Shown here in pieces: positions 1 to 53,143 of a stretch of DNA of 53,143 bases. A program made the translations under genes and the position numbers. How positions within the stretch are numbered: the stretch's first letter is position 1; every line of letters starts with the position of its first letter. Location: positions 1-53,143 of the forward strand of contig CAJOOC010000169.1 of assembly GCA_905236165.1 (NCBI GenBank), written 5' to 3'. The notes beneath the pieces are model-generated. The model saw nothing but the letters and a program-made list of their open reading frames with translations. It was not told the origin of the DNA and ran no database searches. This stretch comes from an uncultured Prevotella sp. GTDB lineage: Bacteria; Bacteroidota; Bacteroidia; Bacteroidales; Bacteroidaceae.

Positions 1-38
1 GTATTAAGTATGTGTAAAGTAAATCGCAGTGCGCAGCA

Positions 39-69
39 AAAAATTCGTGAAATTCGAGAAATTCGTGGT
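39..69. repeat. Half-copy of an ATTCGTG-type intergenic repeat
   Basis: AATTCGTGAAATTC followed by AAATTCGTGGT closely matches one arm of the large inverted repeat at 52466-52555. The rest of 1-121 holds no gene that I can support. Confidence 0.6.
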
Positions 70-121
70 AGAGAAAAGAATATGCGTACTTCAGAAACTT
101 GAATTGAAATAATAAAAAACA

Positions 122-179
122 ACACCCCGACCCTCAAGTGGGAAAGCCCCACCCCGACCCTCCCCAAGGGGAGGGAGAA
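122..179 (+). repeat. GC-rich intergenic module, one full and one partial copy
   Basis: The full copy starts AAAGCCCCACCCCGACCC and ends in the near-palindrome CCCTCCCCAAGGGGAGGG. A truncated copy (CACCCCGACCCTCAAG) precedes it. The same module occurs at 40081-40118 and 44491-44525, each time followed by a short tandem array and then a start codon. The opposite strand has four G-runs and could fold as a G-quadruplex; this is inference. Confidence 0.8.
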
Positions 180-182
180 TTT

Positions 183-214
183 GTTAATTCGTTAATTCGT
201 TAATTTGTTAATTT
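183..214 (+). repeat. Octamer tandem array (GTTAATTC/T x4) running into the rsmA start
   Basis: Four exact 8-base periods are visible: GTTAATTC twice, then GTTAATTT twice. The last unit ends inside the TTG start codon of rsmA. Related octamers lie just upstream of the ORFs at 9452 and 46330, in the same sense orientation. Confidence 0.9.
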
Positions 215-995
215 GAAATCCGTTCGTCCAAAGAAGAATCTGGGACAGCACTTCCTTGAAGACCTGACCATAGCGCGTCGCATCGCTGATACGGTGGATG
301 CGTGTCCCGACATACCCGTACTGGAGATTGGTCCAGGCATGGGCGTCATGACACAATACTTGTATCCCAAGGATCGCGAATTCAAGTGCGTGGAGATAGA
401 CAGGGAGTCCGTTGCCTACCTGCAGGAGGCCTACCCCAAGCTGCGTGGCAACATCATCGATGGCGACTTCCTCCGCATGGATCTCAACGAAGTCTTCGGC
501 GGTAAGCAGTTTGTGCTCACAGGCAACTACCCCTACGACATCTCATCGCAGATCTTCTTTAAGATGCTCGACAACAAAGACCTCATACCCTGCTGCACAG
601 GTATGATACAGCGCGAAGTGGCCCTGCGCATTGCTGCCTCACCGGGCAACAAGACCTACGGCATCCTCAGCGTGCTGATACAGGCGTGGTATAATACGGA
701 ATACCTCTTCACCGTTGACGAAAACGTGTTCAACCCACCCCCAAAGGTGAAGTCGGCGGTGATAAGGATGACACGCAACCAACGCACGGACCTGGGCTGC
801 GACTGGGCATTGTTCAAACGCATCGTCAAGGCCACCTTCAACCAGCGCCGCAAGATGCTGAGAGTATCGCTGAAGCAAATCGTCTCGACTGCCGATGCCT
901 TCGCCACCTCACCCGTAGACCTCACAAAACGTCCGGAGCAACTGACGCACGAAGAGTTTGTCACGCTGACAAACTATATCGGTACCCTGCTGTAG
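213..995 (+). CDS. rsmA: 16S rRNA (adenine(1518)-N6/adenine(1519)-N6)-dimethyltransferase RsmA/KsgA
   Basis: This SAM-dependent enzyme dimethylates two adjacent adenines in the 3' terminal hairpin of 16S rRNA, a late step in small-subunit maturation. The start RPKKNLGQHFLED is the family N-terminal signature, followed by the Rossmann motif LEIGPGMG (about residues 37-44), and the catalytic NYPYDIS (family N-[LIV]-P-[YF]) near residue 104. The 260 aa length is normal for the family. The start has to be TTG, because it is the only start codon placing Met two or three residues before the conserved RPKK, and the DNA upstream is a tandem octamer repeat with no ATG in frame. No clear RBS is visible. 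The gene stands alone on this strand and converges with the phosphoesterase. Confidence 0.95.
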   Translation: MKSVRPKKNLGQHFLEDLTIARRIADTVDACPDIPVLEIGPGMGVMTQYLYPKDREFKCVEIDRESVAYLQEAYPKLRGNIIDGDFLRMDLNEVFGGKQFVLTGNYPYDISSQIFFKMLDNKDLIPCCTGMIQREVALRIAASPGNKTYGILSVLIQAWYNTEYLFTVDENVFNPPPKVKSAVIRMTRNQRTDLGCDWALFKRIVKATFNQRRKMLRVSLKQIVSTADAFATSPVDLTKRPEQLTHEEFVTLTNYIGTLL

Positions 996-1032
996 AATCA
1001 CAATATTCCGAAACCCTGCTATAGAAACACAA

Positions 1033-1059
1033 CATGCCGGCACTCACTCATGCCGGCAC
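1033..1059. terminator. Inverted repeat between convergent genes
   Basis: ATGCCGGCA, then CTCACTCA, then TGCCGGCA form a perfect 8-base stem between rsmA and the convergent phosphoesterase gene. There is no strong T-run, so it is a weak or bidirectional terminator at best. Confidence 0.4.
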
Positions 1060-1089
1060 ATCTCCCCAATACGCATGCTGCAGGCATGC

Positions 1090-1578
1090 TCAGCCCAGCT
1101 CTATCACCTCAAGGTCCCTTATGTTGCTGCCGTCAATGACGAAGCGCACAAGAGTTCTCACTGCCTGCTGGCCACTAAGTCCCGCTGCACCTGGGTTGAT
1201 ATGCAGCAGTCCAAGGTGCTTGTCGTACATCACCTTCAGTATGTGAGAATGGCCCGAGATAAACAGCTGCGGTCTGTCGTGACAAAGGATGCGATAAGCC
1301 TTAGCGTCATACCGGCCAGGATACCCGCCAATATGTTTCATCACCACATTCACATCCTCACACCTGAAGCTCAGCACCTCAGGAAACTCCATCCTCACAA
1401 ACGAGCCGTCAATATTCCCGCTGACGCCTCTGAGGAATGCCACCTCCTTTAACCTGTCGGCCACGCGGATGTCACCGAAATCTCCGGCATGCCATATCTC
1501 GTCACACTCTGCGAAATACTTTGCAAAGCGCTCATCCCAGTGGTTATGTGTATCTGAAAGCAGTCCTATCTTCTTCAT
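1090..1578 (-). CDS. YfcE/MJ0936-family metallophosphoesterase
   Basis: A small calcineurin-like phosphoesterase of 162 aa, the usual single-domain size. Metal-binding motifs appear in order: LSDTHNH (DxH, residues 7-13), HAGDFGD (GD, about 30-36), GNID (GNxD, about 54-57), MKHIGG (single His), and GHSH (about 109-112). Members hydrolyse phosphodiesters in vitro; the physiological substrate is usually unknown. The gene follows the LMW-PTP gene on the minus strand after a 9-base gap, so the two are probably co-transcribed. Confidence 0.88.
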   Translation of the reverse strand: MKKIGLLSDTHNHWDERFAKYFAECDEIWHAGDFGDIRVADRLKEVAFLRGVSGNIDGSFVRMEFPEVLSFRCEDVNVVMKHIGGYPGRYDAKAYRILCHDRPQLFISGHSHILKVMYDKHLGLLHINPGAAGLSGQQAVRTLVRFVIDGSNIRDLEVIELG

Positions 1579-1587
1579 GATATAAAG

Positions 1588-2061
1588 TTATGGGTTATAG
1601 GTGGTAACCTCCAGCAACGCCTTGCAGCCATTCAGGCAGTCTCGCCAAGTGGAATCGAAGTCGCCCGTATACCAGGGATCGGCAACATCCTGGCCCTTGC
1701 GTCCCTCATATTCCATAAGCGAGTGTATCTTTCCCTCGGGGTCACCACCGCACATACGTTCCATATTGCGAATGTTATAACGGTCCATGCCTATCAGCAG
1801 GTCATAATGCTCATAGTCGCGGCGCGTCAGCTGGCGTGCATACTTACCCTCACAGCCTATACCATGCTCTGCAAGCTTTCTGCGTGCAGGGGGATAGACG
1901 GGATTGCCTATCTCCTCCGTGCTTGTGGCAGCAGAGGCTATTTCAAATTGCTCTGCCAAGCCCGCATCCTCTACCAGCTTCTTCATAATAAACTCCGCCA
2001 TAGGGCTGCGGCAGATGTTGCCGTGACAGACGAACAGAATCCTTGTCGTTTTATCTTTCAT
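1588..2061 (-). CDS. Low-molecular-weight protein-tyrosine phosphatase
   Basis: The P-loop CHGNICRS (the CX5R signature; nucleophile Cys near residue 13) comes straight after the first strand ILFV. The general-acid loop is DPWYTGDF near residue 128. Full family length (157 aa) with no insertions. In bacteria these cytosolic enzymes often dephosphorylate BY-kinases that control polysaccharide export, but no kinase is adjacent here. It lies upstream of the metallophosphoesterase in a short minus-strand operon. The decayed esterase ends 27 bases upstream. Confidence 0.93.
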   Translation of the reverse strand: MKDKTTRILFVCHGNICRSPMAEFIMKKLVEDAGLAEQFEIASAATSTEEIGNPVYPPARRKLAEHGIGCEGKYARQLTRRDYEHYDLLIGMDRYNIRNMERMCGGDPEGKIHSLMEYEGRKGQDVADPWYTGDFDSTWRDCLNGCKALLEVTTYNP

Positions 2062-2088
2062 TATGTTGTTTGATCAGTATGATTGCGT

Positions 2089-2643
2089 TTATTTGACAAG
2101 CTCCTTTTTTTCTCCCACGATATAAACTCCTTTCTGTGGTTTACTATCGCGTATGCCACTCAGCGTGATTAGAGGCTTGTTCAGGTCCTTGTCCAACTGC
2201 TGCATGGGTATGGTGGCAGTGGAAGTGTTTACGTCATTAATGGCAGTTGTCTCGTTATTGCTCCATACGGTAATCTTCGTAAATCTGGCGCGGTTGCCGT
2301 ACCGCCGTATGCGCACTTGATGGCATAGAAATCATCGTTTGATGCTTGGTCAATCCAATAGTTGGTTACATCGCAGAAAGCATAACGCTCGCCGTTGGCC
2401 ATACTGCGCGTACCGAAATACCTTCGTGGTAGGACGGCCACAGATGTTTGCCCAGCGCAGGTGCGTGTATGGACAGTAGGGCGACGTGCCAGTTTTCATG
2501 TATTCGGGAAGGTTCTGTACGAACTCGCGTCCGTCGGCATTCGACTGTCCTGCATAGAGAAATATGCTCTTCTTCACAGCCATTGCCGACGTGAGCAACA
2601 GGCTGCACATAATGGTCAAAAGGTTTTTCTTCGTCATTTCCAT
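2089..2643 (-). pseudogene. Remnant of a secreted SGNH/sialate O-acetylesterase-like protein
   Basis: Three minus-strand frames together read as one decayed protein. Frame 1 (from 2643) has a signal peptide and IFLYAGQSNADGREF, the block I GQSN motif of SASA/DUF303 carbohydrate esterases. Frame 2 (about 2441-2280) continues with FGTRSMANGERYAFCDV and a YGGT block. Frame 3 (to 2089) gives only the tail, ending GVYIVGEKKELVK, which resembles the C-terminal tail of Prevotella secreted proteins. At least one frameshift near 2430 and loss of the middle of the catalytic domain are needed to explain this. Intact relatives are several times longer. The surviving signal peptide and promoter-proximal part may still be transcribed. 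Confidence 0.7.
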
Positions 2644-2751
2644 TGCAAAAAAAGATTATCGGGTACCTCAGCCCTATTTAAGACTGCTACTAGTTTTAAG
2701 GCTCAAAGTTACAATTAAGTTTTGAGATACGCAAGAAAAATGGTTGTATAT

Positions 2752-2782
2752 TTTGCCATTTCGGGAATTATTGTTACTTTTG
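2752..2782 (+). promoter_or_regulatory. Bacteroidota-type promoter for the PfkB kinase
   Basis: TTTG (2752-2755), 19 bases, TACTTTTG (2775-2782). It lies inside the N-terminal extension of the longest ORF, which argues for the downstream ATG at 2842. Confidence 0.75.
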
Positions 2783-2841
2783 CACCAAATTATCTAACAC
2801 AATCTGGCGGGAATAACCACAATCCCGTTGCATATCGAAAC

Positions 2842-3756
2842 ATGGATAGAAGGATAATAGGCATTGGCGAGACCGTTCTCGACATTATTTTTCGCAACGA
2901 CCAGCCCTTGAAGGCGGTGCCCGGAGGCTCCACATTCAATGCCCTCATCTCTATTGGGCGCACCGGCACGCCCTGTGTCATGGCCACAGAGGTGGGCGAT
3001 GATCATGTTGCCGACATTGTGACCTATTTTCTCAAGGCCAACAACGTTGACACCTCATACGTGTTCCGCCACAAAGGCACGCAATCGCACGTTTCGCTGG
3101 CTTTTCTCAATGAGCAGAACGATGCGCAGTATCAGTTCTACAAGAACCACGCTGCGCTGACCATGGACAATGACATGCCCGAGGTGCATGAGGGCGACAT
3201 CGTGCTCTTCGGCTCATACTTCGCCATCAGCCCCATGTTGCGCACATACGTCGCCACCTTCCTCAAGAGGGCCAAGGCTGCAGGGGCCATACTCTACTAC
3301 GACATTAACTTCAGAGCCTCACACCTTGCTGACCTCCCCGCCACGATGCCCCACATACTGGAGAACATGCAGCTCGCGAGCGTGGTGCGCGGCTCAGCAG
3401 AAGACTTCCAGATTCTCTTCGGATGCAACGATGCCGCAGAGGTCTACAAGAAACACATCTCCCCCCATTGCCCTGTCTTCATCTATACCGACGGAGCCCA
3501 CCCCATACGCCTCTTCACACCCACGCTGTGCGAGTCCTTTCCCGCCAAACCCATTGAGACCGTCAGCACCATCGGTGCCGGCGACAACTTCAACGCAGGC
3601 TTCTGCTATGCCCTCTATCGCTCAGGGATTACCGACCCCACCGCTCTCAACGTCCAGCAATTCGCACCGCTCATAGCAATGGGACAGCGGTTCTCATCGG
3701 CCGTATGCGCCACTTTAGACAATTATATCCCCGAAAAACTAATTACAGAGGCATAA
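2842..3756 (+). CDS. PfkB-family carbohydrate kinase (fructokinase-like)
   Basis: A ribokinase-fold sugar kinase. The N-terminal MDRRIIGIGETVLDIIF leads to the substrate loop PGGSTFNALI. The C-terminal signature TIGAGDNFNAGF holds the catalytic Asp of the GAGD anion hole. From the ATG at 2842 it is 304 aa, a normal size. The ORF-track start at 2722 would add 40 residues that overlap the promoter and match nothing in the family, so I reject it. The substrate is probably fructose or a related ketose, but sequence alone cannot separate fructokinase from other PfkB sugar kinases. It is monocistronic and diverges from the esterase remnant. Confidence 0.88.
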   Translation: MDRRIIGIGETVLDIIFRNDQPLKAVPGGSTFNALISIGRTGTPCVMATEVGDDHVADIVTYFLKANNVDTSYVFRHKGTQSHVSLAFLNEQNDAQYQFYKNHAALTMDNDMPEVHEGDIVLFGSYFAISPMLRTYVATFLKRAKAAGAILYYDINFRASHLADLPATMPHILENMQLASVVRGSAEDFQILFGCNDAAEVYKKHISPHCPVFIYTDGAHPIRLFTPTLCESFPAKPIETVSTIGAGDNFNAGFCYALYRSGITDPTALNVQQFAPLIAMGQRFSSAVCATLDNYIPEKLITEA

Positions 3757-3873
3757 CAGCAGAATCTGCGCCACACTTTCAGTTAAGGAGTGTGAAAAGG
3801 AACAGTAAAAAGAGTGCCTCCATTGACAATAGTCAACAAAAGAGGCTTGTGTGCGCACACATTTAGCAAAATA

Positions 3874-3905
3874 TTTGCAAGAACCACAGAATAGATGTAC
3901 TTTTG
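3874..3905 (+). promoter_or_regulatory. Promoter of the 3.9-4.3 kb transcript
   Basis: TTTG (3874-3877), 20 bases, TACTTTTG (3898-3905), a close match to the phylum consensus. No large gene follows for more than 550 bases. Confidence 0.75.
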
Positions 3906-4023
3906 CATCAGAAATCAAGGAGATACTAAAGCGGGTTACTCCTGATGGAAACGGAACCAGCGATGGTTCCAAGTATTAACAAAATTGATTGAAAAGGATA
4001 AAGATTGTAAAGGAGATACAGTT

Positions 4024-4101
4024 ATGATCAAGAAAGTATTGGTTTGGATGGTCAACCATACCCCGGTAACAGAGCCATCCTACTATGCTGAGACACGCTG
4101 A
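4024..4101 (+). CDS. Possible 25-aa peptide (MIKKVLVWMVNHTPV...)
   Basis: ATG is preceded by AAAGGAGATACAGTT, a good Shine-Dalgarno with 8-base spacing, which is unusual in this phylum. The peptide starts with a short hydrophobic basic segment and ends SYYAETR. It lies inside the promoter-to-terminator transcript. I recognise no family. It could be a leader peptide, a small functional protein, or chance. Confidence 0.35.
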   Translation: MIKKVLVWMVNHTPVTEPSYYAETR

Positions 4102-4261
4102 GAAGAGTGCCGAAGCATAGAATGAAAGGGAAAAAGGTTTTTTCAGGATTAGTAAAAGAATTGTTTAGGTTAGTTAGTTGAAGTTTTCGAAGGCCATTCG
4201 TGCGAAGTGAAGCAACTCTTCACTATCGCCCGGGCCGGAAAACAAAAGAGCCTCAGGCTCA

Positions 4262-4310
4262 GGTTCTGGATGCATTTTTATCCGTGAGGACGCATTCAGA
4301 GCCTTTTTTT
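4262..4310 (+). terminator. Intrinsic terminator with T7 tract
   Basis: GGTTCTG pairs with CAGAGCC (one G-U), extended by ATGC/GCAT, and is followed directly by TTTTTTT. It ends the 3.9 kb transcript before the Dabb gene promoter. Confidence 0.8.
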
Positions 4311-4377
4311 ATGCCCGCAAGTCAGCATGGAAACAAAAAAACATACGGGAAAATGCGTCCGTATGCAAAAAAAGTAG

Positions 4378-4385
4378 TATCTTTG
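4378..4385 (+). promoter_or_regulatory. -7 element for the Dabb gene
   Basis: TATCTTTG fits TAnnTTTG. The -33 region is weak (no TTTG at the expected distance). It sits about 88 bases before the ATG of the Dabb gene. Confidence 0.5.
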
Positions 4386-4472
4386 CAGACACAACAGCCG
4401 TGCAGAGCGGCTGTCAAGACAACAAACAATACAGAAACATGAGTGGGGATAACATAACCCACCTAAACGAAA

Positions 4473-4778
4473 ATGGTAAAGCATATCATCCTCTGGACAC
4501 TCAAAACTGAGTTGTCCGCATCCGAGAAAGAATCCGTTAAGCAGGGCATCAAGGAAGGTCTTGAAGCCTTAGTGGGCAAGGTGCCCGGCCTGCTTCAGTG
4601 CAAGGTGAACATCAGTGGCCGTCTCGACACGTCCAACTGCGACGTGATGCTCGACAGCACCTTGGAGAGCCCCGAAGCCCTCAAGGGATACGCCACACAC
4701 CCCGACCACGTGGCCGTGGCCGACACGAAGGTGAGGCCATACACCATACAACGCGTGTGCCTCGACTACGAAGAGTAG
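4473..4778 (+). CDS. Dabb (stress-responsive A/B barrel) domain protein
   Basis: A single small alpha/beta ferredoxin-like domain of 101 aa. The start MVKHIILWTLK is the family's typical first strand (MxKHIVLxK). VPGLLQCKVNI, DVMLDSTLES and the end TIQRVCLDY follow the Dabb pattern. Members usually dimerise. Most have no assigned enzymatic role in bacteria, so function is unknown. It is probably monocistronic. Confidence 0.85.
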   Translation: MVKHIILWTLKTELSASEKESVKQGIKEGLEALVGKVPGLLQCKVNISGRLDTSNCDVMLDSTLESPEALKGYATHPDHVAVADTKVRPYTIQRVCLDYEE

Positions 4779-4838
4779 CCCGCTACGGCTGGACTGCAAA
4801 AAACCGGCACCAGCCTGGGCAAGAAGAACAGCAGGCTA

Positions 4839-5180
4839 TTACTGGCCTACTACTCCCTCTATCCAGCCTGCCACCTTCGACATACCACGCTTGCCCTTGA
4901 CGCGAAGCGTCTTCTTCTTGAAACGGGCACGATATTTTGCAAAGTCACTCAGCTGCGCATTCGACATCTGAGACTTATACTCATTGATGTAAGCCTTCAG
5001 AAACTCATCATACTTCACTTCTATAGTGGCAAGGCTATCCTGCCCCAGGTCGTCATCCTGGGTATTCTCCACACTGGCTACGAAAGCCTTGAAGTCAATC
5101 ATGAATGTCTCTGTATCGCCTGCAAAAACGTGTGACATGCAGACAAAAGAGAGCGCTGCTGCTAAAAACAATCTTCTCAT
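4839..5180 (-). CDS. Small secreted protein of unknown function
   Basis: I use the ATG at 5180 (MRRLFLAAALSF), which gives a clean signal peptide ending near HVFAG and a 113-aa product. The ORF-track start at 5258 lies inside the tRNA-Met gene and is rejected. The mature part is charged and helical, without cysteines, with a basic segment (KYRARFKKKTLRVKGKRG) near the C-terminus. I recognise no domain. It lies 58 bases downstream of tRNA-Met on the same strand and could be read from the tRNA promoter, since no terminator or separate promoter is obvious between them. Confidence 0.65.
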   Translation of the reverse strand: MRRLFLAAALSFVCMSHVFAGDTETFMIDFKAFVASVENTQDDDLGQDSLATIEVKYDEFLKAYINEYKSQMSNAQLSDFAKYRARFKKKTLRVKGKRGMSKVAGWIEGVVGQ

Positions 5181-5238
5181 ATACATTATCCTTAAAAAAA
5201 AAGAAGAACTTACGAATCCTCGTATGCTCTTCTCGTTT

Positions 5239-5315
5239 TGGTAGCGGGAGGGGGCCACGATCCCTCGACCTCCGGATTATGAATCCGACGCTCTAACCAG
5301 CTGAGCTATCCCGCC
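5239..5315 (-). tRNA. tRNA-Met (anticodon CAT)
   Basis: On the minus strand the acceptor GGCGGGA pairs with TCCCGCT (one G-U), discriminator A, and an encoded CCA follows. The D arm is GCTCAGCTGGTTAGAGC. The anticodon loop TTCATAA carries CAT. Most likely it is elongator Met; a lysidine-modified Ile tRNA also has CAT and cannot be excluded. The T loop is odd: it reads ATCGTGG where TTCGANN is expected, so both halves of the usual T54-A58 pair are changed. Confidence 0.9.
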
Positions 5316-5367
5316 ATCAACCATCGGGAAAGGGCATCCATATAGTGCCATTCCCAATTTGCGGGTG

Positions 5368-5399
5368 CAAAGTTAGTCATTTTTTTTCTAATGTGCAAA
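5368..5399 (-). promoter_or_regulatory. Promoter of tRNA-Met
   Basis: On the minus strand TTTG (5399-5396), 20 bases, TAACTTTG (5375-5368). This is an excellent match to the phylum consensus, about 50 bases before the tRNA. Confidence 0.75.
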
Positions 5400-5547
5400 T
5401 TTTTTTGCAAGAAATTGCGTCAACACCCATAATTGTTACCGAAACAGCACGTAAAGACCGATATCTTTTAGTAACTTTACACCTCACAAAGAAGGCTTTG
5501 GGTGTAGACGCTTCCCCACCCCCGTAAAAGAACCTAAGCAACGACAC

Positions 5548-5991
5548 ATGGCATTACACAACACTCTCGGTAAATGGGGCGAGGACATCGCTGCCAGCTA
5601 TCTCATCTCTCATGGATGGTACATCAGGCATCGCAACTGGCTGTGCAACCACAAGGAGATTGACATTGTGTGCATCGACGAAGACATGACGACGCTGCTC
5701 ATCGTGGAGGTAAAGACACGCAGCACGGATGCCTTCGGCGACCCCGACGAGTTCATCTCCTTAGAGAAGAAGAACAACCTCATCAGCGCGGCGCAGGCCT
5801 ACATCAGGAGTTACAATCTCTCTCACCTCGCCGTGCGATACGACACCATCTCCGTCATCGGCACCCCCGATGTGGGGCATCGCGTAGAGCACAAGGAGGG
5901 AGCCTACGACGTATCGTCACAGCTCGACTTCAGGGAGCATGAATACCACAAGACCGTCTACAAGAAGCGACACCGCAAAGGACGATGGTAG
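5548..5991 (+). CDS. YraN/UPF0102 family nuclease-like protein
   Basis: A PD-(D/E)XK-like fold protein of 147 aa. The family motif begins LGKWGEDIAASYL, followed by the core HKEIDIVCIDED, LLIVEVKTRS (the ExK-type catalytic strand) and FISLEKKNNLISAAQAYI. The family is broad in bacteria and its cellular role is not settled; Holliday-junction or recombination functions are guesses. Its stop codon is 86 bases before the preferred start of the next gene, so co-transcription is likely. Confidence 0.9.
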   Translation: MALHNTLGKWGEDIAASYLISHGWYIRHRNWLCNHKEIDIVCIDEDMTTLLIVEVKTRSTDAFGDPDEFISLEKKNNLISAAQAYIRSYNLSHLAVRYDTISVIGTPDVGHRVEHKEGAYDVSSQLDFREHEYHKTVYKKRHRKGRW

Positions 5992-6077
5992 GCCTGGGGA
6001 CGAAATATGGCTTCGCAGAGGCTACTATGAAAATTAAAACACCCTACAAACCGAATCTTAAACAAACAAAAAAAACT

Positions 6078-6998
6078 ATGGCAGACAAGAAGATACCCTC
6101 ATGGGACGAGCTGCTGGCATCGCTCAACAGCGCAATTCAGCACCCCAACGACACCGGTTGGGACATCTACCGCTACCTCAGCGCGCACTATAAAGAGATG
6201 AGCTCCGTAGAGGCACGCACGCTGCTGGCTGGCTACATGAAGCTTCCCCTCACCAAGCCCTCGCTGCTCCACTCATGCATCCTCAGCGTTGCCCTGAAGA
6301 TGTCGGAGCTCTTCCCCGACTTCAACCTGCTCCGCTTCCTCGTACTCTGGGGCTTTGACGTCAACCTGCGCGCCGAAGACCGCATACAGCAGACCTCCAA
6401 CGACGGCAAGACCTATATTTCCCTTGAAGACAAGGCCGAACGCGACGTGAGGAAATACCTCACCGACCATCCCGCCGACTGTCCCATGCAGGCCGTCAAG
6501 GAACTGCCCATGATAAGCCAGCCCGTCATAGGCTACGTCAACAGCTATGATGCCAACAACGACTACTTCCACATCTTCGACAACCTCTCGCGCCACTTCG
6601 TGGCCATCAGTCCGAAGGTGACACCCGATATTGGCGAATTCGTATGGTTCACGCCAATCATACCCCGCAACAGCACCTTCAAGTCTGCCGTCATTATCAG
6701 GCAGGAAGAGCACCAGCGGGGCAGCGAGCTCTTTGGGCTGACAGATGCCGAGGTGACATTCGTAAACACGAAAGACCGTTACTTCGGCTACAAGCTGCTC
6801 AGGCAGCCACCCTCCACCACCGAGGGCAGCTACACCCCAGAGGGTACGGCAGCCACTAAGGTCATCAGCAAGACTGGCGGGAAAACCTCATCCCGCGCCC
6901 CATTGAAGAAAGGCCAGCACGTCAAGCTTCTGCTCTTCCTCACCCGCGGCAAGGATGGCAATAAGCACAACCATGTAGCCGAGGCAATAGTGCAATAG
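6078..6998 (+). CDS. Unknown cytosolic protein, 306 aa
   Basis: I choose the ATG at 6078 (MADKKIPSWDELL), just after an A-rich leader, over the track start at 5985, which overlaps the yraN stop. The N-terminal half is helical (about residues 1-130). The C-terminal half has strand-rich repeats (VIGYVNSYDANNDYFHIFD, FVNTKDRYFGYKLL, VKLLLFLTRGKDG) that could be small OB-like or cold-shock-like barrels binding nucleic acid; this is inference only. There is no signal peptide and no catalytic motif I can name. Confidence 0.7.
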   Translation: MADKKIPSWDELLASLNSAIQHPNDTGWDIYRYLSAHYKEMSSVEARTLLAGYMKLPLTKPSLLHSCILSVALKMSELFPDFNLLRFLVLWGFDVNLRAEDRIQQTSNDGKTYISLEDKAERDVRKYLTDHPADCPMQAVKELPMISQPVIGYVNSYDANNDYFHIFDNLSRHFVAISPKVTPDIGEFVWFTPIIPRNSTFKSAVIIRQEEHQRGSELFGLTDAEVTFVNTKDRYFGYKLLRQPPSTTEGSYTPEGTAATKVISKTGGKTSSRAPLKKGQHVKLLLFLTRGKDGNKHNHVAEAIVQ

Positions 6999-7030
6999 GG
7001 AAATCCCCCTACTTAATTAGAGAAATCACC

Positions 7031-7061
7031 TTGCCGAAATGACCCGGACTCCTTACTTTTG
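7031..7061 (+). promoter_or_regulatory. Promoter of the beta-barrel gene
   Basis: CTTG (TTG at 7031-7033), 20 bases, TACTTTTG (7054-7061). The 5' UTR would be about 85 bases. Confidence 0.7.
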
Positions 7062-7149
7062 CAGATGAAAACAGACACTATCCACCCGAGGTGGGCACCT
7101 GAGCCGTAACGGAGCGAAGCATCCCGCCTCTTAAAACGAGAAAGAAGAT

Positions 7150-7944
7150 ATGATGAAGAAGTTTTTATTTGCAACACTGACAAGCATCGCCGTCGTAATG
7201 GGAGCCTCAGCCCAGAGCCACACCGACAGCCGGTATTACAATCCTCAGACGGGCAGGATGGAATATTCCCGCGGGCCGGTCAGGGAGCCACGTCCCGCTA
7301 TAGTGAGCAGTCCCTCAAGGCCTTACGGCAACTACGACCACAACCGCCCATACGCCTTCCCCGACACTTACGTAGGACTGCGCATCGGACCCGCATTCAC
7401 CCATGTCACCTCTGACGACCCCGCCCTCGACGGCGGTTCCTGGAAGACAGGCCTCAACGTGGGCGTGGCAGTGGGCAAGGCCCTCTCCTATCATGCCCCT
7501 GTATACCTTGAGACAGGGCTGTACTACACGGAGAAAGGCGGCAAGGGCTCACATTCATCAAACAAGGAATTCACCTACAGCCTGGACTATCTGGAACTGC
7601 CTCTGCTGCTAAAATATAAAGTCCCCGTAGACAGGGAGTTCAGCCTTGAGCCATACTTCGGCGGCTACTTCGCAGTAGGTGTGGGCGGCAAAATCAAGGA
7701 CTACGCTAACCGTGAGGCCTACAGTTCCTTCTCCTCCAACGCTTATGACAGCGGCACATTCCGGCGCTGCGACGCAGGACTGAAATTCGGCATCGGTGCG
7801 GCATACAAGCTGTCACCCCACCCCATGGCTGCCGAGGTATACATGGAGTTGGGCTACGACCTCGGACTGGCAAACGTATGCCACGACACCTTCAGCCAGG
7901 CAAAGAACGGAGCCCTGACGCTGAACTTCGGAATAAACATGTAA
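7150..7944 (+). CDS. Outer-membrane beta-barrel protein (PorT/OmpW-like fold)
   Basis: A signal peptide (MMKKFLFATLTSIAVVMGASAQS) is followed by a Pro/Arg/Tyr-rich linker (about residues 22-70), then an eight-stranded-type barrel from about residue 73. Strands show alternating aromatic and glycine patterns (YVGLRIGPAFTHV, YLETGLYYTEKGG, AAEVYMELGYDLGLANV). It ends LTLNFGINM, with a hydrophobic last strand as expected for Bam-dependent insertion. It belongs to the general Bacteroidota OMP beta-barrel class; the role is unknown. It has its own promoter and a shared terminator downstream. Confidence 0.8.
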   Translation: MMKKFLFATLTSIAVVMGASAQSHTDSRYYNPQTGRMEYSRGPVREPRPAIVSSPSRPYGNYDHNRPYAFPDTYVGLRIGPAFTHVTSDDPALDGGSWKTGLNVGVAVGKALSYHAPVYLETGLYYTEKGGKGSHSSNKEFTYSLDYLELPLLLKYKVPVDREFSLEPYFGGYFAVGVGGKIKDYANREAYSSFSSNAYDSGTFRRCDAGLKFGIGAAYKLSPHPMAAEVYMELGYDLGLANVCHDTFSQAKNGALTLNFGINM

Positions 7945-8002
7945 AAGGAACCACGGAATGGCGTTATGACGGCATGATAAACGCTATAACGCAACAACTA
8001 AG

Positions 8003-8042
8003 AAAAAGACCCCGCAAGCATAAAACTTACGAGGTCTTTTAT
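8003..8042. terminator. Bidirectional terminator
   Basis: AAAAAGACC and GGTCTTTT flank a partly paired middle, giving A-tract and T-tract on both sides. It separates the OMP gene from the convergent tRNA-Phe. Confidence 0.75.
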
Positions 8043-8048
8043 TTAACG

Positions 8049-8121
8049 TGGTGCCAACGGGAATCGAACCAGTGACACAAGGATTTTCAGTCCTTTGCTC
8101 TACCAACTGAGCTATGGCACC
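8049..8121 (-). tRNA. tRNA-Phe (anticodon GAA)
   Basis: On the minus strand the acceptor GGTGCCA/TGGCACC is perfect, with discriminator A73 and no encoded CCA. The D arm is GCTCAGTTGGTAGAGC. The anticodon stem-loop is AAGGA-CTGAAAA-TCCTT. The T loop TTCGATT is standard, with one mismatch in the T stem. Confidence 0.95.
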
Positions 8122-8191
8122 AAGCGCAAAACAGGTCACTAACACTGCCCTTTACCACCCCTGATAAGTGCCTGTTCCCTGTTTGCGGGTG

Positions 8192-8223
8192 CAAAGGTAC
8201 GAACTTTTTCCCGTTCCACCAAA
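8192..8223 (-). promoter_or_regulatory. Promoter of tRNA-Phe
   Basis: On the minus strand TTTG (8223-8220), 20 bases, TACCTTTG (8199-8192), about 70 bases before the tRNA. Confidence 0.75.
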
Positions 8224-8417
8224 TATTTTTCGTTTTTTTTTCACTAATCCACGTTATTTCCTCATTTTCCCACTCTATACTTGACAATCGTCATTTGGAA
8301 AAGCAACACCCTCATTCAAAAAAAACACCTATTCAATTATCGGAAGTAGAGGTGTTGTAGTTATACAGCAGACATATCTTCACCCAATTTATGAATATGG
8401 TCAAGTCTTGCTGAGGG

Positions 8418-8521
8418 CAGGGACGTGGGCGTCCCCTTCCGCGATGCCGCAAGGCATATAACGTCAATGCGGCACAGAGAAACAACCCTTTTCTGTCGCG
8501 GGCGAGACACCCACGTCCCTG
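8418..8521. repeat. MITE-like long inverted repeat
   Basis: CAGGGACGTGGGCGTCC at one end pairs with CACCCACGTCCCTG at the other. Inner paired segments (CCGCGA/TCGCGG and TGCCGC/GCGGCA) let the whole 104 bases fold into one long hairpin. There is no ORF inside. A half-copy sits at 52916-52948. The remainder of 8224-8614 holds no other feature that I can support. Confidence 0.75.
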
Positions 8522-8614
8522 TTCTACTCAAAAAAAATGGCGGAGGAGATTAAACATTTTCACCCCTTGTGCGTATATATAATAAGGTGTGGCGATTTTA
8601 TTCCCACCAAAACA

Positions 8615-9394
8615 ATGATGAAGAAGATAGCACTTTTGATTTTTTGCGGCATGCTGGGAATGACGCATGCCTATAGCCAGACAGAGAGTGGAGAAATTAA
8701 GACGATAGCCAAGAGCGACTATCGCCCACAGACGTCGTGGCCTTATCTGTATGCCGACTTTCAGGAGGCTGAGGTACACACCGACCAGGACAGTAGTGAC
8801 GTGATAGAGATAGGCATCAAGGCGCTGTACAACATTCACCTGCGTGGCAGCCTGCTTCACTATGTGGACAAAGTCGACGGTAAGGTACACCGCTCAGCCT
8901 TCCTGCCATCGCAGTACGTTATGCTTGCTGGCCGTAAATACGTGGTGCGCGACGGCAAAGTGATGGAGCTGCTGTCGAGGCAGGGCAACACGGAGCTGTT
9001 GCTGCAGACCGATGGACAGTGGCAGCAGCTGTTCCGCTATCAGGGTGCGGCATACGGCATGGAGATGACCGCCTCGGCCAATGAGGGACTGTATAACTCA
9101 GAGCTCTCCGGCCTGGACCGCCCGTCTTACGAGGTGCTATGTCAGCGACGCAGCGACGGTAGGGAGATACTGATGCGGGATGTGTACTACCTTTGCAAGG
9201 GCGCATCGCTGCAGGAGATACAGCAGGACAAAGGAGAAGTTGAACAGGTGTCGCGCAAGACGATGGAAAGGCTGCTACCAAAGAATAAGGTTAAGGCCTT
9301 CCGACAGTTCTGCAAGGCCAACAGCATCAATTTCCGCAACGGACAGGACATACGCAAAGCCTTCGAATGGCTTTGCCAACACAAGTTGGATTAA
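8615..9394 (+). CDS. Secreted protein of unknown function, 259 aa
   Basis: I choose ATG 8615 (MMKKIALLIFCGMLGMTHAYSQ), which gives a textbook signal peptide. The track start 26 codons earlier adds a non-signal leader. The mature protein has a strand-rich region (about residues 30-190: ALYNIHLRGSLLHY, RKYVVRDGKVMELL) and a helical C-terminus (LPKNKVKAFRQFCKANSINFRN). There is no lipobox and no known catalytic motif. I do not recognise the family with certainty. Confidence 0.7.
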   Translation: MMKKIALLIFCGMLGMTHAYSQTESGEIKTIAKSDYRPQTSWPYLYADFQEAEVHTDQDSSDVIEIGIKALYNIHLRGSLLHYVDKVDGKVHRSAFLPSQYVMLAGRKYVVRDGKVMELLSRQGNTELLLQTDGQWQQLFRYQGAAYGMEMTASANEGLYNSELSGLDRPSYEVLCQRRSDGREILMRDVYYLCKGASLQEIQQDKGEVEQVSRKTMERLLPKNKVKAFRQFCKANSINFRNGQDIRKAFEWLCQHKLD

Positions 9395-9410
9395 CATCCC
9401 GGGAGGACCC

Positions 9411-9449
9411 AATTCGTTAATTCGTTTATCCGCTAATTCGTTAATTTGT
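9411..9449 (+). repeat. Octamer array upstream of the 9452 gene
   Basis: AATTCGTTAATTCG, then a diverged unit, then CTAATTCGTTAATTTG, ends two bases before the ATG at 9452. It is the same family and same sense orientation as the array before rsmA. Confidence 0.8.
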
Positions 9450-9451
9450 CA

Positions 9452-9775
9452 ATGGTTATCTACAACCGCTACATACCCTTCGGCAAGAAGTATTTCGCCA
9501 TAAACCTCTGTGGCATCGTCTTTGCCAAATCGCGGCTCTCAACGATAGATTCGCGGCATGAGCGCATCCACACGATGCAGCAGCGGGAGATGCTGTTTGT
9601 GGGATTCTTCCTGTGGTATGTGACGGAATGGTTGGTGAGACTCATCATATATCGCAACCTCTACAGGGCCTACCGCAACATCTCCTTCGAACGCGAAGCC
9701 TACGCCAACCAACACATCAAAGGTTACAGCCACACACGCAAACACTATGCCTGGATAAGGTACATCCTGAACTGA
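9452..9775 (+). CDS. Small membrane protein with an HExxH-type motif
   Basis: 107 aa from the ATG at 9452 (MVIYNRYIPFG). A short N-terminal hydrophobic segment (YFAINLCGIVFA) is followed by SRHERIHTMQQREML, which fits HExxH (HERIH). A membrane segment (about FVGFFLWYVTEWLVRLI) and a downstream Glu-bearing stretch (ISFEREAYANQ) follow. This order (HExxH, TM helix, ExxA) suggests a minimal M48/M56-like metalloprotease core, but the protein is far shorter than those families, so activity is uncertain. It could be an accessory protein instead. The closest upstream gene ends 57 bases away on the same strand. Confidence 0.6.
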   Translation: MVIYNRYIPFGKKYFAINLCGIVFAKSRLSTIDSRHERIHTMQQREMLFVGFFLWYVTEWLVRLIIYRNLYRAYRNISFEREAYANQHIKGYSHTRKHYAWIRYILN

Positions 9776-9944
9776 CGGATTCGTGCCACTATGCAGCCAC
9801 GTCTGAACATTTTTCCCCCTTTTTTGGGGAAATCCTTTGACGTTTCAAAATCTATTTGATGTGTGTTTAAGTTTTAGCGGACACCAATAATTCCATATTC
9901 ACTTTTTTGTTGCTACGCACTCACTCCATTTCACCTTGAGCTAA

Positions 9945-10075
9945 CTCCACCCTGCCCATCCCAAGGGGAGAGGGTATAAGCATGTCGCATTGCGAAACGA
10001 TCAGTTTCGGACTGTGAAACAGACAGTATCGGAGCCCGATACAACCTGTTTCAAAATGAGTCAAGACTCTGAAAC
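9945..10075. repeat. Degenerate GC module followed by a cluster of hairpins
   Basis: CCACCCTGCCCATCCCAAGG followed by GGAGAGGG resembles the GC-rich intergenic module. After it come CGAAACGATCAGTTTCG, then GAAACAG/CTGTTTC enclosing GTATCGG/CCGATAC, then GAGTCAAGACTC. These stems lie at the 3' side of both converging genes (9452 ORF and malY). They could act as terminators, though T-runs are missing. Confidence 0.6.
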
Positions 10076-10102
10076 TGTAGGTGGGTTCTATTGATTACCA
10101 CC

Positions 10103-11278
10103 TTAATTTGAAAAGGCCTGGGTGATTTGATCTATGGCCTGAGTGACTATGGAGCGTGGGCATGCTACGTTCATGCGCATATAGCCCATGCCGCCGGGGC
10201 CGAACATGTGGCCGCTGTTGAAGCATACATGTGCCTTGTCGGCAAAGAAGCGTATAAGGTCGGACTGCTTCATCTTCATCTCTGTGCAGTCGAGGAAGAC
10301 GAGGAACGATGCCTCGGGGCGTATGGGCTTTATCTGCGGACATTCCGCAGCCATGCGGCTCATGAGGAGGTCGATGTTTCCATTTACATATTCTATCATG
10401 GCATTGCGCCATTCACGGCCTGCCTCGCTATAGCATGCTGCCGTGCAGTCGTAGCAGAGCACGTTGCCCAGGTCCTGGTCGCTGCCTTCGATGAATGAGA
10501 AGAGCCGGCTGCGGATGTCGGGGTTGTAGACGATGGCATGTGCCGAGACGATGCCAGGCAGGTTGAAGGTCTTGGTGGGTGCCTGCAGGGTGATGCTGTT
10601 CATGCGTGCCTCTTCGCTCACCGATGCGAAGGGAATGTGGCGGAGACCATTGAAGAGCATGTCGCAGTGTATCTCGTCGCTCACGACGAGTACCCTTTCC
10701 TCGGCACAGATGTGAGCCAGTTCCTGCAGCGTCTCCCTTGTCCAGCAGATGCCTGCGGGGTTGTGGGGGTTGCAGAGTATCATCATCTTGCTGCCCCGTA
10801 TGTCGCGGCGTAGCTGGTCGAAGTCCATCTCGAAGCTGTCGGCAGTCCTGCGAAGCGGCGTCATCACCACCTGTCTGTCGTTGGCCTCGGGCACGAGGCG
10901 GAAAGGATGGTAGACGGGCTCCTGGATAAGAATCTTGTCACCCTTCTCAGTGAAGCGCAGCAGGGAGAGGAAGATGCCGGAGACGACGCCGGGCACGTAG
11001 CTCACCATCTCTGGCGTGACGTCCACGCCATATTCCTCCTTGTTCCATTGACAGATTGAGTTGTAGTAGGCCTCGTGGGTGCATGTGTATCCCAGGATGC
11101 CCTGACGGAGGCGGTGCTCTATGGCCTCCATGACGAACGGGGGTGTGCGGAAGTCCATATCTGCCACCCACATGGGGATGACATCGGTACGTCCGCACAC
11201 CTTCTCAAGGTATTTCAGCTTGTAGCTGTCGGTTCCCTCGCGGGAGATGATTTCATCGAAGTATGTCTGTTGGGTCAT
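10103..11278 (-). CDS. MalY/PatB-type PLP aminotransferase (cystathionine beta-lyase-like)
   Basis: A class I/II fold-type I PLP enzyme of 391 aa. The N-terminal block VIPMWVADMDFRTPP is diagnostic for MalY/PatB. CNPHNPAG and SDEIHCDM carry the Asn and Asp that contact PLP. The Schiff-base Lys is in APTKTFNLPG. Members cleave the C-S bond of cystathionine to homocysteine, pyruvate and ammonia; some have extra regulatory or amine-transfer roles. It follows the EnvC-like gene region after 99 bases but faces minus with its own upstream gap, so it may be transcribed alone. Confidence 0.9.
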   Translation of the reverse strand: MTQQTYFDEIISREGTDSYKLKYLEKVCGRTDVIPMWVADMDFRTPPFVMEAIEHRLRQGILGYTCTHEAYYNSICQWNKEEYGVDVTPEMVSYVPGVVSGIFLSLLRFTEKGDKILIQEPVYHPFRLVPEANDRQVVMTPLRRTADSFEMDFDQLRRDIRGSKMMILCNPHNPAGICWTRETLQELAHICAEERVLVVSDEIHCDMLFNGLRHIPFASVSEEARMNSITLQAPTKTFNLPGIVSAHAIVYNPDIRSRLFSFIEGSDQDLGNVLCYDCTAACYSEAGREWRNAMIEYVNGNIDLLMSRMAAECPQIKPIRPEASFLVFLDCTEMKMKQSDLIRFFADKAHVCFNSGHMFGPGGMGYMRMNVACPRSIVTQAIDQITQAFSN

Positions 11279-11320
11279 TGGTCGGGATGGGGGGGGGTAT
11301 GTGGCTTTGTGTGTTTATGT

Positions 11321-11341
11321 GTCTGCGATAATATCGCAGAC
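11321..11341. terminator. Perfect palindrome between envC-like gene and malY
   Basis: GTCTGCGATAATATCGCAGAC is a 9-base perfect stem with a 3-base loop, 37 bases after the stop of the EnvC-like gene. There is no T-run on the minus strand, so it may be a weak terminator or a protein-binding site. Confidence 0.4.
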
Positions 11342-11377
11342 TCTCGGACAGGGACGGGGGAAAGGGAGGACAATGGG

Positions 11378-13144
11378 TTAGTGTCTTGCGAGCCACTGTT
11401 CGGGGTTGAGCTTTGCGCGTTCTTTGCGTAGCTGGAACTGCAGGATGTTGTCTTTGCCTACCGTTCCCAGGCCCTGTCCCTTGCTTACCTTCTGTCCTTG
11501 TGATACGCTGACGGAGCGCAGGTTGCAGTATACGGAGATGTATGCTCCGTGTCTTACGAGCACGCCCATCGAGCCTCCGACATTAAAGACGGCACTCACC
11601 TCACCGTCGTAGATGGCTCTGGCGACGGCTCCCGGGCTTCCAAGGATGTTGATGCCCTTATTGTCGAGCACCACGCCGGGCAGTCCCTCCACGCCATGTT
11701 GTCCGAAATGGCTTACCACACGACCTCCTGCAATGGGCGACGGCATGCGGCCCTTGTTGGCCTCAAATCCTCCGCTCACCATACGGTCTTCGCTGGACAG
11801 CATGCTGGCATGGTCAGAGGCTCGCTTGGCTTCGGCTACGGCGCGCTCATTACGCAGTCTGTCGGCCTCGGCCTTGCGCTCTGCTGCTATGCGTGCTGCC
11901 TCAGCTTCACGCGCTATCTGTTCAGCACGCTCACGCGCCTTGCGTTCCTTCGCCGCAGCCTTCTCGTTGGCGGCACGCTCAGCAGCCTGTGCCCTTGCGC
12001 GGGCTTCGGCCTTGGCCTTCTCCTCGGCAGCCTTTGCCTCGGCAATGCGACGCGCATTCTCCCTTGCTCGTGCCTCAGCCTCGGCCTTCTTACGGGCCAG
12101 CTCCTCTGCACGCTTCTTGGCAGCGGCAGCCTCTTCGGCCTTCTTCTTGGCCTCGGCTATTGCACGCTGACGGGCACGCTCCACCTCCTCGGCCACGAGT
12201 TTGTCAATCTGTTCATTGAGCGCGGCATCTTTCTTCTTCTGCTCATCGATGACGGCCTGGATGGTCTTCTGCTGGTTCTGCAACGACTGTACGAGCTTCT
12301 GTTCCTCGTCCTTTTGTGCGAAGAGTTTCTGCTGCTCCTGGTGGCCACGCGTGAGCAGCGTGGATTTCTCGCCCCTCACGGCATGCAGCTGTCTGCGCTT
12401 GGCATCCACCTGAGCCTGCTTCTCCTGCAGGGCCTTGCCCTGGGTGCGCTGAAAGGCCGCATATTGTCGCATGAAGCGCAGGCGACGGTACATCTCTGAG
12501 AAGTTCTTTGCCGAGAAGACAAACATCAGCTGACTTTCAATGCCACGCTGCTTGGCCATGTAGCGCATGGACTTCACATAGTTGGCCTTTCGCTCCTTGA
12601 GCTGCGCGGAGAGGTTCTCAAGTTGTGCGGAGAGGAGGTCGATATCGGTGTTGATATGCCGCAGGTCGGTATTGATGGAGTCGATGGTCTGCTGCTGACG
12701 GTTCATGTCGCTGCTGATGCGCTCCAGGTCTTTCAGTTTTTCACGCACCTTGGCCTTGTTGGCACGCAACGCCTGCTCCTGCTTCTTGATATTCTGCTGT
12801 ATCTTGGCCCGCTCATTGCGCAGTCCCTTAATCTGGGCGTTACCCTGACTGTTGGCAGCAGCATTCTTGCCCTTTCCTGTTTTTTTTGCTGTTGTGGCTT
12901 TACCGGTAGTCTTGGCAGCTCCGGAATTCTTGGCTGTGCCTGTTTTCTTTGCTGTGGCGGTGTTTTTTGTAGTTGCAGCCTTTTTGGTAGTTGCGGCTTT
13001 TGGGGTTGTCTTCTTAGTGGTAGCCGTTTTCTTTGCCGCAGACTTCTTGGTCTGCGACACCGCATCATAAGGCATCATGGTCAGCATCAAGGCCGACAGT
13101 ATATATATAATAAGGTGTCTCACTCGATATTCCTCAATGGTCAA
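11378..13144 (-). CDS. EnvC-like murein hydrolase activator (coiled coil plus degenerate LytM/M23)
   Basis: A signal peptide (about residues 1-31) is followed by a low-complexity Ala/Lys/Thr tract (about 32-100), long coiled coils (about 105-300), a second Ala/Glu/Arg/Lys-rich helix (about 305-440) and a C-terminal LytM domain (about 465-588). The metal ligands of active M23 enzymes (HxxxD and HxH) are missing: I see GVVLDNKGINIL and LQFQLRKERAKLNPEQWL, as in EnvC. It should therefore activate amidases for septal peptidoglycan splitting, not cut itself. In other bacteria EnvC is controlled by FtsEX; FtsX is encoded elsewhere in this window. The ATG start sits within a TTGACCA repeat. GTG 13123 (RHLIIYIL), preceded by GAGGA, is a possible alternative start. 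Confidence 0.88.
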   Translation of the reverse strand: MTIEEYRVRHLIIYILSALMLTMMPYDAVSQTKKSAAKKTATTKKTTPKAATTKKAATTKNTATAKKTGTAKNSGAAKTTGKATTAKKTGKGKNAAANSQGNAQIKGLRNERAKIQQNIKKQEQALRANKAKVREKLKDLERISSDMNRQQQTIDSINTDLRHINTDIDLLSAQLENLSAQLKERKANYVKSMRYMAKQRGIESQLMFVFSAKNFSEMYRRLRFMRQYAAFQRTQGKALQEKQAQVDAKRRQLHAVRGEKSTLLTRGHQEQQKLFAQKDEEQKLVQSLQNQQKTIQAVIDEQKKKDAALNEQIDKLVAEEVERARQRAIAEAKKKAEEAAAAKKRAEELARKKAEAEARARENARRIAEAKAAEEKAKAEARARAQAAERAANEKAAAKERKARERAEQIAREAEAARIAAERKAEADRLRNERAVAEAKRASDHASMLSSEDRMVSGGFEANKGRMPSPIAGGRVVSHFGQHGVEGLPGVVLDNKGINILGSPGAVARAIYDGEVSAVFNVGGSMGVLVRHGAYISVYCNLRSVSVSQGQKVSKGQGLGTVGKDNILQFQLRKERAKLNPEQWLARH

Positions 13145-13152
13145 TGGTCAAC
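13132..13152 (-). repeat. TTGACCA heptamer repeat spanning the EnvC-like start
   Basis: On the minus strand TTGACCATTGACCATTGAGG gives three 7-base periods and overlaps the annotated ATG at 13144. The overlap makes that ATG less certain. Confidence 0.7.
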
Positions 13153-13217
13153 CCCGAACGAGGCAACTATGAAACGCTTGTCGTTTCAAGGAGAGTCCTG
13201 AGTGGGTCAACGAAGTT

Positions 13218-13252
13218 AATGCTCAATGCTTAATGCTTAATGCTCAATGCTT
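13218..13252 (-). repeat. Heptamer array (AATGCTC/AATGCTT x5) at the DUF4292 stop
   Basis: There are five exact 7-base periods. On the minus strand the array begins within the TAA stop of the DUF4292 gene, so the repeat supplies part of the stop codon. It leads toward the next gene in the operon. Confidence 0.9.
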
Positions 13253-13883
13253 ACATTCCCGGCAGTTTAGACAGTACATCCTTCATCGCCACCTTCTCAT
13301 ATTTTGCCGAGACATCAGTTGTGGCATCGACCTTGGCGTCATAATCCACCTTCTTCACGTCAATGCCCAGCGATGTATTGCCCAAGGTCAGCGAGATATG
13401 GTTCTTCTTGTACTCGTCCCAGAAGCGGTTCTGTATCATCTGGAACGTTATGCCGTTCTTCTTCAGTATCTCTACATTCTCATAGCGTTCCTTCACATAC
13501 TGTTTGTGGATGCGGTCTATCAGGAGTACATAGTCGGGTGTGAACTCCAGTCGGCCTGCCTCCATGAGTCCGAGAGGCGTGACGAGCACCCTCACCACCA
13601 CATCGTGCTGCATCTGCAAACGTCCATCGACAGAGATATCGTTCTTGCCATCGTTGATTTTCACGTCGAGCTTGGCCGTGACGCTGTTGTGCTTCTCCCA
13701 GTCGGGTACTTCCGCATCCCTCTTCGAAGGTGGGATGTTATTGCTTGGCGTACTCTTATCTGTCGTGCTTACAGAGGGGGTTACGGCGGGTCCCTCAACC
13801 ACCTTGTGCGTACCGCACGACGTCATGATGAGCAACATCATGGTGCAGGCAACGCACCATTTCATCGTTAGTATCCTAATCAT
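13251..13883 (-). CDS. DUF4292 family lipoprotein
   Basis: The lipobox IMTSC (Cys near residue 23) marks a lipoprotein. The mature part resembles DUF4292, a LolA/LolB-like Bacteroidota fold: VTAKLDVKINDGKNDISVDGRLQMQHD, MEAGRLEFTPDYVLLIDR and FWDEYKKNHISLTLG. It may handle lipids or lipoproteins in the periplasm, by analogy only. The ATG at 13883 overlaps the TGA of the TPR gene (ATGA), which suggests translational coupling. ATG 13865 would give a tighter signal peptide and is also possible. Confidence 0.82.
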   Translation of the reverse strand: MIRILTMKWCVACTMMLLIMTSCGTHKVVEGPAVTPSVSTTDKSTPSNNIPPSKRDAEVPDWEKHNSVTAKLDVKINDGKNDISVDGRLQMQHDVVVRVLVTPLGLMEAGRLEFTPDYVLLIDRIHKQYVKERYENVEILKKNGITFQMIQNRFWDEYKKNHISLTLGNTSLGIDVKKVDYDAKVDATTDVSAKYEKVAMKDVLSKLPGM

Positions 13884-15424
13884 TTTGTATCTTTGTTTTC
13901 GTTAAGTTTCTTTTCTATAGCTTCGAGATGCTGTTTTATCTCGTCGTCAATCTCGAGATATTCCGGATTGAGGCTCTCTCCTGCGGCCTCGGCCTCCTTC
14001 TTGAGGTCGGCAATCTCCTGTTCCATTGCCTTCAGCGCCATGTCGATGTACATCTTGGCCTCTTCGTATCGTCCTTCCTGATACAGAATCCATGCATAGG
14101 TGTCAAGATATGTGCCATTGGTGGGCTCGGCCATGATGGTTTTGTGGCTCATCTTCTCGGCCTTCTCCAGCTCGCGCCCGTCAACAGAGAGGAAGTATGC
14201 ATAGTTGTTCAGACACATCATCCTGTCAGGGTCATACACGAGGCAGCTGTCGTAGGCGTTGTATGCCTCCTCTTTCATATCCTTCTTATGCAGGATGTCG
14301 CCAAGCATCACATAGATATTTGCGCTCATCTCCGCCTTCGTGCTTTCTGTTATGTTTGCTGCTCCGAGCCGCAGGGTGGTGATGGCGTCGTCGTCCATAT
14401 TGTTGAGGTGCTGCGCCAGTCCGAGGTAGTAGTATAGTGCGGGCTCATTGGGCACATACTCCACGGCCTTCTTGCATTCCCTTACCACGTTCGTATCCAC
14501 CGTGTCGCGCCACAGTATCTCGATGAGCGAGAGGCGTGCCCTGATGTCCTCAGGCTTTATTGCGAGAATCTTTTCCAATGCTCCGCGAATGGAGTCTTCA
14601 GGCGCGGTCTTCATCCATTGGTACATAAGGCTTACGCGCGTATCGTCGTCGGTGCGGGGATTGTCGATGATATTGTTCATCAGGCTATCGGCCTGCTCCT
14701 CCTTTCCCGTAGCGCGATAGAAGTCCATGAGCGATGTCTGTCCCTGAAGATTCGAGGGTTCCTCCTTCAAGACATCAAGAAAAGCCTTCAGTGCCTCGTC
14801 CTTCCTGCCGTTGGTAAAGAGCCAGTTGCCCATCATCACCTGCAGGTTGAGGTCATAGGGATGCTTGTCGATGAGGCTTCTGAGCTCATCGTATGCGCCC
14901 TGCTGATTGCCCATAAAGGAATAGGCCTGCATCTTCGAGAGCGTGATGTCCTCGCTCTGTCCCTCCTGCAGCTCAAGTCGGTCGAGGGTCTTGAGCAGGT
15001 TGTCATAGTCGTGCTGCTGCTCATAGATGCGCACAAGGAGCTCAAGGATGTCGGAGCGGTCAGGCATTCGGGCCACGAGGTCTTCATAAACCTTCGTTGC
15101 CGACTCCACATCGCTGCGGTAGAGGTAGGTCTGCGCCAGCCTCTCCGCAAACTCCGTATTCTCGGGGGCAAGAGCCGTAGCACGCTCCAGGAATGACAGT
15201 CCGATGCTGTCAAGCCCGACGGCGTAGTTGAGCATTCCGAGACTGTAGTTTACCTCCGCGGCGTCGGGCCTCAGCTCGTAGCAACGGCGGAACAGTTCGT
15301 GTGCCTTGTCATAGTGGCTCATGTCCATCTGCCTCACCGCCTCAAGGTAGATGTATTCGTATTTGCCGGCTCCCACATGGAGCGAGCAGCATACCAGCAA
15401 TATGATTCCTAAGAGTCTTGACAA
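13880..15424 (-). CDS. Secreted tetratricopeptide-repeat protein
   Basis: A signal peptide (MSRLLGIILLVCCSLHVGAG) is followed by TPR helices through most of the 514 aa: YDKAHELFRRCYELRPDAAEVNYSLG, ATKVYEDLVARMPDRSDIL, DEALKAFLDVLKEEPSNLQ and KAEKMSHKTIMAEPTNGTYLD. The C-terminus is acidic and helical. It is probably a periplasmic scaffold. The coupling to the DUF4292 lipoprotein and then the EnvC-like factor is the usual Bacteroidota arrangement. The specific partner is unknown. Confidence 0.88.
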   Translation of the reverse strand: MSRLLGIILLVCCSLHVGAGKYEYIYLEAVRQMDMSHYDKAHELFRRCYELRPDAAEVNYSLGMLNYAVGLDSIGLSFLERATALAPENTEFAERLAQTYLYRSDVESATKVYEDLVARMPDRSDILELLVRIYEQQHDYDNLLKTLDRLELQEGQSEDITLSKMQAYSFMGNQQGAYDELRSLIDKHPYDLNLQVMMGNWLFTNGRKDEALKAFLDVLKEEPSNLQGQTSLMDFYRATGKEEQADSLMNNIIDNPRTDDDTRVSLMYQWMKTAPEDSIRGALEKILAIKPEDIRARLSLIEILWRDTVDTNVVRECKKAVEYVPNEPALYYYLGLAQHLNNMDDDAITTLRLGAANITESTKAEMSANIYVMLGDILHKKDMKEEAYNAYDSCLVYDPDRMMCLNNYAYFLSVDGRELEKAEKMSHKTIMAEPTNGTYLDTYAWILYQEGRYEEAKMYIDMALKAMEQEIADLKKEAEAAGESLNPEYLEIDDEIKQHLEAIEKKLNENKDTK

Positions 15425-15472
15425 TGTTTGCTTCTTTATTACTTCGTGTCGATGTAACGATTACTCCTTATT

Positions 15473-15910
15473 TTATTTTGTGCCTGTATGACCATAGCCT
15501 CCCTCACCGCGCTCCGTCTCGTCCAGTTCCTCAACAATGACAAAGTCGGCCTGCTCGTGCTTGGCTATCACCATCTGTGCAATGCGCTCACCGGGTTCTA
15601 TGGTGAAGGGCTCGTTTGACACATTCACCAGCACCACGCCTATCTCACCGCGATAGTCTGCATCGATGGTGCCAGGGGTATTGAGCACCGTTATGCCGTG
15701 CTTCAGAGCGAGTCCGGAGCGAGGGCGCACCTGTGCCTCATAGCCTTCGGGGAGTGATATGCGGAGCCCCGTCGGGAAGAGGTGGCGCTCCAGTGGCTTC
15801 AGCGTTACGGCCTCAGTAATATCGGCACGCAGATCCATGCCTGCGCTCTGCGGCGTGGCATACTGTGGGAGGGGCTGACGGCCCGTATTTACTACTTTTA
15901 TCTGTATCAT
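15473..15910 (-). CDS. dut: dUTP diphosphatase
   Basis: Trimeric dUTPase converting dUTP to dUMP and PPi, supplying dTMP synthesis and keeping uracil out of DNA. All five motifs are present in order: SAGMDLRAD (residues 22-30), [12 protein letters not shown] (62-73), [11 protein letters not shown] (80-90, catalytic Asp), GERIAQMVI (107-115) and [10 protein letters not shown] (134-143). 145 aa is the standard length. It lies between the glycosyltransferase and the TPR gene on the minus strand with small gaps, probably in one operon running from efp. Confidence 0.97.
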
Positions 15911-15919
15911 GTCGTTGCT

Positions 15920-17023
15920 TTATTTATAGAATGTCTTTTCGAAAGCCTGGAACTCATCCTGCCCTTTCACGCATCGCTTCCACCATGCCTCAAGGAATCC
16001 GAACCCGTAGCCCATGAGCTGTGTGAAAGCGGCGGCGATGCTGATAAAGCCTATCTTCACGGAGCGGTTCCTTATGGATGAGTCGATGAGGATGAGCAGG
16101 GCGTAAAGGATGATTGGCAGCCACGGGGCAGCACACAGCCAGTACCATTTCTCCACATCGTCGTAGGCCATCAATATACGCCCTACAGCAGAGATGAGTA
16201 TGAGCCCAATCACTCCCACGGTGAACACCATCGGGAGCATGTGCACCAGCTTCATCGTGCCGGGATGGCGCTTCTCCAGGTTTATGCGTGCTATGCCGCT
16301 GTTGTACACCTGACGGAAGAACTTCTTCAGGTCTGTGCGCCGCTTGTGCCACACCCACGCTGAGGGGAAGAGGCAGGTCCTGTAGCCCGCCTCCACGATG
16401 CGATATGAGAAATCGATGTCCTCACCGAAGCGCATCTTGGTGAAGCCTCCCAGCTTGCAGTACACATCGCTGCGCACACCCATGTTGTATGAGCGGGGAT
16501 AGAACTTGTCCAGCGCACCCTTGTTGGACTTCTGCGCAGAACCGCTGTTGCCTTTCTGCGCCGCGCCCTTTCCAGCCTTGCCGCCGCGTATGCCTCCGGT
16601 GGTGAAGAAACTCGTCATAGAATAGCTGATGGCCTTCTGTACGGGTGTGAACGACGGATGAGCCGCATCGGGCCCGCCGAAGGCTCCTATCTCGCCTGCC
16701 GCAGACTGTTGCTGCAGCTCTTCATGGACGCACTTCAGATAGTCGTCAGGCAGGACGATGTCGCTGTCGAGTATTATGAGCCACTCGCCCTTGGCGTGTT
16801 CCGCGCCATAGTTGCGGCTCTGCCCGGGACCGCTGTTCGCCTTGCTCAGGTACGACAGCGGCAGGATGTCCGCAAAAGCATCGCAGACATCCTTACAGGT
16901 GACAGTGGAACCATCCTCCACGATTATCACCTCATAATCAGTAAAGGCCTGACGAGTAAGGCTCTCCAAGAGTTCCTTTACCTCGTCAGGCCTATTATAT
17001 ACAGGTACTATTAATGAATACAT
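15920..17023 (-). CDS. Family 2 glycosyltransferase, membrane-anchored
   Basis: The GT-A fold starts YSLIVPVYNRPDEV and VIIVEDGST; DSD (86-88) binds the metal-nucleotide and GEDIDF (200-205) is the acceptor or base region. Two or three C-terminal membrane segments (about 262-285, 296-315, 325-345) anchor it. Residues about 146-170 are a low-complexity insert (Gly/Lys/Ser/Gln/Asn) not expected in the fold. The start overlaps the efp stop by one base (TAATG), so translation is coupled to efp, an unusual pairing. The sugar and acceptor are unknown. Confidence 0.85.
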   Translation of the reverse strand: MYSLIVPVYNRPDEVKELLESLTRQAFTDYEVIIVEDGSTVTCKDVCDAFADILPLSYLSKANSGPGQSRNYGAEHAKGEWLIILDSDIVLPDDYLKCVHEELQQQSAAGEIGAFGGPDAAHPSFTPVQKAISYSMTSFFTTGGIRGGKAGKGAAQKGNSGSAQKSNKGALDKFYPRSYNMGVRSDVYCKLGGFTKMRFGEDIDFSYRIVEAGYRTCLFPSAWVWHKRRTDLKKFFRQVYNSGIARINLEKRHPGTMKLVHMLPMVFTVGVIGLILISAVGRILMAYDDVEKWYWLCAAPWLPIILYALLILIDSSIRNRSVKIGFISIAAAFTQLMGYGFGFLEAWWKRCVKGQDEFQAFEKTFYK

Positions 17024-17589
17024 TATTCCTTCATGCGCTGCAGGTAGCTGCCGTCGCGTGTGTCGACCTGAACGAGCTCACCCTCCTCGATGAAGAGAGG
17101 CACGCGAATCTCAACGCCAGTCTCCAGAGTGGCAGGCTTCAGGGTGTTGGTGGCGGTATCGCCCTTCACACCTGGCTCAGAATGAACCACGCGGAGCACT
17201 GTCTTTACGGGCATCTCTGCATAGAGCACGGTGTCAGTATCAGCATCGCTGACAACCTCCACGATGTCTGACTCCTTCATAAACTCCACACCCGTTACGA
17301 GGTCGGCAGCGATAGGAGTCTGGTCATAGGTCTCCTGGTTCATAAAGATATAGTCCTCACCCTCTTTGTAGAGATACTGATATGGACGACGTGAAATCTG
17401 TACGTCCTCCAGTTTCTCACCAATGTTGAAGCGACGCTCCAGTACACGACCGTCAGTCACGTTCTTCAACTTTACATTCATGATTGTGTTACCCTTACCT
17501 GGCTTGCGATGCTGGAAATCGATGCAAACCCAAATGCCACCGTCCATACGAACGGCAACGCCTTTCTTAATGTCTTGTGAATTAATCAT
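17023..17589 (-). CDS. efp: Elongation factor P
   Basis: Relieves ribosome stalling at polyproline. The start MINSQDIKKG at 17589 fits the family; the track start at 17667 overlaps the promoter. The modified loop reads RKPGKGN, so the residue at the tip is Lys, as in the beta-lysylated branch. Whether an EpmA/EpmB-type system exists cannot be seen here. Three-domain length of 188 aa. The stop codon overlaps the ATG of the glycosyltransferase by one base. Confidence 0.96.
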   Translation of the reverse strand: MINSQDIKKGVAVRMDGGIWVCIDFQHRKPGKGNTIMNVKLKNVTDGRVLERRFNIGEKLEDVQISRRPYQYLYKEGEDYIFMNQETYDQTPIAADLVTGVEFMKESDIVEVVSDADTDTVLYAEMPVKTVLRVVHSEPGVKGDTATNTLKPATLETGVEIRVPLFIEEGELVQVDTRDGSYLQRMKE

Positions 17590-17631
17590 AATTATTTGTG
17601 TAATACCTTGAATAAGCGCATAATACGCATG

Positions 17632-17639
17632 CAAAGTTA
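17632..17639 (-). promoter_or_regulatory. -7 element for efp
   Basis: On the minus strand TAACTTTG, 42 bases before the efp ATG. The nearest TTTG (17668-17665) is 25 bases away, longer than usual. Confidence 0.5.
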
Positions 17640-17711
17640 CAAAAATTCCTCTAATAAGTAGGTGCAAATCAATTTTTTTAACGTCATTTAGAGATATTTC
17701 CGCTCCGTTTC

Positions 17712-17742
17712 TTGCGTAATTAAATAATTATGCGTACCTTTG
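17712..17742 (+). promoter_or_regulatory. Promoter of rpmH
   Basis: TTG (17712-17714), 20 bases, TACCTTTG (17735-17742), which gives a 5' UTR of about 65 bases. Confidence 0.75.
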
Positions 17743-17810
17743 CACCTCGAATTGCGCCTTCAAGCGCACTGTATGAGCCAAAACAAGCAAAACAGAATAT
17801 AAAAAGAGCA

Positions 17811-17966
17811 ATGAAAAGAACATTCCAACCACACAATCGTCGCCGCGTGAACAAGCATGGATTCCGTGAGCGTATGTCAACAAAGAACGGTCGTCGTGTG
17901 CTGGCTTCACGTCGTGCACATGGTCGTAAGAAACTCACAGTCAGCGACGAGCACCACGGAAAATAA
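17811..17966 (+). CDS. rpmH: 50S ribosomal protein L34
   Basis: 51 aa, the normal size. [22 protein letters not shown] and [16 protein letters not shown] are the L34 signature. The start at 17811 is preceded by AAAAAGAGCA. The longer track ORF begins in the promoter and is rejected. It is monocistronic, ending in a terminator. In many bacteria rpmH neighbours rnpA and dnaA, but not here, as is common in Bacteroidota. Confidence 0.97.
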
Positions 17967-17989
17967 GCCCTTGGGCTTTCCGCCAGACA

Positions 17990-18036
17990 GCAGCCTGCCA
18001 TCTCCAACCAAGGGACATGACAGGCTGTTTTTGCTT
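17990..18036 (+). terminator. rpmH terminator
   Basis: CAGCCTG and CAGGCTG form the stem, followed by TTTTTGCTTTT. Confidence 0.65.
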
Positions 18037-18072
18037 TTATAACCCCACTAACCTCTTGCACCCCGCCGCAAC

Positions 18073-18837
18073 ATGCCCGAATGGATAGTACGCGACATCT
18101 ATGAGCCCGCCTCCCCCGAGTCCGACAAACAGGGCAACGAGGATACACCTCGCGACAAACTGACCCTCGACCAATGGTCGGAGGAGGATCAGCCGCGTGA
18201 GAAACTCATGCGTCTGGGAGCCGAAGCGCTGTCGTCGGCAGAACTGCTGGCCATACTGATACGTTCGGGCAGCACCGACAGCACCGCCGTCGACCTGATG
18301 AAACAGCTCCTCCACGACTGCGGCGACAGCCTTGCCATGCTCGGAAAGATGTCCCAGCAGCAGCTGATGTCATATAAAGGCATCGGCGAGGCCAAGGCTC
18401 TCAGCATCATTGCGGCCTGCGAGCTGGGCAAGCGCCGGCAGCTGTCAGAGATGCCCGAGCGCACCGACCTCAGCACTGCCGAGAAGATGTACCAGCATCT
18501 GTGGCCTATAATGAGAGACCTCGACGTGGAAGAGGCTCATGTGGTGCTCATGAACCAGGCCTTCAAACACATCAAAACCATACGGCTGTCACATGGCGGC
18601 ATCACCGAGACCGCCGTCGACGTAAGGGTGATAATGAAAGAGGCCGTCATCAACAACGCCACTATTATAGCCCTCGCCCATAACCATCCCAGCGGCAAGA
18701 CCCACCCCAGCCGCGATGACGACATGCTGACAATGAAGGTGAGTGAAGCCTGCAAGACGATGAGGATACACTTTGCCGACCATATCATAGTGACCGACGG
18801 CGACTACTACTCATATCGGGAAGAAGGAAAGCTATAG
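18073..18837 (+). CDS. radC: RadC/JAB-domain protein
   Basis: The N-terminal UPF0758 helix-hairpin-helix region (PREKLMRLGAEALSSAELLAILIRSG, LMSYKGIGEAKALSIIAACELG) precedes a JAB/MPN metalloprotease-like domain. The JAMM motif is HNHPSGKTHPSRDD (about residue 197), with an upstream Glu at about 157 (EEAHVVLMN). Length is normal at 254 aa. The historical link to DNA repair is not well supported; function is open. It heads a plus-strand run with sufT and lpxH. Confidence 0.92.
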   Translation: MPEWIVRDIYEPASPESDKQGNEDTPRDKLTLDQWSEEDQPREKLMRLGAEALSSAELLAILIRSGSTDSTAVDLMKQLLHDCGDSLAMLGKMSQQQLMSYKGIGEAKALSIIAACELGKRRQLSEMPERTDLSTAEKMYQHLWPIMRDLDVEEAHVVLMNQAFKHIKTIRLSHGGITETAVDVRVIMKEAVINNATIIALAHNHPSGKTHPSRDDDMLTMKVSEACKTMRIHFADHIIVTDGDYYSYREEGKL

Positions 18838-18866
18838 GCATAAGCACCTCTTTACAAAAGGAAGAA

Positions 18867-19187
18867 ATGACACAAGAAGAAAAAGAAAAGACAGAACAGC
18901 GCATCATAGAGGTACTAAAGACCGTCTATGACCCCGAGATACCCGTAAACATCTACGACCTCGGACTGATATACAAGATAGACCTCAACCCCGACGGTGC
19001 CCTCGACATCGACATGACATTCACCGCACCTTCATGTCCTGCGGCAGACTTCATCATTGAAGACGTACGCACCAAGGTAGAGGCCGTCAAGGGAGTCACC
19101 TCGGCAAACGTCAACATGGTCTTCGAGCCCGAATGGGACAAGTCGATGATGACTGAAGAGGCACGCATAGAACTGGGCTTTGACTAA
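18867..19187 (+). CDS. SufT/MIP18-family iron-sulfur assembly protein
   Basis: A DUF59 domain of 106 aa: VLKTVYDPEIPVNIYDLGLIYKI carries the conserved DPEIPVxIxDLGLI motif. FTAPSCPAADFI has the reactive Cys of the family. The end EPEWDKSMMTEEARIELGF is typical of the SufT/PaaD-like branch. It helps in Fe-S cluster maturation or delivery. It is not next to a suf operon here but between radC and lpxH, 29 bases after radC. Confidence 0.92.
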   Translation: MTQEEKEKTEQRIIEVLKTVYDPEIPVNIYDLGLIYKIDLNPDGALDIDMTFTAPSCPAADFIIEDVRTKVEAVKGVTSANVNMVFEPEWDKSMMTEEARIELGFD

Positions 19188-19244
19188 AGGAGGCTCCAGC
19201 CCATTCACCACCCACGGCATAACACACCACAAACCACCACGCTA

Positions 19245-20003
19245 ATGACAGGCAATATCTACTTCCTCTCCGACGCGCACCTCGGTTCGCTGGCCATTGA
19301 CCACAGACGCATGCAAGAGCGCAGGCTGGTCAACTTCCTTGACAGCATCAAGGGACAGGCAGAAGCCATATACCTCCTCGGCGACATGTTCGACTTCTGG
19401 TATGAGTACGGCAAGGTAGTACCGAAGGGCTTCACACGCTTCCTGGGCAAGCTGTCAGAGCTGACCGACAACGGCGTGGAGGTGCACTATTTCACCGGCA
19501 ACCACGACATCTGGGCCTACGGTTACCTGGAGGAAGAGTGCGGAGTGACGCTCCATCGCAAGCCGCTGACAACCGAGCTGCATGGCAAGACATTCTTCCT
19601 GGCCCACGGCGACGGCCTTGGCGACCCCGACAAGAAGTTCCAGTTCATACGCGGCATCTTCCACAGCAAACTCTGCCAGACGCTGTTCACATGGCTGCAC
19701 CCCGACCTTGGAATGCGCTTCGGTCTCAACTGGGCAAAGCACTCAAGGCTGAAGAGGCCTGACGGGCAGGAGCTGCCTTACTTGGGCGAGGACAAAGAGT
19801 ATCTGGTTCGCTTTGCAAAGGAATACCTTACGGAGCACCGCGACATCGACTTCCTACTGTTCGGACATCGCCACATAGAGCTCGACCTCATGCTGAGCAA
19901 GCAGACACGCATGATGATACTGGGCGATTGGATCAACACATTCACCTATGCCGTTTACGACGGCGAGCACCTCTTCATGGAGAACTACGAAGAAGGGGCA
20001 TGA
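19245..20003 (+). CDS. lpxH: UDP-2,3-diacylglucosamine diphosphatase LpxH
   Basis: Cleaves UDP-2,3-diacylglucosamine to lipid X and UMP in lipid A synthesis, at the inner face of the cytoplasmic membrane. Calcineurin-type metal motifs are in order: FLSDAHLG (residues 6-13), LGDMFDFW, TGNHDIW, HGDGLGD and FGHRHIELD. 252 aa is normal. It is the third gene of a plus-strand run, with a 57-base gap after sufT. Confidence 0.93.
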   Translation: MTGNIYFLSDAHLGSLAIDHRRMQERRLVNFLDSIKGQAEAIYLLGDMFDFWYEYGKVVPKGFTRFLGKLSELTDNGVEVHYFTGNHDIWAYGYLEEECGVTLHRKPLTTELHGKTFFLAHGDGLGDPDKKFQFIRGIFHSKLCQTLFTWLHPDLGMRFGLNWAKHSRLKRPDGQELPYLGEDKEYLVRFAKEYLTEHRDIDFLLFGHRHIELDLMLSKQTRMMILGDWINTFTYAVYDGEHLFMENYEEGA

Positions 20004-20040
20004 CCCCGCCACCATCATGAATAACGCAACCCGCCTAAAC

Positions 20041-20106
20041 AGAAGTTTTCTCAATACTAACAATACTCCTAACCGGAAGTTTACTCAACACTAACAATAC
20101 TCCTAA
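20041..20106 (+). repeat. 34-base tandem duplication upstream of GH127
   Basis: GAAGTTTTCTCAATACTAAC and GAAGTTTACTCAACACTAAC, each continuing AATACTCCTAA, are spaced 34 bases apart with two differences over 31 bases. The second copy ends 12 bases before the GH127 ATG. Confidence 0.9.
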
Positions 20107-20118
20107 ACACTCCAAAAT

Positions 20119-22206
20119 ATGCAGACATTCAAAAAAATCCTATTGTGTGTAAGCATCCTTGTGTCAGTTGCCACACTGCGCATGCATGCTCAGGGATACC
20201 CCATCACACCCGTACCATTCACATCAGTAAAGGTAGTGCCCAACAGTTTCTGGGGCCAGCGTCTGGAGGCCAGCCGCACCATCACCATCCCTCTTGCCTT
20301 CAGCAAGTGTGAGAGCGAGGGCCGCTACACCAACTTCGTGCGCGCAGCAAAGCCAAGCGAAGAATACGACGTATCATCGTTCATGGGTTTTTCTTTCGAC
20401 GATACCGACCCTTACAAGACCATCGAGGGAGCCAGCTACATCCTGCAGACCTTCCCCGACAAGAAACTCAAGGCGTATATCGACAGTGTGCTGAACATCA
20501 TCGGTGCTGCGCAGGAGCCTGACGGCTACCTCTATACCGCCCGCACCATCAATCCCAACAAGCCACATAAATGGTCTGGCGACAAACGCTGGGTGAAGGA
20601 GGAAGACCTCAGCCATGAGCTATACAACCTCGGCCACATGGTGGAGGGAGCAGTAGCCCACTGGCAGGCTACAGGTTCAAGGAAGTTCCTCGACATCGCC
20701 ATCAGGTATGCCGACTGCGTAGTGAAAGAGGTGGGAGCCAATCCCGGACAGGCATGTGTGGTGCCTGGCCATCAGATAGCCGAGATGGCACTGTGCAAGC
20801 TCTACCTCGCTACGGGTAACAAGGCCTATCTTGACGAAGCAAAATTCATGCTTGACTATCGCGGCAAAACAACCATCAAGAACCAATATTCGCAGAGCCA
20901 CAAGCCCGTGACAGAACAGGACGAAGCCGTAGGGCATGCCGTGCGTGCCGCCTATATGTATGCCGGTATGGCCGATGTAGCCGCGCTCACCGGAGACAAA
21001 GACTACATCACTGCCATTGACCGTATATGGGAGAATATTGTATCAAAGAAGATGTATATCACCGGAGGCATCGGCTCTACGTCACATGGCGAGGCTTTCG
21101 GCAGGAACTATGAGCTGCCTAACATGTCGGCCTACTGCGAGACGTGCGCAGCCATAGGAAACGTTTATGTCAACTACCGACTGTTCCTCCTTCATGGCGA
21201 CTCCAAGTACTACGATGTGCTGGAGCGCTCACTCTATAACGGCCTCATCTCAGGTGTGAGCCTTGAAGGCGGACACTTCTTCTACCCCAACCCGCTGGAG
21301 TCTATGGGCCAGCATGAGCGCAAACCCTGGTTCGGATGTGCCTGCTGCCCAAGCAACATCTGCCGTTTCATACCTTCGCTGCCAGGATATGTGTATGCTG
21401 TAAAGGACAACGACCTCTACGTCAACCTCTTCCTTGCAAACACGTCCACAGTCAACGTGGCAGGCAAGAAGGTGCAACTGACGCAGAGCACGGAATATCC
21501 TTATAGCGGAGACGTGAAGATAAAGGTCGACAAGAACAAAGCCGGAACATTCGCCCTGAAGATCCGCATCCCGGGATGGGTGCAGGGCCGTCCTGTCTGC
21601 AGTGACCTCTACACCTACATCGATGGCAAGAAGACAGGGTACACCATCAGCGTCAACGGACAGGACATTGAGCTCAGCGCCGACGATATCAAGAACAATC
21701 AGGGCTATGCCGTCATATCACGCAAGTGGAAGGCAGGAGACGTAGTCAGCATCCACTTCGACCTGGAGCCACGCATCGTACAGGCCAACTTCGAAGTGAA
21801 GGACGACCGCGGACGTGTGGCAATAGAGCGCGGTCCTGTGGTTTACTGTGCCGAATGGCCCGACAACAATTTCGACATCAACAACATGGTGTTGAACCAG
21901 CGCCAGAGCTTTACCCTCGGCACCCTGCCCGTACAAAGCTTCATGCCAAATGACGGCAGCGCAGCAAAGCTCTCGACCGTGGCCTCACAGAATATCACCA
22001 CGCTCACCGCTGACGCCCAGGAGCTGAGCTACGATGTACAGGGACGCCTCGTCACGAAGGACGTGAAGCTGAAGCTAATCCCCTACTACGCCTGGTGTCA
22101 TCGCGGCAGCGGCAATATGAAGGTGTGGCTGCCAGCCGACGTGATGTCTATCATCAACATCAACAGTAACAAGAACGAACGCGGACAGAACATCTTCCAC
22201 GACTGA
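20119..22206 (+). CDS. GH127 (DUF1680) beta-L-arabinofuranosidase-like enzyme, secreted
   Basis: A signal peptide (MQTFKKILLCVSILVSVATLRMHAQ) precedes an (alpha/alpha)6 barrel and beta-sandwich domains, 695 aa. SAYCETCAAIG and WFGCACCPSN supply the Glu and three Cys residues that bind zinc in this family, one of the Cys being the nucleophile. GH127 removes beta-L-arabinofuranose from plant glycans such as extensin or pectin side chains. It stands apart from a SusC/D pair here. This and the KduI cluster point to use of plant cell wall material. It ends at a strong terminator. Confidence 0.92.
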   Translation: MQTFKKILLCVSILVSVATLRMHAQGYPITPVPFTSVKVVPNSFWGQRLEASRTITIPLAFSKCESEGRYTNFVRAAKPSEEYDVSSFMGFSFDDTDPYKTIEGASYILQTFPDKKLKAYIDSVLNIIGAAQEPDGYLYTARTINPNKPHKWSGDKRWVKEEDLSHELYNLGHMVEGAVAHWQATGSRKFLDIAIRYADCVVKEVGANPGQACVVPGHQIAEMALCKLYLATGNKAYLDEAKFMLDYRGKTTIKNQYSQSHKPVTEQDEAVGHAVRAAYMYAGMADVAALTGDKDYITAIDRIWENIVSKKMYITGGIGSTSHGEAFGRNYELPNMSAYCETCAAIGNVYVNYRLFLLHGDSKYYDVLERSLYNGLISGVSLEGGHFFYPNPLESMGQHERKPWFGCACCPSNICRFIPSLPGYVYAVKDNDLYVNLFLANTSTVNVAGKKVQLTQSTEYPYSGDVKIKVDKNKAGTFALKIRIPGWVQGRPVCSDLYTYIDGKKTGYTISVNGQDIELSADDIKNNQGYAVISRKWKAGDVVSIHFDLEPRIVQANFEVKDDRGRVAIERGPVVYCAEWPDNNFDINNMVLNQRQSFTLGTLPVQSFMPNDGSAAKLSTVASQNITTLTADAQELSYDVQGRLVTKDVKLKLIPYYAWCHRGSGNMKVWLPADVMSIININSNKNERGQNIFHD

Positions 22207-22265
22207 TGCTTTCCCGCATACGATTGACGCATCTCCTTGCAGATGCGTCCCATAGAAAAAGTTTC

Positions 22266-22303
22266 GCCCCGCTGCTCTTTGTTCAAGAGCGGCGGGGCTT
22301 TTT
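22266..22303 (+). terminator. Strong intrinsic terminator after GH127
   Basis: GCCCCGC-GCTCTT pairs with AAGAGC-GCGGGGC across a TGTTC loop, then TTTTT. Confidence 0.9.
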
Positions 22304-22618
22304 CACATTCCGATGTATTATGCTTAAGAGTAGCAACTGAAGTAGGTTGTCAACCATCAAGGTTGAACTTTGTGATAGAAGTCTGGCACGAAGCCTGACT
22401 GGTGCATTATTAGGTTGTGGTATCCCGTTATATCTCTTTTGTGCCTTTTTTATTTGATAGTACAGATTCAGTGAAAGATTGGGTTTGCCACCGGATTGCA
22501 TTGCAAAGGTAACAAAAAAAAGTTGACACTCTTTAACTGAATATCAACTTTTTTTAAGGGATTTACATTCTTTAACATTGTGCACCCACACAATTTTTTG
22601 AGCCTTCTCAGCAATGTG
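22304..22618. other. Intergenic region with minus-strand promoter-like site and inverted repeat
   Basis: On the minus strand TACCTTTG lies at about 22507-22514, pointing into a 72-aa ORF (22283-22501) that I do not accept as a gene. Just beside it, AAAAAAAGTTGA and TCAACTTTTTTT form an inverted repeat (22513-22556). The region may encode a small RNA that ends near the GH127 terminator from the other side. Confidence 0.4.
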
Positions 22619-23035
22619 TTATTTACGTCCAAAATCTGCAGGAATCTCGCCCCACTCCTTTGTGTTCCATTTTTCCACTGGAACACGAAAAGAATGTGTT
22701 TTCAGCCATGTCTCTGCCCTTTGTATGAGGTTCAGGGCCTGTTCCGTTTCCGGCTCTCGCTTTAACGTGGTTTTACACTTTTGCTTCTTCACCCACAGCT
22801 GTGCATTGACGGAATCGCTATAAATTGTGTATCCCGTGATGCCACGCTGATACATCAGCGCCATAGCATGGACGATAGCCAGGAACTCCCCAATATTGTT
22901 AGTACCCTTTATCGGTCCGAAGTGGAATATAACGTGTCCCGTCGTGAGGTCCACGCCCCTGTACTCCATCGGTCCGGGGTTCCCAAGGCATGAGGCATCA
23001 ACGGCCCAGGCTCGTGTTATACTTCTCTGTGTCAT
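22619..23035 (-). CDS. Ribonuclease HI-like protein
   Basis: RNase H fold, 138 aa. Catalytic acidic residues appear in order: WAVDASCLGNPGPMEYRGV (first Asp), NNIGEFLAIVHAM (Glu), TIYSDSVNA (Asp) and the C-terminal EIPADFGRK (Asp). All four are present, so it should be active on RNA-DNA hybrids. The bacterial Gly-rich signature (NPGP) is intact. It follows argS on the minus strand after 37 bases and may be co-transcribed. Confidence 0.88.
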   Translation of the reverse strand: MTQRSITRAWAVDASCLGNPGPMEYRGVDLTTGHVIFHFGPIKGTNNIGEFLAIVHAMALMYQRGITGYTIYSDSVNAQLWVKKQKCKTTLKREPETEQALNLIQRAETWLKTHSFRVPVEKWNTKEWGEIPADFGRK

Positions 23036-23072
23036 TAGCGATTATATAGAACCTACCTTAGCAGGACCCTCT

Positions 23073-24884
23073 TTACATTCTTTCCGGCACCTCAATGCCA
23101 AGCAGGGACATACCGTTCTTGATGGTCTTAGCCACATTGGCGGCGATGACCAGTCGCAGCTGCTTCTGTTCGTCTGTATCGGCACCCAGGATGCTGTAGT
23201 CATGGTAGAACTGGTTGAAGGCCTTTGTCAGTTCATAACAGTAATTGGCAATGCCAGAAGGGCTGTAGTCCTTGCCGGCCTGCGCTACGGCAGCACCGTA
23301 TTCGCCAATCTTCTGTATCAGCGCCACTTCTTTCTCGTTAAGCGTCAGCGAATCGCTGGCAGGTAGTGTGACACTAAGGTTCTGGCTGGCCGCCTTCCTT
23401 ATTATACTGCGTATGCGCGCGTATGTGTATTGGATGAAAGGACCTGTGTTACCATTGAAGTCGATTGACTCCTCCGGGTTAAACAGCATATTCTTGCGTG
23501 CATCAACCTTCAGTATGAAGTATTTCAGGGCTCCCATGCCCACGATGCGTGCTATCTCCTGCTTCTCCGCCTCTGTCATATCGTCAAATTTGCCCAGCTC
23601 ATCGCTCATCTTGCGTGCATCGCTGACCATTGTCTGAATGAGATCGTCGGCATCCACTACTGTTCCTTCCCTCGATTTCATCTTACCGTTAGGCAGTTCC
23701 ACCATACCATAGGAGAAATGCACGAGGTCCTTGCCCCACTTGAAGCCGAGCTTATCGAGGAGGATGGAGAGCACCTGGAAGTGGTAGTTCTGTTCATTTC
23801 CCACCACATATATCATCTTGTCGATGGGGAAGTCCTGGAAGCGCAGCTTGGCGGTACCTATGTCCTGCGTCATGTAGACAGACGTGCCGTCGGAACGCAG
23901 GAGCAGCTTCTCGTCGAGGCCCTCCTTGGTGAGGTCAGCCCATACGCTATTGTCATCGCGACGATAGAAGAATCCTTTCTCAAGGCCTTCCTCCACCTTT
24001 TCCTTGCCTTCAAGGTATGTGTCTGACTCATAATATATCTTGTCGAAGCTGACACCCAGGGCCTTGTATGTCTCGTCGAAGCCGGCATACACCCATTCGT
24101 TCATCTTCTTCCAAAGACCTCTTACCTCCGGGTCGTTCTTCTCCCACTTGACAAGCATCTCGTGGGCCTCCTTGATAAGGGGCGCCTCATTCTTGGCTTT
24201 TTCCTTTGCAGCATCTTCGGTCATGCCTTCAGCCACATACTGCTTAGCCAGCTCGCTGCATTCTTCCCTATAGTGCTTATCGAAGGCCACATAATAGTCA
24301 CCGATAAGGTGGTCGCCCTTCTTTCCGCTACTTTCGGGAGTCTCACCGTTGCCCCATTTCAGCCATGCGAGCATCGACTTGCAGATGTGTATGCCACGAT
24401 CGTTTACGATATTGGTCTTTACCACCTTGTTGCCGTTGGCCTGCATAATCTGCGCCAGCGACCATCCCAGGAGGTTGTTGCGCACGTGTCCCAGATGGAG
24501 AGGCTTATTGGTGTTGGGCGATGAGTATTCAATCATCACAAGCGGGCTGTCTTCCTTGGCCTGCTTCTCGCCGTAATGTCCGTCGCTGTCGATAGCCTTG
24601 AGCACATCAATCCATGCTCCTGAGCCTATGCTGAGGTTCAGGAATCCCTTCACCACATTGAAGCCGCTGACTGCGGGGCAGTTTGCCTTGAGCCATTCGC
24701 CAATCTCCTGTGCCGTTGCCTCGGGGGCCTTCCGCGACATCTTGAGGAAAGGGAACACCACCAAGGTGAGGTTGCCCTCAAACTCTGCCCTTGTCTTCTG
24801 TAACTGTGCCTGCTTCTCAGGAATATCCTGACCGTAAAGTTCTTTAACTGCGGCAATCACCGCCTGTGTTATCATTTGTTCCAT
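23073..24884 (-). CDS. argS: Arginyl-tRNA synthetase
   Basis: A class I aminoacyl-tRNA synthetase of 603 aa. It has the N-terminal Add-1 domain (about 1-115), then SPNTNKPLHLGHVRNN, with HLGH as the HIGH motif. The KMSKS equivalent is degenerate (KMKSREG; GKMKSREGTVVDADDL near 400), as in many ArgRS. The C-terminal DALR anticodon-binding domain starts near residue 480 (FIQYTYARIRSI). It charges tRNA-Arg. Upstream is metG on the same strand with a 33-base gap. Confidence 0.97.
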   Translation of the reverse strand: MEQMITQAVIAAVKELYGQDIPEKQAQLQKTRAEFEGNLTLVVFPFLKMSRKAPEATAQEIGEWLKANCPAVSGFNVVKGFLNLSIGSGAWIDVLKAIDSDGHYGEKQAKEDSPLVMIEYSSPNTNKPLHLGHVRNNLLGWSLAQIMQANGNKVVKTNIVNDRGIHICKSMLAWLKWGNGETPESSGKKGDHLIGDYYVAFDKHYREECSELAKQYVAEGMTEDAAKEKAKNEAPLIKEAHEMLVKWEKNDPEVRGLWKKMNEWVYAGFDETYKALGVSFDKIYYESDTYLEGKEKVEEGLEKGFFYRRDDNSVWADLTKEGLDEKLLLRSDGTSVYMTQDIGTAKLRFQDFPIDKMIYVVGNEQNYHFQVLSILLDKLGFKWGKDLVHFSYGMVELPNGKMKSREGTVVDADDLIQTMVSDARKMSDELGKFDDMTEAEKQEIARIVGMGALKYFILKVDARKNMLFNPEESIDFNGNTGPFIQYTYARIRSIIRKAASQNLSVTLPASDSLTLNEKEVALIQKIGEYGAAVAQAGKDYSPSGIANYCYELTKAFNQFYHDYSILGADTDEQKQLRLVIAANVAKTIKNGMSLLGIEVPERM

Positions 24885-24917
24885 TTATATTGGTATTCTT
24901 CTTCTGTTTTTGTGATA

Positions 24918-26987
24918 TTACCCTACCTGTGAGCCGGGCTTGACGTCCGTTGATGTGGTGGTTACGGAGAGCGTGCCGTCATAGTTCACGGCTGAGAGTA
25001 TCATACCCTGACTCTCTTCGCCCATCATCTTACGTGGTGCGAAGTTGGCCACGAAGAGCACCTGCTTGCCTACGAGTTCCTGCGGGTCTTCATAATAAGC
25101 CGCGATACCGCTGAGGATGGTGCGCCCCTCTGGGGTGCCATCATCGATATGGAACTTCAGCAGTTTCTTCGACTTCTTCACCTTCTCGCACGATGTGACG
25201 AGGCCCACGCGGATGTCGAGCTTCTCAAACGTCTCGAAGTCAACATTCTCCTTCACGGGTTCGGGCACGTAGCTGCCGGCAGCATTCGCCTTTTGGGTGT
25301 CCTCCAGCTTTTTCAGCTGCTGCTCTATCACGCTGTCCTCTATCTTCTCAAAGAGCAGGGCAGGCTCGTTAAGCTGCTTGCCGGCCTTGAGGATATCCAT
25401 GTCGCCCAGCTGTTCCCATGAGAAGGTGTCGAGAGCTATCATATTCCTGAGCGTCTTGCTTGAGAAAGGCAGGAAAGGCTCAAAGGCTATTGACAGGTTA
25501 GCCGTAAGCTGCAGACAAACGTAGAGGATTGTCTTGACGCGCTCCATATCGGTCTTTGCCACCTTCCAAGGCTCACACTCGGTGATGTAACGGTTGCCAA
25601 TGCGGGCCAGATTCATGGCTTCCTTCTGTGCCTCGCGGAACTTGAACTGCTCCAGATACTCCTCCACGTTGGCCTTCACATCCTTGAACTCAGAGATGGC
25701 CTGCTTGTCGATATCGTTGAGCTCACCACACTCAGGCACGATGCCTTGGAAATACTTCTTCGTCAGCTGCAGGGCTCGGTTGACGAAATTGCCGTAGATA
25801 GCAACGAGCTCAGAGTTGTTTCGCTCCTGGAAGTCCTTCCACGTGAAGTTGTTGTCCTTCGTCTCCGGCGCATTGGCGGTGAGGACATAGCGCAGCACAT
25901 CCTGCTTGCCGGGCAGGTCAACGAGGTACTCGTGCAGCCATACGGCCCAGTTGCGGGAGGTAGAAATCTTGTCGTCCTCCAGGTTAAGGAACTCATTGGC
26001 CGGCACATTATCGGGCATGATATAGCCTCCGTGAGCCTTCATCATCACAGGGAAGATGAGGCAATGGAACACGATGTTGTCCTTGCCGATGAAATGAACG
26101 AGGCGCGTATCCTCATCCTGCCACCACTTCTGCCATGTGCCCCATTTCTCAGGCTCATTCTCACATAGTTCCTTGGTGTTGGAGATATATCCTATAGGTG
26201 CGTCGAACCATACATAGAGCACCTTGCCCTCAGCGCCCTCAACGGGAACTGGTATACCCCAGTCAAGGTCGCGCGTCATGGCACGGGGCTGAAGGTCCAT
26301 ATCCAGCCACGACTTACACTGGCCGTAGACGTTGCTGCGCCACTCCTTATGGCCTGCAAGAATCCAGTCCTTCAGCCACTCTTGGTATTTGTTCAGAGGG
26401 AGATACCAGTTCTTTGTAGGCTTCTTCACCAGGCCGTGACCCGGGTTGTTCTTGTTCGTAGGGTTGATGAGCTCATCGGGCGAGAGCGTAGCACCGCATT
26501 TCTCGCACTGGTCGCCGTATGCACCCTGATTGTGGCATCGCGGACATTCGCCCACGATGTTGCGGTCGGTGAGGAATTCGCCAGTCACCTCGTCGCAATA
26601 CTGTTCCTCGACAATCTCCTCCAGCTCACCCTTGTCGTAGAGGGTGCGGAAGAAGTCGGCAGCAAACTTATGGTGCGTGGGACTGGTGGTGCGGCTGTAG
26701 ATGTCGAAAGAGATGCCGAAGTCCTCAAACGACTTCTTGATCATCTCATGATAACGGTCCACCACCTGCTGTACGGTGATGCCCTCCTGCTTGGCGCGGA
26801 TAGTAACGGGCACGCCGTGCTCGTCAGAACCTCCGATGAACACCACCTCGCGGTTCTTCAGCCTGAGGTAGCGCACGTAGATGTCGGCTGGCACATATAC
26901 TCCAGCCAGATGCCCTATATGGACCCCGCCATTAGCGTAAGGCAGGGCCGCGGTAACGGTTGTTCGCTTGTAATTCTTCTGTTCCAT
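24918..26987 (-). CDS. metG: Methionyl-tRNA synthetase
   Basis: 689 aa, the long form. The N-terminal Rossmann fold has [14 protein letters not shown] (HIGH). The zinc knuckle [18 protein letters not shown] lies near residue 145. The KMSKS loop reads KISTSRN. An anticodon-binding helical region follows. The C-terminal EMAP/Trbp111-type tRNA-binding domain ([20 protein letters not shown]) begins near residue 580 and usually mediates dimerisation. Probably it is co-transcribed with argS, which is not its usual partner. Confidence 0.98.
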
Positions 26988-27057
26988 ATATTGGTTAAGT
27001 GATTTGTATTAAGTAAAAAGAAAAGAGTGAAGAGAAAAAACCGGCTTTCACCGTTTC

Positions 27058-27930
27058 TTATTCAAAGCTCTTCTTCTGCAGCTTGAAGTTCGTGCCGAGA
27101 TATTTCTCCCTTACCACGCGGTTTGCTGCGAGTTCATCGGGAGTGCCGTGAAAGAGTATCCTTCCCTCGAAGAGCAGATATGCACGGTCGGTGATGTTCA
27201 GCGTCTCATGCACGTTATGGTCGGTGATGAGGATGCCGATGTTGCGATGCTTCAGATGCCATACCACGCGCTGAATCTCCTCCACGGCTATAGGGTCGAC
27301 GCCGGCAAAGGGCTCATCGAGCATGATGAACTTAGGCTCTATGGCCAGACAGCGCGCTATCTCCGTGCGTCGACGCTCACCACCCGAGAGGCGGTCGCCC
27401 AGGTTCTTCCTCACCTTCTGCAGAGAGAACTCGCTGATGAGACTCTCCAGCTTCTCCAACTGCTCCCGACGGGGCTTGCCAGTCATCTCAAGGACGGAGA
27501 GGATGTTGTCTTCCACCGACATCTTCCTGAACACGCTGGGCTCCTGTGGCAGATAGCCCACGCCGTTCTTAGCATGCTCATAGACGGCCATTGAGGTTAT
27601 CTCCTTGTCGTCGATGAACACACGGCCCGCATTAGGCACCACCAGGCCGGTCGTCATGTAGAAAGAGGTGGTCTTGCCTGCTCCGTTAGGACCCAGCAGC
27701 CCCACTATCTCGCCCTGCCTGACATCGAAAGAGACATCGCTGACCACGGTGCGCTTGCCATAGATCTTCACCAGTCCCTCGCTGCGAAGAGTTGACACCT
27801 GGGGCTGCGACTCCTGCGGAGACCCTTCAACGGACACAGCCATCTGAGACTCCTTAGGCAACGTTTGTTCCTTGGAAGTCTCCTCCACCTGCGGCGTGTC
27901 AGGCGTTAAGTAGTTTTGCTCTTGCATCAT
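27058..27930 (-). CDS. lptB: LPS export ABC transporter ATP-binding protein LptB
   Basis: The ATPase that drives lipopolysaccharide extraction with LptFG. Walker [10 protein letters not shown], the Q-loop at LPQEPSVF, signature LSGGERRR, Walker [14 protein letters not shown] and H-loop ITDHNVHET are all present. The ABC domain begins near residue 50 ([21 protein letters not shown]). About 45 extra N-terminal residues (Glu/Gln/Ser-rich) are unusual, and arise because the start overlaps the upstream gene by 32 bases. A later ATG at 27843 (MAVSVEGS) would shorten this. Confidence 0.93.
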
Positions 27931-28837
27931 TATATTCCTTAATAAGTCTTTCCATTATCACGCTGACGGGCTCAATGGTCTTTATTGCCGACGCTATCTG
28001 GCCTATCTCCATCTCGCCGCCGTCGGTATCGCCGTCGAAGATGCCGCGCCTTGTAGCCTTCTCGCCAAGAATCTCCAGCAGCTCCGGGACGTCAGCGCCC
28101 CTGTCCTCTGCCTCTGCAATACGTCTGTACAGCCCGTTCTTTACGAGACGTGACGGCGAGAGTTTCTTCAGGCACAGCATCGTGTCGCCTTCCTGCAGCG
28201 TGGTACACACTTCCTTGAAGGCATCGCTGGCGCTACTCTCCTTGGAGAGGGCAAAGAGCGTACCTATCTGCACTCCTTCTGCGCCCAGCACCTGTGCCGC
28301 CAGACAAGCCTCGCCGGAGGCTATGCCGCCAGCGGCGATGAGAGGCAGGGTAGTAGCTTTGCGCACCTGTGGGATCAGGCACATCGTGGTGGTCTCCTCC
28401 TTGCCATTGTGGCCTCCGGCCTCGAAGCCCTCTGCAACGACAACGTCAACACCGGCCTCCTCACATTTCTTGGCAAACTTCGACGAGCTGACCACATGGG
28501 CCACCGTCATGCCGGCCTCGTGGAAACGCTGGGTGTACTTCTTGGGACTGCCGGCAGAGGTGAACACTATCTTGCATCCCTCTTCGATAATCATGTCGAT
28601 GAGAGAGTCAATCTGCGGATACATCAGAGGCAGGTTGATGCCCCAGGGCTTGTCTGTGGCAGCCTTACACTTCTGTATATGCTCACGAAGGAGGTCAACC
28701 GACATGGTGCCTGCACCAATGAGGCCCAGACCACCAGCATTACTCACCGCTGCCGCAAGACGCCAGCCACTGCACCAAGCCATACCACCAGCTATGACAG
28801 GTTGCTCTATTCCAAAAATTTCCTTTATCCTATTCAT
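27899..28837 (-). CDS. Nitronate monooxygenase / FabK-like enoyl-ACP reductase
   Basis: An FMN-dependent TIM barrel, 312 aa. [32 protein letters not shown] is the N-terminal signature. [11 protein letters not shown] and [26 protein letters not shown] are FMN phosphate-binding blocks. FabK reduces enoyl-ACP in fatty acid synthesis; NMO oxidises nitroalkanes; they are homologous and sequence alone does not settle which. Its position between dtd and lptB favours a housekeeping envelope role (FabK), but this is inference. The C-terminus overlaps lptB by 32 bases. Confidence 0.85.
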
Positions 28838-28840
28838 GAT

Positions 28841-29293
28841 TTACTCTTTATTCTTCGTATCCATGCATATCGTCACCGGGCCGTCATTGAGCAGCTCCAC
28901 CTTCATGTAGGCACCGAACTGCCCCGTCTTAACGGGCTTGCCCAACTCCTGCTCCATAGCCTTCACGAAGGCCTCGTAGAGCGGGATGGTCACCTCATGG
29001 CTGCCTGCACGCAGATAGCTGGGACGGTTGCCTTTTTTGTAGGAAGCCCACAGCGTGAACTGCGACACTACCAGCACCTCGCCGCCCACATCCATGATGC
29101 TGCGGTTCATCACGCCGGCCTCATCGTCGAACACTCTCAGGCCCGTTATCTTGTGGCTCAGCCAGTCGATGTCCTCTTGCGTATCGGCATTCTCACATCC
29201 CAACAGAACCAGATAACCCTGGCCTATACTCGATGTCTCGACGCCCTCAATAGTTACGGATGCGTGCTGCACCCTCTGTATCACTGCTCGCAT
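28841..29293 (-). CDS. dtd: D-aminoacyl-tRNA deacylase
   Basis: Hydrolyses D-aminoacyl-tRNA (and mischarged Gly-tRNA-Ala) in proofreading. MRAVIQRVQHASVTI is the classical start, SQFTLWASYKKGNRPSY carries the SQFTL motif, and ELLNDGPVTI has the Gly-cisPro pair that forms the substrate pocket. 150 aa is normal. First gene of a minus-strand run (dtd, FabK-like, lptB) behind a consensus promoter. Confidence 0.96.
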   Translation of the reverse strand: MRAVIQRVQHASVTIEGVETSSIGQGYLVLLGCENADTQEDIDWLSHKITGLRVFDDEAGVMNRSIMDVGGEVLVVSQFTLWASYKKGNRPSYLRAGSHEVTIPLYEAFVKAMEQELGKPVKTGQFGAYMKVELLNDGPVTICMDTKNKE

Positions 29294-29369
29294 ACTATTT
29301 TGCTTGAACTATGGGAGCAGTCCTCGCGCGCGCAGGCTCTCCCGTTCCAATTTTATCAGTTATAGGGTG

Positions 29370-29400
29370 CAAAGTTACAATTTTTTTTCCAATTGGCAAA
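29370..29400 (-). promoter_or_regulatory. Promoter of dtd operon
   Basis: On the minus strand TTTG (29400-29397), 19 bases, TAACTTTG (29377-29370). The 5' UTR would be about 70 bases. Confidence 0.75.
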
Positions 29401-29646
29401 ATATATTACGCAAAGACTGACTTGCAAAGTGTCACTTTTTTATCCGAAAACCTTACAAAGTGATTTTTTCAAAGTGCCGAAATTGCGCGAATTTGAAAAC
29501 AAAAAGTATCTTGGCCGCAAATATGCACAAATTTCGACATTTTATCCAACATACTGAAATAATGCAACTTACCAAAAACAATGCAGGAAAAGACGATCAA
29601 AAAGTCCAGAAACAGCTAAAAACCAGGCCTGAAAGGGCCACTTTTG

Positions 29647-29734
29647 GAAGGTAAAAGGGCAACTATTAGGAGGTAAAAGAGTAACTATTAGGAGGTAAAA
29701 GAGTAACTATTACAAGGTGACAGAGTATCTATCA
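29647..29734 (+). repeat. 22-base tandem repeat, four units
   Basis: GGAGGTAAAAGAGTAACTAT plus TA is exact in units 2 and 3 (29669-29690, 29691-29712). Units 1 and 4 are diverged. There are no spacers, so it is not CRISPR. A related core (GGCGGTAAAAGTTACT) occurs near 52706. Confidence 0.9.
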
Positions 29735-29776
29735 CTCGCCAACAGGCCAAAAACGACTTCTGAAAGGGCTGTCTCT

Positions 29777-29841
29777 TGCTCCAGATTTCATTTTCTGACC
29801 GGTAGTTTCAGAAAGTCAAAATATCGATGAAATGGGCAAAA
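29777..29841. repeat. Nested hairpin TTTCAT/ATGAAA with TTTCTGA/TCAGAAA
   Basis: TTTCTGA-N9-TCAGAAA lies within TTTCAT...ATGAAA. A similar TTTCTGA...TCAGAAA pair occurs near 52608-52641 next to the related GGTAAAAG core. The rest of 29401-30000 has no gene I can support. Confidence 0.6.
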
Positions 29842-30001
29842 AAGTGACATTTTGCAAAATCGTTAGCCCCATTGCTGCGACCTGTCTTAGCCTAAAGAAA
29901 AAGACTATTGCATCGGGTAACTATACTGCCAGGCATGGCAACGTTTAGTTAACAATTATTAATTGTTATGTACAAATGTCAGTTTTTCGCTTTTTTATTT
30001 G

Positions 30002-30009
30002 TATCTTTG
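30002..30009 (+). promoter_or_regulatory. -7 element for the MFS pair
   Basis: TATCTTTG, 48 bases before the first MFS ATG. The -33 box is poor, which would fit an activator-dependent promoter. Confidence 0.5.
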
Positions 30010-30057
30010 CCGTTGCAAATCTTTTACGGAGCTACAAACACAGGGGAATACTAGCCT

Positions 30058-31539
30058 ATGAGCCCGATACAGTCAACGAAAATGACAAACTTTCGATGGA
30101 CAGTATGTAGTTTACTGTTCTTCGCGACAATGATGACCTACCTGGATCGTCAGGTCTTGTCGTTGACCTGGAAAGACTTTCTGGCCCCAGAATTCGGGTG
30201 GAACGATAACGACTACGGATACATTACCGGTATCTTTTCGCTGACGTATGCCGTATGCATGTTTTTCGTCGGTAAGTTGCTCGATGTCATAGGGATGCGG
30301 CGCGGATACCTTATCTCAATGGGCATCTGTACAGTAGGCACTCTGCTGCATGCCTTCTGCGGCATCATACTGAGCGGATTGCTGGCCGACACATGGTTTG
30401 TAGACTTCGACGGAGCCAAAGAGGCGCTGCACGACATGGGCGTAGCGGGCATCTCTATAACCACGATGAGCATATACTTCTTCATCGGATGCAGGAGCAT
30501 CATGGCATTGGGACAGGCAGGCAACTTCCCCGCTGCGATATCGGTGACGGCAGAGTTCTTCCCAAAGAAAGACAGAGCCTTCGCCACCTCCATATTCAAT
30601 AACGGCGCATGCGTGGGCTCGCTGCTTGCACCTATCACCATACCGCCTATAGCAAGGTTGCTCGGATGGGAGATGGCATTCATCATCGTAGGCGCTGTCG
30701 GATTCCTGTGGATGTTTGCCTGGCTCAAGCTATACAATAATGCCAACAACAGCAGCAAGTTAAACATTTCTGAATACAACTACATCCAGCAGGACAACAA
30801 CGAGGAAAGCGTCAAGAACGAGGAGAGCATCAGCTTCATTCGATGTTTCTCATACCGCATCACATGGGCCTTCATGCTGGGAAAGTTCATGACCGACGGA
30901 GCATGGTGGTTCTACCTCTTCTGGGCACCAATCTATATCTCCGACACCTACGGCTATACTACTGATTCGCCGATGGGAATGGCCCTCATCTTCACAATAT
31001 ACCTTATCTGCATGCTCTCAGTCATTGGTGGATATCTGCCCACCTACCTGTCAGAAAACTATGCCCTCACGCCGCGCAGGGCACGACTGAGGGCGATGCT
31101 GGCATTCGCATGCATTCAGCTCATCGGCATCTTACAGTTACCTCTGGGAAGCCATTCTCCCTGGATACTGGTAATCATCATCGGCATCTTCGGAGCCGCC
31201 CATCAGAGCTGGTCGGCAAACCTCTTCTCTCTTGTGGGCGACAACATGCCCAAGAAATCTATTGCAACGGTGATAGGCATAGGAGGATTCGCCGGAGGTA
31301 TGTCATCTTATCTCACGATGGTACTATCGGGTAAACTGCTCTTCTATGCAGACACCATGCAGGATGCATATACCTTCCTGGGATATAGCGGAAAGCCTGC
31401 TGCCTACATGACGATGTTCTGCATCTTCTCCGTAACATACCTTATAGGATGGGGTATCATCAGAGTGCTGTCATACGACGCCCGCTTGACAAACATGCAG
31501 CGCATGATGCCTGAACATACAGGGGCAGCCGAAGACTAA
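30058..31539 (+). CDS. MFS transporter, anion:cation symporter (ExuT-like) family
   Basis: About 12 membrane helices in 493 aa. TYLDRQVLSLTWKDF after helix 1 matches the D-R-(Q/x)-x-(L/I) start of the ACS family (ExuT, GarP, DgoT). RRGYLISMGI is the MFS loop 2-3 motif. FPAAISVTAEFFPKKDRAFA is the family loop 4-5 motif. A central hydrophilic loop is near residues 225-260. Known relatives import hexuronates or sugar acids with H+. The tandem partner is a clear paralogue. Confidence 0.85.
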   Translation: MSPIQSTKMTNFRWTVCSLLFFATMMTYLDRQVLSLTWKDFLAPEFGWNDNDYGYITGIFSLTYAVCMFFVGKLLDVIGMRRGYLISMGICTVGTLLHAFCGIILSGLLADTWFVDFDGAKEALHDMGVAGISITTMSIYFFIGCRSIMALGQAGNFPAAISVTAEFFPKKDRAFATSIFNNGACVGSLLAPITIPPIARLLGWEMAFIIVGAVGFLWMFAWLKLYNNANNSSKLNISEYNYIQQDNNEESVKNEESISFIRCFSYRITWAFMLGKFMTDGAWWFYLFWAPIYISDTYGYTTDSPMGMALIFTIYLICMLSVIGGYLPTYLSENYALTPRRARLRAMLAFACIQLIGILQLPLGSHSPWILVIIIGIFGAAHQSWSANLFSLVGDNMPKKSIATVIGIGGFAGGMSSYLTMVLSGKLLFYADTMQDAYTFLGYSGKPAAYMTMFCIFSVTYLIGWGIIRVLSYDARLTNMQRMMPEHTGAAED

Positions 31540-31576
31540 CAAGGAATACTTAAACAAATAATTATAAAACAAAATC

Positions 31577-33016
31577 ATGAGTGTAACAACAAACAAAATG
31601 ACCAATTGGCGCTGGGTGATGTGCGCAATGCTTTTTGCCGCCACTACCGTCAATTACATGGACCGTCAGGTTCTGTCCCTTACGTGGAAAGACTTTATTT
31701 CACCAGAGTTTCATTGGAATGATGAGATTTATGGCAACATCACAGCCGTATTCTCCATCTTCTATGCCGTAGCAAACCTCTTCGCCGGTAAGTTCGTTGA
31801 CTGGATGGGAACGAAGAAGGGTTATTTCTGGGCCATCGTAGTATGGTCGCTGGGAGCCGTGCTCCACGCTGGCTGCGGATGGTTCACAATGGTTTCTCTG
31901 GGGCTGCCCGACCTTGCTGCGATGGCTAAGACCACAGGACTCGTAGCCGTTTCCGTAGCAACTGTCAGCATGTATGCCTTCCTCGTATGCCGCTGCGTGC
32001 TCGCACTCGGTGAGGCAGGAAACTTCCCTGCAGCCATCAAGGTGACAGCCGAGTACTTCCCAAAGAAGGACCGCGCCTTCGCTACAGCTATCTTTAACTC
32101 AGGTGCATCAGTAGGTGCTCTTGCTGCACCTGCTTCTATACCTCTGCTGGCAAAGGCAATGGGCTGGGAGATGGCATTCATCATCATCGGTGCCATAGGA
32201 TTCGTATGGGCTGGTATCTGGCTCTTTGTATATGACAAGCCAAAGAGCTCTAAGTTCGTCAACGAGGCTGAGCTCAACTACATCAACCAGGACGAAGAGA
32301 ACGAGAAGGCCGCAGAGGTTGTCGTGGAAGAGAAGCAGATGTCTTACCTGGAGGCTTTCAGCCACAAGCAGACATGGTCTTTCGCCTTCGGTAAGTTCAT
32401 GACCGACGGTGTATGGTGGTTCTTCCTCTTCTGGGCTCCGGCATACTTCTCTGACCAGTATGGCTACAAGTCAGACTCCAGCATGGGTATAGCACTTATC
32501 TTCACGCTCTACGCTATCGTTACGGTACTCTCAATGTTCGGTGGCTACCTGCCAAAGCTGTTCGTTGAGAAGAAGGGTATGAACCCATACCAGGGCCGTA
32601 TGCTCGCCATGCTTATCTTCGCATTCTTCCCAGTGCTGGCCCTCTTCGCACAGCCAATGGGCGCATACAGCGCTTGGTGGCCAGCAATCATCATCGGTCT
32701 CGTAGGTGCCGGACACCAGGCATGGTCTGCCAACATCTTCTCTACCGTTGGTGATATGTTCCCAAAGTCTGCCATCGCTACCATCACAGGTATCGGCTCA
32801 ATGGCTGGCGGCTGCGGCTCATTCCTTATTAACAAGGTGTCAGGAAACCTCTTCACCTACGCTGAGCAGCAGGGTTCTGCATTCCAGTTTATGGGCTTTG
32901 AGGGCAAGCCTGCCGGCTACATGATTATCTTCTGCGTCTGTGCCGTTGCATACCTCATCGGCTGGTGCGTAATGAAGCTCCTCGTGCCAAAGTACAAGCC
33001 CGTTATTATGAAGTAA
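31577..33016 (+). CDS. MFS transporter, ExuT-like, paralogue of the upstream gene
   Basis: 479 aa; aligns throughout with the preceding protein (NYMDRQVLSLTWKDFISPEF, FPAAIKVTAEYFPKKDRAFA, GKFMTDGVWWFFLFWAPAYF). Likely a sugar acid:H+ symporter. The codon choice looks different from the first copy, with many GCT, TCT and GGT codons, suggesting stronger translation or separate history. It starts 37 bases after the first gene. A terminator follows. Confidence 0.86.
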   Translation: MSVTTNKMTNWRWVMCAMLFAATTVNYMDRQVLSLTWKDFISPEFHWNDEIYGNITAVFSIFYAVANLFAGKFVDWMGTKKGYFWAIVVWSLGAVLHAGCGWFTMVSLGLPDLAAMAKTTGLVAVSVATVSMYAFLVCRCVLALGEAGNFPAAIKVTAEYFPKKDRAFATAIFNSGASVGALAAPASIPLLAKAMGWEMAFIIIGAIGFVWAGIWLFVYDKPKSSKFVNEAELNYINQDEENEKAAEVVVEEKQMSYLEAFSHKQTWSFAFGKFMTDGVWWFFLFWAPAYFSDQYGYKSDSSMGIALIFTLYAIVTVLSMFGGYLPKLFVEKKGMNPYQGRMLAMLIFAFFPVLALFAQPMGAYSAWWPAIIIGLVGAGHQAWSANIFSTVGDMFPKSAIATITGIGSMAGGCGSFLINKVSGNLFTYAEQQGSAFQFMGFEGKPAGYMIIFCVCAVAYLIGWCVMKLLVPKYKPVIMK

Positions 33017-33069
33017 TAACAGCGCAAGGATTCCCTTGCATCAGCAGGGCATCACCGCACTATATGATA

Positions 33070-33102
33070 AATCCCCGAAGCTTGATGGCTTCGGGGATTT
33101 GT
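33070..33102 (+). terminator. Terminator of the MFS pair
   Basis: AATCCCCGAAGC and GCTTCGGGGATT with a TTGATG loop, followed by a short T-rich stretch. Confidence 0.8.
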
Positions 33103-33111
33103 TGTATATTC

Positions 33112-33265
33112 TGCTGCCCTTACAGGGCGTGTACTCAGCTCGCATCTATACCCAGGGCGATGCCCTGGGCTATGTGCTCGTTGGCCTTTCAGGCCGTTAG
33201 CTTGCTTGCGGAACTATTCTCTATGCCTTTCGCGTAGCAGCGACGCGGTTGCGGCAAGGATTGTA
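33112..33265. repeat. Bacteroidota-type CCCAGGGCGATGCCCTGGG repeat and a partial gene-end duplicate
   Basis: TGCCCTTACAGGGC, then CCCAGGGCGATGCCCTGGG, then GGCCTTTCAGGCC are three stems of a repeat element I know as common in this phylum. Next to it, 33220-33265 on the minus strand would read NPCRNRVAATRKA and a stop, close to the last residues of the acyltransferase (NPCRNYLAATSKA). Confidence 0.7.
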
Positions 33266-33275
33266 TGTCTTTATT

Positions 33276-34526
33276 CTATGCCTTACTCGTTGCAGCAAGG
33301 TAGTTGCGGCAGGGGTTGGCATACATCGTCAGCATGCGCTCACGCAGGAAAGCCTTGTCGGGATTAGGCACAGAGACCTTCGCCATCTGCGCAGCGAGGT
33401 ACTTCTCAAAGTCTGCCTTGTCCTTATCGGTGTACTTGTCGGCATTGTTGGTGCCATCCAGTTCGTCAAGCGCAATCCAGTTGCAGGGGTACAGACGGTA
33501 GCGCGAGTGTATCTCGCTGTCGATATGCTCCGCAACAAGACGGAATATCTCCTTCTTGGGCAACGAAGTGTCAAGGGTGTCAAGCCAGGAATCTATACAT
33601 GGCGCAGCCTCATAGTGCACCCTACCCTTCTTGCCCAGTATGCCGGTCTTCATATTGTTCAGGTCATCCTGCTTTGACTTCTTCCATCCTGCCACATCAC
33701 GCTTGAACTGGAACTCCTCAGCCTTGAGATAGTCGCATGGGTCATGCTCGTAAGATATCGCCAGCGGCGCTATGTGGAGATGCTTCAGGGCCGCAACGAC
33801 TTCTTTACCGGCAGACCTGGAGCCCTGCTGCGCATTCTCACTTCCGCTTGATGCTGAGTCCTGCTGCGCATTCTCTTGGCCCTCAGAGGCACTATATCCC
33901 ATAGCAAACATCTTCAACACGGAGTCCTGAGTGCGGTCATCGCTGTCCTTGGCGCGGCCTTCACGCTGCGCTATCCACACATTCTCATTCTTCTCATTGA
34001 CCGCATAATGGATGTACTGGCTCATCAGCATGGAGGAGCGCATCATCTCATGAGCCGTCAAACCGCGACGAACGGTGAACGTCTTGTTCATGCGGACGAG
34101 CTTCTTTATCCACGGATAGATGAGCAGATTATCGCCGATACCAATCTCGCAGGTCTTCTCAAAGCCGTTATCGTAGAGCATGAGGTCGAGATATGCGGAG
34201 TCGAGCACTATGTCGCGGTGGTTTGAAACGAAGAGATAGCGGTGCTTCTTGTCCATATCCTTGGGAAAGCCAAAGGTGGTGCCGCTGGTGCAGCGCCATA
34301 TAGACAGCTTCACAACAGGTTTCATGAAGCGCAGCTGAAAGCCCTGAGAAGTCTTCACCCCCCTGAACCTGCGGCGCAGCAGCGCATTACGCACGCTCTT
34401 AGGGAGCCAAGGAGCAAAGCCCTTCATGATGAGGTTGAACTGGCGGTCATGAAGCAGCTCTTCAAAGACCACGGGCATCTCGTCTTCATTGTAAGGACGT
34501 ATCTCGTCAAATTCCTGAATGTTCAT
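33276..34526 (-). CDS. PlsC-like acyltransferase family protein
   Basis: 416 aa. SNHRDIVLD (101-109) is a variant of the NHxxxxD catalytic motif and WIAQREGRAKDS (194-205) corresponds to the substrate block usually written FPEGTR. It is probably a glycerolipid acyltransferase at the membrane. Residues 212-241 form a low-complexity insert containing the duplicate ENAQQ, encoded by a repeated DNA segment (CCTGCTGCGCATTCTC twice). The C-terminal region is lineage-specific. Its ATG is preceded by a 19-unit heptamer array. Confidence 0.8.
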   Translation of the reverse strand: MNIQEFDEIRPYNEDEMPVVFEELLHDRQFNLIMKGFAPWLPKSVRNALLRRRFRGVKTSQGFQLRFMKPVVKLSIWRCTSGTTFGFPKDMDKKHRYLFVSNHRDIVLDSAYLDLMLYDNGFEKTCEIGIGDNLLIYPWIKKLVRMNKTFTVRRGLTAHEMMRSSMLMSQYIHYAVNEKNENVWIAQREGRAKDSDDRTQDSVLKMFAMGYSASEGQENAQQDSASSGSENAQQGSRSAGKEVVAALKHLHIAPLAISYEHDPCDYLKAEEFQFKRDVAGWKKSKQDDLNNMKTGILGKKGRVHYEAAPCIDSWLDTLDTSLPKKEIFRLVAEHIDSEIHSRYRLYPCNWIALDELDGTNNADKYTDKDKADFEKYLAAQMAKVSVPNPDKAFLRERMLTMYANPCRNYLAATSKA

Positions 34527-34535
34527 GGTTTAAAC

Positions 34536-34668
34536 GTTGAAGATTGAAAATTGAAGATTGAAGATTGAACGCTGAAGGTTGAACGTTGAACGTTGAACGA
34601 TGAACGTTGAACGATGAACGATGAACGATGAACGTTGAACGCTGAACGCTGAAGGTTGAACGTTGAAG
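34536..34668 (-). repeat. 19-unit heptamer array upstream of the acyltransferase
   Basis: On the plus strand the units read GTTGAAG, ATTGAAG, GTTGAAC, GATGAAC, GCTGAAC and so on, in strict 7-base register; base 4-6 (TGAA core) never changes. On the coding strand this is (TTCAACG)-like, ending 9 bases from the ATG. No spacers and no ORF signal, so neither CRISPR nor gene. Confidence 0.95.
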
Positions 34669-34678
34669 GAAGTAAAAA

Positions 34679-34714
34679 AAGGTTGAGGAGCGCATGATGA
34701 CGCTCTTCAACCTT
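34679..34714. terminator. Hairpin after trpB2
   Basis: AAGGTTGA-GAGCG pairs with CGCTC-TCAACCTT around CATGATGA, with an A-run on one side serving as T-run on the minus strand. It separates trpB2 from the heptamer array. Confidence 0.75.
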
Positions 34715-34727
34715 ATCATTATTAATA

Positions 34728-36101
34728 TTATGCGTTTACCTTTGGCAGTTTGTCAAGTGCTGCTGCAATCTCCTCGTCGGTAGGGATATAGTCCTCCATA
34801 GTACCTTCATTGAAATGCTTGTAGGCATAGAGGTCGAAATAGCCTGTACCCGAGAGGTTGAAGACGATGGTCTTCTCCTCGCCTGTCTCCTTACACTTGA
34901 GTGCCTCATCGATGGCTGCACGGATAGCGTGTGATGACTCAGGAGCTGGCAGTATGCCCTCAGCGCGGGCAAACTTCACGGCGGCATCAAAGACTGCCGT
35001 CTGTTCGTATGCACGTGCCTCGAGGAGACCCTTGTCATAGAGCTCTGAGAGGATAGGGCTCATGCCATGGAAACGAAGTCCGCCAGCATGGTTGGCGCTT
35101 GGGATGAACTGGCTGCCCAGGGTGTACATCTTAGCCAGCGGACATATCATACCCGTATCGCAGAAGTCGTAGGCGTACTTACCGCGTGTGAAGCTGGGGC
35201 ATGATGCGGGTTCTACACCGATAATCCTATAGTCGGCCTCACCGCGCAGCATCTCACCGACGAATGGTGACACAAAGCCGCCAAGGTTTGAGCCGCCACC
35301 GGTACAACCGATGAGGATATCTGGCTTAATGCCGAACTTCTTCATTGCTGTCTGTGCCTCAAGTCCTATGATGGTCTGATGGAGCAGCACCTGATTGAGC
35401 ACTGAGCCCAATACATAGCGATAGCCTTCGGTAGATACTGCTGTCTCTACGGCCTCTGAGATGGCGCATCCCAACGAACCTGTCGTACCAGGATGCTCGG
35501 CCAGGATCTTGCGGCCTACCTCTGTTGTATCGCTGGGTGAAGGTATGATGCTCGCGCCGTATGTATTGATAACCTCACGGCGGAAAGGCTTCTGCTCGTA
35601 AGAGCACTTCACCATGAACACCTTACAGTCGATGCCGAAATACTGACAGGCCATAGAGAGTGCTGTGCCCCACTGGCCTGCGCCAGTTTCCGTTGTAACG
35701 CCCTTCAGGCCCTGAGCCTTGGCATAGTAGGCCTGGGCAATAGCAGAGTTGAGCTTATGTGAGCCAGAGGTGTTGTTGCCCTCGAACTTATAGAAAATCT
35801 TTGCCGGAGTATCCAGTGCCTTCTCCAGGAACTCTGCATGAACCAGCGGACTTGGACGGAACATACGATAGAAGTTCAGCACCTCCTCTGGGATGTCTAT
35901 CCACCTCGTGTCATTGTCCAGCTCCTGCTTTATGAGTTCTGTGCAGAATATCGGTTCCATCTCCTCAAGTGTGAGGGGCTTGCCTGTAGCCGGATTGAGC
36001 ATCGGCGCAGGCTTTTCTTTCATGTCGGCACGCACGTTGTACCACTGTGTAGGCACTTCGTTCTCGGCCAGATAAATCTTGTAAGGAATTTTCTTTTCCA
36101 T
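34728..36101 (-). CDS. TrpB2-type tryptophan synthase beta chain
   Basis: PLP enzyme of 457 aa, the longer TrpB2 form, with the N-terminal insert MLNPATGKPLTLEEMEPIF. The Schiff-base Lys is in NNTSGSHKLNSA. TETGAGQWGTALSMAC and the phosphate-binding GCTGGGSNLGG are conserved. It condenses indole and serine; TrpB2 often works without TrpA and may salvage indole. No trpA or other trp gene is adjacent. Confidence 0.93.
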   Translation of the reverse strand: MEKKIPYKIYLAENEVPTQWYNVRADMKEKPAPMLNPATGKPLTLEEMEPIFCTELIKQELDNDTRWIDIPEEVLNFYRMFRPSPLVHAEFLEKALDTPAKIFYKFEGNNTSGSHKLNSAIAQAYYAKAQGLKGVTTETGAGQWGTALSMACQYFGIDCKVFMVKCSYEQKPFRREVINTYGASIIPSPSDTTEVGRKILAEHPGTTGSLGCAISEAVETAVSTEGYRYVLGSVLNQVLLHQTIIGLEAQTAMKKFGIKPDILIGCTGGGSNLGGFVSPFVGEMLRGEADYRIIGVEPASCPSFTRGKYAYDFCDTGMICPLAKMYTLGSQFIPSANHAGGLRFHGMSPILSELYDKGLLEARAYEQTAVFDAAVKFARAEGILPAPESSHAIRAAIDEALKCKETGEEKTIVFNLSGTGYFDLYAYKHFNEGTMEDYIPTDEEIAAALDKLPKVNA

Positions 36102-36162
36102 TAATACTTTGTTGTTATTTTATGTTTGATAATTGTTTTCTCACCATGTATTGCTTAGAGGC

Positions 36163-37155
36163 TTACCCTATCTGGTTCTCAACAATCTCGCTGAGCACCT
36201 CACCCATATCGAGACCCGCTGCCCTTACCTGCTGCGGAATGAACGATGTGGGCGTCATACCGGGTGTGGTATTAATCTCCAGCATGTTAATCTTGTATTG
36301 TCCCTCTGTCGTCTTGCTGATGATATAGTCAACACGGATGATGCCGTTGGCATGCAGGATATCGTATATCACACTTGTAATCTTGGCAATGCGCTCTGAC
36401 ACGTCATCAGGAAGGCGGGCAGGGGTGATTTCCTGTACCTGTCCGTTGTATTTGGCATCAAAGTCAAAGAATTCGTTCTCGCTCACCACCTCCGTAGCAG
36501 GCAGCACGACGCTCTTTGCCTTGGTCTTGTATACGCCCTGACTGATTTCCATACCGTCGAGGAATTCCTCTATCATTATCAGGTCGCTCTGCTCGAAGGC
36601 ACGTTCCAGTGCTTCAGGCATGTCGTTGAAGCTCTTCACCTTGCTCACACCGAAGCTGCTACCGTCGGCAGCAGGCTTTACAAAGCATGGATAACCTACC
36701 GTTGCCTTGATGTGTTCATCGGTGACGCTAGCCTCTTCGCCCTTACGCACCAATACGCTGTCAGCCACGCTAACTCCGAAGCCGCGCAGATAGTTGTTCA
36801 GCACGAACTTATTGAACGTGAGAGCCTCCACGAGCACGCTGCATGTGGAGTATGGCATTCCGATAAGGTCGAAATATCCCTGCAGCTGTCCTGTCTCCCC
36901 TGGCACTCCGTGTATAGTTATATAGGCGTAGTCGAAAGACTTCTTCTCACCATTCTCCATGAAGGAGAAATCGTTTTTGTCTATCTCGGCTGTAGCTCCG
37001 TCAGAGAGGTTCACGTGCCAGTCACCCCGCTTCAGGTCTACGATATAGCAGTCATACTTGTCCTTATTGAAGAAGGAGTAGATGCCTGCTCCAGATTTTA
37101 ATGACACATCATGCTCTGATGAGTCACCGCCACATATTATAGCTATTCGTTTCAT
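36163..37155 (-). CDS. ddl: D-alanine--D-alanine ligase
   Basis: ATP-grasp ligase making D-Ala-D-Ala for peptidoglycan. RIAIICGGDSSEHDVSLKSG is the N-terminal signature, HGVPGETGQLQGYFDLIGMPYSTC the substrate region, FVKPAADGSSFGVSKV the ATP-grasp loop and MLEINTTPGMTPTSFIPQQ the metal-binding end. 330 aa is normal. It follows rluD by 16 bases in the PASTA-rluD-ddl run typical of Bacteroidota. Confidence 0.96.
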   Translation of the reverse strand: MKRIAIICGGDSSEHDVSLKSGAGIYSFFNKDKYDCYIVDLKRGDWHVNLSDGATAEIDKNDFSFMENGEKKSFDYAYITIHGVPGETGQLQGYFDLIGMPYSTCSVLVEALTFNKFVLNNYLRGFGVSVADSVLVRKGEEASVTDEHIKATVGYPCFVKPAADGSSFGVSKVKSFNDMPEALERAFEQSDLIMIEEFLDGMEISQGVYKTKAKSVVLPATEVVSENEFFDFDAKYNGQVQEITPARLPDDVSERIAKITSVIYDILHANGIIRVDYIISKTTEGQYKINMLEINTTPGMTPTSFIPQQVRAAGLDMGEVLSEIVENQIG

Positions 37156-37171
37156 TTCTTCTCTACTGTTG

Positions 37172-38224
37172 TTATTCGTTTAATGTGTCTCGTGTTGTTC
37201 CGCTTACGTAGCCTCGCCATTTTGCTATCAGCTCGCTGAAGTCTGATGGCCAGGGGCTGGTGAAGTCCATCTGCTCCCCAGTCACGGGGTGTACGAAGCC
37301 AAGCGTCTTGGCGTGCAGGGCCTGTCGCGGACACACCTTGAAGCAGTTATTTATGAAGGCCTTGTATGTGGAGCTGCGCTCTCCGCGCAGTATCTCCGTT
37401 CCTCCGTATGTCTCATCGCCGAAGAGCGGGTGTCCTATATGCTTCATGTGGGCACGTATCTGATGTGTTCTGCCTGTCTCAAGGATGCATTCCACAAGCG
37501 TTACATACCCGAATTTCTCTATCACCCTCCAGTGTGTGACGGCCTCCTTGCCTATTCCCGAGTCAGGCGACATCACCGTCATGCGCAGCCTGTCCTTCGG
37601 GTCGCGAGTGATATTGCCCTCTATGCGGCCCTCATCTTCCGTGAAGTGCCCCCATACGAGGCAGTGGTAGGAGCGGTGCGTGTCGTGCACGAAGAACTGT
37701 TTGCCCAGGTTTGTCTTTGCCTCCGGGGTCTTTGCCACTACGAGCAGGCCGCTGGTGTCTTTGTCTATGCGGTGCACCAGGCCCACTTCGGGTGAGTTGG
37801 GGTCGAACGTTGGCACATCCTTCATGTGCCAGGCTACCGCATTTATCAGCGTCCCGTTGAAGTTTCCCGCTCCAGGGTGCACCACCATTCCAGCGGGTTT
37901 ATTCACAACCATCAGCACCTCGTCCTCATAGACGATGTCCAGCGGTATGTCTTCGGGATAGATGGTGCTGTCGTGCTTGGGCACGCTGAGCATCAGGGTG
38001 ATGACATCTCCCGGTCTTACCTTGTAATTACTCTTGACGGCCTTGTCATTGACGCAAATGCACCCTGCCTCCGCAGCCGTCTGAATGCGGTTGCGGGAGG
38101 AGTGTACCATACGCTCAAACAGGTATTTGTCGATACGTATGGCCACCTGTCCGGGGTCTACGACACAGCGGAAGTGCTCGTACGACTCTTCTGCCGGCTG
38201 GTCAAGGATATCTATTTCCTCCAT
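37172..38224 (-). CDS. rluD: RluD-family 23S rRNA pseudouridine synthase
   Basis: N-terminal S4 domain (about residues 25-90: IRIDKYLFERM...SRNRIQTAAEAGCICVNDKAVKSNYKVRPGD), then the catalytic domain with GLVHRIDKDTSGLLV holding the nucleophilic Asp. TLVECILETGRTHQIRAHMKHIGHPLFGD is the second conserved block. 350 aa. RluD makes pseudouridines in helix 69 of 23S rRNA; the exact targets of this member are inferred. One base separates it from the PASTA gene. Confidence 0.94.
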   Translation of the reverse strand: MEEIDILDQPAEESYEHFRCVVDPGQVAIRIDKYLFERMVHSSRNRIQTAAEAGCICVNDKAVKSNYKVRPGDVITLMLSVPKHDSTIYPEDIPLDIVYEDEVLMVVNKPAGMVVHPGAGNFNGTLINAVAWHMKDVPTFDPNSPEVGLVHRIDKDTSGLLVVAKTPEAKTNLGKQFFVHDTHRSYHCLVWGHFTEDEGRIEGNITRDPKDRLRMTVMSPDSGIGKEAVTHWRVIEKFGYVTLVECILETGRTHQIRAHMKHIGHPLFGDETYGGTEILRGERSSTYKAFINNCFKVCPRQALHAKTLGFVHPVTGEQMDFTSPWPSDFSELIAKWRGYVSGTTRDTLNE

Positions 38225-38225
38225 G

Positions 38226-38960
38226 CTATTCCACTACCTCGAAGTCATCGCCATTGTCCGCAGCTCCCGTACTGGGGGCTGTCTGCGACGGTGTCTCTTC
38301 CGTATCCTCTATTGTCGGAGCACTTTCTGCATTGCCATCATATAACTCCACATCCTCATATTCATCCCTTGGGAGGTCGGTCATGAAGATTGAATCGGCG
38401 GCATCACGCTGGCCATTGCCCACCTGTATCACCAGCACGGCCTCGATAGGTATTCTCTGTCCTGCCGCCACATTGCGGTTGTTGACCAAAATGCCGTATA
38501 CCCAGTTCTTCTCGCCTGGGATATACTGCGGCTCTCCTATCTTGAAGCCCATCGACTTCAGCTTTGCCACAGCCTCGCGGTATGAGCTGTTGTCAATGAC
38601 ATCGGGCAGCACCATTGTCGGTGTACTGATGGCATTGATGGTGATATATATTATTCTGCCACTCTTGACAAATGTTCCTGGGGCGGGCATCTGCTCCAGT
38701 ATGGTACCGGGGGCGAGCGACTTGATGTATCCCGTATCGGTCACCACCAGCTCAAGCCCCAGTTCGTCAGCCACATTCTGAGCCCTCTCCAGCGACACCT
38801 TCTTCAGATTGGGCACGGCGATACGCTCTCCGTGGTGCGTATAGACATTCATGCCCACCTGCACCAGGATGACGAGAAGCACTATGACGGCAACCATTGC
38901 GAAGAGATTCCCCCACAGGTATATGCCCGTCAGCTTCCTGAAGAATTCTGAGGTTTTCAT
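38226..38960 (-). CDS. PASTA-domain membrane protein
   Basis: I start at MKTSEFFRKL (38960), which leads into one TM helix (NLFAMVAVIVLLVILVQVGM). The track start 16 codons earlier adds a polar leader. Extracytoplasmic PASTA repeats: IAVPNLKKVSLERAQNVADELGLELVV and VLPDVIDNSSYREAVAKLKSMGFKIG, with a third partial one. The C-terminus is acidic and probably disordered. There is no kinase domain, unlike PASTA kinases of Gram-positives. Next to ddl it may sense or bind cell wall fragments; inference. Confidence 0.87.
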   Translation of the reverse strand: MKTSEFFRKLTGIYLWGNLFAMVAVIVLLVILVQVGMNVYTHHGERIAVPNLKKVSLERAQNVADELGLELVVTDTGYIKSLAPGTILEQMPAPGTFVKSGRIIYITINAISTPTMVLPDVIDNSSYREAVAKLKSMGFKIGEPQYIPGEKNWVYGILVNNRNVAAGQRIPIEAVLVIQVGNGQRDAADSIFMTDLPRDEYEDVELYDGNAESAPTIEDTEETPSQTAPSTGAADNGDDFEVVE

Positions 38961-39024
38961 GCTTTTTGAACTGACTTCGTCTGTTTGTAAAGACGGGGAC
39001 ATGCGCATCCCCGTCCATCATACC

Positions 39025-40020
39025 TTATCGTATGTCGATTACAGGGATATTATCCTTGTCGTTATAGTACAGGTTCTCACCTGCCATACCCCAGATGAAG
39101 GTGTAGTAGTAAGTGCCTGCAGCAGCATGCATTGACCATTCAGGCGACATGATGGCCTGCTCGTTGTGCAGCCATACGTTGCGTGACTCCTGTGGCTGCC
39201 CCATAACGTGAGAGATTGTCTGTCCCTCTGGCAGGTTGAAGTAATAGTAAGCCTCTATGCGGCGTCCGTGTGTGTGAGGAGGCATAGTGTTCCATACAGC
39301 ACCTGGGTTGAGCTGCGTCAGCCCGAGCTGCAGCTGGCAGGGACCTTCCTCAAGCACGTCGTTGACGATGAGCTTGTAGACGGTACGGTTATTGGCCTCT
39401 TCCACAGTTCCTACAGGACCCCATACGGCAGCCTTCAGCGAACCTTTGCGGCCATCGAGGGTAATCCACTGGGTCTTATAGTGCTGGTGGGCAGTAGCAG
39501 AGTTCAGGTAGAACTTGGCAGGCTTGTTGGCATCCTTACTCTTGAACTCTACGACCTTGTTCACGTCCTTGTCCTTTCCGATGTGTCCGCGACCGATGTA
39601 GAGAGCCTCCTTTGGAGACAGCGCATATTCCTTGCCGTCAACGACAACGACACCGTCGCCCTGTCCGCAGTTTACCACGCCGAGCTCACGGTTATAGAGG
39701 AAATACTTCTCCTTGATGGTCTTGTCAACATCGAGGCCAAGCTCCCAGAAGTTCTCCAGCTTCAGAGTCTTATTGACAGGCATGGCACCGCCGAAGATGA
39801 AACGGTCATAGTGAGAATAGGTCAGGAGGATAGAGTCAGCCTCCATCACCTTCTCCATCACGAAGCGCTCGCGAAGGAGCTTCGTGTCATACGTCTTCAC
39901 ATCCTGAGGATGACAAGCCGTCTGGAACTTTACATGCTGATAGCCTACGTAACGGTCAGCTTCCTGTGCGCTGGCACCAAGCGAAATGGCGAGGGCCGCA
40001 ATTGCTAATATCTTTTTCAT
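39025..40020 (-). CDS. kduI: 5-keto-4-deoxyuronate isomerase KduI with signal peptide
   Basis: KduI converts 5-keto-4-deoxyuronate from unsaturated pectin fragments to 2,5-diketo-3-deoxygluconate. The cupin metal site is intact: [15 protein letters not shown] (His249, His251, Glu256) and [23 protein letters not shown] (His298). Unlike the cytosolic enzyme it begins [21 protein letters not shown], a textbook signal peptide. It is 331 aa against about 278 in E. coli; the extra length is mostly N-terminal. It is the last gene of DUF4861 - PTS IIC - kduI, and a 9-base tandem array lies between IIC and its ATG. Confidence 0.93.
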
Positions 40021-40043
40021 AATTATTGTATGTTGTTTTTTAA

Positions 40044-40077
40044 CCTTAAACCCCTTAAACTCCTTAAATTCCTTGTT
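40044..40077 (-). repeat. 9-base tandem array before kduI
   Basis: On the minus strand AAGGAATTT, AAGGAGTTT, AAGGGGTTT, AAGGTTAAA follow in 9-base register, 24 bases before the kduI ATG and directly after the GC-rich module. Confidence 0.85.
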
Positions 40078-40080
40078 CCC

Positions 40081-40118
40081 TTCTCCCTCCCCTTGAGGAG
40101 GGCTGGGGTGGGGCTTTT
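40081..40118 (-). repeat. GC-rich intergenic module, copy 2
   Basis: On the minus strand AAAGCCCCACCCCAGCCC, then TCCTCAAGGGGAGGGAGAA, the same layout as at 143-179. It begins inside the stop codon of the PTS IIC gene. Confidence 0.85.
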
Positions 40119-41493
40119 ACTTCTTGTTCATTCTTATCCTGTTCCATACCACAAGTGCGATGGTCAGTACCGTCAGTATTCCTGCTCCGACGTAGCTGAG
40201 GTACTTCATACAGGCATAGATGAGTGTTGACAGCGGACTTGAAGCGAAGTCGAGTGCTCCGGCACTGAATCCTGCTGGCACCTGTACAGTCTTGTCGTCA
40301 GGATGCACGGCAGCCACGGAGTGTGCGGCACTGGTGAAGTCTCCCGACATCCATGTCACAAAATACAGTCCTATGGCCATCACCACCAGTCCTACGATGA
40401 ATGAGCGCAGCACGTTGCCGTTGGTGTAAGGCAGCACCATCACAAAGACGTAGAACATACCTGCCAGCGATGCCAGTGGCAGGAACTGGTTACCTGGCAG
40501 CACCACAGCGAGCACCAGTGTCACGGGGATGAGCAGCAGCGATACCACCAGTGTGGTAGGATGACCTATCACGAGGGCTGGTGACATACCGATATAGAGC
40601 TCCTTGTCTTCGCCGAACTTCTTTGCGATAAGCTCCTTTGTAGCCTCTGCAATAGGCTTCAGTCCTTCTATGAAGAGGCTGGTGATACGTGGGATGAGTT
40701 CCATCACAGCACCCATCTTGATACCTATCTGCAGCGTGGTGGGAATATTGTCCACCATCTCGTCCCAGTCCTTGCATGCCAGGCAGCCGATGATGATGCC
40801 TATGAGCACGCCGAGGAAGAGTGGCTCGCCGAAGAGTCCGAACTTCTTCTTCATGCCCTCAGAGTCGATGTTCACCTTGTTGATGCCGGGGATATAGTCC
40901 AACACCTTATTTATTACTACTGCAAACGGCATGAATCCCTGGCAGAAAGGCTGCGGGATTGAGATGCCGTCCATATTGGGATAGAAACTCTGGAAGCGCT
41001 TTGCGGTGATGTCGGCCAGCACCAGGGTGATGATATAGCAGATGATGGCTGCGAAGAAGCCCCATGCTATGCTATCTGTCATGAAATATATTACTGCCCC
41101 GATGAAAGCGAAGTGCCAGTAGTTCCACAGGTCGATGTTCACGGTCCTTGTGCATCCCAACACCAACAGCACCAGGTTGATGCCCAGGCATACGGGTATG
41201 ATGAAAGAACCGACGAGAGTGTTGTAGGCAACAGATGCCGCAGCAGGCCAACCCATGTCGAACACCTGCAGCTTCAGTCCATAGATTTCCACTACCTTTG
41301 AGAGAGCCGGCGACATCGTGTCGACGAGCAATGCCGTGATGATGCTCAGTCCTACGAAACCCACGCCGACGTAGAGTCCGCTCTTCAGAGCCTTTGAGAA
41401 TTTAATGCCGATACATACACCGAGGATGGTGAAGATGATAGGCATCATGACAGCGGCCCCGAGGCCGATGATGTAAGAAAATACAGCTTCCAT
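40117..41493 (-). CDS. Orphan PTS galactitol-type IIC permease (EIIC-Gat family)
   Basis: A polytopic membrane protein of 458 aa with about 11-12 helices. IIGLGAAVMMPIIFTILGVCIGIKF at the N-terminus, the long cytosolic or re-entrant region GINKVNIDSEGMKKKFGLFGEPLFLG, and VIGHPTTLVVSLLLIPVTLVLAVVLPGNQFLPLASLAG fit the GatC family (TC 4.A.5). There is no fused or adjacent IIA or IIB, and no HPr or EI in the window. Placed between secreted DUF4861 and secreted KduI, it may move the KduI product or another uronate without phosphorylation. That is inference. Confidence 0.9.
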   Translation of the reverse strand: MEAVFSYIIGLGAAVMMPIIFTILGVCIGIKFSKALKSGLYVGVGFVGLSIITALLVDTMSPALSKVVEIYGLKLQVFDMGWPAAASVAYNTLVGSFIIPVCLGINLVLLVLGCTRTVNIDLWNYWHFAFIGAVIYFMTDSIAWGFFAAIICYIITLVLADITAKRFQSFYPNMDGISIPQPFCQGFMPFAVVINKVLDYIPGINKVNIDSEGMKKKFGLFGEPLFLGVLIGIIIGCLACKDWDEMVDNIPTTLQIGIKMGAVMELIPRITSLFIEGLKPIAEATKELIAKKFGEDKELYIGMSPALVIGHPTTLVVSLLLIPVTLVLAVVLPGNQFLPLASLAGMFYVFVMVLPYTNGNVLRSFIVGLVVMAIGLYFVTWMSGDFTSAAHSVAAVHPDDKTVQVPAGFSAGALDFASSPLSTLIYACMKYLSYVGAGILTVLTIALVVWNRIRMNKK

Positions 41494-41533
41494 GATTCTT
41501 ATTGTCTGTTTATGTTAGTATGTTCACGAGTAT

Positions 41534-42769
41534 CTATCTCTTTACCGCAACCTTCACGGGGTTCTGCAGTTCTTTCTTCCACTCCCTCAGGTAAGCGAAC
41601 CATTCGTCCTTACCTTTGAAGCCGAAGGTCTCTATGTCGCATGTTGCCGCAAACCAGTAGTGCAGGTTGTCGGCTTCGGTGCCCACCACCTCTACATAGG
41701 CCTGGTCGGGCAGGCGCCCCTTGCTGAATGAGAAGTGTGAGTCGCCCTTGTAATATTCCTTCGGGACGCAGATGCCCAGTCCCACCGTGATGGTGTCATA
41801 CACCTGTGGGTTGTTGCCTGCACAGGCTCTGCCCCAGCAGCCACGCAGGCCGCCCTTGTCGGTATATTCCTCTGAGCCCTCCACGATATCAACGATGCCT
41901 GTGGAGAGAGGCACATCAGCCACGCTGCGTGAGAATGTAACCTGCACCTCCACGTCTCTGTGACCCATATAGAGGATGTATCTTGTCCTGATGTCAACGG
42001 GCTTGCATCCCTCGTAGGGGCGCCATCCCTTGTTGGTGATATCAAGTATGGTACGCACTGGACCCTCACAAACCACCGTCTGAGTGTGGTTGCGGGAGTT
42101 CTGGAACATCACGTTCTTCTCGCCATCCCAGCCGTGCAAGGTGCCGCAGCCGTAGGTGGAGCCTGTATATAGCGCATCCTCGCCGTAGCCCCTGTCGCGC
42201 TGTTCCTGAGTGGTATAGAAACCTGTCTCGGCAACGTCGGCCTTCAGGTTACGGTGGCCGTAGTAGTCAATCGACTGCCTGTGATCGGCATAAACGCGGA
42301 ATCCCACCATGTCGTTCTCCATCACCGCTCCGTGGGGGTATATGTAGTTGTATGGGTTGGTCTCAGCAGGCCATGTCACGGAGTTCACCCTCTGGTGCTT
42401 CTGTGTCTTGGCGCTCTTGTCGCGGTCGCGGATGCCCACGTAGCCGTAGGTGGACATGTCATATTTCCTTGCCTCACCCTCCGTCGACAGCGTCACGAGA
42501 AATTCCTGCTTCTCCTTCTTGGCCATATCGGTGACGAACGACAGTTCTTCATACAGTCCGTCATCGTCCATATCGTCAAGCTGACATGGTATCTCCTTGC
42601 CGTTGAGTGTCACGAGTGCCGTCGTCACCGTCTTGTCAACGTCAATGACTACTGGTACGGCCTTGCGGGCTGTCGATGAAGGATTAGTCAGCGTCACCCT
42701 TACTTCGGTGTCGGTGGCCGCAGCCGTCAGGGCGGCGAAGGCGGCGAAGATGGTCAATAGTTTTCTCAT
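41534..42769 (-). CDS. Secreted DUF4861 protein
   Basis: A signal peptide (MRKLLTIFAAFAALTAAATD) precedes the DUF4861 domain (about residues 25-400): VRVTLTNPSSTARKAVPVVID, YIYPHGAVMENDMVGFRVYADHRQSIDYYG, LHGWDGEKNVMFQNSRNHTQTVVCEGPVR. The fold appears to be a large beta-sandwich of the kind seen in lyases and hydrolases of uronate polymers. DUF4861 members occur in pectin and other uronic-acid utilisation loci. First gene of this three-gene run; its role may be to release or open unsaturated uronate. No catalytic residues assigned. Confidence 0.85.
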   Translation of the reverse strand: MRKLLTIFAAFAALTAAATDTEVRVTLTNPSSTARKAVPVVIDVDKTVTTALVTLNGKEIPCQLDDMDDDGLYEELSFVTDMAKKEKQEFLVTLSTEGEARKYDMSTYGYVGIRDRDKSAKTQKHQRVNSVTWPAETNPYNYIYPHGAVMENDMVGFRVYADHRQSIDYYGHRNLKADVAETGFYTTQEQRDRGYGEDALYTGSTYGCGTLHGWDGEKNVMFQNSRNHTQTVVCEGPVRTILDITNKGWRPYEGCKPVDIRTRYILYMGHRDVEVQVTFSRSVADVPLSTGIVDIVEGSEEYTDKGGLRGCWGRACAGNNPQVYDTITVGLGICVPKEYYKGDSHFSFSKGRLPDQAYVEVVGTEADNLHYWFAATCDIETFGFKGKDEWFAYLREWKKELQNPVKVAVKR

Positions 42770-42777
42770 CTTTATTC

Positions 42778-43245
42778 TTATGAATTAATAGTACCCGCCA
42801 TGATCTGGTTTAGCGGTATCATTACGAAATCTCTCCGTAGCATCAGCGGATGCGGTATCTTCAGGTCGGGCTCATCGATATGCAGGTCGTCATACAGCAG
42901 TATGTCGATGTCTATCGTCCTGTCGTGGTACACGGGCAGCGTATCCTCTGATGTCTCCGCCGTTGGAGTGCTCTTCTCCGTCCTGCCCATCGCGCGTTCT
43001 ATCTCCTGCGTAGCGGTGAGCAATTCTTGCGGTTTCATCGGTGTTTTCACGCATATCGCTGCATTGACGAAGTCATTCTCCGACTGAAAGCCCCATGGCT
43101 CTGAGCGATACAGGTCCGACTGTCGCTCTATCCTCCCGATGCGCTCTGCAATCAGTTCGCATGCCCTGCGGATATTCCCCTCCTTGTCACCCAGGTTGGT
43201 GCCCAGGCCGAGGTAGGCGGTATGGAGGCGCTGCTTCTTAGTCAT
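42778..43245 (-). CDS. folK: 2-amino-4-hydroxy-6-hydroxymethyldihydropteridine pyrophosphokinase
   Basis: Transfers pyrophosphate from ATP in folate synthesis. AYLGLGTNLGDKEGNI is the N-terminal motif, ENDFVNAAICVKT the pterin-binding region and DRTIDIDILLYDD the HPPK signature with two metal-binding Asp; IPHPLMLRRDFVMIPL closes the protein. 155 aa. It overlaps the queA stop by 8 bases. A 9-residue polar insert (KSTPTAETSEDTLPVYH) precedes the signature. Confidence 0.94.
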   Translation of the reverse strand: MTKKQRLHTAYLGLGTNLGDKEGNIRRACELIAERIGRIERQSDLYRSEPWGFQSENDFVNAAICVKTPMKPQELLTATQEIERAMGRTEKSTPTAETSEDTLPVYHDRTIDIDILLYDDLHIDEPDLKIPHPLMLRRDFVMIPLNQIMAGTINS

Positions 43246-44434
43246 TCAATATGAGCAGCACGTCGCCGAAGCATCCCACCTTGAAGCCTGCCTTCAATGC
43301 CTGCCTGTAGGCCTCCATCACTTTCTCATAGCCTCCGAAGGCGCATGTCAGCATGAGCATCGCCGACTGTGGGTGGTAGAGGTTCACCAGCATGCTGTCT
43401 GCCGATCCGAAGTCGTATGGCGGGAAGATAAACTTGTTCGTCCATCCCTCATATTCCTTTATGTAGCCATCTGTACCCACGCAGCTCTCCAGAGCCTTCA
43501 GCACCGAAGCTCCTATGGCACACACGCTGTGGCCGGCCTTCTTCGTATTGTTCACTATGTCACACAGTTCCTTGTCCACCCTCATCTCCTCAGAGTCCAT
43601 CTTATGCTTGGAGAGATCCTCCACCTCGATGGGGTTGAAGTTGCCCAGGCTGCAGTGGACTGTAGTGAAGCCTGTCTTGATGCCTGCTATCTCCAGGCGC
43701 TTCATCATCTGGCGTGTGAAGTGCAGGCCCGTAGATGGTGCCGTCACCGCTCCCTCATGCTCGGCGAAGACGGTCTGGAAATCCTCGAAGTCATCCTCTG
43801 TCACGGGGCGGTCGTTCTTGCCGTCCTTACCCTTGTGGTCTATGATATAGCGTGGCAGCGGGGCCTCGCCGATGCCGAAGAGCTCGCGCTTGAACACGTC
43901 GTGCGGACAGTCATAGAGGAAGCGCAGTGTTCTGCCACGAGAGGTAGTATTGTCCACCACCTCGGCCACCAGCGTACCCTCTTCGTTGAAGAACAGTTTG
44001 TTGCCTATCCTGATCTTGCGGGCAGGCTCCACCAGCACGTCCCACAGACGCATCTCTTGGTTAAGCTCCCTGAGCAGGAACACCTCTATGCGGGCATCGG
44101 TCTTCTCCTTCGTGCCGTACATACGGGCAGGGAACACCTTAGTATTATTGAAGATGAAGGCATCATCCTCCTTGAAGAAATCGAAGATATCAAGGAGCGA
44201 CAGGAGAATCTTCTTGCCGTTCTCGTCCTTCACGGCCTTTCCCTTGGCATCGGTCTTGTGGAGGCTAATCTTGCCAGACTTCTTGTGAAGCACTATCATC
44301 CGGCACATATCAGGGCGCTTAACGGAGAAGACGGTCTCCTCCCCTTTCTCGTTCTTTACGACGTGCTCCTCCTGATGCGGATAGAGTGCCACCTGTGAGC
44401 TGGCAAGGCTATAATCAAACTGTGATAATTTCAT
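43238..44434 (-). CDS. queA: S-adenosylmethionine:tRNA ribosyltransferase-isomerase
   Basis: Builds epoxyqueuosine on tRNA by transferring the ribosyl part of SAM. MKLSQFDYSLASSQVALYP is the conserved start, FIFNNTKVFPARMYG and GAVTAPSTGLHFTRQMMKRL the catalytic region, and FIFPPYDFGSADSMLVNLYHPQSAMLML the end. It is 398 aa, longer than E. coli QueA because of charged inserts near residues 25 and 50-75. The ATG lies just after a heptamer array and GC-rich module. Confidence 0.95.
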   Translation of the reverse strand: MKLSQFDYSLASSQVALYPHQEEHVVKNEKGEETVFSVKRPDMCRMIVLHKKSGKISLHKTDAKGKAVKDENGKKILLSLLDIFDFFKEDDAFIFNNTKVFPARMYGTKEKTDARIEVFLLRELNQEMRLWDVLVEPARKIRIGNKLFFNEEGTLVAEVVDNTTSRGRTLRFLYDCPHDVFKRELFGIGEAPLPRYIIDHKGKDGKNDRPVTEDDFEDFQTVFAEHEGAVTAPSTGLHFTRQMMKRLEIAGIKTGFTTVHCSLGNFNPIEVEDLSKHKMDSEEMRVDKELCDIVNNTKKAGHSVCAIGASVLKALESCVGTDGYIKEYEGWTNKFIFPPYDFGSADSMLVNLYHPQSAMLMLTCAFGGYEKVMEAYRQALKAGFKVGCFGDVLLILND

Positions 44435-44456
44435 TTATTTTGTTGTAATATTAATC

Positions 44457-44490
44457 TAAAATCTTCACTCTTAACTCTTCACTTTTCACT
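44457..44490 (-). repeat. Heptamer array before queA
   Basis: On the minus strand AGTGAAA, AGTGAAG, AGTTAAG, AGTGAAG in 7-base register, about 25 bases before the queA ATG and directly after the GC-rich module. Confidence 0.85.
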
Positions 44491-44525
44491 CCCCCTCCCT
44501 TAGGGGAGAGCCGTGGTGGGGCTTT
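44491..44525 (-). repeat. GC-rich intergenic module, copy 3, encoding the end of truB
   Basis: On the minus strand AAAGCCCCACCACGGCTCTC then CCCTAAGGGAGGGGG. The first part is translated as SPTTALP and the TAA stop of truB, so the module replaced or extended the truB C-terminus. Confidence 0.85.
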
Positions 44526-45222
44526 CATTTGTATCCAGCCACTCCTGGAAGTTGTCGAGCGTGATGCAGTCCTCAATCCTCACGTCGCCGAGCCTCGTGC
44601 GGCAGAGCTGTGTCAGGAAGGCCCCACTGCCCAGTGCGCGCCCTATGTCGCGACCGAGAGATCGTATGTATGTTCCTTTCCCACACACCACGCGTATCTG
44701 AGCCTGTTTCTTCTGGTCATCATACCATAAAAGCTCGATTTCATCAACTCTGACGGGCTTGGCCTGCAGCGTCACCTCGCGGTCTTTGCGCCTTAGCTCA
44801 TAGGCCCGCTTGCCGTCCACATGCACCGCGCTGTACGTTGGCGGCACCTGCATGATGTCGCCCTGGAACAGTTTCAGCGCCTCCCGCACCTTCTCCTCCG
44901 TGATATGAGTGGTGGGATAGGTGTGGTTCACGGTGTGCTCGCGGTCATAGCTGGCCGTTGTCGCTCCAAACTGCAGCGTAGCCGTGTACTCCTTGGTGTG
45001 ATATTGCAGATTGGGTATCTGCTTCGTACATTTGCCCGTGCAGAGTATCAGCACGCCGGTGGCGAGAGGGTCGAGGGTGCCCGCATGGCCAGTCTTGATG
45101 CGCTTCACTCCCACCTTTTTAGATATACGCGTGCGCACGAAGGCCAGAGCACCGAAGCTCGACATGCCGTAGGGCTTGTTGATGTATATTATCTCGCCTT
45201 CCTTAAAGTCCATATCAGTCAA
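44500..45222 (-). CDS. truB: tRNA pseudouridine(55) synthase TruB
   Basis: Forms pseudouridine 55 in the T loop of tRNAs. KRIKTGHAGTLDPLATGVLIL contains the catalytic Asp; LQFGATTASYDREH and GTYIRSLGRDIGRALGSGAFLTQLCRTRLGDV are conserved. 240 aa. The last seven residues come from the inserted GC-rich module. It overlaps uppP by 8 bases, in the ftsX-DUF3098-uppP-truB-queA-folK run common in Bacteroidota. Confidence 0.95.
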   Translation of the reverse strand: MTDMDFKEGEIIYINKPYGMSSFGALAFVRTRISKKVGVKRIKTGHAGTLDPLATGVLILCTGKCTKQIPNLQYHTKEYTATLQFGATTASYDREHTVNHTYPTTHITEEKVREALKLFQGDIMQVPPTYSAVHVDGKRAYELRRKDREVTLQAKPVRVDEIELLWYDDQKKQAQIRVVCGKGTYIRSLGRDIGRALGSGAFLTQLCRTRLGDVRIEDCITLDNFQEWLDTNESPTTALP

Positions 45223-46090
45223 CCATTACCAATGAATGACCCGCCATCAGCATGACGATGATGATGCCTCCAACGATGATGCGATATATGCCAAAGGCCT
45301 TGAAGCCGTATCTTGACAAGAAGTTCACGAACCATTTCATTGCCAGCAGAGCCACCACAAATGCCACTACGCAACCTAACAGCAACATGGAGATATTGTG
45401 GGTAGTAGCCCATGAGGTGTCATCCTTCATGAGGTCGAGCAGGTCGAGCAGCGTGGCACCGGCCATCGTGGGCACCGCCAGGAAGAAAGAGAACTCTGCC
45501 GAGCGTCTGCGCGTCAAGCCCTGTGTCATACCGCCAACGATAGTCGCCATGGAACGCGACACACCAGGTATGACGGAGATACATTGGTACAGGCCGATTT
45601 TAAAGGCTTTCTTATCGGTCAGCTTGGTCTCTTCCGAACCCTTGTTGAACAGCTTGTCACAGTACAGCATAAAGATGCCGCCTATGACCAGCATTATGGC
45701 TACCACCTCTACGCTATCAAGCAGCCAGTCGAGCAGACCTGATTTCTTAGCAAGAAGTCCTATGACGACAGCGGGAAGCACACCGACGATGAGCAGCCAG
45801 TAGAAAGAGAAACGGTGTTTCAGTTTCTTTAATGTGCTGCTGCCCTCTGGGGCGGGGCTATTGTCGAACTGGAAGAAGCGTTTCCAGTACAGGCATACTA
45901 CTGACAGGATAGCACCGAATTGAATGATGAAGGTAAATGCATGGACAAAGGCCTTATCCTGCTCGCTGAGCGCCTCAGGGGTAAGTCCTAAAAGGTTTTG
46001 GGCTATAATCATGTGCCCTGTAGAAGATACAGGAAGAAATTCCGTAAGGCCCTCTACAATCGCAATAATTATTGTTTCTAACCAATCCAT
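45215..46090 (-). CDS. uppP: Undecaprenyl-diphosphatase UppP/BacA
   Basis: Recycles the lipid carrier for peptidoglycan and O-antigen by removing a phosphate from undecaprenyl-PP at the membrane. EGLTEFLPVSSTGHMII is the first catalytic motif with the Glu and Ser-Ser-Thr-Gly-His; PGVSRSMATIVGGM is the second with the Arg. 291 aa with about eight helices. It starts 6 bases after the DUF3098 stop. Confidence 0.96.
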   Translation of the reverse strand: MDWLETIIIAIVEGLTEFLPVSSTGHMIIAQNLLGLTPEALSEQDKAFVHAFTFIIQFGAILSVVCLYWKRFFQFDNSPAPEGSSTLKKLKHRFSFYWLLIVGVLPAVVIGLLAKKSGLLDWLLDSVEVVAIMLVIGGIFMLYCDKLFNKGSEETKLTDKKAFKIGLYQCISVIPGVSRSMATIVGGMTQGLTRRRSAEFSFFLAVPTMAGATLLDLLDLMKDDTSWATTHNISMLLLGCVVAFVVALLAMKWFVNFLSRYGFKAFGIYRIIVGGIIIVMLMAGHSLVMVD

Positions 46091-46096
46091 GCCTTG

Positions 46097-46330
46097 TTAC
46101 TCCTGTCCTTTGTTCTTACGGGGCCTGTACATGATACCGGCGATGATAGAGAGAAAACCCACGAGGCATATCATCGGAGCCACGCTGATGCGTGAGCTGG
46201 AGAATATCTCGGGGTCGAAATGTGTCTCGGTGCTGCTGGCACCTGTCATCATGACAAAGCCAATGATAACAAGCACCATGCTCAGCCCTATCATAATGAA
46301 ATTAATCTTTCCAAAAGCAAAATTATCCAT
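46097..46330 (-). CDS. DUF3098 small membrane protein
   Basis: 77 aa with two TM helices (IMIGLSMVLVIIGFVMMTG, PMICLVGFLSIIAGIMY) around a polar loop containing FDPEIFSSSRISVAP, and a basic tail. This is the DUF3098 pattern, found between ftsX and uppP in Bacteroidota. Function unknown; the position suggests a cell-division or envelope role. Confidence 0.93.
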   Translation of the reverse strand: MDNFAFGKINFIMIGLSMVLVIIGFVMMTGASSTETHFDPEIFSSSRISVAPMICLVGFLSIIAGIMYRPRKNKGQE

Positions 46331-46336
46331 TCTTTT

Positions 46337-46376
46337 CGAATTAACGAATTAACAAATTAACGAATTAACAAATTAA
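46337..46376 (-). repeat. Octamer array between ftsX and DUF3098
   Basis: On the minus strand TTAATTTG, TTAATTCG, TTAATTTG, TTAATTCG, TTAATTCG end 7 bases before the DUF3098 ATG. Same family and orientation as before rsmA and the 9452 ORF. Confidence 0.9.
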
Positions 46377-46389
46377 GACCTGGGTGGAT

Positions 46390-47265
46390 TCACACCTTAT
46401 ACAGTCTCTTCGCCGGCATTGTGAGGTAGTGGTTCACGGAAAAGTAGACGCAGGCCGTTGATATGAGCACTCCGAAAAGGAGCACGGCGCCGCCCGTTAT
46501 GGCCAGCACCTCCCATGTCACCACCGTCATCGTGCCGGGCTCATAGCTGAAGAGCGCATAGACGCACCCTGCCAGCACCGCATCGGCGATGATGCCTGCC
46601 AGCAGGCCCTCCACGACGGCCATGGAGATGAACGGTTTCCTGATGAAACTCCATGAGGCACCCACCAGCTTCATCGTGTTGATGGAGAAGCGGCGTGCGA
46701 AGATACCCAGCCTCACCGTATTATTAATGAGTGAGAACGACACTACCGTCAGCAGCACCGCCAGCACTATCATCACCAGCGACACCTTCTGAAGGTTGCT
46801 GTTCACGCTCTCCATCAGGTCTTTCTGATAGCTCACCTCCGCCACGCGGTCGTAGGCACGTATCTGCTTCCCTATCCACTTCAGCGAATCGCTGTTTGCG
46901 CAGCTCGCCCTGAGGTGTATCTCGGCAGAGGGCACAAACGGGTTCACGCCCAGAAACTCCGAGGGGTCTGTGCCCAGGGCCTTCGTCTGTTCCTTCAGGG
47001 CCTGTTCACGTGAGATATACTCCAGATGTGTCACGTATGGCTTGGTCTGCAACTTACGGCATACCACGGCAGCCTCGCGATCGGTTGCCGTATCATCAAA
47101 CATCACCGTTATGGTGAGGTTTTCCTTCACATATTCCGACAGATTCTGGGCGGTCAGGCCTATCAGCACAACCAGCCCCAGCAATATAAGTACAAGCGAC
47201 GTGCTGATACACAGAGTCACCACCTGCAAACCACGTCCGTTACCTTTCTTCCTTTTTGACACCAT
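46390..47265 (-). CDS. ftsX: Cell-division permease FtsX
   Basis: Membrane partner of FtsE in activating septal wall hydrolases. An N-terminal TM (LQVVTLCISTSLVLILLGLVVLIGL), a periplasmic loop (about 45-165) including YVTHLEYISREQALKE, and three C-terminal TMs follow the FtsX layout; VSFSLINNTVRLGIFARRFSINTMKLVGA is the diagnostic cytoplasmic segment. 291 aa. ftsE is not adjacent, as usual in this phylum. First gene of a six-gene minus-strand run. Confidence 0.94.
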   Translation of the reverse strand: MVSKRKKGNGRGLQVVTLCISTSLVLILLGLVVLIGLTAQNLSEYVKENLTITVMFDDTATDREAAVVCRKLQTKPYVTHLEYISREQALKEQTKALGTDPSEFLGVNPFVPSAEIHLRASCANSDSLKWIGKQIRAYDRVAEVSYQKDLMESVNSNLQKVSLVMIVLAVLLTVVSFSLINNTVRLGIFARRFSINTMKLVGASWSFIRKPFISMAVVEGLLAGIIADAVLAGCVYALFSYEPGTMTVVTWEVLAITGGAVLLFGVLISTACVYFSVNHYLTMPAKRLYKV

Positions 47266-47402
47266 TTATATATAAGTACCATTTTCCATGTACAATGCAC
47301 CATTTTCATTTGCACATTATACGCAATTTCGCTACAAAGTTACAACATTTTGAGGCCGAAAGCAACTATTTAACGTGAATTAACACTAAACTGCGCCCTT
47401 TT

Positions 47403-47435
47403 CCTTTGTTGTGCAAAGGATTTTGTGTACCTTTG
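47403..47435 (+). promoter_or_regulatory. Promoter of the M6 protease with an overlapping inverted repeat
   Basis: TTTG (47405-47408), 19 bases, TACCTTTG (47428-47435). CCTTTG-TTGTG-CAAAGG (47403-47419) is a perfect 6-base inverted repeat over the -33 box and could be an operator. The start codon is only 7 bases after the -7 element, so the mRNA would be nearly leaderless. Confidence 0.7.
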
Positions 47436-47442
47436 CCGCTAT

Positions 47443-49173
47443 ATGAAACAAATAGCCATACTCATCCTATCACTATTCGTTGCCTTAGGAGCACATGCTG
47501 CCAAGGCCAACGCACCCAGTTTCAAGGCCGTCCTCACCGATGGCCGCACCGTCACGCTGACCCTCGTGGGCGACGAGCACCTCAACTACTACGTCACCGC
47601 CGAGGGCGAGATAGTGCTCTATGCCAATGACAGATACCACGCCGCCACGAAGGCCGAGCAGGACAGCCTCCAGGCCGTCCTCACACGCCTGGCAGCACAG
47701 AGCATGGAGACGATGAGCCGCGCCGGCGAGCGCGACGTCAACGCTGTGAGCCACCTCGACGTGTCGAATGCCACGCCACATCTGGGCACGCCGCGCATAC
47801 CCGTCATCCTCGTACAGTTCACCGACAGCGTCTTCCGTTATTCACGCGACGATATCGACAGCCTCCTCAACGGCAAGCAATACCAGATAAACGACCAATA
47901 CCGCGGCTACGGCTCTGCACGGCAGTTCTTCATAGACTGCTCCAACGGCAAGTTCCAGCCGCAGTTCGACGTTTACGGACCCTACACCCTGCCCAACACC
48001 AGCAAATACTACGGTGCCGGCAACGCATGGAACGAGCGAGCCACCACGGCTGTGAGAGATGCCCTGAAACTCGCCAACCCCGACATCGACTTCCGCCAGT
48101 ACGACTACAACAATAACAGCACCATCGATGGCGTATGCGTCATCTATGCAGGCTGGAACGGCAACACCTCCGGCAACAGCGACGATATCTGGCCGCAGTC
48201 AGGCGACAATCAGATGGGCACCTACGACGGCTTCGACATCAACCGCTGGCTCATCTGCGGAGAGCTACTCTACGGGCCGGAGTTCCGCAACGACAAAGGG
48301 GAGTACTGCCTCACAGGCATCGGAGTCTTCGTACACGAGTTCTCCCACATGATGGGACTGCCCGACTTCTACCCCACCTCCATCAGCAACACCGACTATG
48401 CCAAGCTCGACAACCAGTCGATGGAAGACTGGGACATCATGGACAACGGAGAGAACCAGCGTCTGGGCCTCTATCCGCAACCCTTCTCAGCATGGGAGCA
48501 GGAATACCTCGCATGGGCCGACGAGCTGGAGGTGCTGAGCGAACCCGCCGACGTACATCTCATACCCCTTATGCATGGCGGCAAAGGCCTTAAGATAATG
48601 AACGACAACGACACCTCAGGCAAGGAATTCTGGGTGCTCGAAGCCCTCCCCAACACCAAGGACAGCGGCTGGTACCGCTGGACACGCGGCGACGGTATGC
48701 TCATAACGCACATACTCTTCAACAAGACCAACTTCTCGGGTCTTAACCACCCCAACAACACCGTAGGCAAGCCCGGCATCACCATCATCCCCGCAGACGG
48801 CTGGCTGCCATCCTCCTATCGCGTGAAGACCGATATCACGGAGAGTTACGGCGATTACCTTACCTCTTCCGACTATTTCAAGCATCTGGCAGGCGACACC
48901 TATCCCGGCAGTCAGATGGTGACGAGCTTCAACAACTACAAGGCCTACACCGGCACCGTCGACAAGCCCATCACCGAGATAGAGCGCATCATGCCCGGCC
49001 ACTCAGTGAAGTTCAAGTTTATGGGCGGCACGTATGTGGGCATTGATGCCATAAAAGATGCAAAAAACACCGATTCCATCGCGAAAAAAGCGCATAAAGC
49101 CCTCCGCAACGGCCAACTCATAATCATCAACGGCACTAACGCCTTTACACCCGCAGGAGCATTACTGAAATAA
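47443..49173 (+). CDS. Secreted M6-family metalloprotease
   Basis: A signal peptide (MKQIAILILSLFVALGAHA) and an N-terminal region (about 25-110) precede the peptidase domain. The zinc motif is HEFSHMMGLPD (about residues 298-308; HExxHxxGxxD), the M6 immune-inhibitor-A type. The following region includes MEDWDIMDNGE, the Met-turn neighbourhood. The end RNGQLIIINGTNAFTPAGALLK resembles the C-terminal tail of secreted Prevotella proteins. 576 aa from the ATG at 47443; the track start at 47425 overlaps the promoter. The regulator gene follows after 23 bases. Confidence 0.9.
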   Translation: MKQIAILILSLFVALGAHAAKANAPSFKAVLTDGRTVTLTLVGDEHLNYYVTAEGEIVLYANDRYHAATKAEQDSLQAVLTRLAAQSMETMSRAGERDVNAVSHLDVSNATPHLGTPRIPVILVQFTDSVFRYSRDDIDSLLNGKQYQINDQYRGYGSARQFFIDCSNGKFQPQFDVYGPYTLPNTSKYYGAGNAWNERATTAVRDALKLANPDIDFRQYDYNNNSTIDGVCVIYAGWNGNTSGNSDDIWPQSGDNQMGTYDGFDINRWLICGELLYGPEFRNDKGEYCLTGIGVFVHEFSHMMGLPDFYPTSISNTDYAKLDNQSMEDWDIMDNGENQRLGLYPQPFSAWEQEYLAWADELEVLSEPADVHLIPLMHGGKGLKIMNDNDTSGKEFWVLEALPNTKDSGWYRWTRGDGMLITHILFNKTNFSGLNHPNNTVGKPGITIIPADGWLPSSYRVKTDITESYGDYLTSSDYFKHLAGDTYPGSQMVTSFNNYKAYTGTVDKPITEIERIMPGHSVKFKFMGGTYVGIDAIKDAKNTDSIAKKAHKALRNGQLIIINGTNAFTPAGALLK

Positions 49174-49196
49174 GGAACCTAACAACAATCATACCC

Positions 49197-50912
49197 ATGA
49201 AATACAACAACCACACAGAAAGAGCCGGATGCCTTGCATTGGTATTCCGGCTTATTGTGTTTCTCTTCACCATGCAGGCAGGCACTGCAGAAGGAGCAGA
49301 GAAGTCGGAAACAATTTCTGGATGTCCCAGTGCAGAGTTGAAGGTGACGGCACTGCCTCCCCTTCACGTGCCCCGCATAGGGCATGCCGTCATGTGCATA
49401 GGCGACGAGGTAGTGGCCTTCGGAGGCCACACGTCCGGTTTCGTCCCAACACCGACGGCAGAATACTACAGCAACGGCGAATGGCACCTGATGCAGATGG
49501 CTTATCCTCATGACCAGGGAGCCGCAGCCCTCACAGGCTCGGGCAAGGTGGTAATCTTCGGAGGGCACGAGAAAGAGCTGGGCATAGGGCAGACCTTCAC
49601 TGTGGAGCTATACGACCCTGTGGAGCATACCTTTACGGGCTATGGCTGCCTTGACAAAAAACGGTGCTTCGCCAAAGCACTTCCCATGAAAGACGGCAAC
49701 ATTATCGTCACTGGCAGCTGGTATGCCGAAGACGGCATAGAATGTTTTGACGGCAGCAGGCAGAACTTATTCGTCAAAGCTGTGGCGCAGCAACGTTCCA
49801 TTCCCTACATTCTGCGCACCTCCCGCAATAATGCCATCTTCTTCAGCGACAGAGACATACATGCCGACCTTCACGACACCATACTGATAGACCGCCTGCA
49901 CGGCGAGCCATTCACCGCACCTCTGTTCGAGGAGTGGCGTCCGTTCTACAACCATATAGGCCACGACAACAGCCAGTGCTTCGCAGGAGACGAGAAGGAA
50001 GGAAAGTATGTCAATCTGCTTCAGGTGATGCAGGGCGACAGCATCATGGCAATTGCCCGCGTGGATGGCGAGGACATTTCGCTGCTGCCCACCACGTGCC
50101 CTCTGCCAATGCGCAGCACGTTGGGACGGATAATGTGGTTCTCATACATCCTCGGCAACCGCAGCATAGGCAGGGCCTACATAGTGGGATATGGCGAGAA
50201 CAGCAACGACCGTCGTTACTACGTGGCCTGCATAGACTACAACAAGATTCCCTCCCCCGTCACCTTATTATATAGTGAGCCTCAGGACACTATATGCATC
50301 TATCAGCCTGTGCTGACACGAAACGGCGACCTCCTCATTGCCGGGGGCACGAAACCGGGCCACGTAAACAATTTCGAAGCCACCCGCTTGGCCTTCCTGC
50401 TACACACGGGCACCGAGGCAGAGGCCTCGCATGCTGCCCATACATGGCTGTGGGCCTGTTTACTGGCCTTCGTGCTTCTCGCCTCAGGCATCGTAGCCGT
50501 CCTGCTGCTCAAGCGCAAGAAGAGACAGCAGCACGCCGGGGGAGACGCAGCCGACACCGTATCAGGGAGAGACGAGGAACTTATGCAGCAACTGCTACGC
50601 CTGATGGAGGAGAAAAAGCCCTATCTCAACAGCAACCTGCGAGTGGAGGACGTAGCCGACCTGCTCGGCACCAACCGCACATACGTGTCCAACTGCATAA
50701 AGAACATTCGCGGCTGTCAGTTCATACAGTTCGTCAACGCCTACCGCATAGAGCACGCCAAGCAGCTGCTCAGGCAGAACAGGGACATAAAGACATCTTA
50801 TGTATGGACCGCATCGGGCTTCTCCTCCGAAGCCTCCTTCTTCCGTAATTTCAAGGAAACAACCGGAATGACACCCAAAGAATGGCTAAACGCCTATCAA
50901 GAGCCCTCATAA
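49197..50912 (+). CDS. Membrane-bound one-component regulator: kelch-like propeller, TM, AraC HTH
   Basis: An N-terminal signal or anchor segment (about 13-35), then about 370 residues of kelch-like beta-propeller blades in the periplasm (HAVMCIGDEVVAFGGHTSG, GSGKVVIFGGHEKEL, DGNIIVTGSWYAED, NGDLLIAGGT). One TM helix at about 416-438 (TWLWACLLAFVLLASGIVAVLLL), a basic stop-transfer (KRKKRQQ), and an AraC-type DNA-binding domain at about 470-568 (LRVEDVADLLGTNRTYVSNCIKN, SGFSSEASFFRNFKETTGMTPKEW). There is no histidine kinase or receiver, so it is not a hybrid two-component protein. It likely controls nearby genes in response to a periplasmic ligand; target unknown. Confidence 0.88.
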   Translation: MKYNNHTERAGCLALVFRLIVFLFTMQAGTAEGAEKSETISGCPSAELKVTALPPLHVPRIGHAVMCIGDEVVAFGGHTSGFVPTPTAEYYSNGEWHLMQMAYPHDQGAAALTGSGKVVIFGGHEKELGIGQTFTVELYDPVEHTFTGYGCLDKKRCFAKALPMKDGNIIVTGSWYAEDGIECFDGSRQNLFVKAVAQQRSIPYILRTSRNNAIFFSDRDIHADLHDTILIDRLHGEPFTAPLFEEWRPFYNHIGHDNSQCFAGDEKEGKYVNLLQVMQGDSIMAIARVDGEDISLLPTTCPLPMRSTLGRIMWFSYILGNRSIGRAYIVGYGENSNDRRYYVACIDYNKIPSPVTLLYSEPQDTICIYQPVLTRNGDLLIAGGTKPGHVNNFEATRLAFLLHTGTEAEASHAAHTWLWACLLAFVLLASGIVAVLLLKRKKRQQHAGGDAADTVSGRDEELMQQLLRLMEEKKPYLNSNLRVEDVADLLGTNRTYVSNCIKNIRGCQFIQFVNAYRIEHAKQLLRQNRDIKTSYVWTASGFSSEASFFRNFKETTGMTPKEWLNAYQEPS

Positions 50913-50940
50913 GCAGCCCCCGATGAAATGGGGCAAAAAG

Positions 50941-51003
50941 AAAGAAAAGACTATCAAAATCACAAAATGGAGTAGAATTGTGATTTTGATAGTCTTTTTT
51001 TTA
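50941..51003 (+). terminator. Long-stem intrinsic terminator
   Basis: AAAGACTATCAAAATCACAA pairs with TTGTGATTTTGATAGTCTTT, followed by TTTTT. A perfect stem of about 20 bases, after the regulator. Confidence 0.92.
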
Positions 51004-51014
51004 TCTATATTTCG

Positions 51015-51022
51015 TACCTTTG
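51015..51022 (+). promoter_or_regulatory. -7 element for the lipoprotein pair
   Basis: TACCTTTG, shortly after the terminator T-run. Downstream, ACAGATAC-NN-AAAACAACAT occurs twice (about 51027 and 51055) in the 5' UTR. Confidence 0.65.
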
Positions 51023-51122
51023 CTCACAGATACTTAAAACAACATTCTTTGCTAACAGATACCGAAAACAACATATCTACTATATTTATAACCATATTAA
51101 TAACCATAAAAAAACAAAGAGT

Positions 51123-51728
51123 ATGAAAAAGACAAATTTCTGGAGTCTGATGACTCTCTTCCTGTGCGCTATCTGCGCAACAACACTTACCGCCTGCGGC
51201 GATGACGACGATGATAACGGCGGAGGCGGCGGCAGTGACAACCGTATCAATTCTGTTTTCACAAGCAAAAACCTCAACACGATGTCACGCTTTATGCCCA
51301 TACATAGGGGTACAACCCCTCCAGCGCTTGAGGGAACATATAAGGTGAGCCCAGACATCAAGATAGTGGAAGCTTGGGACGACTATGTTGATGAAGATAA
51401 AGTACAGATATATAGCGCATACTATTGGAGATTTTACGATTTTGACGCAGAAAACAGAACTGTGAGGGTTGCGAGTGGAGAAACACTAAGTGAAGTTGCC
51501 TCAAAAACTGGAGCTGTAAGTTACATCAGCGGTTCTGGCAACAACTTTACAGTATGTCGGAATCTTGACACCAGGAATTATGCTGTATCTGGCACGCTGA
51601 CTTCTTCAGGTATCTCTAATTTCTTCTTCGCATGCGAAGTGACTGACGAAGATTACGGTGACGGCTGGGATGTAGGTGACTTATGGATAAGCAAAGACGG
51701 GGACGGAATGGCAGAAAAAGTAGAATAG
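51123..51728 (+). CDS. Surface lipoprotein, unknown function (paralogue A)
   Basis: Signal peptide and lipobox LTAC (Cys near 25) are followed by GDDDDDNGGGGG. An acidic run just after the Cys is the surface-export signal known in Bacteroidota lipoproteins, so I expect it on the outside of the outer membrane. The mature domain (about 40-200) is strand-rich with no motif I can name. Shared with the next gene: MPIHRGTTPPALEG, GNNFTV, TSSGISN and the ending with DGM. It is lower in G+C by eye than its neighbours. Confidence 0.82.
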   Translation: MKKTNFWSLMTLFLCAICATTLTACGDDDDDNGGGGGSDNRINSVFTSKNLNTMSRFMPIHRGTTPPALEGTYKVSPDIKIVEAWDDYVDEDKVQIYSAYYWRFYDFDAENRTVRVASGETLSEVASKTGAVSYISGSGNNFTVCRNLDTRNYAVSGTLTSSGISNFFFACEVTDEDYGDGWDVGDLWISKDGDGMAEKVE

Positions 51729-51767
51729 ACAATTAACCTTATTATTAACATATAAACATACAGACTT

Positions 51768-52451
51768 ATGAAGAAGAACCTATTATTACTTGCAATGCTC
51801 TTTGGAGCGATGTTTACATTCACGGCCTGCGGCGGTGACGACGATGACGACAATGGTGGTGGCGGCGGTACTACATACGAGGACACCCGAATTACCAACG
51901 TCATTCCTGACAAATACATTCAGCAGTTGGCGAAGCACATGTCAATCTACGACGGTGTAACACCACCTACAGTAGAGGGAAGATTCGTGATGACTCCCAC
52001 AAAGCTGGTATATGACTCCAAAGGCTGGGACGGCTCCGATGTCAATTGGGCAGACAACTACTTTGAGTTCTACAATCAGAGTTCGTCAAACAAGACTGTC
52101 AGCGTGAAACAGACAACTGACAATGGCTACAGCGGCAACGGTACAGGAGCCTACATCTGCGGTAAGGACAACAATTTCACCATCTACTTCAACGAGACCG
52201 GTGTAAGCTACGGCATCAATTTCAAGCAAGCCGTGATTATATCGGGCGTAAAGACCTCTTCGGGCATCAGAAACCTCACCAAGGCGTTCATTATGCTTGA
52301 AAGGGGCGAGAAGACCGGCGATAACGACATTATGAAAGTAGGCGAATACCGCATCTTCACCGATGAAGACGGCATGTCAGACCCCGTAGAGTCTTCAGCC
52401 GCAAAGGGAGCAGCAGTCACAGGACAGTTCTTCCCAATGAACATCAAGTAA
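51768..52451 (+). CDS. Surface lipoprotein, unknown function (paralogue B)
   Basis: MKKNLLLLAMLFGAMFTFTAC is the signal and lipobox, then GGDDDDDNGGGGG as in paralogue A. Corresponding blocks are MSIYDGVTPPTVEG, DNNFTIYF, TSSGIRN and FTDEDGM. It lies 39 bases after paralogue A, so they are an operon from a tandem duplication. The C-terminal extension is polar. Function unknown; the pairing could mean two subunits or two ligand specificities. Confidence 0.82.
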   Translation: MKKNLLLLAMLFGAMFTFTACGGDDDDDNGGGGGTTYEDTRITNVIPDKYIQQLAKHMSIYDGVTPPTVEGRFVMTPTKLVYDSKGWDGSDVNWADNYFEFYNQSSSNKTVSVKQTTDNGYSGNGTGAYICGKDNNFTIYFNETGVSYGINFKQAVIISGVKTSSGIRNLTKAFIMLERGEKTGDNDIMKVGEYRIFTDEDGMSDPVESSAAKGAAVTGQFFPMNIK

Positions 52452-52465
52452 CACTTGTTTATAAC

Positions 52466-52555
52466 GACCACGAATTACACTAATTTCACGAATTAATTCA
52501 TTTCTAACACGTTATGTTGCACAGCCAATTCGTGTAATTAGTGCAATTCGTGGTC
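52466..52555. repeat. Large inverted repeat (ACGAATT type)
   Basis: GACCACGAATTACACTAATT plus TCACGAATT on one side and AATTCGTGTAATTAGTGCAA plus TTCGTGGTC on the other match at 27 of 29 positions. The loop is 32 bases. Similar words occur at 39-69. Confidence 0.88.
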
Positions 52556-52599
52556 GTGACCAGTGAAATTCGCGGCCGTATCCATGTCAATTTTGTCCT

Positions 52600-52760
52600 A
52601 TTGGCAATTTCTGATGGAAATCGCCGACCTACCTTCAGAAAATGACGGACGGTCTGCGAGGCTGTGATGGACGGTCAATTAGACGGTAATCGACCGTCGA
52701 TTAGGCGGTAAAAGTTACTCGATTACAGTGTAATAGACCGTCTATTGCAACATACTGAAT
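52600..52760. repeat. GACGGTC / GGTAAAAG repeat cluster
   Basis: TTTCTGA...TCAGAAA, then GACGGTC and GACCGTC words in both orientations around GGCGGTAAAAGTTACT. This resembles 29647-29841 in content but with the parts in another order. No ORF here. Confidence 0.55.
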
Positions 52761-52915
52761 ACGTGATAGTTATAAAGGCGTTTTTCGACGTATCAAATCT
52801 TGGTGGTATTTAGGCGGAAAAATAAGCATGGAAGGAGTATGTTAATTTTGTCTTACCTTAGCCCGTTCGGGCAGATTTGCGACCGCGAATTTCACGGAAG
52901 CAGGGAAGTACTGAA

Positions 52916-52948
52916 GCAGGGACGTGGGCGTCCCGCCCGCGACATAGT
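52916..52948. repeat. Half-copy of the 8418 hairpin element
   Basis: GCAGGGACGTGGGCGTCCCG continues CCCGCGACA, the same end sequence as the element at 8418-8521, with the middle missing. Confidence 0.7.
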
Positions 52949-53005
52949 ACAGGTGACGAACTCAAATCCAACAGACATATTGGAAGACGGCACGAAATAT
53001 GATTA

Positions 53006-53055
53006 AAAAAAGTTCCTCTTTTATTTTGTATTGTGCTCACTTAATCGTACCTTTG
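53006..53055 (+). promoter_or_regulatory. Promoter, first copy of an exact 50-base direct repeat
   Basis: TTTG (53025-53028), 19 bases, TACCTTTG (53048-53055). The whole 50 bases recur without change at 53092-53141. Confidence 0.85.
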
Positions 53056-53091
53056 ACTTCATCGAAGGTACTGTCGTTCGACAATAAAAAT

Positions 53092-53141
53092 AAAAAAGTT
53101 CCTCTTTTATTTTGTATTGTGCTCACTTAATCGTACCTTTG
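53092..53141 (+). promoter_or_regulatory. Promoter, second copy of the exact 50-base direct repeat
   Basis: TTTG (53111-53114), 19 bases, TACCTTTG (53134-53141). It fires out of the window. The 36 bases between the copies contain GTCGTTCGAC, a short hairpin. Confidence 0.85.
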
Positions 53142-53143
53142 CA

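Follow-up and report, generated by a model that had tools for sequence, protein, structure and literature searches.

An uncultured Prevotella sp. (GenBank assembly GCA_905236165.1, contig CAJOOC010000169.1) encodes a 571-aa membrane protein that is most likely an AraC-class transmembrane transcription regulator with a kelch sensor. On the account that we consider likely, this protein would be a one-component regulator whose kelch domain senses the envelope and whose membrane-held AraC domain binds an operator made of TGNNAGTC half-sites, activating adjacent genes for exported proteins. The DNA analyzed, referred to here as the window, comprises positions 1 to 53,143 of the forward strand of this contig, and its relevant features are collected in Table 1.

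Table 1. Features of the window that bear on the regulator, its neighbor and its predicted targets
Feature	Position	Strand	Details and basis
M6 promoter	47403..47435	+	Palindrome over TTTG -33 box; TACCTTTG -7 box at 47428-47435; without operator half-site
M6-family secreted metalloprotease	47443..49173	+	HEFSH at residue 298; TIGR03296 8.3e-47
Kelch-TM-AraC transmembrane regulator gene	49197..50912	+	571 aa; ORF, Kelch_1 + HTH_18
Signal peptide-like N-terminal helix	49197..49289	+	Residues 1-31; hydrophobic in 34/34 relatives; model helix 6-30
Kelch beta-propeller sensor, periplasmic (predicted)	49317..50420	+	Residues 41-408; AlphaFold2 pTM 0.85, Foldseek
Single TM helix, then basic residues	50442..50519	+	Residues 416-441; model; hydropathy 2.89
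AraC-type double HTH, cytoplasmic (predicted)	50562..50894	+	Residues 456-566; HTH_18, model helices
25-bp stem-loop with terminal T8	50941..51002	+	Repeat search; fold z-score -7.6
Inverted half-site GACTATCA	50949..50956	-	Inverted copy of operator
Degenerate middle half-site TGGAGT, one base short	50968..50973	+	
Promoter-proximal half-site TGATAGTC	50987..50994	+	Exactly 28 bp before -7 box
-7 box TACCTTTG of lipoprotein promoter	51015..51022	+	TTTG absent at -33; half-site end occupies the position
Predicted target 1, DDDDD lipoprotein, 201 aa	51123..51728	+	Lipobox TACGDDDDD; first gene past operator
Predicted target 2, lipoprotein paralogue, 227 aa	51768..52451	+	32% identity to target 1

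A sequence-only reading of this DNA had proposed that a kelch propeller is joined through one TM helix to an AraC domain in a protein that lacks any kinase, and had named domain search and structure prediction as the means of checking it. Both were carried out, and Pfam, AlphaFold2, Foldseek and hydropathy analysis all bear the proposal out, with the propeller and the TM helix each found. The Pfam scan detected Kelch_1 (1.7e-8, 34.2 bits against a cut-off of 20.1) and a C-terminal HTH_18 domain (PF12833, residues 487-565; 3.9e-16, 59.6 bits against a cut-off of 33.6), and no HisKA, HATPase_c or Response_reg domain at E values up to 1. An AlphaFold2 model based on an alignment of ten relatives (mean pLDDT, 77.7) consisted of a propeller, one long helix at residues 416-441 and AraC helices at residues 456-566. 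When modelled alone, the sensor likewise formed a propeller (pLDDT, 81.9; pTM, 0.85), and its top Foldseek matches in the PDB were the kelch domains of LZTR1, KEAP1 and KLHDC10 (E values of 3e-10 and weaker; TM-scores on the query of 0.42-0.55); for galactose oxidase, the TM-score on the query was 0.61. In 34/34 aligned members, hydropathy analysis found exactly one strong hydrophobic helix between the sensor and the HTH, with basic residues on the HTH side.

The regulator therefore has the makeup of a non-hybrid transmembrane transcription regulator, namely, one polypeptide that combines a DNA-binding domain with one or more TM helices and has no receiver, HATPase_c or HisKA domain. Its C-terminal double HTH is that of the AraC family, its kelch repeats form the beta-propeller by which kelch propeller proteins are defined, and the HisKA, HATPase and receiver domains that hybrid two-component proteins carry in one chain are missing. 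We infer that the periplasmic propeller senses an envelope signal, that the protein dimerizes, that it is the binder of the operator described below and that it activates rather than represses; the single TM helix would couple the propeller to the DNA-binding domain with no kinase in between, and the protein would have to act on DNA from the membrane. In a variant of this explanation that is compatible with its operator part, proteolysis would free the AraC domain from the membrane. Proteolytic release is known in some other membrane regulators, and the model places a low-confidence linker (residues 438-455) between the TM helix and the HTH; however, no conserved motif was apparent by eye in this linker among the 34 aligned members, and we regard release as unlikely. 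We favor an AraC domain that would bind its half-sites while still in the inner membrane.

To place the regulator within a family, we counted its relatives in three genome samples. By our own count at an E value below 1e-80, they are present in 23/60 same-genus genomes, including the window's own genome; a tally of 28 at E < 1e-20 also takes in HTH-only and weaker matches. Relatives were found in 10/101 genomes of a family sample and in 2/198 genomes of an order sample, the own genome being included in both counts. The full-length architecture is kept in over one third of the sampled same-genus genomes and is rarer across the wider family. Apart from the window protein, the 34 aligned members comprise 33 proteins with 37-56% identity to it, and the own genome holds one paralogue on a different contig. 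The named relatives come from Prevotella and Prevotellaceae MAGs, several of them of rumen origin, and the host is a Prevotella-type bacterium of the gut or rumen.

The output domain attached to the kelch sensor is AraC in every full-length relative aligned. In a tree of HTH domains, that of the regulator clusters with those of multi-pass membrane AraC proteins and is separated from the HTHs of own-genome hybrid kinases (100/100 support), the latter having been assigned by size and HTH match. On this evidence, we do not favor descent of the regulator from a hybrid two-component protein by loss of its kinase.

The genes that follow the regulator share two properties. The next gene was co-directional with the regulator in 45/48 loci, compared with 33/48 for the upstream gene (P = 0.003), and it was predicted to encode an exported protein in 35/48 loci, against 95/282 background genes (P = 7e-7), export being predicted with a simple signal-peptide rule of our own. 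Ten downstream proteins were scanned for domains. Several are BspA-type LRR proteins, one C10 peptidase-LRR protein among them, and one is a BACON protein, while the rest gave marginal matches or none; the C10 peptidase-LRR protein also matches Por_Secre_tail, the type IX sorting tail, though weakly and under the Pfam cut-off. Other than the regulator gene, no constant neighbor was seen in the surveyed loci. At five of them (L054, L056, L068, L072 and L079), the regulator gene lies 5-97 nt after an argC-like gene, with differing genes behind it, and this cassette position recurs.

Alignment of the regulator-downstream gaps on their TAnnTTTG -7 box revealed that the gap often holds a conserved element, consisting of TGNNAGTC direct repeats 21 bp apart and, usually, an inverted copy. 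In the clearest operator, at L061, GACTAACA is followed by TTGTTAGTC, 12 nt, TTGTTAGTC, 19 nt and TATCTTTG. Pairs of TGNNAGT half-sites spaced 20-22 bp apart occurred in 22/50 downstream gaps, whereas shuffled sequences averaged 0.01 loci; the spacing was 21 bp in 19 cases and 20 bp in two, with each other listed spacing occurring once. Such pairs were present in 9/360 other upstream regions, four of the nine lying upstream of the regulator itself, and the strict pair is missing from more than half of the loci. A proximal TGNNAGY half-site was located 27-28 bp before TAnnTTTG in 26/40 gaps that have the box, against 9/117 controls (P = 2e-12). In 21/26 of these operators, an inverted copy of the half-site lies upstream and builds a hairpin together with the copy that follows, and on our own reading, the regulator stop codon apparently falls inside this hairpin in several loci, as GAC-TAA-CA or GAC-TGA-CA.

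Promoters in Bacteroides carry TTTG at the -33 position. The proximal half-site occupies this position, which suggests that the regulator is an activator; a half-site that replaces the -33 box would most likely mean that transcription is switched on by the bound protein. The predicted binding site of the AraC domain is the 21-bp direct repeat together with its inverted upstream copy, and the repeats precede the presumed targets. For the AraC family, direct-repeat half-sites separated by roughly two helical turns are the expected kind of binding site. The direct repeats predicted for the AraC-type hybrid regulators of Bacteroides likewise have an average spacing of 21 bp (PMC3878776).

A different possibility is that the repeats are an RNA element only, acting as terminators or attenuators of the regulator genes, with conserved stems and no bound protein. 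In its favor, the inverted copy pairs with the direct copy next to it in a hairpin that is followed by T-rich sequence, the stems show compensating changes, and the window itself contains a 25-bp terminator-like hairpin. Two observations nevertheless make an RNA function alone rather improbable. Most loci have the proximal copy beyond the hairpin, with a constant distance of 27-28 bp to the -7 box and of 21 bp to the middle copy, and the pair also occurs in front of regulator genes and, elsewhere, in front of genes for exported proteins.

We then searched whole genomes with a fixed pattern of two half-sites and a -7 box. The pattern was found in 18/23 same-genus genomes with the regulator and in 2/37 without it (P = 5e-9), a link that is not fully independent because many of the matches are the discovery loci; a reversed control pattern occurred twice in the 60 genomes. 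Several new matches lie ahead of exported-protein genes where a neighboring regulator gene was not seen (for example, at L097, L105, L108, L118 and L119), and four matches lie 2-10 nt upstream of called regulator ORF starts, pointing to autoregulation. The link was weaker in the family-level sample, with the operator in 4/9 regulator genomes and 4/91 others (P = 0.002), and matches outside the regulator genomes were at chance level there. With a relaxed pattern of one half-site, the own genome gave four matches: the window site, two in the surroundings of the paralogue, and a fourth on contig C58, ahead of a gene for a signal-peptide protein. The C58 site may be due to chance, since the reversed control also has two own-genome matches. 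Beside the paralogue, on contig C42 of the same genome (locus L013, positions 7782-8171), a 129-aa gene encodes an AraC HTH alone and has an intact operator in front; its product is possibly a truncated copy or a soluble competitor.

These surveys also bear on whether a different conserved regulator binds the operator while the kelch-AraC protein only travels along with it. A point in favor of such a passenger is that HTH similarity and the two bases that vary in the half-site were uncorrelated (Mantel rho, 0.08; P = 0.21). Against this, the operator follows the presence of the kelch-AraC gene across the same-genus genomes, the 21-bp direct repeat is an AraC-type geometry (PMC3878776), and no other gene is a constant neighbor, and we give a separate binder little credence. 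For the kelch-AraC protein as binder, the targets would be the adjacent exported-protein genes (in the window, the lipoprotein genes at 51123 and 51768), sometimes exported-protein genes elsewhere and, at certain loci, the regulator gene itself.

The window's copy of the operator, which the sequence-only reading had missed, spans positions 50949-50994, ahead of the 51015 promoter. Its proximal and inverted half-sites are intact, while the middle half-site is degenerate, so that the strict pair pattern finds no match in the window. The 28-bp distance from half-site to -7 box recurs in L013, L070 and L093, which carry the same half-site, TGATAGTC. Both intact half-sites sit in the arms of the 25-bp stem-loop, which is probably the intrinsic terminator of the regulator mRNA. 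The earlier suggestion that the 51015 promoter is a candidate target gains support from this arrangement, in which the operator precedes the lipoprotein genes. The CGDDDDD start of these predicted lipoproteins appears similar to a lipoprotein export signal described in Bacteroidetes (PMC5080379). A tandem direct repeat of 28 nt, CTTTGCTCACAGATACTTAAAACAACAT, begins inside the -7 box (51018-51074; 89% identity between the copies, spacing of 29) and thus duplicates a segment of the promoter and 5' UTR.

With one conserved sensor and differing targets, the loci probably respond to a shared envelope signal rather than to signals tailored to individual targets. More tentatively, the loci may be swappable cassettes, in which a constant kelch sensor reads one envelope state and drives a different dedicated exported protein at each locus, from operators placed within the regulator's own terminator and stop codon. 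The envelope state might, for example, be a peptide end or glycan freed during surface-protein export, a suggestion that we make with the same reserve.

The upstream neighbor of the regulator is, as had been noted, an M6-family protease whose gene ends 23 bases before that of the regulator. The two genes are probably cotranscribed, and given a gap of only 23 nt, the regulator in the window is probably transcribed from the M6 promoter. The inverted repeat noted on the -33 box of that promoter is real (CCTTTG-N5-CAAAGG, 17 bp, positions 47403-47419) and covers TTTG at 47405-47408, 19 nt before TACCTTTG at 47428, but its proposed role as an operator of the regulator did not hold: the palindrome does not match the family-wide motif, and no TGNNAGY half-site is present in the M6 promoter region (47266-47450). 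Allowing one mismatch, a palindrome of this type was present in 13/100 shuffles of the window, which makes it weak on its own. The pairing of protease and regulator, for which conservation had been put forward as a check, proved not to be conserved. By tblastn, the regulator was absent from 14/14 related M6 loci with 1.5-kb flanks, and an M6 homologue was found in 1/55 fetched regulator loci (L067), 4.3 kb away and on the opposite strand; a first survey had detected none near other regulator genes. M6 homologues are widespread in the genus (41/60 genomes). Control of the M6 operon through the palindrome is hence very unlikely, despite the closeness of the two genes, their probable cotranscription and the position of the palindrome over the -33 box.

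In the M6 promoter (window positions 47428-47445), 7 nt separate the end of the -7 box from the ATG. Taken with the operator-bearing promoters of four regulator genes, which end 2-10 nt ahead of the called starts, this suggests that mRNAs in this group are leaderless or almost so.

Membrane-bound one-component regulators (TTRs) are abundant in Bacteroidia (survey in PMC10269533). Like TTRs such as ToxR and TcpP (PMC10269533), the window protein unites an extracytoplasmic sensor, a TM helix and a cytoplasmic DNA-binding domain in one polypeptide with no kinase or receiver, but its sensor is a kelch propeller and its C-terminal head is of the AraC type; the main text of that survey contains none of the words kelch, propeller and AraC. 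With the hybrid two-component systems (HTCS) of Bacteroides, it shares a periplasmic sensor, an AraC-type HTH, 21-bp direct-repeat operators and control of adjacent genes (PMC3878776), the last two as predicted here. Unlike them, it lacks HisKA, HATPase and receiver domains, and its HTH belongs to a clade apart from the own-genome HTCS-sized proteins; whereas HTCS control sugar-utilization genes, its presumed targets are exported proteins of many kinds. SusR-like regulators of the same phylum are also membrane proteins with a periplasmic sensor, a cytoplasmic DNA-binding domain and no kinase (PMC3878776). SusR, however, has a DNA-binding domain that is not significantly similar to that of any other known regulator, and the sites predicted for it are spaced by 67 or 77 bp (PMC3878776), in contrast to the AraC HTH and 21-bp spacing of the window regulator, which thus falls outside the SusR-like group.

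The closest HTHs outside the family (39-46% identity) belong to multi-pass membrane AraC proteins of Prevotella relatives (L045 and L047-L049), which likewise have no kinase-sized region; their N-terminal half resembles several TM helices and has no propeller. The regulator HTH also matches the YSIRK-adjacent surface antigen regulators (TIGR04094; 1.8e-10), AraC-type proteins named for their place beside surface-antigen genes, but the match covers the HTH only and, at 40 of 200 bits, is far under the family cut-off. The papers searched gave no description of the kelch-AraC combination, its operator or its exported targets. As membrane one-component regulators are known and this combination was not found described, we regard the protein as a variant within a known class. 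If our account is true, signals would be able to pass from the periplasm to a promoter without a kinase, in a phylum whose propeller sensing is credited to hybrid two-component proteins. The defined operator and predicted targets make the question of how a membrane-held AraC protein reaches DNA directly testable, and they would offer a handle on how Prevotella chooses its surface proteins, among them adhesin-like LRR proteins and lipoproteins.

The single clear distant homologue of the kelch sensor is a secreted protein of more than 900 aa with a dockerin-like end (L083, positions 2-2809, minus strand; 27% identity), and a protein of this type is a possible source of the sensor domain. By eye, two further repeats were seen in the window. 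An imperfect inverted repeat lies past the second lipoprotein gene, at 52455-52560 (ACGACCACGAATTACACTAATT... / ...AATTAGTGCAATTCGTGGTCGT). At the contig end (52980-53143), AAAAAGTTCCTCTTTTATTTTGTATTGTGCTCACTTAATCGTACCTTTG occurs twice in nearly identical form, both times with a -7-like TACCTTTG, and the contig may break inside a repeat at this point.
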